The notes under the pieces are model-generated. The model was not told the DNA's origin, searched no databases, and was given only the letters and a program-made list of their open reading frames with translations. The position numbers were made by a program, and so were the translations under genes. Below are positions 1-47,229 of a stretch of DNA of 47,229 nucleotides, in pieces. Numbering within the stretch: the stretch's first letter is position 1; each line of letters opens with the position of its first letter. Source of the DNA: a virus; the IMG/VR virus record IMGVR_UViG_3300035666_000037, positions 1-47,229 of that record; one strand, written 5' to 3'.

Positions 1-134
1 CTAGCATAACAGGAGACTAATATGTCCAATTATACTCTGAATACTCCTTCGTTTATCGAAGCACAACAGTATTCGCAGTTCATCCTTCGCACCCTGCCGA
101 CTGCGATCCTTCCCCAAGGTTTTTATCGGGATGT
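1..134. repeat. Terminal overlap of the contig, left copy
   Basis: These bases recur at 47096-47229. The copies differ at two positions: base 3 (A here, G at 47098) and base 18 (T here, C at 47113). The first is a silent change in the last leucine codon of the scaffold gene and the second lies between scaffold and capsid genes. Bases 1-9 are the last two codons and stop of the scaffold protein, whose full copy ends at 47104. I read this as a circular assembly overlap; a true short terminal repeat is less likely because the copies differ. Confidence 0.9.
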
Positions 135-990
135 ATCGGATTTCGGTGCGGGTTCGACGTTGAACATCAAAACTATCGGTACGGCTACGATTCAGGAAGT
201 AGAAGAGGATTCGCCTCTTATCTATAACGCAATCGAAACCGGCAACGTAACTCTGTCCATCACCGACTACATCGGCGATGCTTGGTACGTAACCGATATT
301 CTTCGTCAGGATGGTTCGCAGATCGAAGCTCTGATGGCTGCACGCGCCCAAGAGGCAACCCGTGCAATCCAGCAGCGTTTCGAGAGCCGCTTCTACCAAG
401 TGGCTTACAACGGCCAGACGGCTGCTAACCCGAACAACGTAAACGGTTTCACGCACCGCTTCCGCGCTCAGGGCACCAACTGGACGATGAGCGAAGATGA
501 TTTGATTGCAATGCGTCTTGCCTTTGATAAGGCGAACGTACCGCAGTTCGGTCGTGTTGCTATTGTGGATCCGGTTGTTGCTGCTACCTTCCAAAAGAAA
601 GTAGTCATCACTTCGCAGCTTGATCGTCTTCCGGCTTATCAGTCGATTATGGAAAACGGTTTCAACAACGAGCACCAGTTCGTTATGCGAATCCACGGTT
701 GGGATATCTGGACGAGCAACCTGCTTCCGCAAGTAGCGGCTGGCACCTCGGTAGACGGTAACGCTTCTAGCTCGGCTTCGACCACTTGTGTCGCTAACCT
801 GTTCATGTGCATTGCGGACGATAACTGCAAGCCCGTGATGAATGCCTGGCGTCAACCGCCGAAGGTAGAGGGTGAGCGGAACAAGGATCGCCAGCGTGAT
901 GAGTTCCTGACTACTGCTCGTTGGGGCATGGGCATTCAACGCCGGGATACCCTTGGCGTGATTGTCTCCGATGCCGTTAAGACTGCTTAA
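22..990 (+). CDS. Major capsid protein
   Basis: A 322-residue protein with the size, composition and position of a podovirus coat protein. It directly follows the scaffold gene (ending at base 9, complete copy 46388-47104) and precedes a small probable decoration protein. It has no signal peptide or membrane segment, which fits a cytoplasmic shell protein that assembles around scaffold. The start follows an AGGAGA ribosome site 6-7 bases upstream. No sequence motif is diagnostic by eye, so the call rests on gene order (terminase, portal, scaffold, capsid, tail tube) and protein character. A partial second copy of the gene start is at 47117-47229 because the contig ends overlap. Confidence 0.85.
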   Translation: MSNYTLNTPSFIEAQQYSQFILRTLPTAILPQGFYRDVSDFGAGSTLNIKTIGTATIQEVEEDSPLIYNAIETGNVTLSITDYIGDAWYVTDILRQDGSQIEALMAARAQEATRAIQQRFESRFYQVAYNGQTAANPNNVNGFTHRFRAQGTNWTMSEDDLIAMRLAFDKANVPQFGRVAIVDPVVAATFQKKVVITSQLDRLPAYQSIMENGFNNEHQFVMRIHGWDIWTSNLLPQVAAGTSVDGNASSSASTTCVANLFMCIADDNCKPVMNAWRQPPKVEGERNKDRQRDEFLTTARWGMGIQRRDTLGVIVSDAVKTA

Positions 991-1005
991 TAGGAGGAAC
1001 ACACA

Positions 1006-1458
1006 ATGGCTAAGGAAAATAGTTCTGGTCTTGGCGTTAACACTCGCTATGGTGCTATCTCGATCCCTGATGGGGCTAGGGGTGCTCTTGGCGGGCACGA
1101 AGGTGCGCTGAATTATCTTGCGGTAGAGTTCTCTGCTGCACTGCTTAACAGCGACTCCATCAACGCTCCTACGACGATTCTCTTCAATGCCCTGCCGCTT
1201 CGTGCATGGGTAGAAGTAGAGACTGCTCTGTCGCTCTCTGGCGCTGGTGCTGCTCTCTCCTTTGGTCGCCAAGGTGGTCTCGGTACGGACAGTGCCGACA
1301 TCTCTGGTACGGCTAAGGGCGTGGGCTTCGCAGTTGCTGCTCTGAAGGGTACGTTCTCGACAGGCATCACGGCTACGACTACGGTTGTGGTTGGTATGGC
1401 TTCGGGTTCGATCAACGAAGGCGCGGGTCGATTCATTATTGAGTACCTCAAAGTCTAA
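1006..1458 (+). CDS. Probable head decoration/stabilisation protein
   Basis: A 150-residue protein rich in Gly, Ala, Ser and Thr, immediately after the capsid gene and behind a very strong ribosome site (TAGGAGGAA). Small beta-rich proteins in this position usually decorate or clamp the capsid lattice. The low-complexity Ala/Gly/Thr sequence with alternating hydrophobic residues fits a beta fold exposed on the particle. I recognise no named family. The call is from position, size and the expected high expression, since the gene is followed by a strong terminator. A fibre or minor structural role is also possible. Confidence 0.55.
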   Translation: MAKENSSGLGVNTRYGAISIPDGARGALGGHEGALNYLAVEFSAALLNSDSINAPTTILFNALPLRAWVEVETALSLSGAGAALSFGRQGGLGTDSADISGTAKGVGFAVAALKGTFSTGITATTTVVVGMASGSINEGAGRFIIEYLKV

Positions 1459-1475
1459 TAACCGATGACCCACTT

Positions 1476-1513
1476 GGGGGTGCGGCGGGAGTAATCCCTC
1501 CCACCCCTTTTTT
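1476..1513 (+). terminator. Rho-independent terminator after the capsid genes
   Basis: A GC-rich stem pairs GGGGTG with CACCCC, and inside it GGAG with CTCC, with a G/C-rich bulge on the 5' side. Six T residues follow. It lies between the decoration gene and the tail-tube genes, the same relative place as the main late terminator of T7 after gene 10. It probably lets capsid transcripts exceed downstream tail transcripts by partial read-through. Confidence 0.85.
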
Positions 1514-1528
1514 ATTTCAGGACACAAC

Positions 1529-2317
1529 ATGAAACTAAGTCTTCTGGATATCGTACAGGACATCCTCAATGAAATGGATGGGGATACTGTCAATTCCATT
1601 GACGATACTGTGGAAGCCCAACAGGTAGCGCAGATCGTTAAGACTACTTATCTCGAGATGATGGCTAATCGTAATTGGCCGCATCTCCAAACTGGATTTA
1701 GTTGTACATCTTTTACTGACACCTCTTATCCTACCTCGCTGGCACTTCCTGAGAACATCAAGGAACTGCGCTGGATCAAGTACAACAAGCGCACTAGCAG
1801 CGATGCCAAGGATAAGTGGGATGAACTCACGTATCTACAGCCAGAGGATTTCTTCACGCACTGTGCAGGCAGGGACTCTTCTGCCAGTAACGTACAGGTT
1901 GTGAATATCTCTAGCGTTAAACTCAACATCCGTAACGATGTTCCTCCAACGTACTGGACTACTTTTGATGACTCCGCCCTCATCCTGGATTCTTGGGATA
2001 GCGCAGTGGATACAGTGCTACAAACGGGAAAGAATTCTTGTTGGGGGATTAAGAATCCTCAATGGTCTGGCTTGGATAACAGCGTGCCTGATCTTCCCGC
2101 TGAGGCTTTTCCTGCGCTCTTGGAAGAAGCGAAGAGCACTGCTTTCTATACGCTTCGTCAGGCTGCAAACGAGAAGGCTGAACAGAAGGCTAGTCGCCAG
2201 CATCGATGGCTTTCTCGTAGAGCATGGAGGGCTAAGGGAGGTATTCGTTTGCCTAACTACGGCAGGCGCAAGGCTTTCTCTGGCTATGAAAAGAATCCTC
2301 TCTTGGATAAAGGCTAA
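1529..2317 (+). CDS. Tail tubular protein A (head-tail adaptor)
   Basis: A 262-residue protein of the size of T7 gp11-type adaptor proteins, which form the ring between portal and nozzle. The N-terminal third has the typical helical pattern with TTYLEMMANRNWPH near residues 37-50. The C-terminus is basic (residues about 225-262), as in many adaptors. It lies between capsid genes and the large tail tubular protein B, the expected order. Its start follows the terminator at 1476-1513 and lies behind AGGACACAAC. It overlaps the next gene by one base (TAATG). No close homologue was checked. Confidence 0.75.
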   Translation: MKLSLLDIVQDILNEMDGDTVNSIDDTVEAQQVAQIVKTTYLEMMANRNWPHLQTGFSCTSFTDTSYPTSLALPENIKELRWIKYNKRTSSDAKDKWDELTYLQPEDFFTHCAGRDSSASNVQVVNISSVKLNIRNDVPPTYWTTFDDSALILDSWDSAVDTVLQTGKNSCWGIKNPQWSGLDNSVPDLPAEAFPALLEEAKSTAFYTLRQAANEKAEQKASRQHRWLSRRAWRAKGGIRLPNYGRRKAFSGYEKNPLLDKG

Positions 2318-2580
2318 TGGCTAAGTCACCAAGCTGGCAACGTAAGGAAGGCAAGGATCCCAAGGGTGGTCTGAATGCCAAAGGCAGAGCATCGTACAAC
2401 AGGGAGACGGGAGGGAATCTAAAAGCTCCTGCTCCTAACCCTAAGACAAAGAAGGATGCTGGTAGGCGTAAATCATTCTGCGCTCGGATGCAAGGGATGA
2501 AAGAGAAGCTCACTAGCGAGAAGACAAAGAACGATCCTAATAGCAGGATCAATAAATCACTAAGAGCATGGAATTGCTGA
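2317..2580 (+). CDS. Small basic protein, DUF6321-like
   Basis: An 87-residue, Lys/Arg-rich protein. The N-terminal stretch SWQRKEGKDPKGGLNAKGRA (residues 5-24) and the later RRKSFCARMQGM segment are what I know as the DUF6321 signature, common in phages beside structural genes. Its function is not established; the basic sequence suggests nucleic-acid binding or a structural role in the particle. It starts at a TAATG overlap with the adaptor gene, so translation is probably coupled. The family call is good, the function is open. Confidence 0.75.
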   Translation: MAKSPSWQRKEGKDPKGGLNAKGRASYNRETGGNLKAPAPNPKTKKDAGRRKSFCARMQGMKEKLTSEKTKNDPNSRINKSLRAWNC

Positions 2581-2588
2581 GGGACTAA

Positions 2589-2801
2589 ATGGAAGTTATA
2601 CCTAGCGGTAATTACTGGGTTATCAAGAATATCCGTGGGCCTGTACCTAAAGTTCTTGAAGGCGATTGGGTATCTAAAGGGATGGCAGAACAGGCCATCA
2701 AGATGTTCCAACAACAAGTACACAGCCGTGCAGTTAATGTGACTCAACGAAACAGGGAACGCAAAGAACGTGCGAGCGAGAACTCAGCGACAGCCAGTTG
2801 A
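2589..2801 (+). CDS. Hypothetical small protein in the tail operon
   Basis: A 70-residue protein that I do not recognise. The first half looks folded (GNYWVIKNI near residues 7-15), and the C-terminal third is charged and Arg/Glu-rich. A ribosome site GAGGG precedes the ATG. Its last 32 bases overlap the start of tail tubular protein B in another frame. Position between adaptor and nozzle genes suggests a minor structural or assembly protein. The overlap and ribosome site support that it is translated. Confidence 0.6.
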   Translation: MEVIPSGNYWVIKNIRGPVPKVLEGDWVSKGMAEQAIKMFQQQVHSRAVNVTQRNRERKERASENSATAS

Positions 2802-4989
2802 AGCTAACCAGTGGGTCAAGGGTCTAATTACTGAGGCATCTCCTCTTAATTTCCCTGAAGGCTCATCTGTTGATGAAGAGAACTTTGTTCTGGATAGGAA
2901 CGGTTCTCGGGAGCGTCGGCTTGGTATAGATTACGAGTCCCAGTACTCTCTGGTTAATCTAGGTGTTACCGCTACTGCGACTACGTGCGCTGTACAGAAT
3001 TACCTCTGGGAGAACGTAGGCCAGGATCCTCAGTCCAATTACTTGGTGCATCAGTTCGGCAACAAGCTGTACGTATTCGATGCAGACACTACTGCTGTCT
3101 CCAGTAACGCTCTCTTTGGTGGAGCCATCTCTCTTACCGCTACTGTACGAGAACGATTCTCATTTGCGGGCATTCAAGGTAACTTGATTGTTGCTGTTGG
3201 TGACCAGACTCTGCGAGTTATTCAGCCTGTAAGCAGTACTTACACTCTGACGTACACACGCTTGAAGGTGCGTGACTTCTGGGGTGTGGATGATGGCTTT
3301 GCTACGGATGAACGCACTAGCACTCTGACGGATCTACACGCCTACAATCTGTACAATCAAGGCTGGCCTCCTGAGTTCTTCTGTTCTGCTGATCCAGCGA
3401 ATCCCAGTACCATGAACAACGGTACGGTAGAGGATCCCGTAGAGCGCACCAAGACCTCTCTTGGAGTGTACCCCAGCAATGCGGATGTGATGGTATCCGC
3501 TATGACGTTCCTCCAGAATGGCCGCAAAGCATTTTTTCCGCATGCTTTGGATAACATCCTAGCAGGCAATACTCCTGCTTCTCAAGGACATTACATCATC
3601 GATCTCTTTGATCGCAGTCAGGGCCGTAAAGACACTTACGATGCGGATCTCGCTTCTGGCTGGTCTGCTCGCAGGAACTACAAGACTTCAATTCCTACTG
3701 ACCAATCCACTGGTGGAATCAAAGCCATTGCTGCGTATGCTGGCAGGGTTTTCTTTGCTTGTTCTCCTGGTGAGACAGGAGGAGATTCCAAGAGTCCTAA
3801 GGTAGGAACTTTCGTACTGTTCTCCCAGCTTGTGGATAACCTGACCGATCTGGAGGCTTGCTACCAAGAGGCTGATCCTACCGCAGAGGACATAAGTGAT
3901 CTAATTGACACAGATGGCGGTTACTTGCAATTGCCGGATGCTGTCAACATCAAGGCACTTGTTCCCTTTAAGTCCTCTTTGCTTGTGTTCGCAGACAACG
4001 GTGTATGGGCTATTGCAGGTGGGGATCGTGGCTTCACGGCTACGGAGTACCAATCGCAGTTCCTGACAAACAACGGAGCTATTGCGGCTGAGAGCATTAT
4101 CGTAACAACGGATGCAGTTCTGTACTGGAGCCGTAACGGTATCTTTGCTTTGGGTATGGGACAAGGTGGAATTGAAATCCAATCCTTGACTGAGTTCACT
4201 ATCCAGACTTTGTACAATTCCATTCCGTACAGTTCCAAGAAGTACGCAGTAGGGTACTTCGATGATGTATCCCAGCGTTGTCGTTGGTTGTACAGGGCAG
4301 TAGAAAACAATTCCCTGTACAGGCACATGTACACGCATGAGCTTATCCTCGACCTGTCTATGCCTGCGTGGAGTAGGTTCACTTTCAAGGATGCGGGTTC
4401 TCGCAGTCCTTTAGTAACAGGGTACATTCCTGTTCCTGTGCAATCCAGAACTCTCGCTAATTCGGATTTCAAGTACAGCACAATGCGATCCGATGTATCC
4501 GGCACGTACCTGATGACTGCATCGTATTTTAAAGACAATGCTTTCAGGGATTGGTATACTGGTGCTAGCGGTACGGATGCTGCTGCTTATCTTGTTACGG
4601 GTTACATCACTGCTGGCGATAGTGCTAGAAAGAAGTACGCTCCGTACCTGACTGTTCACTGTAACCGTACTGAGACTAATTGGACTGACGAAGGCTCGGG
4701 TACGCTTACTCTCTCTGCTCCTTCTAGCTGTTTGATTCAAGCTCAATGGGAATGGTGTACCTCTGAAGATGCTGGTCGTTGGGGCCAGCAGTTCCAGGCT
4801 TACCGTTACAGGCAGAACTTCATTCCTTCTAGCGCAGGAAGCCTGAGCTACGGGTACTCTGTAATCAGTACTCGCAATAAGATTCGTGGCAATGGTCGAG
4901 CATTGTCCTTCAAGTTCTCCACGGAAGCAGGCAAGGATCTCCAACTACTCGGATGGAACATAGAGATGGGAGCGAACAGAGAACCATGA
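2770..4989 (+). CDS. Tail tubular protein B (nozzle)
   Basis: A 739-residue protein matching T7 gp12-type nozzle proteins in length and position after the adaptor. The N-terminal region has the typical WVKGLITEASPLNFPEG and DEENFVLDRNGSRERRLG segments (residues about 16-55), which mark this family. The middle and C-terminal parts are beta-rich with many Tyr, Gly and Asp residues, as expected for a propeller-like nozzle. The only in-frame start that keeps the conserved N-terminus is GTG at 2770. The end overlaps the next gene by four bases (ATGA). It forms the distal part of the short tail through which DNA leaves. Confidence 0.85.
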   Translation: MRARTQRQPVEANQWVKGLITEASPLNFPEGSSVDEENFVLDRNGSRERRLGIDYESQYSLVNLGVTATATTCAVQNYLWENVGQDPQSNYLVHQFGNKLYVFDADTTAVSSNALFGGAISLTATVRERFSFAGIQGNLIVAVGDQTLRVIQPVSSTYTLTYTRLKVRDFWGVDDGFATDERTSTLTDLHAYNLYNQGWPPEFFCSADPANPSTMNNGTVEDPVERTKTSLGVYPSNADVMVSAMTFLQNGRKAFFPHALDNILAGNTPASQGHYIIDLFDRSQGRKDTYDADLASGWSARRNYKTSIPTDQSTGGIKAIAAYAGRVFFACSPGETGGDSKSPKVGTFVLFSQLVDNLTDLEACYQEADPTAEDISDLIDTDGGYLQLPDAVNIKALVPFKSSLLVFADNGVWAIAGGDRGFTATEYQSQFLTNNGAIAAESIIVTTDAVLYWSRNGIFALGMGQGGIEIQSLTEFTIQTLYNSIPYSSKKYAVGYFDDVSQRCRWLYRAVENNSLYRHMYTHELILDLSMPAWSRFTFKDAGSRSPLVTGYIPVPVQSRTLANSDFKYSTMRSDVSGTYLMTASYFKDNAFRDWYTGASGTDAAAYLVTGYITAGDSARKKYAPYLTVHCNRTETNWTDEGSGTLTLSAPSSCLIQAQWEWCTSEDAGRWGQQFQAYRYRQNFIPSSAGSLSYGYSVISTRNKIRGNGRALSFKFSTEAGKDLQLLGWNIEMGANREP

Positions 4990-5276
4990 TGACTGTACTG
5001 GATGAGAATCTGTACTGGAGAATCTCGGGAGATCGAGCACCTTCGGGAGAAGTCATTATTCACTGTACAGTAAAAAAGTGGACGCACTCGGTGTACAAGG
5101 CGCTGATGTCCACTGTATGCAAATTGCAAATGACTCTCAGAGAGACGCTGTATGCTCCTTGGATATCAGAGAAACAAGAGAAGTTCCTCGGCATGATGGG
5201 GTTCTATCCCACAAACAAGTACATGCTGGGAGTAGATGCGAATGTTTATCAATTGTATAAGTTTGAGGTACATTAA
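4986..5276 (+). CDS. Hypothetical protein between tail and internal virion genes
   Basis: A 96-residue protein (MMTVLDENLYW...) with no family I recognise. The start at 4986 forms an ATGA overlap with the nozzle gene; 4989 is an equally possible ATG. Acidic and aromatic residues are spread through it and there is no membrane segment. It resembles in size the small acetyltransferase-like or assembly proteins that podoviruses carry at this place, but I see no motif to choose. The stop is directly followed by the ATG of the next gene. Confidence 0.6.
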   Translation: MMTVLDENLYWRISGDRAPSGEVIIHCTVKKWTHSVYKALMSTVCKLQMTLRETLYAPWISEKQEKFLGMMGFYPTNKYMLGVDANVYQLYKFEVH

Positions 5277-5726
5277 ATGGAAGCACTGGCTGCTTTGAGT
5301 GTAGGCGAAAAAATAATGCTGGGCGCAACAGCGGTTACTGGCATATCTACTGGGATGCAAGCAAAAGAAGCTCAGAGTGCAAGACAGCAAGCTCTCAAAG
5401 CTCAACAAGCAGAGCGTGAAGTTCAACGGGAACAGAACAGACGAGCTGTTGTGAATACCTTGCGTAAAGCCAGAATCCAGCGAGCTATGGTACAGCAATC
5501 CGCACTGAACACTGGAGCTACCGGATCAGGGCAAGCTGGGGCCATAGGAAGCATTGGTTCACAAACTGCATCCTCTGTTGGTTTCCAAGGAATGCAACAA
5601 CAAGCGGCTACCAATATCTCTCAATTCAACAAGAGAGCGTCTGCTGCTGAAAGTAGGGCAGGAGCTTATGGCGCTCTTAGTGATCTGTCTCAAAAAGCGT
5701 TTACCTTTGCCCAAGGATTCCAATAA
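5277..5726 (+). CDS. Internal virion protein, small (T7 gp14-like)
   Basis: A 149-residue protein with a hydrophobic N-terminal segment (residues about 9-27, Gly/Ala/Ile-rich), a long Ala/Gln/Arg-rich helix (about 28-72), then a Gly/Ser-rich part. This is the pattern of small internal virion proteins of T7-like phages, which insert into the outer membrane on ejection. It begins the usual triplet of internal core genes: it is followed by very large and medium proteins with TAATG overlaps. The call is from architecture and order, not from a motif. Confidence 0.65.
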   Translation: MEALAALSVGEKIMLGATAVTGISTGMQAKEAQSARQQALKAQQAEREVQREQNRRAVVNTLRKARIQRAMVQQSALNTGATGSGQAGAIGSIGSQTASSVGFQGMQQQAATNISQFNKRASAAESRAGAYGALSDLSQKAFTFAQGFQ

Positions 5727-8700
5727 TGGAAATTGTTCAGCAGCCCCAGTATCCTATACTTCAGCGTCAACCGGACGCTTACGAAGATCCAAAGGATGCT
5801 GAGTTCCTAGCAACACAGTACTCTATAGCGTCAGGAAATATGAACCCTGACTCTGTTTCGTACGTTACGGATATGATCCAGAGAGGGCAAGCGAATATCC
5901 TTCGTGAAAGCATTGCTGCGAAGAGGAACGCAGAAATACCGCAAGAGCGGGCGGGTGTTTTTCAGGACGCTTTGGCTCAAGGAGATGTAGATAAAGCCTA
6001 CCAAGTAGCAACTACTTCTCCTCATAATGTTCCTCCTAATGTAGTAGTAGAACAAGCAGTAGCGGAAGAAGGAGTAACGCATAAAATGCTTACTCAAGAC
6101 ATCCGAAGTAAAGAAGATTTCTCTGATCAAGAACTCCAGGATGCAGAACGTCTTCTTATAATCGGGAACTTCTTTACTGAAATAAAGAAGGATCTTGCTA
6201 CGTACAGCAACCCTGAATACGTTGGAGATCCGCAAACAGCAATGGCAAAAGCAGGAGCATCTTTTGATGCTTTGTTTTCCGGCATGGACAACGTATCCAT
6301 TCCCAGTGTATGGCTTGCTCTGAAAGGTATTCAAGCAGGAGAGTTCATAAGCGCAGCAGGAGAAGTTGCTTCTATATTTAACTCTGACTTCTATGGCGAT
6401 TTGCTTGCTACCTTTGTGAACACGCCTACTGCTGGAGCAAAATCGCAAGGCGAGTTCAAGAAATTCATGCTTACTGGGGACAGAGGTAGAGCTTTCCAAG
6501 AAAAACTGGTAACTCTTCCTCCTGAAGAACTCGCTGCATTCCTTGAAGAAAACAAGAATTATCTGAAAGAAGCGGTTGCTGAGAATCCGCTTAGAGCGTT
6601 CTCTGTGGCATGGGATCAGACCTACGCCACAAGCATAATGAACCCGACTGAAACAGAAGCGCAGTTCAATCTTTGGAAGAAGGTTGAACAAATCCCTGTT
6701 CCTATGACGGACGGACAAGGTAACCAAATCCTAGATGAGAACGGTCAACCACAGTACATGATGGTGCCGAATCCTTTGAATGAAGGATACATTCAGGGAG
6801 GAGATAGACCTACCGATAAATTCCTTGCAGCAATGGACGCTACTTTTGCTAAGGCATCCGTACAAAGTTTTGTAGACAGTCCAATCATGGACGCTACTCT
6901 CGTTGTAGGTTTGACTAAAGGAGCGTTGAGCGGAATATCTCGTCTGCGTAGTATTGTTAATGTAATGGGCAGGGGCGCTGCTGCTCCGTATGTTCTCAGC
7001 CAAGCTGCAAAAGGCACAGGAACAACTGCGGATGTTTATCATCATATTACTACGATGGTTGCGCCTAACTCTTATGTAGATCCTGCACTAGCAGCAGAGA
7101 TAGGGCACATCCAGACAACCGCCAAGGAGATGCTCCAGAACGTATCTATAGCGCCAAGGATAAACCTCACTCCACAACAAGTATCTCAAAGTTCCTTGAA
7201 CCTTAGAAATCAGGACGTACTCTTCAACAGGGAGTTCATGTTCTCTACGCATGAGGTGGATGAAGGAAATACTTTTATTACTTCGTTCTACGGTAATGGT
7301 CGAGGAAGCAGTTTCATTTCTGAACAAGCCGCTCAAACATGGGCCTCTCAAAAAGGCATTAAAGATTTCCGCATAGATCAGCCTATTGCTGGTCAGTTCT
7401 ATGTTGCTGTGCGATCTCCTTTAAGTGATGCGGATTTCTATCCCGGTTCTTTGCATCTTGCTAATGGAGCGGATTACTTCCGTACTTTGCTTGGTCTTGG
7501 AGAGTCCGTATTTACGCCAGCTACTGCTTCTGGAAGAGAAGTAGGTAGCGCAGCTACTGTTGCGCCTTTGCTAAACGGAATCTATTCTGAGATCGGGAGA
7601 TACGTTTCTTCTAACATGGCAGGCTTATCCAGAAAACAAGTCAATCGTCTTGCAGAAGTTATTGATGCTGGAAAGAATGCTCCTGCTCCTAATCAACCTG
7701 GATACCAAGGCAAGTGGTTCTCTGAAAGAGAGTTTGAACAAGAGTACTACAATAAATTTGGAGAGATGCCTTCGTACAAAGAGAGGAAGAGTTACTTCGT
7801 ATTTAAGGAAGCAAGCAACCTTAATTTTTCTTTGATGAATAAGAAACAGTTTGATCAAGCAGCGTCCAGAGGTGTTACTGCTTTTAGATCCACTAATCCT
7901 TCTGCTACTTCAGAATTTCTAGGAAAGATGGTTGATGCCTCTCAGATAAGAGGAGAGTTCCTTGTCAAGTTGCCTACAGGAGGAGTAACTTCGGATCCCA
8001 ATGTTCTTCGCAGCGCACTGCAACAGCCGGATGTTGTTGCTATTCGCGTGTACGGGGATATGAAAATTGGTAATGACAACGTAACGCACATCCTTGGGAT
8101 AAAAGGGGAGTTTAAGGATATTGGTTTGCCTAAACAAATCCTGCACTACGCAGAGGGCGGATCCCGTATGTACCTTAATCCTTTCTTCCTGAAAGGAAGA
8201 GACAAGAATAGGGTGTTTACTCTGGGAGTATTCTCTTCCAAGAAAGAAGGTTTGGCTCACAAAGCTAAGATCGACAGGGGTCTTACATCTTATAAACAAT
8301 TCTTGGCAGATATGCGAGCAGCGTCTAGGGGTGGAGTGGTAAGTGCCGCAGTAGAACGCAGGATACGCGCACAGTACGATCCTGTGCTAGCAGCAATTGA
8401 TTCTCGTTTCTCGACATCTTCCTTTGACGCACAGATCAAGAATGGGTACTTGGATGCAAATGCGGATTACCATGTTTTATACGACCGCCAGCCATTTCCG
8501 GGTCAAGCAGGAAGGGATGATTTCAGTGAAGTAGAGACTGCGTTTAAACAAGAGAATGGCAGGCTTTACTATAGTCAGCGCGGAGCAATGCTGTTTGAAG
8601 ATGGCGGGAACAACCCTGCTACGCTTATCAATCCTTTTGATACGCTCACTCAGCAGATGTCCCATGCTATTCGCAGTGCTGGTTTCTCAGACTTTGCCAT

Positions 8701-10582
8701 CAAGCAGATGCAATCCTGGGCAACTAAGTATCAGCCGTACATGACGGATCAATCCAAAGGACTTGGTGTTCTGGATCAAATCTTCCTTGAAGGGAAGTTT
8801 CCGGACACTCTTGTTAATGGAATGACTAAGCGGCAGATGTGGTTGGCTGAAGCAGAGCGTTCGCACATTAAGCGACTGCTCGGTCATCCGGATTCGGTGT
8901 CTGCTTGGATAGATAAGAACCGTATGTTGGTTGCCGAAAGGACTGCTTCTTACTTTGGAGATAAGGATTGGGCACAAGGTAAACCCTACCTTAATTCCTT
9001 ACGTACTGGAAGAATTGCTCAAGGAGAAGTAATCGGGACTCTGCGAGGAATTGTTTATGATCTATCGATGGGTATGTTCAACTTTGGGCATCTTTTGTTG
9101 CAAGGGGCGGGATCTCTAGCTGCCGTAGGTATGCATCCTTTGTACGGATCTGTGTCTGTTCTTGAGACAACGCTAATGTGGCCCATGATGATGTTCAAGG
9201 ACAAAAAGAACGCTGTAGAGGCTATTGATAAATCCGCTGCTGCTATCGGTTATATGCCTCGCGGTGAGTTCAAAAAGATCATGGCTTTGTACGAAAAGAC
9301 AGGACTGCACAATATCCGGCATACGGATACGCAACTCGATACTCTTGCAAAGATTGACGGTATTGGCGGAGGAGCGTTTTGGAATAACCTCCGTTCGGCA
9401 GGGCGAGTTCCTGTGTACGAAGGCGAACGCTTTGCTCGTATAACTACGTTCAACATTGCTCGCAGGATTGCGGATGAAGAAGTTCTTGCTGGTAAACTTG
9501 TGCGTGATTCCGCAGAGTACGTTGACTTCGTAAGAGCAAAGACTGGTGCGCTTACGTTGAACATGCTTTCTGGGATGGAAGCGGCTTGGTCTAAGCACCC
9601 AATCACTTCTATTGCAATGCAGATGCTACAGTACCCAATCAAAGCAACTGAAGTGTTTCTTGGTCTGAATAGACAACTCAGTACCGAAGAAAAACTAATG
9701 TTCGCTATTACTCAACCAATGATGTGGGGAGCGTACGGTGTTCCTGGTGGCCCTCAGTTGCTGGAAACATACATTGAGAAATACCGCCCCGATATGCCAA
9801 TGGAAGAAAAGAAACGCCTGATGCAGGGCGGAATCGATATGTTCATTCGCAACGTAATCGGGATAGACACTGCTTACGCATCAAGGATGGGATACGGAGA
9901 ATTTTGGGCTAGCTTTGCAAACAAATTGATTCAGCAGGGTTTGCCTGCATTTCTTGGAGGTATTCTGTTTACCGAAGCAAAGCAAGCCTTGGAGCAAGGT
10001 TCTATTATGATGCAGATAATGCTTGCTGCTGACTCTGCTGCGGATACTGAGCGACTTGGATGGGAGAACATTACACCAGTAGTGATGTCAGAAATAGGAT
10101 CTATGGCTTCTGGTTTCTCTAACTATCGAAGAGCGCATATACTTAACCAGTACGGAATGCTTGTTAACTCAAAAGGGACTGCTGTTATTGAATACAATAG
10201 CAACTACAATTCTTTTGCTGTTGCTCTTGGCATTCCTTCTTCTGAAGAAGCGTTTAGCAATCTTGGCATTCAATCGGCGGCTTCTAAAGAATCAGATAAA
10301 AAATCTGCGGTAAAGCAGTTCGCCAAGTACAGCATTGATTCTGTCAAGTACGGTCAAAGGATGATTGAGAATCCTAACGATCAAGAAGCACAGCAAATGT
10401 ATAGACTAAGCAATCTTCAAAAAGCTATCATCCTTAAGTCTTTCGAGGATCCGGAAGACCGTCAGGAAATAATAGGAAAGGCTGGGTTCTTTATTGAGAA
10501 CGATCAACAGACTTTGAATGCTGCAAAGCAAATTAAGATTAACATTAGAACCTCTGTAGAACAAGGTATGGAGCAACAGTAA
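5726..10582 (+). CDS. Giant internal virion protein (1618 aa)
   Basis: The largest gene of the phage. Its place between a gp14-like and a gp15-like protein, and TAATG overlaps at both ends, mark it as the long internal core protein that is ejected to build the trans-envelope DNA channel. It is mostly hydrophilic, with a hydrophobic region around residues 1120-1160 (about 9080-9200) and amphipathic segments near the C-terminus. I found no clear lysozyme or transglycosylase motif, although such domains occur in T7 gp16. Base composition is more AT-rich than the neighbouring tail genes. The function is inferred from context. Confidence 0.6.
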   Translation: MEIVQQPQYPILQRQPDAYEDPKDAEFLATQYSIASGNMNPDSVSYVTDMIQRGQANILRESIAAKRNAEIPQERAGVFQDALAQGDVDKAYQVATTSPHNVPPNVVVEQAVAEEGVTHKMLTQDIRSKEDFSDQELQDAERLLIIGNFFTEIKKDLATYSNPEYVGDPQTAMAKAGASFDALFSGMDNVSIPSVWLALKGIQAGEFISAAGEVASIFNSDFYGDLLATFVNTPTAGAKSQGEFKKFMLTGDRGRAFQEKLVTLPPEELAAFLEENKNYLKEAVAENPLRAFSVAWDQTYATSIMNPTETEAQFNLWKKVEQIPVPMTDGQGNQILDENGQPQYMMVPNPLNEGYIQGGDRPTDKFLAAMDATFAKASVQSFVDSPIMDATLVVGLTKGALSGISRLRSIVNVMGRGAAAPYVLSQAAKGTGTTADVYHHITTMVAPNSYVDPALAAEIGHIQTTAKEMLQNVSIAPRINLTPQQVSQSSLNLRNQDVLFNREFMFSTHEVDEGNTFITSFYGNGRGSSFISEQAAQTWASQKGIKDFRIDQPIAGQFYVAVRSPLSDADFYPGSLHLANGADYFRTLLGLGESVFTPATASGREVGSAATVAPLLNGIYSEIGRYVSSNMAGLSRKQVNRLAEVIDAGKNAPAPNQPGYQGKWFSEREFEQEYYNKFGEMPSYKERKSYFVFKEASNLNFSLMNKKQFDQAASRGVTAFRSTNPSATSEFLGKMVDASQIRGEFLVKLPTGGVTSDPNVLRSALQQPDVVAIRVYGDMKIGNDNVTHILGIKGEFKDIGLPKQILHYAEGGSRMYLNPFFLKGRDKNRVFTLGVFSSKKEGLAHKAKIDRGLTSYKQFLADMRAASRGGVVSAAVERRIRAQYDPVLAAIDSRFSTSSFDAQIKNGYLDANADYHVLYDRQPFPGQAGRDDFSEVETAFKQENGRLYYSQRGAMLFEDGGNNPATLINPFDTLTQQMSHAIRSAGFSDFAIKQMQSWATKYQPYMTDQSKGLGVLDQIFLEGKFPDTLVNGMTKRQMWLAEAERSHIKRLLGHPDSVSAWIDKNRMLVAERTASYFGDKDWAQGKPYLNSLRTGRIAQGEVIGTLRGIVYDLSMGMFNFGHLLLQGAGSLAAVGMHPLYGSVSVLETTLMWPMMMFKDKKNAVEAIDKSAAAIGYMPRGEFKKIMALYEKTGLHNIRHTDTQLDTLAKIDGIGGGAFWNNLRSAGRVPVYEGERFARITTFNIARRIADEEVLAGKLVRDSAEYVDFVRAKTGALTLNMLSGMEAAWSKHPITSIAMQMLQYPIKATEVFLGLNRQLSTEEKLMFAITQPMMWGAYGVPGGPQLLETYIEKYRPDMPMEEKKRLMQGGIDMFIRNVIGIDTAYASRMGYGEFWASFANKLIQQGLPAFLGGILFTEAKQALEQGSIMMQIMLAADSAADTERLGWENITPVVMSEIGSMASGFSNYRRAHILNQYGMLVNSKGTAVIEYNSNYNSFAVALGIPSSEEAFSNLGIQSAASKESDKKSAVKQFAKYSIDSVKYGQRMIENPNDQEAQQMYRLSNLQKAIILKSFEDPEDRQEIIGKAGFFIENDQQTLNAAKQIKINIRTSVEQGMEQQ

Positions 10583-12390
10583 TGGCAGAATTTGGCGCAC
10601 AAGTAACTAATGTTGGGGAGACACAGAACTTCGTAACTCCGCAGCAAGGAATACGTGATGATTCTCTCGCCACGATTATTGGAGGATTAGGCAATGCAGC
10701 CGCAATGGGAGTAGAAACGTACGCTACTTCTCAAACAAATAAGTTCGCAAAGAACTACGAAGAGGTAACGAGGATTGCTCTAGGCGGAGAGGCTCTTAGT
10801 CCGGATGAGAAACAATTCAAGGAGCGGATGGATCGTATTCAGCAGACTTCCCAGCTTGGGAAAACAGATACTGCCAAGATCCTGAGAGAGGAGTTTCTTC
10901 GTAAGAGTATTGGAGAGAAGCCCTGGCTTGCCACTCGATTTGAGCAGATGGCAGGGCGAGTTGATGGTCGATACACGGATCTCATTGCTGCCTTCAAGCA
11001 AGTAGAAGCAGGCCAACAGGCCGCTGCTGCTGCCGCACAAGCACAAGTAGGCAAGGACAGGAAAAGCATCATTACTCGGTTGGAGAAGTTCCAGGCAGAG
11101 TTGGGGGGGATTCCTGTTACTAGGGATGGCCGAAGTGCTTCGTGGGAGGATCTTACTGATGAAGAACGTCGGGATAATGACGTTCGATACCAAAACGCAA
11201 TAACCCGAAAACGTCTTCTTGAAGCTCTTCAAAAAGATGAGGATACGGCTTACACAAGAGAAACCCGTGCTATTGATTTGGCTACTAAGCGAATCTCTTT
11301 TGATAGAGAAAATCGAACCAATCAAAGCAAAGATGTTGCTGCCAACATTGTAGACGAGTACATGGATCGTTTCTTTATTACTTCTAATACGTATGCAGCG
11401 AATAATCCAAATATAACGCAGGAGCAACTTGCCGTACAAGGAACTCAGTTCATCAATCAAACAGCAAACCAACTTCGTGGAGAATTGGTAAGACTCAGCG
11501 CAGAAAGAGGAGTTATTCTTTCTCCGACAGATATTGATAACTACGTACAGAACTTCACAAACCTGACTACGACTCACAAAGATACGCTTACTGGGCCTGC
11601 AGCTAGTGCATCTGTTCTTGGAAGACAAGCGCAGGCAGTATCAGATAGCGCAAAATTAACTGGTTCGCAGTTGTTCCCACTTCAAACTGTTATGGCAGGG
11701 GCTGGAATTGATCTCGGGCCTATGAATCAAACTATGCTTCAAGCTTTCTTTGGTGGAGAAGTGGGCGTAAAACTTGCACAGTCTTCAGGAACAGAACTAG
11801 CGAAAGGAGTTCAGGCAGTTTTGAATGGTGAGTTCAGAGTATCCAATCCTCCAACGGCTGCAGAATTTGGAACCATTGCTGGCACTACAAATTTGTTAAT
11901 AGAAGCCGCAAAAACTGGGACTCAGTCGTATCTAAATATGCTTCGTAAACCAGAGGCATTTGTTCCTTTTCTAACAACAGGAGCGAAGGCTTATGAACTG
12001 GAAAGCAATCCAACGTCAAAAGACCTTATTTACTCAGCTATGGTAAACCCCGCAATAATATCTTCTATTGCTAAAGCATCTCCTGTTTTGCAAGAGCAGG
12101 CTACTGAGGGCATTAGGCAGGCAACTCAAATCAAGATTGGGTATGCTGGTAATCCTGGTAATGCAGGCAAGTACGTTGCTGGCTACGATCCTCAGACAAG
12201 GCAGTTCACTCCCGCAGATGACTCCGCGCAAGCAAAGAATTATGTAAAGGTCGCTAACTCTGTTATCGGAAATGTTTTGATGCTTGAGCAAGCAGTCAAC
12301 AACAACACTGATCCGTACAGCGTAATCCGTATGTACTTCGGCCCATCTGTGGCTGATAAGGTTGAGCCTACTCAGGAGCAACCCCAGTGA
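10582..12390 (+). CDS. Internal virion protein, medium (T7 gp15-like)
   Basis: A 602-residue, largely helical protein rich in Ala, Gln and Thr, with no membrane segment. It starts at a TAATG overlap with the giant internal protein and ends overlapping the endolysin start (GTGA). In podoviruses this position holds the core protein that forms the periplasmic tube with the longer partner. A helical Gln/Ala-rich segment near residues 135-155 could be a coiled coil. I see no catalytic motif, and the family assignment is by order and size only. Confidence 0.6.
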   Translation: MAEFGAQVTNVGETQNFVTPQQGIRDDSLATIIGGLGNAAAMGVETYATSQTNKFAKNYEEVTRIALGGEALSPDEKQFKERMDRIQQTSQLGKTDTAKILREEFLRKSIGEKPWLATRFEQMAGRVDGRYTDLIAAFKQVEAGQQAAAAAAQAQVGKDRKSIITRLEKFQAELGGIPVTRDGRSASWEDLTDEERRDNDVRYQNAITRKRLLEALQKDEDTAYTRETRAIDLATKRISFDRENRTNQSKDVAANIVDEYMDRFFITSNTYAANNPNITQEQLAVQGTQFINQTANQLRGELVRLSAERGVILSPTDIDNYVQNFTNLTTTHKDTLTGPAASASVLGRQAQAVSDSAKLTGSQLFPLQTVMAGAGIDLGPMNQTMLQAFFGGEVGVKLAQSSGTELAKGVQAVLNGEFRVSNPPTAAEFGTIAGTTNLLIEAAKTGTQSYLNMLRKPEAFVPFLTTGAKAYELESNPTSKDLIYSAMVNPAIISSIAKASPVLQEQATEGIRQATQIKIGYAGNPGNAGKYVAGYDPQTRQFTPADDSAQAKNYVKVANSVIGNVLMLEQAVNNNTDPYSVIRMYFGPSVADKVEPTQEQPQ

Positions 12391-12722
12391 CACTCTCCCA
12401 GAAGCAGAGACTGTTCTCCAAGATGATCGCAGAGTTGATCCTCTGGGCCTACGACAAGGGCTATGAGATCACTCTAGGGGATGCGTACAGGGATCCCCGA
12501 TTGCACGGGGCACTGGGAGAGAAGGTAGGCTACGGCTCAAGGAACTCTTGCCATAAGCTGAGACTCGCAGTGGATCTCAATCTGTTCGTTGATGGCAAGT
12601 ACTGTACGGATGGAGAGGCGCACAAGTCTCTGGGAGAGAAGTGGGAGTCAATGGGTGGATCCTGGGGTGGACGATTCCAAGATGCCAACCATTACTCCCT
12701 TGAGCATGACGGGTTTAAGTAA
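12387..12722 (+). CDS. Endolysin, M15-type zinc peptidase
   Basis: A 111-residue peptidase of the VanY/L-Ala-D-Glu carboxypeptidase type that cuts peptidoglycan peptides at lysis. The zinc-site pattern is visible: GDAYRDPRLHG near 31-41, SCHKLRLAVDL with H56 and D63, and DANHYSLEHDG with H102. It is short, a single catalytic domain, with no signal peptide or membrane segment, so it needs a holin; the candidate is at 28051-28446, 15.7 kb away on the same strand. It starts with GTG overlapping the upstream stop (GTGA). It is the last gene of the rightward block, back to back with the leftward block. Confidence 0.85.
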   Translation: MTLSQKQRLFSKMIAELILWAYDKGYEITLGDAYRDPRLHGALGEKVGYGSRNSCHKLRLAVDLNLFVDGKYCTDGEAHKSLGEKWESMGGSWGGRFQDANHYSLEHDGFK

Positions 12723-12968
12723 TCACTCTCCCTCGAAACAGTCCAGTACAGTCTGCATATCCAGACCCAATCCGCAGTTAGAGCAGATGAACCACAGGCC
12801 ATCTCCTTTCATGTGGATGCACCATCTGAATGACTGGATGTTATCGTCCACAGAACATACGTGAGCTAAAGGCAGAGCATCCAGATCCTCCGGAGTCTGC
12901 CTCTTTGCTTTCGGGAACGTAGTTACCTTTGAGTCAGAGTCCACAGACTCCTCCTTTACAGGCATCAT
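12723..12968 (-). CDS. Small Cys-containing protein, end of leftward operon
   Basis: An 81-residue protein starting at ATG 12968 (12965 is a second ATG), overlapping the end of the reductase gene by 35 bases. It carries CIHMKGDGLWFICSNCGLGL near its C-terminus; the Cys and His residues could hold zinc, but the pattern is irregular. Its stop touches the stop of the endolysin gene on the other strand. I recognise no family. The ribosome site is weak (AGAGA right before the start), so translation may depend on coupling to the reductase. Confidence 0.5.
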   Translation of the reverse strand: MMPVKEESVDSDSKVTTFPKAKRQTPEDLDALPLAHVCSVDDNIQSFRWCIHMKGDGLWFICSNCGLGLDMQTVLDCFEGE

Positions 12969-14568
12969 TCTCTTCGTACACAACTCCCTTGTGCTTCATG
13001 GCTTCCTTGTAGGATACAGCCTCGAGCGGTTGACCTCCTCTAGCACCATCGGGGTAGCAAGTAAAACCGCGAAGGCGATGAGCATACTTAGCCAGAATGC
13101 TGGAGAACTCCCCAACACGATCATCATTATTGAGATCGCTGCCCCAAGAGGGGAGGTTAATAGTACTAGAGATAGACATATCGACGTAATCCTGGACATC
13201 AGCTTGGAACCTCACTCGGCGTTCCCAATCGGGAACTAGATCAATGGCAGTCTCGATGCTATCGGGATTGATTCCCTCACGGATCAGAGCATCCGCAGTA
13301 GCATCCACTACGTACTCGTACTTCCACTTCGTACCATCTACTAGGTATCGTCGTTTGTAAGCAACAGCAAACAAAGGCTCAATACCAGTAGTAGTCCCAG
13401 CCAGTATGCCGATAGACCCTGTGGGCGCGATAGCGCGGTAGGCAACAGGACGGCTGATGCTAAGACGGTCGCAGAGGCTATTCGCTGCACGTTCGGACTC
13501 TTCGCGATACACCTCCATCCATTGGCGAAGCTCAGGAACCATTTCATATTTGTAGCCTCTCTTCAGAAGCCATTCATGTATTCCCATGAGTCCAAGACCC
13601 AATCGGCGGTTCTTCTTGCGAACCTCGTATACCTTTTTGTAGGGAAGGTCTGCCGTAATAGTGCCGCATACCAAGAACCCAGACGCAAGCCGAACGACTT
13701 CCCTGAATTCCTGTAGTGTATCAATCCGGCCAATGTTAATAGAGCCAAGATTGCACACATCAGAGTCATCAGCAGAAGTAACTTCAGTGCACGCATTACG
13801 AAGAGTTTCATTTTCCTTGTCCCCGAAGTTAAAGGAGAAGCCCGGTTCACCGGATGACATAGCTTGTCGGCAGTTATCTACGAATACCGAAGGCAAGTAC
13901 CCCTGCTGTACTGCATCAAGGAATGCGTCATCGTAGTTCAGCGAGACGTTGGTCATATCCAAAGGAGCAGGGAAATTGAAGTTATCGTTCTTCGCATCAT
14001 GCAAAGAGTACCCTGCGTGTACAGGCATATCCTTCCAGTTCTTTACCTTCAGGAAGGCTTCTGCGTCCCCGTGTCGCCAGTTGATGCTGGCATAGATCGC
14101 AGAGCGGCGAGATCCACCCTGCATAACATTTCGTCCGACTTCGTTGATAGAGTGCATGAGAGGGATAGGCCCGCTTGCGCGACCTCCAGTACGGCCCAGA
14201 TTTGCCCCATGAGGACGGAAGACAGAATAGTCCACGCCAATACCACCCCCAGACATAAGGCAATCACTAGCTCTTTTAAGGAGGCGACCCCACTCTTCGC
14301 GGGTGTCTTCTTCTCCTTTGAGGAGGTAGCAGTTGTTGTAGAATCGAGCTTGTCGCCCTGCGTAGTAGACATACCGGCCTCCAGGAATGAACTTGAATGA
14401 TGCGATGAACTTCTCCAAGGCATCCTGATGATCCTTGGCAAAGAGGTTAGTGGTCACATCGTGAACGATATCCTTGGCCTTCTCTGCCCAAGTCTGATCA
14501 GGGAAGAGAGCGTACTTGTTCTTGAATACGTTCTCACCGAAGCTGTTGCGGAACTCAGTCATATTCAT
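12934..14568 (-). CDS. nrdJ: Ribonucleotide reductase, adenosylcobalamin-dependent (class II)
   Basis: A 544-residue enzyme that reduces ribonucleotides to deoxyribonucleotides for phage DNA synthesis. Visible motifs are FYNNCYLL with redox C80, the finger-loop NACTEV (about 257-262, catalytic Cys), the second redox Cys in VCNLGSINIGR (about 270-280), and the C-terminal CKGGVCGL pair that re-reduces the active site. One compact chain with these motifs and no small-subunit gene nearby indicates the class II, B12-dependent type. The start at 14568 is chosen for AAAGGAGA upstream; ATG 14562 is an alternative. It sits with other nucleotide and replication genes in the leftward block. Confidence 0.9.
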   Translation of the reverse strand: MNMTEFRNSFGENVFKNKYALFPDQTWAEKAKDIVHDVTTNLFAKDHQDALEKFIASFKFIPGGRYVYYAGRQARFYNNCYLLKGEEDTREEWGRLLKRASDCLMSGGGIGVDYSVFRPHGANLGRTGGRASGPIPLMHSINEVGRNVMQGGSRRSAIYASINWRHGDAEAFLKVKNWKDMPVHAGYSLHDAKNDNFNFPAPLDMTNVSLNYDDAFLDAVQQGYLPSVFVDNCRQAMSSGEPGFSFNFGDKENETLRNACTEVTSADDSDVCNLGSINIGRIDTLQEFREVVRLASGFLVCGTITADLPYKKVYEVRKKNRRLGLGLMGIHEWLLKRGYKYEMVPELRQWMEVYREESERAANSLCDRLSISRPVAYRAIAPTGSIGILAGTTTGIEPLFAVAYKRRYLVDGTKWKYEYVVDATADALIREGINPDSIETAIDLVPDWERRVRFQADVQDYVDMSISSTINLPSWGSDLNNDDRVGEFSSILAKYAHRLRGFTCYPDGARGGQPLEAVSYKEAMKHKGVVYEENDACKGGVCGL

Positions 14569-14809
14569 GCCGTTGTCTCCTTTCAATCTCACGTTCAATG
14601 TACCAAATGGCCTTGCATAGATCCTGTATTGTATTGTCTTTCAGTCCTGCCCTCCAGAGGTATTTGATTGCATTACCAACACAGAAATTGAAGTGCTCCG
14701 TGATCTGGATGCACTCTACCCCAGACGGATGCTGCGTATAGTGCTTGGGATGATTTACCAGATCGTCAATGTTATCCCCTACGTAGTCCGAATAATCGAA
14801 GTCGCTCAT
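14555..14809 (-). CDS. DUF3310 protein (SaV-like, nucleotide-kinase-annotated family)
   Basis: An 84-residue protein with the DUF3310 signature: VNHPKHYTQHPSGVECIQI (residues 18-36), then GNAIKYLWRAGLKDN (45-59) and a helical C-terminus. The family is frequent in phages and often named nucleotide kinase without firm proof. The start at 14809 gives an ATGA overlap with the upstream methyltransferase-like gene and removes a poor N-terminal extension. Its end overlaps the reductase start by 14 bases, consistent with a nucleotide-metabolism cluster. Family call is firm, biochemical role uncertain. Confidence 0.85.
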   Translation of the reverse strand: MSDFDYSDYVGDNIDDLVNHPKHYTQHPSGVECIQITEHFNFCVGNAIKYLWRAGLKDNTIQDLCKAIWYIEREIERRQRHEYD

Positions 14810-15357
14810 ATAGATCCCCACTGTTCTGCCATTGCTTGGGCTATTCCGGTAAAGGTTCTGGATCTCTCTTTCCAACGATCAGGGCTAGGTGCCATCTTGT
14901 GTACCCTAGCCTCTCTGCCATCCACGATGTTCGTAGGAACAAGGCTAGGCAAGTTCTTCAGCCAGAGACAGGTTGCCTTAGTCTCTCCGTGTCCGAACAT
15001 CCAAGGCTGGATGATCTGATCCGGCTTACGTATCTTGGAAGAGATGATGGAGATAGGATTCTCCAGTGCAATCCTTGGAATAGGAGCGTCCAGTAGCTCT
15101 TGTACGAACGCAAGAGCCTCCTTCTGCTCTTCTCGTTTGTCCTTGAACCAACGTGCTCCACTGACAGCCAAGTGAGTGCAAGGAGGATGCGCGATCATCA
15201 GATCCCATCCATCGTGCAGGATATCTCGTACATCTCCTTCGTAGTGTTCTCCAAGAATCTCTGTAGGCAGCAGATCGCAAGACAGTGCGTAGTGTCCTTT
15301 GGCTTTAAAAGCTTCTCGGACAGTTGCACTGTACTCGCAAGCTACTAGTACCTTCAC
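14806..15357 (-). CDS. Short C5-cytosine methyltransferase-like protein
   Basis: A 183-residue protein with the core of cytosine-C5 DNA methyltransferases: VLVACEYSATVREAF (residues 3-17, cofactor loop), the catalytic HPPC (58-61 region, C60) and ALENP (98-101, motif VI). It is about half the length of a classical enzyme such as M.HhaI and seems to lack a target-recognition domain. The family is common in phages and its target is generally unknown. GTG at 15357 is chosen because it overlaps the upstream stop (GTGA) and has GAGGA at the right distance. It may modify phage DNA against restriction, which is an inference. Confidence 0.7.
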   Translation of the reverse strand: MKVLVACEYSATVREAFKAKGHYALSCDLLPTEILGEHYEGDVRDILHDGWDLMIAHPPCTHLAVSGARWFKDKREEQKEALAFVQELLDAPIPRIALENPISIISSKIRKPDQIIQPWMFGHGETKATCLWLKNLPSLVPTNIVDGREARVHKMAPSPDRWKERSRTFTGIAQAMAEQWGSI

Positions 15358-16121
15358 AGCCAATTCCTCAGGAGATAGTCAATGGATAGGGTGACGATAT
15401 CGTAGGAGCCGTTCTGTACCTCTGTCAACATCAGAGCACCGCGCCAATGCTGGTTTCCTTGGTACTGCATGTAGTCCTCTTCGTGCTGGTAGAACGCTCC
15501 AGCAATGATGCACTGTACTCGGGATCCATCCGTCTTCACATGCGGGGAGATGTAGTAATCAAAGGTCTGCTGGTGCCCTACGATCCATGACTCATGCTTC
15601 TTGGTAGCGATCAGGTGGGCACGGGAGATAGGTCTTCCCATGCTCCCTCCTTGTGCATAGTGACAGAAATTAACTCCGTTGATTCGGACAGGGCTAAGGA
15701 AAGCATGTTCCTCCCATCCGAACTGTCTACGCAGATCGTAATCAGGCAAGGCCCCCTGCAGAAAAGGCTCCTGGGCAATGAGTCTGTCCCTTCTAGCTTC
15801 GTGGTTGCCATAGCAGAATACCTTCCTCGGTCTGTACGGTCTGTGCTTGCTGCGGATCTGTTGATCGTTGTAGGAGTTCATGGGGGATAGTAGGGCTTCC
15901 ATTCCCTCCCATCCGGCCTCCAAGTCAGAGAGCATCCTTGCTCCCTCATAGACAATGTGCCCCTTGGAGTTATGCTGCCCCAAGGATGGCATATCGAAGT
16001 GATCACCTATGTGAACGATCACCTCGGGTTTCTTGTCGAGGATGTAATTCCCCAGCGCAGTGAGATGCGTTAGAGGTACACCCGATTTAACCTGAGTGTC
16101 TGGTATTACGATGATTCGCAT
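15354..16121 (-). CDS. Calcineurin-like metallophosphoesterase
   Basis: A 255-residue phosphoesterase with the dinuclear-metal motifs in order: PDTQ (D8), IGDHFD (D40, H41), YGNHEAR (N106, H107), CHYAQ (H154) and VGHQQ (H183). The first motif is PDTQ in place of the more common D-x-H, seen in related phage enzymes. The substrate cannot be told from sequence; phage relatives may act on nucleic-acid ends or nucleotides. The start at 16121 has AAGGA seven bases upstream and overlaps the next gene upstream by 16 bases. It sits between small unknown genes and the methyltransferase-like gene. Confidence 0.85.
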   Translation of the reverse strand: MRIIVIPDTQVKSGVPLTHLTALGNYILDKKPEVIVHIGDHFDMPSLGQHNSKGHIVYEGARMLSDLEAGWEGMEALLSPMNSYNDQQIRSKHRPYRPRKVFCYGNHEARRDRLIAQEPFLQGALPDYDLRRQFGWEEHAFLSPVRINGVNFCHYAQGGSMGRPISRAHLIATKKHESWIVGHQQTFDYYISPHVKTDGSRVQCIIAGAFYQHEEDYMQYQGNQHWRGALMLTEVQNGSYDIVTLSIDYLLRNWL

Positions 16122-16288
16122 GACTTGTCCTTGTCTAGGTTCCAAAAGAACTCACAGGCACCTTTCTCGTGGTCATACGGAACAGTTATGAAGTACGCTT
16201 GCCTGAACTCATGCGAGTTAGCCAGTGCCCTGTAGCACTTGTATCTGAAAGGGCAACCCTCTCCGTAGCACATGGTGATATCAGCCAT
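16106..16288 (-). CDS. Small four-cysteine protein
   Basis: A 60-residue protein with MCYGEGCPFRYKCYRALA near its N-terminus and a fourth Cys in KGACEFFW. Such Cys-rich small proteins recur in phage early regions and are presumed zinc-binding. The ATG at 16288 has GGAGA six bases upstream; a TTG at 16300 is less likely. It overlaps its upstream neighbour by eight bases. The role is unknown. Confidence 0.7.
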   Translation of the reverse strand: MADITMCYGEGCPFRYKCYRALANSHEFRQAYFITVPYDHEKGACEFFWNLDKDKSCESS

Positions 16289-16472
16289 ACTTGTCTCCAA
16301 AGAGTTCCTTGAATTTAGCTAGGACATCGTCAGGTATGCCTAACCTCTGTGCCCATTCCCTGCACTTTTGTTGGTCAGGCAACTCTGCTGCACCTATCGC
16401 TACTTGCCAGAGTTCATTCTCTACCTTCACTCGGGCATTGAGTGACTTAGCGTACAACTCCAGGTCGGACAT
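16281..16472 (-). CDS. Hypothetical small protein
   Basis: A 63-residue protein beginning MSDLELYAKSLNARVKVENE, with a helical, charged character and no membrane segment. The ATG at 16472 overlaps the stop of the upstream gene (TAATG), which picks this start over an upstream extension. No family recognised. It is part of a run of tightly coupled small genes next to endonuclease VII. Confidence 0.65.
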   Translation of the reverse strand: MSDLELYAKSLNARVKVENELWQVAIGAAELPDQQKCREWAQRLGIPDDVLAKFKELFGDKYG

Positions 16473-16654
16473 TATTCCAGCCAAGGACGCTCGATGTGGA
16501 ACCAACCCAGGATAGAATCCATCACTGCGTTGACCATAGTATCTTCTTTGTAAGTATCAAAGATGTCATCATCTTCCGGATAGATTTTTAGAAAGCCATT
16601 CATTACACCTTCTTCGACAGCTATTTGAAGAACCCGGTACTCATCTGCTTTCAT
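16472..16654 (-). CDS. Hypothetical small acidic protein
   Basis: A 60-residue acidic protein (YPEDDDIFDTYKED near residues 25-38). Its ATG overlaps the stop of the 59-residue upstream gene (ATGA) and its stop overlaps the next start (TAATG), so it is translated as a link in a coupled chain. An acidic, small early protein of this kind could be an anti-host or DNA-mimic factor, but nothing in the sequence proves it. Confidence 0.65.
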   Translation of the reverse strand: MKADEYRVLQIAVEEGVMNGFLKIYPEDDDIFDTYKEDTMVNAVMDSILGWFHIERPWLE

Positions 16655-16833
16655 CAGAATTGCTCCTCAAGTTGGATTTGGATAAGACGCTTTCCCTTCT
16701 TGGCGAGATCATCTTTGTGCATCTCACCGAATCTAGCCTGACCGTACAGGTACTCAACGTGCTTGTACGTTGCATCCAGCTTACGATCTGACCAGAATAT
16801 CGTATCCCTAGTCTCCACAATGTACACCTTCAT
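16654..16833 (-). CDS. Small protein of 59 residues
   Basis: Read directly from the reverse strand: a 59-residue protein starting MKVYIVETRDTIFWSDRKLD and ending IQIQLEEQF. It starts with an ATGA overlap at the endonuclease VII stop, has AGGAGA upstream, and ends with an ATGA overlap into the next gene. The pattern of beta strands and a mid helix suggests a compact folded domain. No known family. The overlaps at both ends make it a convincing gene despite its length. Confidence 0.75.
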   Translation of the reverse strand: MKVYIVETRDTIFWSDRKLDATYKHVEYLYGQARFGEMHKDDLAKKGKRLIQIQLEEQF

Positions 16834-17255
16834 TTGCGTCTCCTGCGTCTGCGCTTCCCATGACTTGGATGCACTACAGTTGTCTGCGGAGCCTCCAAGT
16901 AGTGTACTACGGACTTGAGGAACTCGATCTTGTCGATTCCACTCCTTCCTGCCCAGTTCTCTACCCTACCAAGTACAGAGTTGCACCATCTGTGCAGAAC
17001 GTACCGTATCATTCCTGTCTTGTGGCAGTGATCCAGTGCTGCCTCATCGAGAGCTATCATCCTTTTGCACAGAGGGCAGATAAACAATTGGTTCTGTAAC
17101 TGCTGCTCTCTGTATCTTCGTATCTCCGTAGCCTTTAGAGCAGCCCCTCGGGTGGCTCCCACAGTACTGGACTTCCGTCTGCGTGCATTCTTCGTGTCAT
17201 CCACAGGAGCCTTCCTTGTTCCACGAAGTAATCCTGTACGTCGCTTTCGCTCCAC
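16830..17255 (-). CDS. Recombination endonuclease VII
   Basis: A 141-residue protein that should resolve branched DNA before packaging. The zinc pair CPLC (C60, C63), the LDHCHKTG core (D75-H76-C77-H78, residues 74-81) and RWCN (89-92) followed by LGRVEN are the endonuclease VII pattern known from T4 gp49. The second zinc pair is not as clear. Termini are strongly basic, with HGKRRRRRRK at the end. GTG at 17255 has AAGGA upstream and creates a 121-base overlap with the exonuclease gene; a GTG at 17162 would shorten this, so the start is not settled. Confidence 0.85.
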   Translation of the reverse strand: MERKRRTGLLRGTRKAPVDDTKNARRRKSSTVGATRGAALKATEIRRYREQQLQNQLFICPLCKRMIALDEAALDHCHKTGMIRYVLHRWCNSVLGRVENWAGRSGIDKIEFLKSVVHYLEAPQTTVVHPSHGKRRRRRRK

Positions 17256-17938
17256 TCTGCTTCCTTACCGTACTCTTGGTACAGTGTCCAGATTTCCTCA
17301 AGGCGTTCCTGATTGGTGTTCAGTGCATTCAGGATTCGCCTTGCCTTTGTCTCTGCGATTCCTCCTGCTCGTACACCTTCAAGCGCCAAGCGTTCAACAC
17401 TGGATTGCGCCAGTCTCGGCAGTCCAGGAACATTGTCTGAGCGATCGCCAACGACCAACTGGAAGAGGAAATTGTAGTCGGCCTCTTGGATCGTAACGTA
17501 GCCCGTAGTCCATTTTCTTGGGTCATAGTTGAAGTGCCATCCCGGTGTATTCCACAGATCCTTATCCATAGCAGCAAGGACAACTCCGGATTCCCTATCG
17601 CTGTACTCAAACAGGATAGCGGAACAAATATCGTCGGCTTCCATGCCATCCACCTCCTTTGCGCCGTGGACTTCCTTGATGTAGTCCCTGAGCGTCTGGT
17701 AGTGCGTGGGCAACCTATTCTCTCTAGTGCCCTTGTAGGGGCAGGAAACGGCAATATCTTTCCTGAAGTTGCCTTTCCCTTTGATGTACAACTCTATGTT
17801 CTCTGTACCCAGAGTCTCCTTGATCGATTGGATCTGGAGCTTCAGGTTATGGCAAGCGTGGGATACGGGTTCTCTTTCCGCTGCAAAGCCGCAACGGTAC
17901 AACAGAGAATCAGCATCACACACTATGCGATTGAACAT
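17135..17938 (-). CDS. 5'-3' exonuclease (T7 gp6-like)
   Basis: A 267-residue flap/5'-3' exonuclease of the PIN-like fold, which removes RNA primers and degrades host DNA in T7-like phages. Metal-binding acidic residues are visible: CDAD (D8, D10), GMEADDIC (E100, D102, D103), MDKDLW (D125, D127) and VGDRSDNVPG (D165, D168). A helix-hairpin-helix region follows the last motif. It starts with a TAATG overlap at the SSB stop. Its last 121 bases are shared, in another frame, with the endonuclease VII gene. T7 gp6 is about 300 residues, so the length fits. Confidence 0.88.
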   Translation of the reverse strand: MFNRIVCDADSLLYRCGFAAEREPVSHACHNLKLQIQSIKETLGTENIELYIKGKGNFRKDIAVSCPYKGTRENRLPTHYQTLRDYIKEVHGAKEVDGMEADDICSAILFEYSDRESGVVLAAMDKDLWNTPGWHFNYDPRKWTTGYVTIQEADYNFLFQLVVGDRSDNVPGLPRLAQSSVERLALEGVRAGGIAETKARRILNALNTNQERLEEIWTLYQEYGKEAEWSESDVQDYFVEQGRLLWMTRRMHADGSPVLWEPPEGLL

Positions 17939-18405
17939 TAGAAGATGCTCTCTTCTTCCTTGGGTGCAGCAGGGGCAGCAGTTTCAGCGGGCTTGCTGAA
18001 CTCGGCACGAAGTGCCTGCATGGTCTTATAAACCTTGCGGGTATGCTTCGCCCAATCGCTGTAGAAGTCATCGTCCCCTACGTTCCTGGGATCGTGCATA
18101 GCCAAGCAGATATCCATTGCCAGCTTGGATGCGTGACCCAGTTCCACTCCAAGGTTGGAGTAACCGCCGCCACCAGTGCTGCCAGATACCTGAGCAGGAG
18201 CGCGAGCAGCGCCGCCCACTACCATGCAGCTCTTGATGTTGCGGTACTTGCCCGTCTTGTCGTAGTCCCACTCGATCTGGACTGTGTGGCCCTGCTCCAC
18301 AGCCTCCAATCCTCTTCCCTTGAATGCGCCGTACCAATCTTCCCCGATCTTGATCGAAGAGCCATTACGGGCCTTGGATGCCACAGTACCTGTCAGTGCT
18401 GCCAT
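17938..18405 (-). CDS. Single-stranded DNA-binding protein
   Basis: A 155-residue protein placed between DNA polymerase and exonuclease. The N-terminal half looks like an OB fold (SSIKIGEDWYGAFKG, then VQIEWDYDKTGKYRNIK). A Gly-rich linker and a helical part follow, and the chain ends in an acidic tail with a terminal aromatic residue (EEESIF), the feature SSB proteins use to contact the replisome. The ribosome site AAAGGAGG is near perfect, as expected for an abundant protein. Sequence similarity to T7 gp2.5 is not obvious, so the call rests on architecture and neighbours. Confidence 0.75.
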   Translation of the reverse strand: MAALTGTVASKARNGSSIKIGEDWYGAFKGRGLEAVEQGHTVQIEWDYDKTGKYRNIKSCMVVGGAARAPAQVSGSTGGGGYSNLGVELGHASKLAMDICLAMHDPRNVGDDDFYSDWAKHTRKVYKTMQALRAEFSKPAETAAPAAPKEEESIF

Positions 18406-18421
18406 GTGATCCTCCTTTGGA

Positions 18422-20338
18422 TCAGTGAGTTTCAGACCAATTCTTGCCGATATTGTATTCCCCTGTCAAGGGGACGTTCAATCTCAACATCTTCCCTGCA
18501 TTCACAATGCTTTCAATTCCTATCCTCCCTATGTCATCAGCAATGTAATACCGCGCTTCCCATTGTTCCTCATCATGGTAGCGAATCAATCCGTATGCGT
18601 CCAATCCAAGTCCCTTTATCTCTCGATCAGCGAGGCACATAGCGTACTTCATGGTGATTGCGCCCGCTGATTGGAACAGACGATTCAGTGCGGAATGCAT
18701 GGAATCCACGGGGATACGCCTACGATCAATGGCTACCAGATAACCCTTAGCTGCCGCTCTCTGCACTCGACCGTGCAGATCCTTAAGTGCGGGGTTGGTA
18801 TCCCAGAAAGCCTGGTATACATCCTCTGCGTGGGATTGACTCCATCCAAATTGGCTAGCGAGTTTCTTAGCTGATGCACCATAAGTTACAGCGTACTTGA
18901 ACGTCTTAGCCTGTGCCCTTGTGGGTAGGCCAAGAGCCATCTGGTTCTTGGTGTGAATGTCTCCCTCCAGAAGTTCAGCAGCATAAGTCCCACCGTCGAT
19001 AGGGTACGTGTAGTGCGCTTCCATGCGAGCCTCGAGGGAACTGGCATCCCATCCCACCATGACGTAGCCTTTCCTTGCAGTGAATAGCCCCCTAATCTCC
19101 TTACCGTATGCGGAGGATGCGCGGGGAATGTTGGCTATGACACGATGCGTAAATCTTCCAGTGACTGCGCCTACTGTGTCCGCATCAGATCCAATCAGCC
19201 CTTCTCGGACAACTCGTGTGTGATTCAGCCAGCCAGATCCCGAATCAGAGGCAAGGACATTCCTGCGGTTACGGATAGTCAGGTACTCCTTGATCTTAGC
19301 GACCTGATCTGTGGCGCCAGGAATCGCATCAAGGCCGGGACACATAGCACCATCATCACCATGCAACTTAGGTGAAGTCTTGGTCTTCTTGCGTGTCTCT
19401 GGATCAACCTTGTGGTTCCAGATCGTAGGCTTCCAGCCAAGAGACAGAAGGTATTCCTTCACTTCATCACTGGATCCAATGTCCAAGAACCTGTGGCGAT
19501 TCAGTGCCTCGGTGAGAGGCAGCGAGTAACTCAACAGAGAGTTCTTACGTGCCTTCCATGCACCCATTTCTTGAACCAATTCCCACCCATTTCTCTCGAT
19601 GTACTTGTGTACAGCTACATTGGGAGTTCCGTCTTTCTTGAACTGCTGCTTTGGAGGGGTATCCAATTTGTTCTCAGGTACAGGTAACAGCCCTGCCTGA
19701 TCGGCTACTTCCTTAGCAAGTGCTTGCATCCGATCAGTCAAGAGAACATGCAGATCCTTCGCTGCTGCAACGTCAAAGGTTACACCTCGCTCATGCTGCT
19801 CTGCCACGATGCGAGACACGTTGGATTCTATGTTCCATACTTGCTCGGGAATGCCATCATCCATTCCCTTCTGGATCATCTGTTCGTACAGCAGGCGGGT
19901 CACTTGTACGTCTTCCCTGCATCGAGCAACCATCTCTCCAATGCCATCAGAAAGAGGACGCTTCACCATGCCGAAGTCCTTGTACCATGAGTCCAGCGAG
20001 TGGCTACTGCGCTCCGGATACATGATTTTGGACATCAGCAGGGTATCGTGAACCTGGCCATGATAATGCAGATCCATGCCGAAGAGACGCAGGATTACAG
20101 GCGCATCAAAGCGACAGATGTTGTGACCTACAAAGACCAAGCTATCATTCTGTTCTACACAGTGCCGAAAGAAAGAGAATTTATCCGTGTGTACATCCGT
20201 AATCACCTCGGTGTACTCATCACCTGCATCGTTCACGCTGAACACCATGCAAGTGACACGATCAACGGCTAACTGCCCAAGATCATGGAATGCTTTCTGC
20301 TCGGGAAAGTTAGTCTCAAGGTCGAGATACACGATCAT
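18422..20338 (-). CDS. Family A DNA polymerase with 3'-5' exonuclease (T7 gp5-like)
   Basis: A 638-residue replicative polymerase. The N-terminal proofreading domain shows YLDLETN (D6, E8) and GHNICRFDAP. The polymerase domain shows motif A GWDASSLEARM (about 428-438), motif B KTFKYAVTYGASAKKL (about 477-492) and motif C RYHDEEQWE (about 583-591). T7 gp5 is 704 residues; this one is shorter and may lack part of the thioredoxin-binding insertion. The start at 20338 has AGGAG upstream. It lies downstream of the primase-helicase and upstream of SSB and exonuclease, the T7 replication set. Confidence 0.95.
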   Translation of the reverse strand: MIVYLDLETNFPEQKAFHDLGQLAVDRVTCMVFSVNDAGDEYTEVITDVHTDKFSFFRHCVEQNDSLVFVGHNICRFDAPVILRLFGMDLHYHGQVHDTLLMSKIMYPERSSHSLDSWYKDFGMVKRPLSDGIGEMVARCREDVQVTRLLYEQMIQKGMDDGIPEQVWNIESNVSRIVAEQHERGVTFDVAAAKDLHVLLTDRMQALAKEVADQAGLLPVPENKLDTPPKQQFKKDGTPNVAVHKYIERNGWELVQEMGAWKARKNSLLSYSLPLTEALNRHRFLDIGSSDEVKEYLLSLGWKPTIWNHKVDPETRKKTKTSPKLHGDDGAMCPGLDAIPGATDQVAKIKEYLTIRNRRNVLASDSGSGWLNHTRVVREGLIGSDADTVGAVTGRFTHRVIANIPRASSAYGKEIRGLFTARKGYVMVGWDASSLEARMEAHYTYPIDGGTYAAELLEGDIHTKNQMALGLPTRAQAKTFKYAVTYGASAKKLASQFGWSQSHAEDVYQAFWDTNPALKDLHGRVQRAAAKGYLVAIDRRRIPVDSMHSALNRLFQSAGAITMKYAMCLADREIKGLGLDAYGLIRYHDEEQWEARYYIADDIGRIGIESIVNAGKMLRLNVPLTGEYNIGKNWSETH

Positions 20339-20354
20339 AAATTGCTCCTAGCTA

Positions 20355-20990
20355 TCATCCAAACAAATCCAAATTCTGGTTAACTCCTCGGGAATCGCAC
20401 CAACACGCAGCCGATGCATGGCTTTCTATTCGTTCCATCATAATCAAAGCCCTAGTCTGTCTCGACTTAGGTGCATATGGCGCTCTGTCCCATGCAGAAT
20501 CTATTCCGATATTACGCGCAACATTTGTTGAGTCGGCACTGGAAAGAGGTAGATGCGAAAATATTGTAGGATCTAACATTCGCAACCCGTGCAATTTACT
20601 GCGGGGAATTCCTTTATCATCACAAGCCACGCGCATGACTTGTGTCATTCTTTCCCACCACGAACGATTTCCAACTGCCGCATACTGGCCAGAACTACCC
20701 AAAGCAACACGAGGAAAACTACCTACCAGTCTATCTAATCTGTCAAGACTTTCATGCAAATGAAAAACAGGAACTCCTCCTACCCAACCATCCAGCATTG
20801 CATCGTTATCTTCTTCGCTGCCATCAATAACGTCAGGAATAAGATACCAATCACAAGCAGGATGGCGATACCAACAATCTATCCATTTCCTAAAACCATC
20901 TACATCTAATTTTTCTCCACGAGTATGCCTGCCAAGCCCCTCGCTTTGGTCGAAAGTAATAACCACGTGCTTGACGTTTACGAAGCGCAC
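20355..20990 (-). CDS. TGT/DpdA-like protein (possible 7-deazaguanine DNA transglycosylase)
   Basis: A 211-residue protein with conserved-looking segments PDVIDG (52-57), FHLHESLD (76-83), VALGSSGQY (95-103), KLHGLRM (132-138) and LSSADSTNVARN (149-160). This order recalls phage tRNA-guanine-transglycosylase-like proteins such as DpdA, where an Asp in the DST-like motif would attack the glycosidic bond to swap guanine for a 7-deazaguanine. No queuosine-pathway genes (queC, queD, queE, folE) are present, so a base would come from the host. Composition is more AT-rich than its neighbours and I see no GTAC in it, suggesting transfer. It starts with GTG right after the upstream stop. Another TIM-barrel role remains possible. 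Confidence 0.45.
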   Translation of the reverse strand: MRFVNVKHVVITFDQSEGLGRHTRGEKLDVDGFRKWIDCWYRHPACDWYLIPDVIDGSEEDNDAMLDGWVGGVPVFHLHESLDRLDRLVGSFPRVALGSSGQYAAVGNRSWWERMTQVMRVACDDKGIPRSKLHGLRMLDPTIFSHLPLSSADSTNVARNIGIDSAWDRAPYAPKSRQTRALIMMERIESHASAACWCDSRGVNQNLDLFG

Positions 20991-20993
20991 CCA

Positions 20994-21254
20994 TCACTCA
21001 TCCCTCCTTGCGCGGATGGAGGCCTCTAGTGTTTCTTGATCTCCAATGGTCAGCCGTATATCGCCTAACCCAACGTGTCGTTCGTCAAACCTAGCAACAC
21101 GCAAGTAATCCTTTACAGTTGCCGCACACGCCTCGCGCTCTTTTGCTGCTACAAGTGCAGCGAAATGCCCAAATTTATCAATCCCTTCAGGGGAGAAAAA
21201 TTCAGGTTTAAACCCAACCTCCCTCACCATTCGTATTACATCATCACGATCCAT
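20994..21254 (-). CDS. Small conserved phage protein (DRDDVIRM family)
   Basis: An 86-residue protein starting MDRDDVIRMVREVGF, followed by GHFAALVAAKEREACA. I know this pattern from many small proteins of Burkholderiales phages; the function is not known. The ATG at 21254 is chosen for GGAGG nine bases upstream; it overlaps the end of the primase-helicase gene by 11 bases. The Ala/Glu-rich central helix suggests a dimerising helix. It is the best taxonomic hint in the window. Confidence 0.7.
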   Translation of the reverse strand: MDRDDVIRMVREVGFKPEFFSPEGIDKFGHFAALVAAKEREACAATVKDYLRVARFDERHVGLGDIRLTIGDQETLEASIRARRDE

Positions 21255-22929
21255 TGTAAACACCCTCCAAGTATTCATCCATTGATTGTGGTGTACTCTC
21301 TTGGATCTCGTCATCCACTGGCACCATGCGTCCGCTACTGTGTACGTACTTGCATCGTCCAGCCTGACCAGTGAATCCCCAAGTCCTATTCTTCAGTACG
21401 CGCATAGATACGAAATCCTCGCTACCATCCTCTGCCTGCTGGTTCCTCTCCATTGCGAGTACGCCCCAGCTCAGTTGCTCCAATGCAGCACTACCTCGGA
21501 GATCAGTGAGCGATACATTCCCTCCCTCGTTCAGAGACTTGCCTGCATCCCTGGATTCTCGACGCTTGAGATGCACTACGTTGATGAGTCCTACACCAGT
21601 GGATACTACCATCTGTGCAAGATCGGTCATGATCTTGTCAATCTCTTTGCGTTCGTTCTGAACGTCACTGCCACTGATCACCATGCTCAGGTGATCCAAG
21701 ATGATAAAGTCCACGCCACTGCGAGCGTAATAGAATAACTTCTCCTTGAAACTGGAAGAGTCGATACTGCCGAAGTGGTTAAAGAAGTACATCTTCCTTA
21801 CCGTGCGATCCATCGACTGCTCGACAAGGCGCATGGGTATGCAGCCGGGATCTGTCCTGAACTTGCTGCTGGGTACGTTGTTATCCATCGCTACATACGA
21901 TGCTGCGGTAGCCTCGACAACATCTTCCAGTGCAATGTGGCACACCTTCAGACCATGCCGAACTACCAGATCGTACCCGATCTCTTTAACCAATGTGCTC
22001 TTGCCGATCCCGCTGCCTGCACACACTGTCAGGATCTCACCTTTCCTCAATCCATGCAGCTTGGCGTTTAGGCCGGGGAACGGAGTATCAAACCCTTCTG
22101 GCACTGAGCGCATAAGATCCGCAATGCTAATCTCCGATCCATGCACTATGCCCTCTGGCCGAAACTGTGGCGTAGCCTTCACTGCCTGAGCGAACTCAGC
22201 CTTGAAGCCTCCAACTAGGCAGGCCGAAGCATCCTTGTGCGGGACTTCGACTAGGCGAACATCTGGCACGAAACCGGAGAGCCATCCTGCCAGCTTTTTA
22301 GCAGTAGCTCTCCCCGGTTCATCACTGTCGAGACACAGATAGACTTTGCCGTACCTTCGTATGAAATCGATGTCGGATTGAACGCTTGCATCGACCCTCC
22401 CATCAGAATTAGCGCCATTAGGTACAGAACAAACGTCATGCACAGACCCAGGGCTATTCCGCAGCATCTCAGCAATTGCGAGCGCATCCTCTTCCCCTTC
22501 TGTGATGATTAACGCACCGTGCGGTACCTTGTGTGCGACCTGCTTACCCCACAGGCCATTCAGTTTACCGACTACAAAGAAGTCTTTGTTCTGGATGTTC
22601 CTAACCTTGAAGCCGGTAACCTTCCCATCTCGATCTGCATACGGGTAGTAAGTGCGTTTGGGTTTGCCGGAACTGGTATCGTATACGCAGCGTATGCCGT
22701 ACTTCTTGATGATCTCTTCGCTGATCTTACGCTCGGGATCATGCCCCTCAGGCTCGGACATACAGTCCTGAATTGACACCTTGCTTTCCATCCGTGTTAC
22801 CTCGCTCGCTTGTCCGGCAATCTTACCGTGACCAGCATGGCAGAACATCCCACCGTCGGGATATATTGTGGCATTGTTGCCACGTTGATCCCTGCCCTCT
22901 GCCTCGCACTTCGGGCACCTAGTTTTCAT
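21244..22929 (-). CDS. Primase-helicase (T7 gp4-like)
   Basis: A 561-residue bifunctional replication protein. The N-terminal zinc-binding part has CPKC (residues 5-8) and FCHAGHG. The Toprim primase domain shows ITEGEEDALAI (about 143-153) and LCLDSDEPGR (about 195-204). The RecA-like helicase has Walker A AGSGIGKST (about 304-312), Walker B DFIILDHLSM (about 407-416), and a later HLKRRE segment. T7 gp4 has 566 residues, so it is full length. The start has AAAGGTGA upstream. It unwinds DNA and makes primers for the polymerase encoded at 18422-20338. Confidence 0.95.
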   Translation of the reverse strand: MKTRCPKCEAEGRDQRGNNATIYPDGGMFCHAGHGKIAGQASEVTRMESKVSIQDCMSEPEGHDPERKISEEIIKKYGIRCVYDTSSGKPKRTYYPYADRDGKVTGFKVRNIQNKDFFVVGKLNGLWGKQVAHKVPHGALIITEGEEDALAIAEMLRNSPGSVHDVCSVPNGANSDGRVDASVQSDIDFIRRYGKVYLCLDSDEPGRATAKKLAGWLSGFVPDVRLVEVPHKDASACLVGGFKAEFAQAVKATPQFRPEGIVHGSEISIADLMRSVPEGFDTPFPGLNAKLHGLRKGEILTVCAGSGIGKSTLVKEIGYDLVVRHGLKVCHIALEDVVEATAASYVAMDNNVPSSKFRTDPGCIPMRLVEQSMDRTVRKMYFFNHFGSIDSSSFKEKLFYYARSGVDFIILDHLSMVISGSDVQNERKEIDKIMTDLAQMVVSTGVGLINVVHLKRRESRDAGKSLNEGGNVSLTDLRGSAALEQLSWGVLAMERNQQAEDGSEDFVSMRVLKNRTWGFTGQAGRCKYVHSSGRMVPVDDEIQESTPQSMDEYLEGVYNGS

Positions 22930-22979
22930 GCTTCGTCACCTTTGCCGAATCAGGCCAGTGTTGTAGCGTATCTCGCCAT

Positions 22980-23123
22980 TCACGCCGACTCCTCCGCATC
23001 ATCCAGTGCATTCAACATCTCGGCCAGTTGATCCCTCGTCAGTGTCAGTGTTTGATCTCCCAAATCCACCATCACGATGTAGCGTGACGTTCTATCGCTG
23101 AAGTCTACATCCCAATTAATCAT
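22980..23123 (-). CDS. Hypothetical protein of 47 residues
   Basis: Starting at ATG 23123 this encodes MINWDVDFSDRTSRYIVMVD and an acidic helical end (LAEMLNALDDAEESA). The long open frame upstream is out-of-frame sequence of the next gene. GGAGGGAAGCG precedes the ATG, and the start overlaps the upstream stop by eight bases. No family recognised. It sits just upstream of the primase-helicase gene. Confidence 0.65.
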   Translation of the reverse strand: MINWDVDFSDRTSRYIVMVDLGDQTLTLTRDQLAEMLNALDDAEESA

Positions 23124-23367
23124 CGCTTCCCTCCAAGATTGATCCCCATTCGCTGTTTCGATCAGGCAATGACCACTCATCCTCCCGCTCGCTCGGCTCG
23201 ATATCCACCAAGACCTGATTTGAACTCTGCGAGTCCTCATCCTTGCCATACAGCTTAGCTCGCATGTCCCTCGCCACGTAGGATCTGCACATGTAACACA
23301 GATCCTCGTACCCGCCGTGTTTAGACCGCAGGACTTCCATCTTGCGGTTACAAGCACGGCATCTCAC
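23116..23367 (-). CDS. Small zinc-ribbon-like protein
   Basis: An 83-residue protein beginning (M)RCRACNRKMEVLRSKHG and continuing YEDLCYMC, a C-x2-C ... C-x2-C zinc-binding pattern common in phage early proteins. GTG at 23367 is chosen because it overlaps the stop of the 28-residue upstream ORF (GTGA) and has AGGAG nine bases upstream. The C-terminal part is acidic and flexible. It may bind nucleic acid or host proteins; the role is not known. Confidence 0.7.
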   Translation of the reverse strand: MRCRACNRKMEVLRSKHGGYEDLCYMCRSYVARDMRAKLYGKDEDSQSSNQVLVDIEPSEREDEWSLPDRNSEWGSILEGSDD

Positions 23368-23450
23368 GGCCAACGCTCCTGGTCGTACCACATGCAGAAG
23401 CCGATCAACCCCAGCAGGCACACGAACATCAGTACGTCATTCCCGTTCAT
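23364..23450 (-). CDS. Single-span membrane microprotein, 28 residues
   Basis: The reverse strand encodes a 28-residue peptide with one hydrophobic stretch, VLMFVCLLGLIGFCMWY (residues 6-22), ending DQERWP. The ATG at 23450 overlaps the upstream stop (ATGA), and its stop overlaps the downstream GTG start (GTGA). Both 4-base overlaps match the coupling style of the whole block. The ribosome site is weak (AGGTG), so it would depend on coupling. Function unknown; it could act on the host inner membrane. Confidence 0.6.
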   Translation of the reverse strand: MNGNDVLMFVCLLGLIGFCMWYDQERWP

Positions 23451-23668
23451 GGTTCGTACACCTGTTCAGGCAGCACTGCTTCTGCCCTGTGCCAGAAGCC
23501 AGCGAACGCTCGCGCTACTTCACGCTCAGGGCAGTCCCCAGCGTACATGGACATCAGGTACCCTTGATGCTTGTTGACGCACCATTCCACCTTCGGATCA
23601 TCGATGTCCCATCCACGGTTAACCAGGATTTCCTCAATCCAGATACTAAAGTCAGACATGCTTTTCAT
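23447..23668 (-). CDS. Hypothetical small protein
   Basis: A 73-residue protein starting MKSMSDFSIWIEEILVNRGW with a helical, mixed-charge character. Both ends are coupled by ATGA overlaps to neighbours (23665 and 23450). No known family; no membrane segment or metal motif. The Trp-rich stretches (WIEEI, GFWHRAEAVL) suggest a compact helical fold. Confidence 0.65.
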   Translation of the reverse strand: MKSMSDFSIWIEEILVNRGWDIDDPKVEWCVNKHQGYLMSMYAGDCPEREVARAFAGFWHRAEAVLPEQVYEP

Positions 23669-23865
23669 TCCATTACCCTCAGTTCGATAATTTTGTAATT
23701 AGTGATATTCATAGGAGGATACTCCGTTCCGTCAAGAACGGATACGAACGGCTTGTTCAAATCCTGAACGTGCTGTTCAGCCCTCTCAGCGGACGAGAAG
23801 ACTGTGTCGAACCTAAGTACCCCGCTCAGGTATCTGGCTTCGATCTGGTAGAATTTACTCGCCAT
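23665..23865 (-). CDS. Hypothetical small protein
   Basis: A 66-residue protein beginning MASKFYQIEARYLSGVLRFD. The ATG at 23865 has GGAGG nine bases upstream and overlaps the previous gene by 11 bases; the longer frame upstream is not needed. Beta-strand-like alternation and a central helix (SSAERAEQHVQDL) suggest a small alpha-beta fold. No family recognised. Confidence 0.65.
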   Translation of the reverse strand: MASKFYQIEARYLSGVLRFDTVFSSAERAEQHVQDLNKPFVSVLDGTEYPPMNITNYKIIELRVME

Positions 23866-24151
23866 CGCAGTCGCCTCCATCATCAACCCATTCCTCCGCT
23901 TCCTTGTAAGCCTTATCACAAAGGATATCCATCAGCAAGCCGCCAATGATTGACATGGATTCCCCCGGCTTGTATGCCGCAGCTAGTGCCGCTACCAGTT
24001 TAGCCTCGCCAAGGCCACCATCTTCCAGCGTAGCCTCGACCCATCCCTGATCCGACATAAGACTCTCAGCCCGTGCCTCAATTGCATCGAGGCGCATTCC
24101 TGGCCAGGGATCTGGCTCATCTGCCGTGGCGGGATTCCAATTGTTTCTCAT
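23855..24151 (-). CDS. Hypothetical acidic protein
   Basis: A 98-residue acidic protein (MRNNWNPATADEPDPWPGMR at the start, EEWVDDGGDCDGE at the end). The middle is an Ala-rich helical region. Its ATG overlaps the upstream stop (ATGA). Such acidic early proteins can be DNA mimics, but I see no specific signature. No family recognised. Confidence 0.65.
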   Translation of the reverse strand: MRNNWNPATADEPDPWPGMRLDAIEARAESLMSDQGWVEATLEDGGLGEAKLVAALAAAYKPGESMSIIGGLLMDILCDKAYKEAEEWVDDGGDCDGE

Positions 24152-24351
24152 CGCGCATACTCCTGTTCCATTTCCAAATAATAATCGATTATGTCCGGAT
24201 TCTCTTCAGTGAAACGATATCCGTACATTTCGTCAAACTCTATGTGTCCATTCCCAATCATCCAGCGCACGAGGTCTTCCGCATCTTTCATGGATGCTGC
24301 AAATCCTAGTCTATCCACAACGTAGCCTTCCATACCTTCTCTGGTAACCAT
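24148..24351 (-). CDS. Hypothetical small protein
   Basis: A 67-residue protein starting MVTREGMEGYVVDRLGFAAS, with an acidic C-terminus (EENPDIIDYYLEMEQEYAR). ATG 24351 has GGAGG about seven bases upstream and follows the upstream stop by one base, so this start is chosen over an upstream frame. No family recognised. Confidence 0.65.
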   Translation of the reverse strand: MVTREGMEGYVVDRLGFAASMKDAEDLVRWMIGNGHIEFDEMYGYRFTEENPDIIDYYLEMEQEYAR

Positions 24352-24352
24352 C

Positions 24353-24565
24353 TCACACCTCCACAATGATTGGGTTTGGGCCAATGTTAGCCCACTCTTT
24401 GGCGAGTTTAATTGCCTGATCTAAATTGTCAACGTGCCTAGCAATTGGCAGAACTTCTCCAGAGTCTAGGTCGCGCAGTGTCACAGCGTACCAACCAGGT
24501 TTTGATTGAAGCGCAACCACCCTGCTTTGTGTACCCTCGTCTTCGTTCGTGAACAGCATTCGCAT
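24353..24565 (-). CDS. Hypothetical protein, first gene after an internal control element
   Basis: A 70-residue protein starting MRMLFTNEDEGTQSRVVALQ, with a GWYAVTLRDLDSGEVLPIAR beta segment and a C-terminal helix. The start has GAGGAGAG upstream. It is the first gene downstream of the 180-base non-coding stretch at 24566-24745 with its GTAC and TAAACC/GGTTTA elements, so a new leftward transcript may begin there. No family recognised. Confidence 0.65.
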   Translation of the reverse strand: MRMLFTNEDEGTQSRVVALQSKPGWYAVTLRDLDSGEVLPIARHVDNLDQAIKLAKEWANIGPNPIIVEV

Positions 24566-24576
24566 TGGACTCTCCT

Positions 24577-24645
24577 CAGTACTATTAGTACTAGTGAATA
24601 AACCTTTGGTTTAAGTACTTAGTACTTACTGTACTAGTACTATTG
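24577..24645. promoter_or_regulatory. GTAC-rich element with TAAACC-TTT-GGTTTA inverted repeat
   Basis: Six GTAC tetramers lie within about 65 bases, around a perfect inverted repeat TAAACC-TTT-GGTTTA at 24599-24613. The word CTGTACTAGTACTA (24629-24642) is identical to 26979-26992 in the main control region. The element lies upstream of the leftward gene starting at 24565. I see no convincing -35/-10 pair, so it may be an operator or a secondary origin. The rest of 24646-24745 shows only a short GGTAG/CTACC inverted repeat. Confidence 0.6.
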
Positions 24646-24745
24646 AGTAAAAATACTCTGCTCTGTGCGTAAATCCACTCAGGGTAGCGTGAATACTACC
24701 AGTATCGGCGTCACCACCCCTGTTGACAATAGGTGCTGATTCATG

Positions 24746-24931
24746 CTAGCCCCTACCCTTCTGGATCATTCGCCATGCCCGATACCGGGACACTTTTAGC
24801 ACCATGCCCAACGACAAGCACCCGCCAGATCCAGCCAATACCAGGCCATCAAGCATTCCAGCTAGCCCCTGCACAATCAGCAGGCACCGATCCATTCCAT
24901 CCCTTGCCTTGATCCTATGCATCACGGCCAT
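24746..24931 (-). CDS. Small probable membrane protein
   Basis: A 61-residue protein starting MAVMHRIKARDGMDRCLLIV with a hydrophobic span of about 25 residues (CLLIVQGLAGMLDGLVLAG and onward) and a basic C-terminus (RYRAWRMIQKGRG). ATG 24931 has GGGGGAG seven bases upstream and overlaps the upstream gene by 17 bases; ATG 24922 is an alternative. The longer frame upstream is a shadow of the neighbouring gene. Topology would put both basic ends in the cytoplasm or leave one span. Role unknown. Confidence 0.6.
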   Translation of the reverse strand: MAVMHRIKARDGMDRCLLIVQGLAGMLDGLVLAGSGGCLSLGMVLKVSRYRAWRMIQKGRG

Positions 24932-25202
24932 GGTTAACTCCCCCGCATTGACACTCGCAAGTGTGACCCTTCCCATTGCGGCACCGTGCATCACACTTGT
25001 GCAATGACGGACGTTTTTTGTAGTGAATCGTTCGATCCACTGGTCGCAGTACCCCATCCGCATCCTTCCCAGCGAGTCTTCTGAAAGAATCTTCGTAGTT
25101 ATGCTTCGACGGTATGCCGCCCATCGCCAGGAATTCTGACTTAGGGATTCCATACGGCCAGAACAGCTCAATATCGCCATTGAAGTATTTTGTAGTGTGC
25201 AT
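24915..25202 (-). CDS. Conserved phage protein with Cys-rich end
   Basis: A 95-residue protein starting MHTTKYFNGDIELFWPYGIP, then KSEFLAMGGIPSKHNYEDSF and a C-terminal KCDARCRNGKGHTCECQCGG. I recognise this layout from many proteobacterial phages, where it is unannotated; the Cys/His end looks like a metal-binding motif. The exact start is open: 25202 gives the conserved N-terminus, while ATG 25232 has a better ribosome site (AGAGG) and overlaps the 42-residue gene upstream. Role unknown. Confidence 0.75.
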   Translation of the reverse strand: MHTTKYFNGDIELFWPYGIPKSEFLAMGGIPSKHNYEDSFRRLAGKDADGVLRPVDRTIHYKKRPSLHKCDARCRNGKGHTCECQCGGVNHGRDA

Positions 25203-25212
25203 GATAGCTTGC

Positions 25213-25341
25213 CTACCAGTCCTGATTGTCATAGGCCTCTTCGATATCCGCGCTATCTTCGTCATCGAGCATAGCCCGATACTGCTCCTCAGAGATTCGA
25301 CCCAATCGGTACAGAATCTCTACCATATCAGATTCGATCAT
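25213..25341 (-). CDS. Acidic microprotein, 42 residues
   Basis: Read from the reverse strand: MIESDMVEILYRLGRISEEQ at the start and DDEDSADIEEAYDNQDW at the end. It is strongly acidic, with 15 Asp/Glu of 42. ATG 25341 lies eight bases after AGGGAG; an in-frame ATG at 25347 is possible. It sits in an otherwise unexplained gap between two solid genes, ends 10 bases before the next start, and keeps the packing style of the block. A DNA-mimic or inhibitor role would be speculation. Confidence 0.6.
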   Translation of the reverse strand: MIESDMVEILYRLGRISEEQYRAMLDDEDSADIEEAYDNQDW

Positions 25342-25389
25342 GGGCATTCTCCCTAGTGTTGGACTCATCAGGGTACGCATCACGTACCG

Positions 25390-25407
25390 ACGCCAGAAAC
25401 CTGGCGT
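25390..25407. other. Intergenic hairpin with 7-base stem
   Basis: A perfect inverted repeat ACGCCAG-AAAC-CTGGCGT in the 72-base gap between two leftward genes. The word CCTAGTGTTG occurs on both sides (near 25353 and 25413). There is no T-run after the leftward stem, so it is not a classic terminator; transcript processing or a pause site is possible. Confidence 0.5.
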
Positions 25408-25413
25408 TTCGTC

Positions 25414-25785
25414 CTAGTGTTGCCGATAGACGAAACCGTACTCCGTCTCGCCGATCAGCACACCCTCATCGTTCAAGTAATCCCGCACAGCCTCCTCGAT
25501 CTCGTCATGCGTCATATCTCGATCATTGATACACGCCATGCCGTAGCTGTTCGCAATTTCGAGCGCCGTATCATGGCTGAAATCGCAGCACAGCCCGATA
25601 ACATCCAGCTCGTACGCGTACGGGAAGCCAGCATCATGAAGCTCTTCGAGATAATCGAACAGGACACGGAGCGCGGGGTACCATCCAACGAGATCATTGT
25701 TCTCTGCATGCGTGGCGAAGCTATATTGCCTGCCCGTATTTATAAAGGCGTCGACGAACTGCGAGAAATTGATGGTCTGATACAT
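25414..25785 (-). CDS. Conserved phage protein of unknown function
   Basis: A 123-residue protein starting MYQTINFSQFVDAFINTGRQ, then ALRVLFDYLEELHD and YELDVIGLCCDFSHDTALEI. I know this layout from many gamma- and betaproteobacterial phages, always unnamed. It is acidic and has a paired Cys in GLCCDF. ATG 25785 has GGGAG seven bases upstream; ATG 25791 forms an ATGA overlap with the upstream microprotein and is the alternative. Early-type gene of unknown role. Confidence 0.8.
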   Translation of the reverse strand: MYQTINFSQFVDAFINTGRQYSFATHAENNDLVGWYPALRVLFDYLEELHDAGFPYAYELDVIGLCCDFSHDTALEIANSYGMACINDRDMTHDEIEEAVRDYLNDEGVLIGETEYGFVYRQH

Positions 25786-25787
25786 GT

Positions 25788-25901
25788 TCATGCTCCCATT
25801 AGTTTTGAAATTGCGACAAAAACCAAGCCGCCACAGAATAACCCACTAGCAATACAGATACCGCGAATGATCTCATCCACGATTCTGTCGAATGTTTCCA
25901 T
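25788..25901 (-). CDS. Single-span membrane microprotein, 37 residues
   Basis: The reverse strand encodes METFDRIVDEIIRGICIASG followed by LFCGGLVFVAISKLMGA: a short amphipathic acidic start and one membrane span (about 14-33). AGGAG lies eight bases before the ATG, a strong site. The stop overlaps or nearly touches the next start, and two bases separate it from the upstream stop. These features make translation likely. It may dock on the host inner membrane; no family is recognised. Confidence 0.7.
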   Translation of the reverse strand: METFDRIVDEIIRGICIASGLFCGGLVFVAISKLMGA

Positions 25902-25903
25902 GA

Positions 25904-26077
25904 TCACACTCCTGCCTTGATTTGAAAGGATTGGATACGCTCGCGCAGCTGATCCGCAGTGTATCCGTTAACCTTCCGGCCGGTGGATTCTGCCTTGGCG
26001 AGCATGGATCGCAGCTGCACGATATTGCGGATGTACTGCGCCTGCATCTGTTCTGCCGTGAATTGATCGAAGAACAC
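25904..26077 (-). CDS. Small protein of 57 residues
   Basis: Read from the reverse strand with a GTG start: (M)FFDQFTAEQMQAQYIRNIV, then LRSMLAKAESTGRKVNGY and a basic helical end. GAGGAG precedes the start by about seven bases, and the start lies two bases after the upstream stop. The sequence looks like a small three-helix protein, with a YTADQLRERI helix near the end. Role unknown. Confidence 0.7.
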   Translation of the reverse strand: MFFDQFTAEQMQAQYIRNIVQLRSMLAKAESTGRKVNGYTADQLRERIQSFQIKAGV

Positions 26078-26079
26078 GG

Positions 26080-26256
26080 TTACTCCTCCTCGTCGGTCAA
26101 GAGTTGATCGAGGTTGTCGCCCTCACTGGCGGGCGAGTTGGTGATGCGATCCCAAACGGATCCCAAGCACGTCAAACACAGGCTCTTACCAGTCCACGAG
26201 TCCCTAAAGACCCGCTCTTCAGGGCAACCGCAGTTGTCGCAGTTGTGCATGATCAT
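26080..26256 (-). CDS. Small zinc-finger-like protein, first leftward gene
   Basis: A 58-residue protein with HNCDNCGCPEERVF and LCLTCLG, a C-x2-C ... C-x2-C zinc pattern, and an acidic end (DQLLTDEEE). ATG 26256 has GGAGA eight bases upstream; ATG 26250 is an alternative. It is the first gene of the leftward block, next to the main control region, so it should be made earliest. Such fingers often bind host transcription proteins, which here is only a guess. Confidence 0.7.
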   Translation of the reverse strand: MIMHNCDNCGCPEERVFRDSWTGKSLCLTCLGSVWDRITNSPASEGDNLDQLLTDEEE

Positions 26257-26338
26257 GGTCTGTTCTCCGTTGTGCTTTGCCGGTGCGGCATCGCATGACG
26301 GGTACACTAGCGGAGTCGTGACAGAATGCAAGCATCCA

Positions 26339-26360
26339 AACATTACAGTTTGTTAATGTT
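26339..26360. promoter_or_regulatory. Inverted repeat upstream of the leftward block
   Basis: AACATTA and TAATGTT arms flank eight bases. It lies about 80-100 bases before the first leftward start codon, a fitting place for an operator. On the leftward strand TGTAAT in it resembles a -10 box, but no matching -35 is seen. Confidence 0.4.
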
Positions 26361-26654
26361 CGTATCGGCTCTTTTGCATTGTGTGCGCGCACGAAGAGCA
26401 CATACTGTGCCAAGATCCTGGACTACTGTATAAACCTCCAGTGTACGGGTATACATGCCGCTAGAACGCTCTCAGAAGGCCGTACAGGCTGTTCTCGACT
26501 ATGTGCTAGGTGGGTAGCGGGTAGTATGCGAACGCACCAATGAGAATGACTCGCATCTAGGGGGTATTCATGGCGTAAATAGTAGGGAATGACTCGTGGA
26601 ATAGTTGACGTATCAACTAGATAGACAAGGGTGGTTGACTATTGTGATGGGGTA

Positions 26655-26696
26655 ACTACATGTAGTGTGTCTAGCACCAACACCACTACATATAGT
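26655..26696. promoter_or_regulatory. Two related palindromes 30 bases apart
   Basis: ACTACATGTAGT at 26655-26666 is a perfect 12-base palindrome. ACTACATATAGT at 26685-26696 is the same site with one mismatched pair. Their 30-base spacing is close to three helical turns, so two protein dimers could bind on one face of the DNA. This looks like a paired operator. Confidence 0.5.
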
Positions 26697-26700
26697 GTTT

Positions 26701-26733
26701 GTTACGAAAGGTAACACTTGCGGTAACACTTGC
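26701..26733. repeat. Tandem 12-base repeat GGTAACACTTGC
   Basis: GGTAACACTTGC occurs twice without a gap at 26710-26721 and 26722-26733. The first copy also closes an inverted repeat GTTAC-GAAAG-GTAAC at 26701-26715. Short tandem units like these can be iterons or operator half-sites. Confidence 0.55.
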
Positions 26734-26746
26734 AGTCTCGCGTGTG

Positions 26747-26760
26747 CGCGCCTAGGCGCG
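26747..26760. repeat. 14-base GC-rich palindrome
   Basis: CGCGCCTAGGCGCG is a perfect palindrome just before the G-rich tract. A shorter GTGCGCGCAC palindrome lies near 26382. The function is not evident. Confidence 0.5.
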
Positions 26761-26793
26761 AGTGCTCGAGGGCGCGTGCGTGTGCGAGCGCGA

Positions 26794-26819
26794 GGGCGGG
26801 AGCCGGGGGGTGCGGGGGG
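26794..26819 (+). other. G-quadruplex motif
   Basis: Four G-runs with short loops: GGG, C, GGG, AGCC, GGGGGG, TGC, GGGGGG. This meets the usual G3+ with loops of 1-7 bases. It lies in the control region on the rightward coding strand, between the palindromes and the AT-rich GTAC array. Confidence 0.65.
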
Positions 26820-26899
26820 TGCTTGTATAGTGCATTACACCTCGAAAATTTCTCCAGTATTTTTTGTGATCCGGTCTGAATGTCTTTACGTATCTCTTA

Positions 26900-27016
26900 G
26901 TACTCTTAGTACTAGTACTATTACAGTACAGTACTTAGTACTAGTACAAGTACTATACTTAAACCTTTTAGGTTTATACTGTACTAGTACTACTAGTAAG
27001 TACTAAGTACTAGTAC
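26900..27016. repeat. GTAC array with TAAACC-N5-GGTTTA inverted repeat
   Basis: Thirteen GTAC tetramers in about 117 bases, mainly as TAGTAC, CTAGTAC and AAGTAC words. In the middle is TAAACC-TTTTA-GGTTTA (26960-26976), and after it CTGTACTAGTACTA (26979-26992), shared exactly with 24629-24642. The array is low in GC and flanks the presumed rightward promoter. Confidence 0.7.
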
Positions 27017-27069
27017 TGTCCTCCATTTCATTCCGGACTGAATGGTACTCAGTGATTCATTCTAGCGTA

Positions 27070-27088
27070 ACAAACCAGAGGGGTTTGT
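27070..27088. promoter_or_regulatory. Inverted repeat ACAAACC/GGTTTGT
   Basis: Seven-base perfect arms with a five-base spacer AGAGG. It shares the AAACC/GGTTT core with elements at 24599, 26960 and 27180 and is the longest-armed member of that family. Confidence 0.5.
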
Positions 27089-27148
27089 CTAAGTGATTGT
27101 CTGACTGTAATGTCCATTCTGGACTGTATGGTAATGTACTGAATGTAC

Positions 27149-27191
27149 TGTACGTAATAATCATTATTTGATATAATCAAACCTTTGGTTG
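27149..27191 (+). promoter_or_regulatory. Putative rightward promoter with overlapping operator
   Basis: A perfect TATAAT -10 box lies at 27172-27177; the hexamer 17 bases upstream (TGTACG, 27149-27154) matches the -35 consensus at only three positions. The -10 box lies inside a perfect inverted repeat TTTGAT-ATA-ATCAAA, and AAACCTTTGGTT (27179-27190) follows around the expected start of transcription. A bound protein would block the promoter. It would drive the gene starting at 27219. Confidence 0.55.
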
Positions 27192-27218
27192 GCGTAAATA
27201 ACACTAGAGGGGGTCGCC

Positions 27219-27773
27219 GTGGGTTTTCTGGATATCTTCAAAGCATCGCGTGTTCCCAGGGGAGCACGTAAAGGTTCAGCCGTAATCAAGGCTCGTCCTC
27301 CTCGTGAGGAAAAAGTCATTCAGGGCACTAGCGAAGTAGTACGTCCCCCTAAACTTGAGGGGCCAAGGACTCCAATGCGGGATACTCGTAAACCCGTTGG
27401 TCGGTACGCACTGGCAGGAACAGCAGCAGTGGGTGTTGCGGCAGCAGCTCTGGGCCGAAAGGAAGAACCCAAAGAATCCGTTCAAGTTCCCATGCGTCCT
27501 GCTGGTCGAACAACCTCAGTAGGGAGCGCAACCACCGTACCTTCTAAAACTGTCTCAGCGGCTCCTAAGGCACCTACCAGCAAGGGTAGTACCTCCCCAG
27601 CTCCTAAATCGTCTCCTAAGCCCTCTCAGAAGGCTACAGGGGCATCCAAAGGACAGGGCAAGGCTATGTCAGGTGCAGAGCTAGCCAATTTCCTTGGTTT
27701 GAGTGCAGACAGTGCAGTTCGGACTTACATGGAAACTGGTAAACACAAATACCCCAGCAAGGCTAAGAAATGA
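27219..27773 (+). CDS. Hypothetical protein with low-complexity tail, first rightward gene
   Basis: A 184-residue basic protein starting with GTG (MGFLDIFKASRVPRGARKGS), behind AGAGGGGG. It has a short hydrophobic Ala/Gly stretch (YALAGTAAVGVAAAALG, about 64-80), a Pro/Ser/Thr/Lys-rich middle, and a small helical end (SGAELANFLGLSADSAVRTY). The layout suggests a tethered or membrane-anchored protein with a disordered linker. It is followed by two membrane proteins with ATGA overlaps, so a role in lysis or envelope contact is possible. No family recognised. Confidence 0.65.
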   Translation: MGFLDIFKASRVPRGARKGSAVIKARPPREEKVIQGTSEVVRPPKLEGPRTPMRDTRKPVGRYALAGTAAVGVAAAALGRKEEPKESVQVPMRPAGRTTSVGSATTVPSKTVSAAPKAPTSKGSTSPAPKSSPKPSQKATGASKGQGKAMSGAELANFLGLSADSAVRTYMETGKHKYPSKAKK

Positions 27774-28054
27774 ACTCCAGTAACTTGTACCACGCACTGT
27801 ACGCTATTGGTTTCCAATTCTTCCTTGGGATCGCTACTGGGAACTTCTGGTTGGGAATGGCATTCGGTTCAGCATTCTTCCTTGGTCGAGAAGTAGCCCA
27901 GAGGGAGTACAAGATCACCAATGGCGGTTCAGTCAAGGGACTCAAGCCCTGGGTTGGATTTGATATCCTGAACTGGGGATGGGACGCTAAGCTGGATCTA
28001 GCCTTCCCTGTGTTCGCTACTACACTCGTAGCCATTGCTGTGCATTGCCAATGA
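27770..28054 (+). CDS. Small membrane protein, possible lysis partner
   Basis: A 94-residue protein with two to three hydrophobic segments: ALYAIGFQFFLGIATGNFWL (about 9-28), GMAFGSAFFLG (about 29-39) and a C-terminal span FPVFATTLVAIAVH (about 79-92). It overlaps both neighbours by four bases (ATGA) and directly precedes the holin. It could be an antiholin, second holin or spanin-like partner; nothing decides this. Confidence 0.65.
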   Translation: MNSSNLYHALYAIGFQFFLGIATGNFWLGMAFGSAFFLGREVAQREYKITNGGSVKGLKPWVGFDILNWGWDAKLDLAFPVFATTLVAIAVHCQ

Positions 28055-28446
28055 ATCCTCTCCTGCTTTCCCCTGCATTGGATCTAGTCTCCAAGGTACT
28101 GGATCGAGTCATTCCTGACAAAGCTCAGGCTGAGAAAGCCAAGGCTGAGTACGCTCTTCTTGTAGCCAAGCAGGATCAGGACGAAGTTGACAGTTTCAGA
28201 AAGTTCGTAGTACAGTACGAAGGAGAGGGAGCGAGTGTATCTCCTCCCTTGCAATTCCTCAGAGGATCCGTTCGACCAGTACTCACGTACATCCTTGCTG
28301 GTCTGTACGGTTGGGGATTCCTGCATCCCGGTACGTTTACACCAGATGGCATGCAAGGACTCTTTCAACTGAACCTCATCTCACTAGGTTTCTGGTACGG
28401 TGAGCGCGCACTATCCAATCTGGGGCTGAATCTATCGAAGAAATGA
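28051..28446 (+). CDS. Holin, 3TM family
   Basis: A 131-residue protein with the layout of the three-span holin family found in gene transfer agents and many phages: an N-terminal charged helix (DKAQAEKAKAEYALLVAKQD), then GEGASVSPPLQFLRGSVRPV and two hydrophobic regions (LTYILAGLYGWGFL, FQLNLISLGFWYG). It would form inner-membrane holes that release the endolysin encoded at 12387-12722. ATG 28051 is chosen because it overlaps the upstream stop (ATGA). Confidence 0.75.
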   Translation: MNPLLLSPALDLVSKVLDRVIPDKAQAEKAKAEYALLVAKQDQDEVDSFRKFVVQYEGEGASVSPPLQFLRGSVRPVLTYILAGLYGWGFLHPGTFTPDGMQGLFQLNLISLGFWYGERALSNLGLNLSKK

Positions 28447-28455
28447 GGTAAGCCA

Positions 28456-29964
28456 GTGCAAGACGATATCCAGGGAATGGATCCAGAATACAAACAGGGA
28501 CTAATGGAAGCGTCCCACTACCATCAGACATTCATTCAGATGACCTCCCAGAAAGGTCGATTTGATACCCACCAAGCCGCGCAATGCGTAGAACGATCCG
28601 AAAGCCTGTACGCAGAACTCCTGAACAGGGACATCCATAACGAAATCGTTCGATACCAACTAGCCACTCTGTACATGCAGACCAATCGGAATGGTCTCGC
28701 AATCAATCTCCTTGAACCCCTTGTTGATGACTCCAAGAAGCCAAAGATCGAATGGCTGAATAACCTTGGGGCTGCGTACCGTAATGAACACTGTAATGCA
28801 GAAGCACGGAATGCCTTTGAGGCAGCACTGAAGCAAGAGTACCATCCTGACGTTCTGGCTAACCTGTGCGCTCTGTGGGTGAACGAAGGGAATCCTGAGA
28901 AAGGGATACCCTATGGCAGACAGTGCCTCGGCTTGCGTCCTAACCATCCCCAAGGGAATTGGAACCTGGGCCTACTCCTGATCGAGAACAAGCAGTACGA
29001 GGAAGGGTTCAAGTTCTACGCAGAAGGATTCCAAACCGGAGAACGCATCATCCGGATGTACAAAGACAAGGATGGCAAGGAAGCCCAGTTCTGGAAGGGG
29101 GAGAATCTAGACGGCAAGACCATTGTCCTGCATGGTGAACAAGGCATTGGGGATGAACTGCTCTTCCTCCAATTCGTGCCTGAGTTCATCAAGGCTAATC
29201 CCGGTGCCCGTGTAATACTGGATGTGCATCCGCGCTTGTACACGGCTATACAGCGATCCTTGCCTGAGATTAACGATGTATTCCCTACCCGTAAATCCAA
29301 GGAAACGCCGGAGTGGAATAGCTCTATCCGAGTGGATTACAAGGATGGATTGGGTTCATTGCCTCGTTGGTACCACCAGCAAAGGCGCGTCAACTCTGGT
29401 TGGTTGAAACCCGACACAGAACTCACACAAAAGTATAAAGGAATTATACGTACCATTCAGGAAGAAACGGGTCAAATTGGGCGTCCTATTGTCGGGATAG
29501 CCTGGACAGGAGGTAAGAAGAAAACCCGTGTGGACTTGCGAAGCATCCCGCTTGAGAAACTCGTACCTGTACTGGAGAATGATGCAACCTTCGTATCGTT
29601 GGAGTACATCCCAGGAGCAGAGAAACAAACAGGAGAACTGCTTAAACAGCACGGAATCTACCTGCACCACTGGCCTGACGTTGTGGAGGATCAGGATTAC
29701 GAGCACTCAATGGCACTCGCTGCAGCCTGCGATCTTGTCATCTGTGTGAATACCAGCATGGTGCATGTACGCGGTTCTATGGATCTCCTTACATGGACTC
29801 TGACACCGCATGGTCACGCTTGGCGATATGGCAGAAAAGATGAGTTGAACCCTTTCTATAACTCCGTTATCCAGTATCATCAGGATGAAGGGGTCGATTG
29901 GGACATTCCCATTCAGAAAGTAGCCAAGGATCTCAAGAAATACTGCCGAGGGTTCAAGCCGTGA
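28456..29964 (+). CDS. TPR-glycosyltransferase (GT9-like)
   Basis: A 502-residue protein. Residues about 60-200 form TPR repeats (NNLGAAYRNEHCNAEARNAF, then GNWNLGLLLIENKQYEEGFK). The rest looks like a GT-B glycosyltransferase related to heptosyltransferases: LHGEQGIGDELLFLQF (about 225-240), VGIAWTGG (about 347-354) and DLVICVNTSMVHVRGSM (about 424-440). GTG start with GAGG upstream. It opens a series of sugar and methyl transfer genes. TPR-GT proteins are known from phages and may act on virion or host glycans; the acceptor is unknown. Confidence 0.8.
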   Translation: MQDDIQGMDPEYKQGLMEASHYHQTFIQMTSQKGRFDTHQAAQCVERSESLYAELLNRDIHNEIVRYQLATLYMQTNRNGLAINLLEPLVDDSKKPKIEWLNNLGAAYRNEHCNAEARNAFEAALKQEYHPDVLANLCALWVNEGNPEKGIPYGRQCLGLRPNHPQGNWNLGLLLIENKQYEEGFKFYAEGFQTGERIIRMYKDKDGKEAQFWKGENLDGKTIVLHGEQGIGDELLFLQFVPEFIKANPGARVILDVHPRLYTAIQRSLPEINDVFPTRKSKETPEWNSSIRVDYKDGLGSLPRWYHQQRRVNSGWLKPDTELTQKYKGIIRTIQEETGQIGRPIVGIAWTGGKKKTRVDLRSIPLEKLVPVLENDATFVSLEYIPGAEKQTGELLKQHGIYLHHWPDVVEDQDYEHSMALAAACDLVICVNTSMVHVRGSMDLLTWTLTPHGHAWRYGRKDELNPFYNSVIQYHQDEGVDWDIPIQKVAKDLKKYCRGFKP

Positions 29965-30851
29965 TTAATGTATCGTACGTAACTTCTGGAAATGAGAACA
30001 TTGCATCCTTCCGGTACAGGGTTCTTGCTCCTGCAAAAGGTTTAGCCAAGCACTTCATCAAAACCAACATCAATCGCCTTGCTAGCAAAGAGTCCGGTGT
30101 TGTGGTGTTCAGCAAGCACTGGACGTACAACGATTGGTCTTACGCTAAGTTCTGTAAACTTCGTGGACAAAAGGTAATCTTTGATGTCTGCGATGATCAC
30201 TTTGAGGGGAAACTCTCGGATCATTACCGCAGGATGGTTGATGCAGCGGATGCCATTACCTGTAACTCCACAGCTATGGCAGTAACGATTGCTGAGAAAA
30301 CAGGTCGAGGCAGCGAAGTAATCGTTGATCCTGTCCTCTCTCCTCGCATGGAACCCCGTTTCCAAGAGCAGGTTAATCTTACTTGGTACGGACAGTCCAT
30401 GAATATCCACGGATTGTTCGATGTGTACACAAAAGACTGCTTGTATCCACTGGAAGTTGCAGTTCCTGGGAATATCCAACCTCCTGAGTACTTCCAAGCT
30501 CCTTGGATTACATGGGTTCCTTGGCACAAGGATGTCATCCCTGAGGTAGCGGATCGAAATAACATTGCACTTCTGCCGTATCGGCAGGGAAAAGATGCGA
30601 AAAGCGCCAATCGTGTACTGGAAGCCCTGCAATGCGGGATGATGGTACTCACTGATCCCATTCCTGCTGTGGTTGAGCTAGGCAATAACGGTATCCGGTA
30701 CTTGGATAAACCACTGAACGAGGTGATTGAGTCCATCAAAGATTCGGATTGGACGCATGAGATTCTAGAAGCCCAGAAAATGATTGATGAAACCTACAGC
30801 CAAGAGGTTATTGCTGATAAGTGGGCACAGGTATTCCGGAGTTTTGCATGA
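29961..30851 (+). CDS. Glycosyltransferase, GT-B fold (GT1/GT4-like)
   Basis: A 296-residue protein starting with GTG at a GTGA overlap: (M)INVSYVTSGNENIASFRYRV. The C-terminal nucleotide-sugar site is visible as SANRVLEALQCGMMVLTDPI (about 214-233) followed by AVVELG, typical of GT1/GT4 enzymes. FDVCDDHFEG in the N-terminal half is also common in this group. It is coupled with the genes before and after, so it acts in the same pathway. The sugar and acceptor cannot be told. Confidence 0.75.
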   Translation: MINVSYVTSGNENIASFRYRVLAPAKGLAKHFIKTNINRLASKESGVVVFSKHWTYNDWSYAKFCKLRGQKVIFDVCDDHFEGKLSDHYRRMVDAADAITCNSTAMAVTIAEKTGRGSEVIVDPVLSPRMEPRFQEQVNLTWYGQSMNIHGLFDVYTKDCLYPLEVAVPGNIQPPEYFQAPWITWVPWHKDVIPEVADRNNIALLPYRQGKDAKSANRVLEALQCGMMVLTDPIPAVVELGNNGIRYLDKPLNEVIESIKDSDWTHEILEAQKMIDETYSQEVIADKWAQVFRSFA

Positions 30852-31318
30852 AACTTAACCTTGGTTCAGGTAATCGCCCTCTACAGGGCTACATTGGCGT
30901 AGATCTGGCCCCTAATGCTGATATCCAGTGCGATCTACGCAATTTGGAACCCTTTGCTGATAACAGTGTAGAGGAAATCATTGCAATCCACGTAATCGAG
31001 CATTTCTACAAGTGGGAAGTGCAGCCGATGCTGCAAGAATGGCGACGAGTGCTGCAACCAGGAGGCAAGATCATCCTAGAGTGTCCGGATCTCAAGAAAG
31101 CTGCACAGGCATTCCTGTTTGGCGCAGGAGATCAGATGGGGATGTGGGCCTTCTACGGCAATCCTGACCTGAAGAACGAGTTCCACTGCCACCATTGGGG
31201 GTACACGCCTGAAACGCTGGCATACGAGCTACAACAGGCGGGATTCAGGGATATCCAGAAGTGCCAAGCTCAGTTTAAAATACCAGCAAGAGATCAACGC
31301 ATGGAGGCTATTAAGTAA
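30848..31318 (+). CDS. SAM-dependent methyltransferase (class I)
   Basis: A 156-residue methyltransferase. Motif I is LNLGSGNRPLQGYIGVDLAP (residues 3-22), followed by the post-I CDLRNLEPF and ADNSVEEIIAIHVIEHF; VLQPGGKIILECPD completes the core. It overlaps the previous gene by four bases (ATGA) and the next by one (TAATG). Enzymes of this type often sit in sugar-biosynthesis operons and methylate sugars. It is short for the family and likely a minimal core. Confidence 0.8.
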   Translation: MKLNLGSGNRPLQGYIGVDLAPNADIQCDLRNLEPFADNSVEEIIAIHVIEHFYKWEVQPMLQEWRRVLQPGGKIILECPDLKKAAQAFLFGAGDQMGMWAFYGNPDLKNEFHCHHWGYTPETLAYELQQAGFRDIQKCQAQFKIPARDQRMEAIK

Positions 31319-31812
31319 TGGGAACTCAAAGCGAAATTGTGCTAGTTAGCAAACGTGCTCCATTTGAAGGGCAAACAGTTTTAGAAATAGGTGCTGCTTT
31401 TGGCAATCCAGAAGCAATCCGACAAGTAGCAAAAGCTACAAAGCATATTGGTTTAGACATGCAAGAAGGCAAATTTGTTGACCTTGTTCATAATCTAAAC
31501 GAGCCAGTACCTCTAGATCCTGTAGATACTATTTTATGTTTTTCAGTACTAGAACATTGCAATAAACCCTGGATAGTAGCTAAAAACCTTAGCAATGTTC
31601 TAAAAAAAGATGGCTTATTGCTGCTTTCTGTCCCATTCCAATGGAAAGTTCATGGATACCCAAACGATTACTGGAGATTTACTCCTAATGGAATCAAAGA
31701 GCTTTTCCCAGATATAGAATGGATCCATGAAGAAACTGATCCTCCAAAGATGAACTTGACTCAGCATCAAGGTCAAAAAATCCTATTGTTGTTTATAGGT
31801 AAAAAGCAATGA
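31318..31812 (+). CDS. Second SAM-dependent methyltransferase, AT-rich
   Basis: A 164-residue class I methyltransferase: VLEIGAAFGNPEAIRQVA (motif I, about 21-38), HIGLDMQEGKFVDLVHNL, TILCFSVLEHCNKPW (about 74-88) and VLKKDGLLLLSVPF (about 97-110). Base composition is about 40 percent GC in counted stretches, against roughly 57 percent in the adjoining methyltransferase, and GTAC is rare, so it was probably acquired separately. Overlaps of one base (TAATG) and four bases (ATGA) still place it in the operon. Confidence 0.8.
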   Translation: MGTQSEIVLVSKRAPFEGQTVLEIGAAFGNPEAIRQVAKATKHIGLDMQEGKFVDLVHNLNEPVPLDPVDTILCFSVLEHCNKPWIVAKNLSNVLKKDGLLLLSVPFQWKVHGYPNDYWRFTPNGIKELFPDIEWIHEETDPPKMNLTQHQGQKILLLFIGKKQ

Positions 31813-32498
31813 CGCAGAAGATCCCTGTGTACATTGGGTACGATCCTGTAGAGTCCGGAGCCTTCTGGACTTGTGCTGCAAGTGTACTAGAGCACAGCTC
31901 TCAGCCAGTTGAGATCATACCCCTCAAGAGATCCCAACTACCTCTTACTCGGCCTCGGCATCCCAAGCAATCCAACGAGTTCTCCTTTACCCGTTGGCTA
32001 GTACCTTACTTGCAAAATTACCGTGGTTATGGTATATTCGTAGACTGCGACTTCTTGTTTATGTCTGATATTTCGGAACTGTGGTTCCTGAGAGATCCGA
32101 CCAAAGCAGTGCAAGTCTGTAAGCATAATACGGATACCTTTAAAGAAGGTACTAAATATCTTGGGACAGAGCAAACAGTATACGATAAGAAGTGCTGGTC
32201 TAGCTTGATGCTGTTCAATTGTGAACACGAAGCTACACGTAGACTTGTTCCGGATTATATTGACAGAGCCAATGGACTCGATCTGCATCAATTCAAGTGG
32301 TGCAAAGATGAGGAAATTGGCTCTTTGCCTATTGAGTGGAATCATTTAGTAGGGCATTACGCATACAACGATAACATCAAGGCCGCTCACTTTACTGAAG
32401 GTGGGCCGTACTTCAAGGACTACCAGGATTGCGCTTACTCAGAAGAATGGTGGGATGCCTTCTATAAAATGAAGTACGTCAAAGAAGGGTTGACTTAA
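31809..32498 (+). CDS. Glycosyltransferase, GT8-like
   Basis: A 229-residue protein resembling GT8-type or related GT-A transferases: IPVYIGYDPVESGAF (residues 4-18), SFTRWLVPYLQNYRGYGIFV and the metal-binding DCDFLF (about 77-82, DxD), then TEQTVYDKKCW and HFTEGGPYFKDY near the end. It overlaps its neighbours by four bases and one base. It is the third sugar transferase in the row. Acceptor unknown. Confidence 0.75.
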   Translation: MTQKIPVYIGYDPVESGAFWTCAASVLEHSSQPVEIIPLKRSQLPLTRPRHPKQSNEFSFTRWLVPYLQNYRGYGIFVDCDFLFMSDISELWFLRDPTKAVQVCKHNTDTFKEGTKYLGTEQTVYDKKCWSSLMLFNCEHEATRRLVPDYIDRANGLDLHQFKWCKDEEIGSLPIEWNHLVGHYAYNDNIKAAHFTEGGPYFKDYQDCAYSEEWWDAFYKMKYVKEGLT

Positions 32499-32707
32499 TG
32501 GCTAATAATATCTGGCAATGGTTTCAAGAGAACTCGGCTAATACTGGCGGGATTACTGATAAAATTCAAGAATACCTTGCGGGCCTTGGTTATACCGGCG
32601 CTACTAATGAAATTATGTTTTCTTGGCTGGGCGGTCTTGGACACGAAGGAACTCTTGCTGAACGCATAGAGAAATTTGAAAGAGCCAATACTACACGTTA
32701 TGGCTGA
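32498..32707 (+). CDS. Hypothetical small protein of the tail region
   Basis: A 69-residue protein, MANNIWQWFQENSANTGGIT at the start, with the repeated pattern IQEYLAGLGYTGATNEIMFSWLGGLGHEGT. Similar Gly/Leu short motifs occur in minor virion proteins of podoviruses. It starts at a TAATG overlap and ends eight bases into the next gene. No named family. Confidence 0.55.
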   Translation: MANNIWQWFQENSANTGGITDKIQEYLAGLGYTGATNEIMFSWLGGLGHEGTLAERIEKFERANTTRYG

Positions 32708-33116
32708 AGAAATTAAAATTACTGGAGCTTACCAATTCCGTACCTGTAACAGGGATCAGAAGGATTTCTGGCGAGAGCGGTTCATTGAGACTAATGATCC
32801 CACTGGATACATCTTCGCAGAGACTTGGATTGAGGATGGCTTTCGTAAGTGGAAAGAGTTCATTAACGCTCATGGCGTAAAAGCAGAGATTCAAGAGTGG
32901 CAGGACACGCTGGCAACTAAGTTGATTGCCCAAGGTATCCTCAACATTGCTACGCAAAGAGATTCGTTCCAAGCATCCAAGTGGCTCGCTGACCGTGGGT
33001 GGCTAGAGAAAGAAGACAAGCGTACCAAGGAAGCCAAGAAGAAGGCAGAGAAAGCTCACGACGAGATCCAGGAAGACATGGAACGATTGGGGCTAAGGCT
33101 TGTCAAGACGAAGTAA
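32700..33116 (+). CDS. Putative terminase small subunit
   Basis: A 138-residue helical protein. The C-terminal half, with KLIAQGILNIATQRDSFQAS then KWLADRGWLEKEDKR, resembles the end of phage small terminase subunits (the A-x-K-W/F-L...RGW pattern), and a charged coiled-coil tail follows (AKKKAEKAHDEIQEDMERLG). Small subunits recognise phage DNA and feed it to the large subunit. It lies 9 kb from the large subunit gene (42257), which is unusual. ATG 32700 is chosen over TTG 32676. The call is tentative. Confidence 0.45.
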   Translation: MAEEIKITGAYQFRTCNRDQKDFWRERFIETNDPTGYIFAETWIEDGFRKWKEFINAHGVKAEIQEWQDTLATKLIAQGILNIATQRDSFQASKWLADRGWLEKEDKRTKEAKKKAEKAHDEIQEDMERLGLRLVKTK

Positions 33117-33171
33117 CAACCAGCGATCTCGGGGTATACGCCGATCAGAGATACGCGATAATAGAATTCAA

Positions 33172-33438
33172 ATGCCTCTGGTGTACAGAACACCAGATTT
33201 GTATGCGTCCGCATCTCACGTTCACAGTACGGGTGCAATCACTTCAGGGATCTTTGATCCAGCCAGATTAGGTTCTGGTACAGCCACAGCTACTACATTT
33301 CTCAGGGGTGATGGTGTCTGGGCTACAGTTACATTAGGCGGTGGAGGAGCAGCATGGGACTTCGATGAAGGAAGTAGTTCTATGTCCTACACGTTCGGAG
33401 CAATTGATTTAGACGAAGGCGATTCAATAAGTCTTTAA
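33172..33438 (+). CDS. Short fibre-like protein, partial duplicate of the next gene
   Basis: An 88-residue protein from ATG 33172 (112 residues from TTG 33100). Residues 12-50 (SASHVHSTGAITSGIF, LGSG, TTFLRGDGVWA) are nearly the same as residues about 62-100 of the following fibre protein. It then ends in an acidic stretch (DEGSSSMSYTFG, LDEGDSISL). The SHVHSTG and FLRGDG words are usual in tail-fibre collars. It may be a small accessory tip, or the leftover of a fibre replaced by recombination. Confidence 0.5.
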   Translation: MPLVYRTPDLYASASHVHSTGAITSGIFDPARLGSGTATATTFLRGDGVWATVTLGGGGAAWDFDEGSSSMSYTFGAIDLDEGDSISL

Positions 33439-33439
33439 T

Positions 33440-35575
33440 ATGGCAACAACCGCAGTTCTTCGACACCGCAGAGATACGGCAGCTAACTGGACTTCTAATA
33501 ATCCGGTTATGCAAGCAGGCCAACTTGGCTATGAAACAGATACTCGTAAATTCAAGTTTGGAGATGGCTTGTCATCTTGGATATCTTTGTCGTATGCTTC
33601 TGCTGTTAGCATTGGCAGCTTTGCTTCTGCTAGCCATGTTCATAGTACTGGAGACATTACCACAGGTATCTTTGCTCCAAGTTTTCTTGGATCAGGATCT
33701 CCTTCAAGTACTAACTTCCTTCGCGGGGACGGATCCTGGGCATTGCCTGCTGGAGGAGGTGGAGGAGTTGCTCTTGCAGCAGGCGCTCAAACAGCTACCT
33801 CTGGAACAATAAATTTTGCTAACTCTAATGGCATCACGTTCGGGATGTCGGGCAGTACCCAAATTACGGCTAGCCATAACGGGATTACAATACAGACTGT
33901 CCAAACACAAGCATCGGGAAATATTGCTGGTGCTGGGTTCTCCAGTACAACAACGACCGGCATAAACATTGTTGGTACTAACAATAGTCTTGGGTTGAGT
34001 CTCGGTGTTCCAGTTTATCTGACAACCCAATCCGTACAGACGCAAGCCTCTGGAAACATAGCTCGTACTGGTTTTACCAGCACAAGTACTACAGGAACAG
34101 CTCTTGTCGGTACTCTGGACACAAGTGGCTTGAGCTTAGGTATTCCTGCGTACCTGACAACGCAGTCTGTTCAGACTCAGGCTTCTGGCAACATCGTTGG
34201 TTCTGGATTCTCTAGTACTACGACTACTGGTACGGCCATCGTAGGAACTAACAATAGCAACGGCCTTAGTCTTGGTGTACCGGCGTACCTTACGACACAA
34301 TCAGTTCAAACGCAGGCATCCGGCAATATTGCAGGATCGGGTTTTACTGGGGCAAATGCTTCGGGTACATTGAACTCAAACGGATTGTCTCTATCCGTTG
34401 CTGCTCCTGGTGCAGCTAACTACTCTATTGGTGTATCCACCCTTGGAAACACGGCGGGATCAACAGGGATTACTGGTACCCGTATTGTCTTTGCCGGTAT
34501 AAACAATATCTCGCTTAGTCAGTCCACGGATGCAAACGGTGCCACAATCTCCATCAATCAAACAGGTGGTGGTGGCGGTGGCGCAATGTACGCTAACCTG
34601 TCAGGCAACACCTCGGGTAACACCACTGCATCTGGCAATACGCTAAATTTCTCCGGTATCAACGTCACCCTGTCGGGTACGAACAACTCTCAGATAGCCA
34701 TTTCCGCTCCAGCTACTTCAAGCCTTGTTGGCGCTGCCGGTATTTCAATCAGTAGTGCAGGAAACACAATTTCTGTACTCAATAATTATATTTCTAGGTT
34801 TGAGAACCAACCGTTCCAAGCCGTACAAACCATGTCGTTAAACATGGCATCTGTATCTCACGCTGCTATTTTCAATATCCCGGAACCACTCTCTATAAGT
34901 TACCTTCGCATTCCCGTACTGATGACAACTAACAGTACAACGATTGCTACAACAGCAGCATCAGCTACTGGCGGGGCTGCGATTTACTCGACGTTCAATG
35001 CTGTAGTGTATTCAATGGGCACGGGAGGTAATTCGCTTAGTTTGCAATCAGTTACTTCTGGTTCTGCTGGATTCACGTTCAGTAACTCCATCAGCGTTGC
35101 TACGAATGGAACGCAGTACTCTGTAAGTCAAGGCTACTCTGCACAGGCACTTGGCAACGGTACTACGTTTACGACTCAGACTTCTGGTAGTACAAGTAAC
35201 TACGCATTTTCTACTAACTCGTTTACAGCGTTTACATCCGCACGATTCTTGGATATTCCGCTCACAGGATCTCTTGTTGGAGGGCCGTATTGGATTGTAT
35301 TTGGAGGGTCTACCAGAAGTTCAGCTACTACGGGCGTAGCGGCTTTGTCTGCAATGACAAACTGTAACGTAAGGTATTCAAACCATTACGGTGTATCCCA
35401 GACTAACATTGCCTTTGGTGTTATGGGTAGCACTAACTTGACTTCAGGTGGACACTTTGGCGCAGGGTCTTTCTCAACCGCAGGTGGCGGTACGACGAAC
35501 TCCATTAACCTCAGTCAGATTTCCAGCAGCGCATCTCATGTCCGACTGTACTTCCAGATGCTGAGATTCGCGTAA
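33440..35575 (+). CDS. Tail fibre protein with Mtd-like N-terminal domain
   Basis: A 711-residue, Ser/Thr/Gly-rich fibre. The N-terminus (VLRHRRDTAANWTSNNPVM, then AGQLGYETDTRKFKFGDG) matches the N-terminal domain known from the major tropism determinant and many fibres. Collar words SHVHSTG and FLRGDGSWA follow (about 62-100), then three full and one partial 45-residue repeats (about 154-320), and a beta-rich C-terminal part of about 250 residues. It should reach for the host surface. No reverse transcriptase or variable template lies nearby. The end overlaps the next gene by one base. Confidence 0.8.
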   Translation: MATTAVLRHRRDTAANWTSNNPVMQAGQLGYETDTRKFKFGDGLSSWISLSYASAVSIGSFASASHVHSTGDITTGIFAPSFLGSGSPSSTNFLRGDGSWALPAGGGGGVALAAGAQTATSGTINFANSNGITFGMSGSTQITASHNGITIQTVQTQASGNIAGAGFSSTTTTGINIVGTNNSLGLSLGVPVYLTTQSVQTQASGNIARTGFTSTSTTGTALVGTLDTSGLSLGIPAYLTTQSVQTQASGNIVGSGFSSTTTTGTAIVGTNNSNGLSLGVPAYLTTQSVQTQASGNIAGSGFTGANASGTLNSNGLSLSVAAPGAANYSIGVSTLGNTAGSTGITGTRIVFAGINNISLSQSTDANGATISINQTGGGGGGAMYANLSGNTSGNTTASGNTLNFSGINVTLSGTNNSQIAISAPATSSLVGAAGISISSAGNTISVLNNYISRFENQPFQAVQTMSLNMASVSHAAIFNIPEPLSISYLRIPVLMTTNSTTIATTAASATGGAAIYSTFNAVVYSMGTGGNSLSLQSVTSGSAGFTFSNSISVATNGTQYSVSQGYSAQALGNGTTFTTQTSGSTSNYAFSTNSFTAFTSARFLDIPLTGSLVGGPYWIVFGGSTRSSATTGVAALSAMTNCNVRYSNHYGVSQTNIAFGVMGSTNLTSGGHFGAGSFSTAGGGTTNSINLSQISSSASHVRLYFQMLRFA
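33899..34400 (+). repeat. 135-base tandem repeats in the fibre gene
   Basis: Repeat units begin at 33899, 34034, 34169 and 34304, each exactly 135 bases, with the fourth partial. Each unit starts with VQTQASGNI and ends with LTTQS. The proteins are near identical, while codons differ at many silent sites. Confidence 0.85.
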
Positions 35576-36306
35576 TGGCTGGCCCTGTTTATCAGAGCTT
35601 TGCTAGCTTCCCGTATACTACGGGAACTGCGGCTACGTCTCATAATGTTACTATAAACAAGCCATCTGGAGTATCAAACGGGGACGTACTTTTTTTAACT
35701 ATGGGTCTTCGCCAAGACGATGGCGTTAGTAGAGCATTAAGCACTGCCCCTGTTTTTGACGCTGCATATCCGTGGACAAAAGTAAGAGAATCTGAACCTT
35801 ATAATCAAACGTCGACAAACAGATCGTGGACGTATTTTCGTTATGTGGCAAACGCAGCGGGTGAACCCGCGAGCTATACGTGTACGATCAACTACGCTAG
35901 CGCATTTGCTATGGTTGCAGCGACAATTACAGCACGGTTTTCTGGCGCAGGGCCTATACTGCCAATAAACTCTTCAGCAGCTTTTGTTGATACTGGATTA
36001 GCTGTCGCGTTTCCACAAGTTACAACAACGCTGCCTGACACAATCCTACTTTATTCAAGTACCGCCAGAAACCTGCAAACAGCGTTTTCGTTTAGTGGCG
36101 GAACGCCGCCGACAGTGATTACATTCTTGACTGCCACGCTAACAACCACATTTTCTTTAGGTATGGCTTACAAGGCACAAAGTGCAGCGGGTTTAAGTGT
36201 GGCTGAAACGGGCACATGGAGCGGAGGTGGTGGTTCTACCGCTAGCGGCACTACCGCAGCCCTAGCCTCTGATCTCGTTGCATCAACTTCGTGGATACGA
36301 GCATGA
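35575..36306 (+). CDS. Probable minor fibre/adhesin protein
   Basis: A 243-residue beta-rich protein starting MAGPVYQSFASFPYTTGTAA with Thr/Ser/Gly-rich sequence and FSGAG, SGGTPPT and WSGGGGSTASG loops. It looks like a secreted or virion adhesin domain of jelly-roll type and lies between the large fibre gene and a glycosyltransferase, with one- and four-base overlaps. GC content and GTAC use differ from core genes, suggesting exchange. No named family. Confidence 0.55.
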   Translation: MAGPVYQSFASFPYTTGTAATSHNVTINKPSGVSNGDVLFLTMGLRQDDGVSRALSTAPVFDAAYPWTKVRESEPYNQTSTNRSWTYFRYVANAAGEPASYTCTINYASAFAMVAATITARFSGAGPILPINSSAAFVDTGLAVAFPQVTTTLPDTILLYSSTARNLQTAFSFSGGTPPTVITFLTATLTTTFSLGMAYKAQSAAGLSVAETGTWSGGGGSTASGTTAALASDLVASTSWIRA

Positions 36307-36515
36307 AACGCGCTTTTGTACAGGTATCGGTTATTGCCCCTACAAGACTGTCGCTCAACGTGAATTGGTACGATCTCGAAACATTAGAACAAAGTGGAGA
36401 AACATTCACGTACGAGGATTCTGTTAGTCTTACCGGAAGTCAACTACGAGAAGCAATAGACTTTTTTATCGCAACGAAACTTGATATACTTTCAGAGAAT
36501 ATCATCTGGAGTTAA
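36303..36515 (+). CDS. Hypothetical small protein
   Basis: A 70-residue protein from ATG 36303 (ATGA overlap with the adhesin-like gene): MKRAFVQVSVIAPTRLSLNV, then LETLEQSGETFTYEDS and a C-terminal helix. Looks like a compact alpha-beta domain, perhaps a chaperone or tip for the preceding adhesin. GTG 36291 is an alternative start. No family recognised. Confidence 0.55.
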   Translation: MKRAFVQVSVIAPTRLSLNVNWYDLETLEQSGETFTYEDSVSLTGSQLREAIDFFIATKLDILSENIIWS

Positions 36516-36516
36516 C

Positions 36517-37248
36517 ATGAAACCACAAATCGTTTCGTTAGATAATGGGCACCATAACCAAGACATTGCTGCATCTACTGCTCGCATTGTTCAAGGGAAT
36601 AGTTGGAAGAAGCAAAGGGTAGTCATGCTGATTCCGGCAGGAACTACAATCCCCACAAAGGTTTATCTGTCTCATTGTGGATTGATCTTTCCACCTAACC
36701 AAGCAGCCCATCGTATGGCAGCTATTGGGATGGAGGTAGGGGAAGCATTCTCTAACTCGATTGCAGAGATCCTGGCGCATCCGGATCTTAATCAGTGGGA
36801 GTACTTGCTGACTGTTGAGCATGACAACATTCCACCTTCGGATGGTTTGGTTAAGTTGATCCATCAGATGGAGGCGCATCCTGAGTTCTCTTGTATTGGT
36901 GGATTGTATTGGACTAAAGGGCCAGGAGGCCAGCCTCAAATTTGGGGAGATCCTAAGGATCCGGTACTGAACTTCCGTCCACAGCCTCCTGATCCCAATG
37001 GCGGGCTAGTCGAGTGCTGCGGAACAGGCATGGGATTTAATCTCTGGCGATTGTCTATGTTCAAAGATGAACGCTTGCGCCGTCCTTGGTTCAAGACTGT
37101 TGCAGGAGCAGACGGAGTAGGAACGCAGGACTTGTACTTCTGGGGCGATGCTAGGAAGCATGGATACCGTTGTGCAATTGACTGCTCCGTAAAGGTCGGT
37201 CATTACGATATGACTGGTCAGTTTGGCATCGAAGATTTTACTTGGTAA
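36517..37248 (+). CDS. Glycosyltransferase, GT2-like (GT-A fold)
   Basis: A 243-residue protein starting MKPQIVSLDNGHHNQDIAAS behind GGAG. Metal/nucleotide-sugar site EHDNIPP (about 102-108), CCGTGMGFNLWR (about 168-179), TQDLYFWGDA (about 208-217, catalytic acidic residues) and the C-terminal VGHYD are in GT2 order. It is the fourth sugar transferase, separated from the first three by the fibre genes. Acceptor unknown. Confidence 0.75.
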   Translation: MKPQIVSLDNGHHNQDIAASTARIVQGNSWKKQRVVMLIPAGTTIPTKVYLSHCGLIFPPNQAAHRMAAIGMEVGEAFSNSIAEILAHPDLNQWEYLLTVEHDNIPPSDGLVKLIHQMEAHPEFSCIGGLYWTKGPGGQPQIWGDPKDPVLNFRPQPPDPNGGLVECCGTGMGFNLWRLSMFKDERLRRPWFKTVAGADGVGTQDLYFWGDARKHGYRCAIDCSVKVGHYDMTGQFGIEDFTW

Positions 37249-37256
37249 GGACACTT

Positions 37257-37799
37257 ATGAAAATCGATCTGGGTTGTGGTAAGAACAAGAAGGAAGGGTT
37301 CATTGGGGTGGATCAGTTCTCAATGGAAGGTGTGGATATCGTTCTGGACATTGGCGCTAGCCCTTGGCCTTGGGAGGATAATTCCATTGACGAGGCGCAC
37401 TGTAGTCATTTTCTAGAGCATCTAACTAACTTGGATAACAAGTGGGAACGTATTCATTTCTTTAATGAACTGTATCGTGTACTCAAGCCCGGAGCTAACT
37501 GCACAATTATTATTCCGCACTGGGCCTCGACTAGGTACTACGGCGATCCTACTCATAAGGAACCCTTTTCGGAGATGGGTTTTTATTATTTGTCCAAGGA
37601 ATGGCGCATGGGAAATGCTCCCCATGCTGATATTGAAATTAATCCTAATGGGTACAATTGCGATTTCCAAGCAGTCTGGGGGAACGGTATGCATCCTGCT
37701 GTTGCTCAACGTAGCCAGGATTTCCAACAGTTCGCTACTGCATGGTTCAAGGAAGCAATTCAGGATCTTCACGCAACACTAACCAAACCAAATAAATAA
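37257..37799 (+). CDS. Third SAM-dependent methyltransferase
   Basis: A 180-residue class I methyltransferase: IDLGCGKNKKEGFIGVDQF (residues 3-21, motif I), SIDEAHCSHFLEHL and YRVLKPGANCTIIIPHW. This form is usual beside sugar-transfer genes. It starts at ATG 37257 behind AAGGA. It closes the sugar/methyl cassette; the next genes are a small membrane protein and the tailspikes. Confidence 0.8.
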   Translation: MKIDLGCGKNKKEGFIGVDQFSMEGVDIVLDIGASPWPWEDNSIDEAHCSHFLEHLTNLDNKWERIHFFNELYRVLKPGANCTIIIPHWASTRYYGDPTHKEPFSEMGFYYLSKEWRMGNAPHADIEINPNGYNCDFQAVWGNGMHPAVAQRSQDFQQFATAWFKEAIQDLHATLTKPNK

Positions 37800-37805
37800 A
37801 ACAAT

Positions 37806-38039
37806 ATGGACTACCAACTGCTGTTCAACATTGCATTCTCGTTCATTCTTTTTCTTGTTGGATGGTTTGTTCGTATTGCTTATGATGCAGCTAATGCAAT
37901 GAAGAATGATTTGATGGCACTGGAGCGAGAACTGCATTCCAGTTTTGTACGCAGAGAAGATTACAAAGAAGATATTAGGGAGATCAAGGATCTCTTGCTT
38001 TCTATTCAAGATCGAATAAATAACAAGGCTGACAAGTAG
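37806..38039 (+). CDS. Small membrane-anchored coiled-coil protein
   Basis: A 77-residue protein with one N-terminal span (LLFNIAFSFILFLVGWFV, about 5-22) and a charged coiled coil (REDYKEDIREIKDLLLSIQD). Proteins of this form recur in phage lysis and tail regions and may be spanin- or holin-like; the short soluble part argues against a full spanin. It precedes the first tailspike gene. Confidence 0.65.
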   Translation: MDYQLLFNIAFSFILFLVGWFVRIAYDAANAMKNDLMALERELHSSFVRREDYKEDIREIKDLLLSIQDRINNKADK

Positions 38040-38047
38040 GAGCAACA

Positions 38048-40399
38048 ATGGCAAAGATTACGCTGAACGATATTACGACTGAGTTTAGGGGACAGGCTCA
38101 ACTCAATAATAACTTTACTGCTATTGAGAACGAATTCCAGAATAAGGTTCTGTATCGGAACAATCCAACCGGCGAACCTAACTCGATGCAGGTCGATTTG
38201 GATATGAACTCCAAACGAATACTGAATCTGCCTGCACCATCCTATCCTAACGATCCTGTACGTTTGCAGGATCTGACTAACGGAGTTCCTCTTGCTTACG
38301 AGGACTCTATTGCCGATCTTCGTAGCCGATCTTTGACTAATGCACCGGCTAACTCTCTTGTATTTGTATCTGGGTACCACTCTCCTGGTGATGGAGGTGA
38401 AGGTTACTTCCGTGCATACAGCGGAAGCCTTACGTACACAGAGAACTATGGTACGGTAATCCTTGCAGGAGGAACTGCTGGCGCAGTCTCTACATACGCT
38501 TGGCTCCGTGTGACAGATACCATTAATCCTAAGCACTTCGGAGCAAAGGGAGATGGCGTAACAGATGACTACAGCGCAATACAAGCAGCAATCAATTCTG
38601 TACAGCCTTGGGGTTCTTACGATCAACCTGACGGCACGTACCTCGTATCTCAGAAGCTCGTAGTTGTTAACAAGTATCGCACTAAGTGGAGGTTCGGAGG
38701 AGTCATCTCTCCTTACGGTTCATACAACGATTACCTAATTTCTTTTGATAACTCTGCTAACGATTCCATTGTTCCTAGCATGGCAATGCAGTTATCGCTT
38801 GAGAATTTAACTATCGATGGCCTGTGGAAGTCCAGGGGTGCAGAGTTCAAAAAACTATATGACTCTGCTTTGGATCACGTACAAATCTGGCGACCCTGGG
38901 GTACTGGAATCAGTATTCCCATGTGCCAAGAGATCGTGATGTACCAACCCATGATCATCTCCGGTAAGGCTCGGGTTGACTCCACGATTGCCTCTGCTGC
39001 TGATTGGAACTCTGGTACTTCGTACAGTACCTCTGTTGTAGTCAAGATGAACTACAGCGCATGGAGCGGAGCATCCACGTATTCATATGCTTCTAGCACC
39101 TCAATGCTTGCGGTACGTAACAGTAATCTGTACAGGTCAATCCAGCCCATTAACTTCAACATTGATCCTGAAGGAGCAACTTCCAGTAGCTCGACGGGAA
39201 CGTATTTGTCCACGGATTACTGGGAGCGAATACCTTTTGAGTACTACGTATCCTCGGGTATTACCGGGAACGTGAACAAGTCTCCTCACGATACGACTAC
39301 TAACTACACAACTCGTTCGGGAGTAACTGCTAATAGATACTGGCGGCAAGTGTGGCCTGACGAGCCAGCATTCTCTATCGTAGGTATTGCTGACGCTAAT
39401 ACTATTGATAACTGTAAGATAATCAACTTCATTAGTCGCACTAATGAACACGCTACACTTATTCGTATCGATAACACAATGGATAACGTCCGTCCTTTGA
39501 AGACGGAATTCTATGCTGCTCAAGTACATGGAATTACCAGTGCATACATAAATGCATTCAACTCTGCTACAGCGAATACTACTGCGTTTGGTGGAAGTAT
39601 TTCGTACTCTGCTGCCCATTTGCCTATCCTTATGCATGTGCCCTCATCCAGTGGACTCAAGTTCATTGGTGGTCAGATCCAGATGGGTAACTTGAATCGC
39701 TGTAAAGCCTTTATGGCTGGAACACTGGGTATTGCAGGAAACGCAGCAAGAACATTCCTTATTGGTACGCACATCGAAGGAACATCTGCATCCGGCCAAG
39801 TTGCTATAAGCATCCTGCCTTCTGTAGAAACTTCTGGCGATAACTGGATTGAGCAAGGTCTCGGTGTTGCTCTGCTTGGTGCAAGTGCCATCAAGCGAAT
39901 TGATTTACACGGAGAGACTGAAACTGCTCAAAGCGGTACTCTTGTCTTACCTACAGGTACAAATTCGTACGCAATAACATTCAGTCCTCCAATGCAAATA
40001 GCGCCACAGCTTTCTATATATCCTAAGAAGGATCTTCATGGCCTGACTTGGAAAGTTTCATCTTTAACAAAAAATGGATTTACCGTTACTTTATCAGGAA
40101 GGTATCTTTCGCCTGCTCAAAGTTGGTCACTGAACAGTACCTCTGCATCCCAGACGGCCACGTACAGTCATAACTTCTCGTACACAGCATCAGGCGTTAT
40201 CTTTGCAGCACCGACTGCTAATCCTGGGGCAGGATACCATTTGTACATGTCCACGAATGGAGCTAATGGTATTACGATCACAGCGCCAAGTGCGCCTACG
40301 CAGGCTCTTACACAGAACTGGAGTGCGTACTGGGAGAATCTGTATCCCGAAGCAGGCGGCATCCAGTTCGATTGGTACGCTACAGTAGAACCCGAATAA
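38048..40399 (+). CDS. Tailspike/fibre protein 1 with beta-helix domain
   Basis: A 783-residue receptor-binding protein. Residues 1-60 form the docking domain (EFRGQAQLNNNFTAIENEFQ, GEPNSMQVDLDMN) shared with the next gene. A collar region follows, then the start of a pectate-lyase-like beta helix, KHFGAKGDGVTDDYSAIQAA (about 159-178). The long Ser/Thr/Gly-rich beta region probably binds or cuts surface polysaccharide. GGAGCAACA precedes the ATG. Catalytic residues cannot be placed by eye. Confidence 0.8.
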   Translation: MAKITLNDITTEFRGQAQLNNNFTAIENEFQNKVLYRNNPTGEPNSMQVDLDMNSKRILNLPAPSYPNDPVRLQDLTNGVPLAYEDSIADLRSRSLTNAPANSLVFVSGYHSPGDGGEGYFRAYSGSLTYTENYGTVILAGGTAGAVSTYAWLRVTDTINPKHFGAKGDGVTDDYSAIQAAINSVQPWGSYDQPDGTYLVSQKLVVVNKYRTKWRFGGVISPYGSYNDYLISFDNSANDSIVPSMAMQLSLENLTIDGLWKSRGAEFKKLYDSALDHVQIWRPWGTGISIPMCQEIVMYQPMIISGKARVDSTIASAADWNSGTSYSTSVVVKMNYSAWSGASTYSYASSTSMLAVRNSNLYRSIQPINFNIDPEGATSSSSTGTYLSTDYWERIPFEYYVSSGITGNVNKSPHDTTTNYTTRSGVTANRYWRQVWPDEPAFSIVGIADANTIDNCKIINFISRTNEHATLIRIDNTMDNVRPLKTEFYAAQVHGITSAYINAFNSATANTTAFGGSISYSAAHLPILMHVPSSSGLKFIGGQIQMGNLNRCKAFMAGTLGIAGNAARTFLIGTHIEGTSASGQVAISILPSVETSGDNWIEQGLGVALLGASAIKRIDLHGETETAQSGTLVLPTGTNSYAITFSPPMQIAPQLSIYPKKDLHGLTWKVSSLTKNGFTVTLSGRYLSPAQSWSLNSTSASQTATYSHNFSYTASGVIFAAPTANPGAGYHLYMSTNGANGITITAPSAPTQALTQNWSAYWENLYPEAGGIQFDWYATVEPE

Positions 40400-40409
40400 G
40401 GAAACACAA

Positions 40410-42248
40410 ATGGCAAAGATTGATTTGAATACCGTAAGTTCTGGATACCTCAGCCAAGCAGCACTGAACGCTAACTTCACTGCTATCGAAGATGAGTTCC
40501 AAGATAAAGTACTGTACAGGGATAACCCTTCTGGTGAACCCAACAGTATGCAAACCCATTTGGACATGAATGGGTACAACATTATCAATGCTGGAAATGC
40601 TACTAGCATAGGGCTACAAGAGTCAGAGAACGTATCTTTTGAATTATCTGCTACAGGTGCAGTATCTCGATCTGTTCAGAGCAAATTAGCTGATGTTGTT
40701 TCAGTCAAAGATTTTGGGGCAGTTGGGGACGGGGTGACTGACGACACTGCAGCGATACAGGCTGCGATTGATGCGGTGTATGCGGCGGGCGGGGGAAAGG
40801 TTCAACTGCCAACAGGCACGTTCAAGTGCAACATCAACACCAAGAAAGGAATCATCCTTGAAGGGTCGGGACGCGGGCAGGATCCCAATTTCACCGGCGT
40901 TATTCCGCAGGACGCGGTTTATACGTTTACGGCAGGCGGAACTACGTTAATTCCTCAAAGCAGGTTACTGCCGGTTATTAAGGGTTCCGGCAGCGGAGGT
41001 GACTCTGGCTGGATTGAATGCTCCATCCGTGATCTGAAAGTGTCCGATAACGCGGGAAGCATCGTTGCTGGAACCGTCGGCATCTTAATGGAGTTGGGCA
41101 GCCATTTTGAAATCGTTAATGTTGAAGTGCGAAACTGCGATATCGGTATACAAATCAGCAGCAGCGGAAAAACATCTTGGGGCTGGAAGATAGACCATTG
41201 CACGATTGCCGATTGCGGCACTTACGGACTGTTGCTTCCCGACAACACGCAAACCGCAACACCAGCAACAATCCTTAACCTTGATATTCGTCGTTGCACT
41301 GGGACAGGTGCGCTGTTAAAAGATGTCCTCTGTTTATCTTGGTTTGGCGGAACGCTTGCTGATAACGATTACGGCGTAAAAATAGAAGGCCCGATAAACA
41401 GCGGTGGTCTTGTTTCGTTTTACGGAATTCAGTTTGAAACCAACCTCACACGAGCCGTGGTGTTCGGGGACGGAACGGAAAACCCAGCAGGGCCGGCGTC
41501 TTTCTTTTCATGCAATTTCACAGACTACCGTGGGTCAGCAGGTAACGGTTCGGGCTGGCCGTCTGTATATGCAGGCTCGATTGCTGTTGAAGTTAAGTCT
41601 ACCGATGCGACCTCATCACTGTGCTTCACTAATTGCATGTGGCAGACGTATGAAACCTGCATTAGCTACGGGGCTAGTGCTCAAGCGCAGGTCAGCGAAA
41701 TAAATTCACGTTTTTACCAATGCACAAATCATGGAAAGGTTTTTACAAACGGAAGTACAGCGGATGGTGCAAACGAAGAGTTTTGTTCTATAGCAAAGAA
41801 CAATTATGTTGGTCTTGGTTTTGGCAGGCTGACATACAAAAGTAACGACTTTTCCACGTATTCCAACAATTTTTATTTGCAACCGGCAAACACAAACGGC
41901 TCAAACTTAGCTGGATTGATTACAAACGGATCAAACGCTTATTCCGCTTGGGAAGTTGTTCCTTCTTCAGACCCTAACAACACACACGCTGTATCGTTGG
42001 AGGCAGGAAGCACTTACGGCGCAGTTTTAATGCGAGCAAGAGGGACGGGAACTATGAGGGAACTTCGATTGGGAAATTCGGGGTTCATTCATATCAAGCT
42101 GGGTGCTAGTAACGAAATTGGATTTTTTGCGTCTAGTGGAACGACCAAACAAACGATTACAGGATCGCGTGGAGGAAATGTTGCACTGGCGTCCCTGCTA
42201 ACCGCGCTGGCTAATCACGGTTTGATTACCGATAGCAGCACGGCATAA
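40410..42248 (+). CDS. Tailspike/fibre protein 2 with beta-helix domain
   Basis: A 612-residue protein. Residues 1-55 repeat the docking domain of spike 1 (QAALNANFTAIEDEFQDKVL, GEPNSMQTHLDMN). The beta-helix start is VKDFGAVGDGVTDDTAAIQA (about 98-117). From about 40690 the DNA changes character: GTAC nearly disappears and words such as GGCGGAAC become common, so the receptor-binding part was probably swapped in behind a native head. Strong ribosome site (AAGGAAA). It may attach to spike 1 or to the same tail site. Confidence 0.8.
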   Translation: MAKIDLNTVSSGYLSQAALNANFTAIEDEFQDKVLYRDNPSGEPNSMQTHLDMNGYNIINAGNATSIGLQESENVSFELSATGAVSRSVQSKLADVVSVKDFGAVGDGVTDDTAAIQAAIDAVYAAGGGKVQLPTGTFKCNINTKKGIILEGSGRGQDPNFTGVIPQDAVYTFTAGGTTLIPQSRLLPVIKGSGSGGDSGWIECSIRDLKVSDNAGSIVAGTVGILMELGSHFEIVNVEVRNCDIGIQISSSGKTSWGWKIDHCTIADCGTYGLLLPDNTQTATPATILNLDIRRCTGTGALLKDVLCLSWFGGTLADNDYGVKIEGPINSGGLVSFYGIQFETNLTRAVVFGDGTENPAGPASFFSCNFTDYRGSAGNGSGWPSVYAGSIAVEVKSTDATSSLCFTNCMWQTYETCISYGASAQAQVSEINSRFYQCTNHGKVFTNGSTADGANEEFCSIAKNNYVGLGFGRLTYKSNDFSTYSNNFYLQPANTNGSNLAGLITNGSNAYSAWEVVPSSDPNNTHAVSLEAGSTYGAVLMRARGTGTMRELRLGNSGFIHIKLGASNEIGFFASSGTTKQTITGSRGGNVALASLLTALANHGLITDSSTA

Positions 42249-42256
42249 GGGATTGA

Positions 42257-43813
42257 ATGACAACTAAACAGGAACTAAGAGAAGCGGCAGAGAGCGATCT
42301 CTGTACCTTCGCTAAACTTGTTAACCCTATGCGGATCTATGGCGAGATCCATGAGAGGGTATTCAAGTTCTTGCAGCATTCAGGCAATGATCTGAACCAA
42401 CTCATTATGCTTCCTCGGGGGCATCAGAAGTCCCACTGTCTGGCAGTGTGGTGCGCTTGGTGGATAACGAAGCATCCTGAGGCTACGATCCTGTACATCT
42501 CGGCTACTGCACAACTCGCAGAAGATCAATTGTATGCCATTAAGTGCATTATTGATTCTCCAGTGTACCAAAGGTACTGGCCTGAGATGCTGGACAAAGA
42601 TGAGGGACGCAGGAGCAAGTGGAGTACTACGGCGATTAACGTAGACCACCCTGCTCGGGCTAAAGAGATGATACGGGATAACACAATCCGTACTGCTGGC
42701 CTGACTACGAACACTACAGGCTGGCATGCTGATGTAGTTATAGCTGATGACGTAGTAGTTCCTGATAACGCTTACACCGAAGAAGGTCGCAGGAAGACTG
42801 CTGCTTCCATGTCGCAAATGTCCTCCATCAAGAACGCTGGTGGAATGGTTAAGGCAGCGGGTACTCGATACCATCCCTCGGATCAATACAGTGTCTGGTT
42901 GAACCAGGAGGAAGCGGTATACAACGACAGAGATGAGATCGTTAGGTACATCCCAGTTTGGGAAACAATGGAAGAAGTTGTAGAGATCGATGGAGTATTT
43001 ACTTGGCCTAGAGAGGCTCGACCTGACGGTAAACGATTTGGTTTCGACAGGAAGATTCTGTCTAGAATTTATGCTGAGTACACTGACAAAACTCAGTTCC
43101 ATGCTCAGTACTATAACAATCCTAATGATCCCGAATCTAATCGTGTTGATCGCTCTCGCTTCCAGTACTACGATCAGAAGTTCCTTAAACAAGTGTCAGG
43201 CAATTGGTACTTCAAAGAAACCCGACTTAACGTGTACGCAGGAGTAGACTTTGCGTTCAGTTTATCAAAAAAATCCGATTATACGGCTATCGTTGTCATT
43301 GGCATTGATTCCTCTAACGATGTTTATGTACTCGATATCGATCGCTTCAAGAGCGATAAGATCAGCGAGTACTACGAGAGACTCGTCGGAATGTACAACA
43401 AGTGGCAGTTCAAGAAGCTCAGAGCGGAAGTCACAACGGCGCAGCAAGTCATCGTCAACGACCTGAAACAACGGTTCAAGGAAGGCGGCATCTCTCTGAA
43501 GATTGATGAGTACCGACCTAATAGGAACCAGGGTTCAAAGGAAGAACGCATTGCAGCAGTACTGGAGCCTCGGTATCAGCAACAGGCAATCTGGCATTAC
43601 CGTGGAGGATACATCCCGGTACTTGAGGATGAGATTCTTTTGGCTCGGCCTGCTCACGATGACATCGTGGACACTCTGGCAAGTATTGTAGAGATTGCAC
43701 AGAAGCCAAGAGAGCGAGTAGAGAAAGTAATAAGCACTCCTGTATCAGCTTCGTTCAACAAGCGGTTCGGAGGATTCGGAACAACTATGGGTGGAATAGC
43801 ATATGGCAGGTAA
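42257..43813 (+). CDS. Terminase large subunit
   Basis: A 518-residue packaging motor of the T7-like type. The ATPase site is MLPRGHQKSHCLAVWCAWW (about 54-72, Walker A-like RGHQKS), and DVVIADDVV (about 159-167) is the Walker B. The C-terminal nuclease has acidic residues in YAGVDFAFS (about 330-338) and DDIVDTLASIVE near the end. It couples ATP hydrolysis to DNA translocation into the head and cuts the genome. The start is behind AAGGGA; its end overlaps the portal gene by 11 bases. Confidence 0.92.
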   Translation: MTTKQELREAAESDLCTFAKLVNPMRIYGEIHERVFKFLQHSGNDLNQLIMLPRGHQKSHCLAVWCAWWITKHPEATILYISATAQLAEDQLYAIKCIIDSPVYQRYWPEMLDKDEGRRSKWSTTAINVDHPARAKEMIRDNTIRTAGLTTNTTGWHADVVIADDVVVPDNAYTEEGRRKTAASMSQMSSIKNAGGMVKAAGTRYHPSDQYSVWLNQEEAVYNDRDEIVRYIPVWETMEEVVEIDGVFTWPREARPDGKRFGFDRKILSRIYAEYTDKTQFHAQYYNNPNDPESNRVDRSRFQYYDQKFLKQVSGNWYFKETRLNVYAGVDFAFSLSKKSDYTAIVVIGIDSSNDVYVLDIDRFKSDKISEYYERLVGMYNKWQFKKLRAEVTTAQQVIVNDLKQRFKEGGISLKIDEYRPNRNQGSKEERIAAVLEPRYQQQAIWHYRGGYIPVLEDEILLARPAHDDIVDTLASIVEIAQKPRERVEKVISTPVSASFNKRFGGFGTTMGGIAYGR

Positions 43814-45581
43814 TGTAGCGCAACTCAAGGAACAACTTCGTCCTGATAATCTTGCAGGGCAGATTTACATGATGTGGAATGATTTCTACAATCAGCGTAA
43901 GCCTTGGGTAGAGGAACAGAAAGAACTCAGGAACTACTTGTTTGCTACGGATACTAGTAAGACCAGCAACAGGACACTGCCTTGGCGTAACAGCACTACT
44001 ACGCCTAAGCTTACACAGATCAGGGATAACCTTCATGCTAATTATATGGCTGCACTCTTTCCTAATGACCAATGGCTCAAATGGGAAGGATTCTCGCTTG
44101 ACGATGCTACTAAGGCCAAGCGTGAAGCCATCGAATCGTATATGCAAAACAAGACTCGACTTGGTGGATTTCGTACTGCTATCTCTCAGCTTCTGTACGA
44201 TTACATTGATTATGGCAATGCTTTTGCTGATGTCGAGTGGGTGAATGAAAACAAGGAAGACAAGCTCACGGGAGAGAAAATTCCTGGCTATGTAGGGCCA
44301 AGGGTAACACGCATCTCTCCTCTGGATATCCTTGTCAATCCTGCTGCGTCTTCGTTCAAGAACACGCCCAAGATGACACGCAAGATCATGAACCTTGGTG
44401 AACTCAAAGCACTGGCAGAAGACTTCCCTAACGAAGGTTGGGTGAACGAAGCTCTAGCCAAAGCCATGAAGTTCCGGCATGACATTGCCAATGGTCAGTA
44501 CAGCATCGAGGATTTCGATAAAGCAGCAGGCTACACCATTGATGGATTCGGTAACCTGTACGAGTACTACCAGTCTCCGTATGTAGAACTGATCGAGTTT
44601 GAGGGTGATCTGTACGATCCCAATACGGATACTCTTATGCGTAATCATTGCATTACGGTCATTGATCGTTCCAAGGTAATCCGGCAAGAGGTCAACCCTA
44701 GTTGGTTTCCCAAGGGTTCCAAGGCTCACGTTGGCTGGCGTCTGCGTCCTGACAACCTGTACGCAATGGGGCCACTGCACAATCTTGTTGGCATGCAATA
44801 CCGCATTGACCACTTGGAGAACATCAAGGCTGACGTATTCGATCTGATTGCATTCCCTCCACTCAAGATCAAGGGTGAGATCGAGGAGTTCGATTGGGCT
44901 CCCGGTGCTGAGATCCATATGGATGTCGAAGGCGATGTCACCATGCTTGTGCCTGACACTACGGCACTGGCAGCGGACACACAAATCGCTATTCTCGAAC
45001 AGCGAATGGAGGACTACGCAGGCGCACCTAAGCAGGCTATGGGTATCCGTACTCCTGGCGAGAAGACTGCTTATGAAGTGCAATCCCTTGAGAGTGCAGC
45101 AGGCCGTATCTTCCAAGAGAAGATCCAGAACTTTGAGGTGGAACTGCTTGAGCCTATCCTGAATTCCATGCTGGAAATCTCCCGCAGGAATATGGATGCA
45201 GCCGATATTGTGCGTGTGTTCGATGATGAACTGGGCGCTCAGATATTCTCCACGGTAACCAAGGAGAACATCACGGCTAATGGCAAGCTGAAGCCCGTAG
45301 GGGCACGGCACTTCTTTAGCCAGCAGCAATTGATTCAGAACCTGACGGGTTTGTTCAACAGTCCAGTAGGTCAGTTGATTGCACCGCACGTATCGTCCAA
45401 GCAATTGGCTCGTCTGGCAGAGGATCTCTTTGGTGTAGAACGCTATCAGTTGATCTCTGACAACATTGCTCTGATTGAACAGTCAGAACAGCAACGATTG
45501 ATTGCTGTACTCCAAGAGCAGGCTGTTGGTGAGGATGCCGCAATGATGGCAGCAGACCAGCAGCAGATGCCGCTTGGTTGA
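43803..45581 (+). CDS. Portal protein
   Basis: A 592-residue portal, the ring through which DNA enters and leaves the head. Length and layout fit podovirus portals: an N-terminal wing (WNDFYNQRKPWVEEQKELRN), QLLYDYIDYGNAFADVEW (about 118-135), RISPLDILVNPAA and a C-terminal crown rich in Gln (LIEQSEQQRLIAVLQEQA). It overlaps the terminase gene by 11 bases and precedes small basic genes and scaffold. Its stop codon lies inside the -35 box of the promoter at 45578. Confidence 0.92.
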   Translation: MAGNVAQLKEQLRPDNLAGQIYMMWNDFYNQRKPWVEEQKELRNYLFATDTSKTSNRTLPWRNSTTTPKLTQIRDNLHANYMAALFPNDQWLKWEGFSLDDATKAKREAIESYMQNKTRLGGFRTAISQLLYDYIDYGNAFADVEWVNENKEDKLTGEKIPGYVGPRVTRISPLDILVNPAASSFKNTPKMTRKIMNLGELKALAEDFPNEGWVNEALAKAMKFRHDIANGQYSIEDFDKAAGYTIDGFGNLYEYYQSPYVELIEFEGDLYDPNTDTLMRNHCITVIDRSKVIRQEVNPSWFPKGSKAHVGWRLRPDNLYAMGPLHNLVGMQYRIDHLENIKADVFDLIAFPPLKIKGEIEEFDWAPGAEIHMDVEGDVTMLVPDTTALAADTQIAILEQRMEDYAGAPKQAMGIRTPGEKTAYEVQSLESAAGRIFQEKIQNFEVELLEPILNSMLEISRRNMDAADIVRVFDDELGAQIFSTVTKENITANGKLKPVGARHFFSQQQLIQNLTGLFNSPVGQLIAPHVSSKQLARLAEDLFGVERYQLISDNIALIEQSEQQRLIAVLQEQAVGEDAAMMAADQQQMPLG

Positions 45582-45606
45582 CAAGTCAACTATATTCTGC
45601 GATAAT
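45578..45606 (+). promoter_or_regulatory. Near-consensus sigma70 promoter for scaffold and capsid genes
   Basis: TTGACA at 45578-45583 is a perfect -35 box. Seventeen bases later GATAAT (45601-45606) matches the -10 box at five of six positions. The -35 box spans the portal stop codon and is part of TTGAC-AA-GTCAA, a short inverted repeat. It would add transcription ahead of the basic proteins, scaffold and capsid, up to the terminator at 1476-1513. Confidence 0.8.
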
Positions 45607-45617
45607 CAGAGACTATT

Positions 45618-45893
45618 ATGGCTAAGAAAGGCGAGTTTAAAAAGAACGCTACTGCTGACAGTGTACGACAAAGAAAGTACAACAGCCAGCCAGAACAGAA
45701 GAAGAATCGTGCTGCTAGGAATCAAGCCCGTAAAGAGGCTATGCGAGAAGGCAAAGTCTCTAAGCACGATGGTAAAGACGTAGACCACAAGCATCAATTG
45801 ATGGAAGGTGGTTCCAATCATAAAACCAATCGTCGAGTAGTTAGCAAGGGTGCTAATCGAACTCGCGGTGGGCGACTAGGAGGAAAGCGATGA
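45618..45893 (+). CDS. Basic HNH-like small protein
   Basis: A 91-residue Lys/Arg/Asn-rich protein. The core DVDHKHQLMEGGSNHKTNRR (residues 54-73) and RVVSKGANRTRGG resemble the HNH-like DVDH...GGSN...N motif seen in basic phage proteins beside the portal. The second catalytic His of true HNH nucleases is not clear, so nuclease activity is doubtful. It begins just after the promoter at 45578. Role probably in DNA binding or head assembly. Confidence 0.65.
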   Translation: MAKKGEFKKNATADSVRQRKYNSQPEQKKNRAARNQARKEAMREGKVSKHDGKDVDHKHQLMEGGSNHKTNRRVVSKGANRTRGGRLGGKR

Positions 45894-46003
45894 AAGGCAT
45901 GATGAAAGACAAGAAAGGCATGGACAAGATGGGCGGAATGTATGGCTCTAAGCCTGCTGCTAAAAAAGCAGCTATGAAGAAGGCTAAGAAAGGCAAGAAG
46001 TGA
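45890..46003 (+). CDS. Lys/Met-rich microprotein, 37 residues
   Basis: MKGMMKDKKGMDKMGGMYGS at the start and a poly-Lys/Ala end (AAMKKAKKGKK). The ATG forms an ATGA overlap and has AGGAGG at the best distance, one of the strongest ribosome sites here. About 38 percent of residues are Lys. It could bind DNA in the head. No family recognised. Confidence 0.7.
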   Translation: MKGMMKDKKGMDKMGGMYGSKPAAKKAAMKKAKKGKK

Positions 46004-46131
46004 AAAAAGGTCTGTACGCTAATATCCATGCTAAAAGAAAGCGTGGAGAGAAGATGCGAAAGCCTGGCTCTAAAGGAGCACCTACGGCTGAAGACTTCAA
46101 GCAAGCTGCAAAAACTGCTAAGAAAAAGTGA
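46000..46131 (+). CDS. Basic microprotein, KGLYANIHAKRKR family, 43 residues
   Basis: Starts with GTG at a GTGA overlap: (M)KKGLYANIHAKRKRGEKMRK, then PGSKGAPTAEDFKQAAKTAK. I know this pattern from short proteins of many phages next to portal and scaffold; function unknown. Strongly basic. It ends with a GTGA overlap into the next gene. Confidence 0.75.
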   Translation: MKKGLYANIHAKRKRGEKMRKPGSKGAPTAEDFKQAAKTAKKK

Positions 46132-46385
46132 AAACAGTTTGGTTCAAGGGCGCTAGGGACGATCAAGGTAAAGCGGACAGAAAGTCCCAGATCGTCTCAG
46201 CAGCCAAAGCCCTAGAGATTCTGACCGGAATCCTTGAGGAAAAGATTAAGGAAAAAGAGTCAGAAAGGAATCTGCCGAAATGCTACGAACTCGCAGGGTT
46301 TGCGTACTTTCAAGCAGATGCGTGCGGATACATCCGTGCGCTTCGGGAAGTTCAAAGCATTATTGACCTACAAGGAAAGGAATAA
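46128..46385 (+). CDS. Hypothetical small protein before scaffold
   Basis: An 85-residue protein with a GTG start at a GTGA overlap: (M)KTVWFKGARDDQGKADRKSQ, a long helical middle (LEILTGILEEKIKEKESERN) and YFQADACGYIRALREVQS near the end. Helical and charged, perhaps an assembly partner. It stops two bases before the scaffold start. No family recognised. Confidence 0.65.
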   Translation: MKTVWFKGARDDQGKADRKSQIVSAAKALEILTGILEEKIKEKESERNLPKCYELAGFAYFQADACGYIRALREVQSIIDLQGKE

Positions 46386-46387
46386 AT

Positions 46388-47104
46388 ATGTCCGAAGAAT
46401 TCTTGGGTACGACCAATACCCAGTCAGCAGAGACTAGCCAACCCGCAGTCGAAGCGCAAGCGGTAAAGCAAGAAGGTAAAGCCGAATACGGCGAGTTCCT
46501 TCAAGCCATTACCAACCCTGAAGGAAAGCCTAAGTACAAGACTGTGGCGGATGCGTTGATTGGTGCAGCTAAGGCGCAGGAGCATATCCAGCGCATTGAG
46601 TCTGAGAACGCTGAACTTCGTACTGTTGCTAAGAAAGTTGAGACTATGGAACAACTCCTTCAACGCCTTGAACAAGGTAAGGGTTCCGACCAAACCCCGA
46701 TTCCAAAAGTCGAGGATCAGGAGCAGATCGTTCTTTCTGTACTGGAGAAACGAGATCAAGCTCTTCGTGAACGCCAGAACCGTGAACAGGTACTGGAGTC
46801 GCTTAAAGGAAAGTTTGGAGATAAAGTCCAGGATGTCCTTCAAGCGAAAGCTACTGAACTCGGTCTTAGCGTAGCTGAGATGGGTGCATTGGCTGCACGT
46901 TCACCTAAGGCTGTACTCGGTTACTTCGATACGAAAGCCGTGGCTCCTTCTGTACAGAGTACAGTAAACACGCAGGCTCTTTCTCCGAAGACTACTGAGG
47001 CGAAGGCACCAGAGAACATTATGTGGGGCGCAAGCACCAAGGATGTTGTAGGGTTCTTCCGTCAGGTCAAAGAGGAAGTCAATAAGGAACTTGGACTGGC
47101 ATAA
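46388..47104 (+). CDS. Scaffolding protein
   Basis: A 238-residue, highly charged, mostly helical protein directly before the major capsid gene: typical scaffold. A coiled coil runs near residues 62-100 (HIQRIESENAELRTVAKKVE, then QLLQRLEQG); Gln/Glu-rich ends flank it. The C-terminal helix (FRQVKEEVNKELG) may contact the coat protein, as in other phages. AAGGAATAAAT precedes the ATG. Its last codons reappear at bases 1-9. Confidence 0.8.
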   Translation: MSEEFLGTTNTQSAETSQPAVEAQAVKQEGKAEYGEFLQAITNPEGKPKYKTVADALIGAAKAQEHIQRIESENAELRTVAKKVETMEQLLQRLEQGKGSDQTPIPKVEDQEQIVLSVLEKRDQALRERQNREQVLESLKGKFGDKVQDVLQAKATELGLSVAEMGALAARSPKAVLGYFDTKAVAPSVQSTVNTQALSPKTTEAKAPENIMWGASTKDVVGFFRQVKEEVNKELGLA

Positions 47105-47229
47105 CAGGAGACCAATATGTCCAATTATACTCTGAATACTCCTTCGTTTATCGAAGCACAACAGTATTCGCAGTTCATCCTTCGCACCCTGCCGACTGCG
47201 ATCCTTCCCCAAGGTTTTTATCGGGATGT
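47096..47229. repeat. Terminal overlap of the contig, right copy
   Basis: Matches 1-134 with two mismatches (47098 and 47113). It contains the scaffold end, the capsid ribosome site and the first 113 bases of the capsid gene. Confidence 0.9.
47117..47229 (+). CDS. Major capsid protein, start only (duplicate of 22-134)
   Basis: The first 37 codons of the capsid gene, cut by the contig end. The sequence is identical to 22-134, so this is the same gene seen again through the circular overlap. Confidence 0.85.
   Translation, partial: MSNYTLNTPSFIEAQQYSQFILRTLPTAILPQGFYRD

Follow-up and report, generated by a model that had tools for sequence, protein, structure and literature searches.

A 5'-truncated singleton dpdA in a phage replication block, probably a recent acquisition and inactive in base exchange

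The window analysed here is an entire virus record from IMG/VR, 47,229 bases long. A DpdA-like open reading frame (ORF) lies in its replication block, with a primase-helicase gene and a 106-codon ORF upstream and the gene for a family A DNA polymerase downstream (Table 1). An earlier sequence-only reading had described this ORF as a foreign-looking TGT/DpdA-like gene that, if active, could insert a host-derived 7-deazaguanine into phage DNA. The 211-codon frame, its GTG start and the segments quoted from it are all real, but the absence of a 5' end had escaped that reading.

Table 1. Features at and around the DpdA-like ORF, in window positions
Feature	Position	Strand	Remarks
5'-truncated DpdA/TGT-like ORF	20355..20990	-	211 aa, GTG start; phrog_887, E=1e-45
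IPDVIDG motif	20820..20840	-	residues 51-57; invariant Asp53 (invariant columns in alignment A2)
GSSG motif	20688..20699	-	residues 98-101; pairs with DpdA GG(L) stretch
KLHGLRM motif	20577..20597	-	residues 132-138; pairs with DpdA KVHGFGI
SSADSTN motif	20523..20543	-	residues 150-156; Asp153 pairs with the Asp of DpdA CDSSS
ORF start without supported homology	20916..20990	-	residues 1-25; occupies the place of strands 1-3 and DNGAF in intact relatives
Out-of-frame ORF, 34 codons	20890..20994	-	begins at the best-placed ATG, which shares bases with the stop (TGA) of the upstream gene; without DpdA core
Upstream small ORF	20994..21314	-	5' part common to relative L088; homology stops at ~21124
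Stretch without L088 counterpart	20339..21124	-	edge exactly at polymerase ATG; L089-L094 gene-free or with other small genes here
Family A DNA polymerase	18422-20338		3' neighbour of the DpdA-like ORF
Primase-helicase	21244-22929		5' of the 106-codon ORF and the DpdA-like ORF
Small protein	14806-15363	-	same replication block; phrog_757 'DNA methyltransferase' match, E=3e-70
554-aa ORF	12934-14598	-	matches families of the ribonucleotide reductase large subunit (phrog_84, E=1e-58)

In hmmscan the ORF protein matched a single PHROG, phrog_887, annotated 'queuine tRNA-ribosyltransferase'. There were zero matches to it in Pfam and NCBIfam, and a sequence search of the PDB gave nothing useful. 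By tblastn we recovered 105 phage records, every one below 60% identity and many annotated as queuine tRNA-ribosyltransferase, and 114 relatives were found in IMG/VR, the best of them the product of L007 (68% identity). The same PHROG also takes in the DpdA proteins of MED16, Salmonella phage 7-11, SEN1 and the 9g-like JenK1, and tblastn with the homologue P0005 found those of MED16 (E=1e-35) and 7-11 (E=2e-22).

A profile search against the DpdA and TGT families had been proposed along with the original reading. Using hhalign, we compared a profile of 44 family members with a profile of 9g-type DpdA and obtained a match of 98.8% probability (E=1e-16, 170 columns). The pairings, family first, were DNGAFSAW with DSGAFSAY, PVWHLHES with PCFHAGEP, GSSG with GGLV, KLHGLRM with KVHGFGI, and SADST with CDSSS. 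Since the motifs named in the sequence-only reading align in this comparison, they are genuine DpdA motifs. Comparison of the family with 13 bacterial TGTs gave 0.2%, that is, no direct profile match, and the ORF did not match the TGT profile PF01702, whereas a score of 560 bits was obtained for E. coli Tgt. The link to TGT therefore rests on DpdA and on the fold. These data support placing the ORF in the 'singleton DpdA' group within phrog_887, and at the level of the family the TGT/DpdA assignment was right. Singleton DpdAs are phage DNA-guanine transglycosylases whose genes come without preQ0 genes; enzymes of this family replace guanine in DNA by a similar base that is protective.

In TGT, Asp102 (in DSGGF) is the general acid/base and Asp280 is the nucleophile (PMC6165067, PMC4425180). 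The window protein has an Asp at position 153, in the ADS motif, which is an invariant column of the family and which, judging from the alignment, would be the equivalent of Asp280. In intact relatives, DNGAF aligns with DSGAF of DpdA and has DSGGF as its counterpart in TGT; its Asp is the putative equivalent of Asp102. In the numbering of L007, Asp47 and Asp186 would thus take the roles of Asp102 and Asp280.

Intact relatives typically have 239-260 aa, begin with MIHYHG and carry the DNGAF Asp at about residue 47. Both motifs are absent from the window protein. In a frame-aware profile alignment, homology began at nt 20915, at about residue 26 (EKLDVDGF). The stretch upstream of this point scored 11.2 against the N-terminal profile, as compared to a mean of 11.3 for shuffled sequence (75 of 150 shuffles were as high) and 102-152 for intact controls. 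One possibility was a frameshift that conceals the N-terminus, and we rejected it because the frame-aware alignment to the N-terminal profile never exceeded shuffled DNA. An out-of-frame GAWQAY that resembles GAFSAW was rejected as an N-terminal remnant on the same ground, and a split gene was rejected because a separate N-terminal piece was not found elsewhere in the window. The Asp of the D-[NS]-G motif, which nearly all relatives carry, is absent in every frame near the gene and elsewhere in the window. The N-terminus is missing in every frame.

Both N-terminal motifs were kept in 177 of 184 distinct family members. The rest comprised two members cut by contig ends, one with an unusual start, one that was misparsed, and L227, L237 and L036. 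In L237 and L227, DNGAF is varied to DCSAF and DNSAF, with the Asp retained. Among the approximately 184 members examined, a clear lack of the N-terminus was seen in just one besides the window copy, L036, which lies in a different phage. Its positions 4902-5606 encode a DpdA core in which strands 1-3 and DNGAF are lacking and an unrelated in-frame N-terminus (MKSDRLDYYRN...) stands in front; the breakpoint is nearly that of the window copy, and the in-frame replacement could mean a useful short form. The losses in the two genes, which removed the same segment and ended at almost the same position, were apparently independent.

What is left of the window gene is well preserved. About 165 residues are retained without an interrupting stop, 34 of the 35 columns with strong conservation are intact, and there is no excess change relative to L007. 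Because the retained part keeps these columns without acceleration of its rate, the truncation looks recent, perhaps dating from the time of transfer; alternatively, the short form has been kept for some purpose. The start codon of the 211-aa ORF is poorly placed. A Shine-Dalgarno-like AAGGAGG lies 12 nt from the in-frame GTG but 8 nt from an ATG which, overlapping with the stop of the upstream gene (TGATG), opens the 34-codon out-of-frame ORF.

Predicted structures agree with a partial protein. AlphaFold modelled the L007 product as an eight-stranded TIM barrel (mean pLDDT 89.8). A fold search with this model returned archaeosine TGT 1j2b among its PDB matches (E=0.01, TMq 0.56) and phage 'queuine tRNA-ribosyltransferases' down to E=9e-10 among viral proteins. 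In the model of the window protein (pLDDT 79.9) strands 1-3 were absent, so that the barrel was represented by its later part alone and was not a complete eight-stranded one; its start was disordered (pLDDT ~49-63), confidence was fair from residue ~30 onwards, and a fold search with it gave zero matches at E <0.001. The sequence-only reading had asked for a TIM barrel with a catalytic Asp, and had counted the lack of such an Asp in a model against itself. In part, the model shows what would speak against that reading: strands 1-3 and the DNGAF Asp are absent, while part of the barrel and the SADST Asp are present.

To place the gene among related phages, we compared the region with L088-L094. 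Primase-helicase identity to the window was 89-97% in L088-L092 and L094, and 63% in L093, and no DpdA-like gene occurs in the examined DNA of any of the seven. In L089 the polymerase comes straight after the primase-helicase, and in L088, L090 and L092 the slot holds other small genes. Homology between the window and its relatives returns exactly at the polymerase ATG. Because close relatives lack the gene and homology resumes at that ATG, the dpdA-like gene is an insert in a variable slot, and the earlier description of it as foreign is supported. The junction as a whole (window 20339-21300; L088 9616-10175; L089 5547; L090 9454-9703) is variable in this phage group: it may be empty of genes, hold one small ORF or two, or hold a small ORF plus dpdA. 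An ending of the type GCCATCCGMGCAAGGGGTGA, common to several junction variants, precedes the next start codon and may guide exchange. The window thus exemplifies the arrival of a singleton dpdA as one cassette.

Composition adds less. The ORF is AT-richer than its neighbours, as had been noted, with a GC content of 45.4% compared to 50.5% for the polymerase, 52.1% for the primase-helicase and 47.4% for the 106-codon ORF. This value falls at the 1.4th percentile of 636-base windows within the replication block but, when the whole window is considered, at the 17.6th, a modest signal genome-wide. It is a weak mark of the donor, because the GC content of family members is close to that of the phage carrying them. 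The ORF was also correctly observed to hold no GTAC, where about 4.9 sites would be expected at the mean density of the phage (366 in total), and only one GTAC-free gap in the genome is longer than that at 20213-21293. However, about 8% of random placements yield a gap of this size somewhere and from the trinucleotides of the ORF itself no more than ~1.3 sites would be predicted. The argument is therefore weak, and we rejected the absence of GTAC as a sign of modification. Across the phage GTAC is common (366 sites versus 184 from base composition alone and ~320 from a trinucleotide model), as it is in L088-L094 (7-10 per kb); the most depleted tetramers are AGCT, CGCG and TGCA.

The absence of preQ0 genes, also claimed at the outset, was borne out for the two families searched: QueC (PF06508) and QueD (PF01242) had no match in the record, while the controls were positive.

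These data suggest a scenario in which a singleton dpdA, without preQ0 genes, recently entered the variable slot between primase-helicase and polymerase, and about 57 N-terminal family residues, the first quarter of the protein, were lost; with them went strands 1-3 and the presumed general acid/base, the Asp of DNGAF. The ORF would now begin at a badly positioned GTG. In intact relatives, which would be expected to work as DpdA and TGT do, one Asp would attack the sugar so that guanine is released, and the second would help preQ0 to attach in its place; it is plausible that intact singletons replace guanine in DNA with preQ0 from the host. The window copy is most likely inactive in this exchange because three barrel strands and one of the two catalytic aspartates are missing, and it would probably be unable to complete it. 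We therefore favour the view that the gene is a singleton dpdA which was acquired recently and is truncated at its 5' end; it probably lacks base-exchange activity and is most likely a young pseudogene. Against this reading stand about 165 open residues, the preserved nucleophile-equivalent Asp, the parallel in L036 and the fair confidence of the model.

The same observations could be taken to mean that a short, non-catalytic protein is maintained, for example as a DNA-binding or partner subunit. QTRT2 is a non-catalytic TGT subunit in eukaryotes. The open and conserved remainder, which shows no acceleration, would fit, as would the nearly identical breakpoint in L036 with its new N-terminus in frame. 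On the other hand, the barrel is partial and its start disordered in the model, the start codon is badly positioned, an intact partner gene is absent from the record, and relatives above ~70% identity, which could show conservation of the short form, were not found. We consider such a derivative unlikely. It could be speculated further that DpdA cores shortened by strands 1-3 and the acid/base Asp have been maintained as a second form of the family and serve a new purpose, for instance binding to DNA, modified or not, although this seems quite doubtful.

Another possibility is that the living phage has an intact gene and that its 5' part was lost in assembly or sequencing. The source is a virus contig of the IMG/VR collection, and an intact gene would be expected to begin with a start/stop overlap such as the TGATG that lies just upstream. 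However, about 130 nt would have to be missing, and both flanks are collinear with relatives, which makes an artefact rather improbable. The original proposal, in which DpdA is active and introduces host preQ0 into phage DNA, is very unlikely. It has precedent in MED16 and 7-11, which carry dpdA without preQ0 genes and contain dADG at ~0.13% and ~0.02% of G, respectively (PMC8306585, PMC6884629). Even intact singletons thus yield only traces, and the tested restriction enzymes were not noticeably affected by dADG in MED16 (PMC8306585, PMC6884629). With strands 1-3 and the DNGAF Asp missing, insertion of a 7-deazaguanine by the window copy is unsupported.

The preferred reading, a truncated and probably inactive dpdA, bears on annotation. 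A profile match to 'queuine tRNA-ribosyltransferase' does not imply a working enzyme, as here it covers the nucleophile while the other catalytic Asp is missing, and the gene should not be counted as evidence of DNA modification in this phage.

Among known systems, bacterial TGT (E. coli Tgt, 375 aa, PF01702) resembles the intact relatives in its TIM barrel and, via DpdA, in its D-S-G Asp motif, whereas the window protein has no Pfam match and the family no direct profile match. The 9g-type DpdA, with a homologue in Nonagvirus JenK1, is linked by the profile match described above, but the JenK1 protein has 317 aa and its gene adjoins queD and folE, while the window gene encodes 211 aa and stands alone. 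Close parallels are the singleton DpdAs of Pantoea phage MED16 (MED16_gp38) and 7-11, which share PHROG 887, the motif order IPDVIxG - GSSG/GCMG - HGLR - ADS and a gene without preQ0 genes (none are reported there; PMC8306585, PMC6884629). Unlike the window copy, they keep DNGAF and the preceding strands; the 7-11 protein as annotated has a later start that still includes DNGAF. The product of L007 (239 aa) is the nearest sequence found, yet its N-terminus is intact (MIHYHG, DNGAF) and its phage context is different. The window gene adds a member to the known singleton DpdA family, and this copy itself is probably dead.
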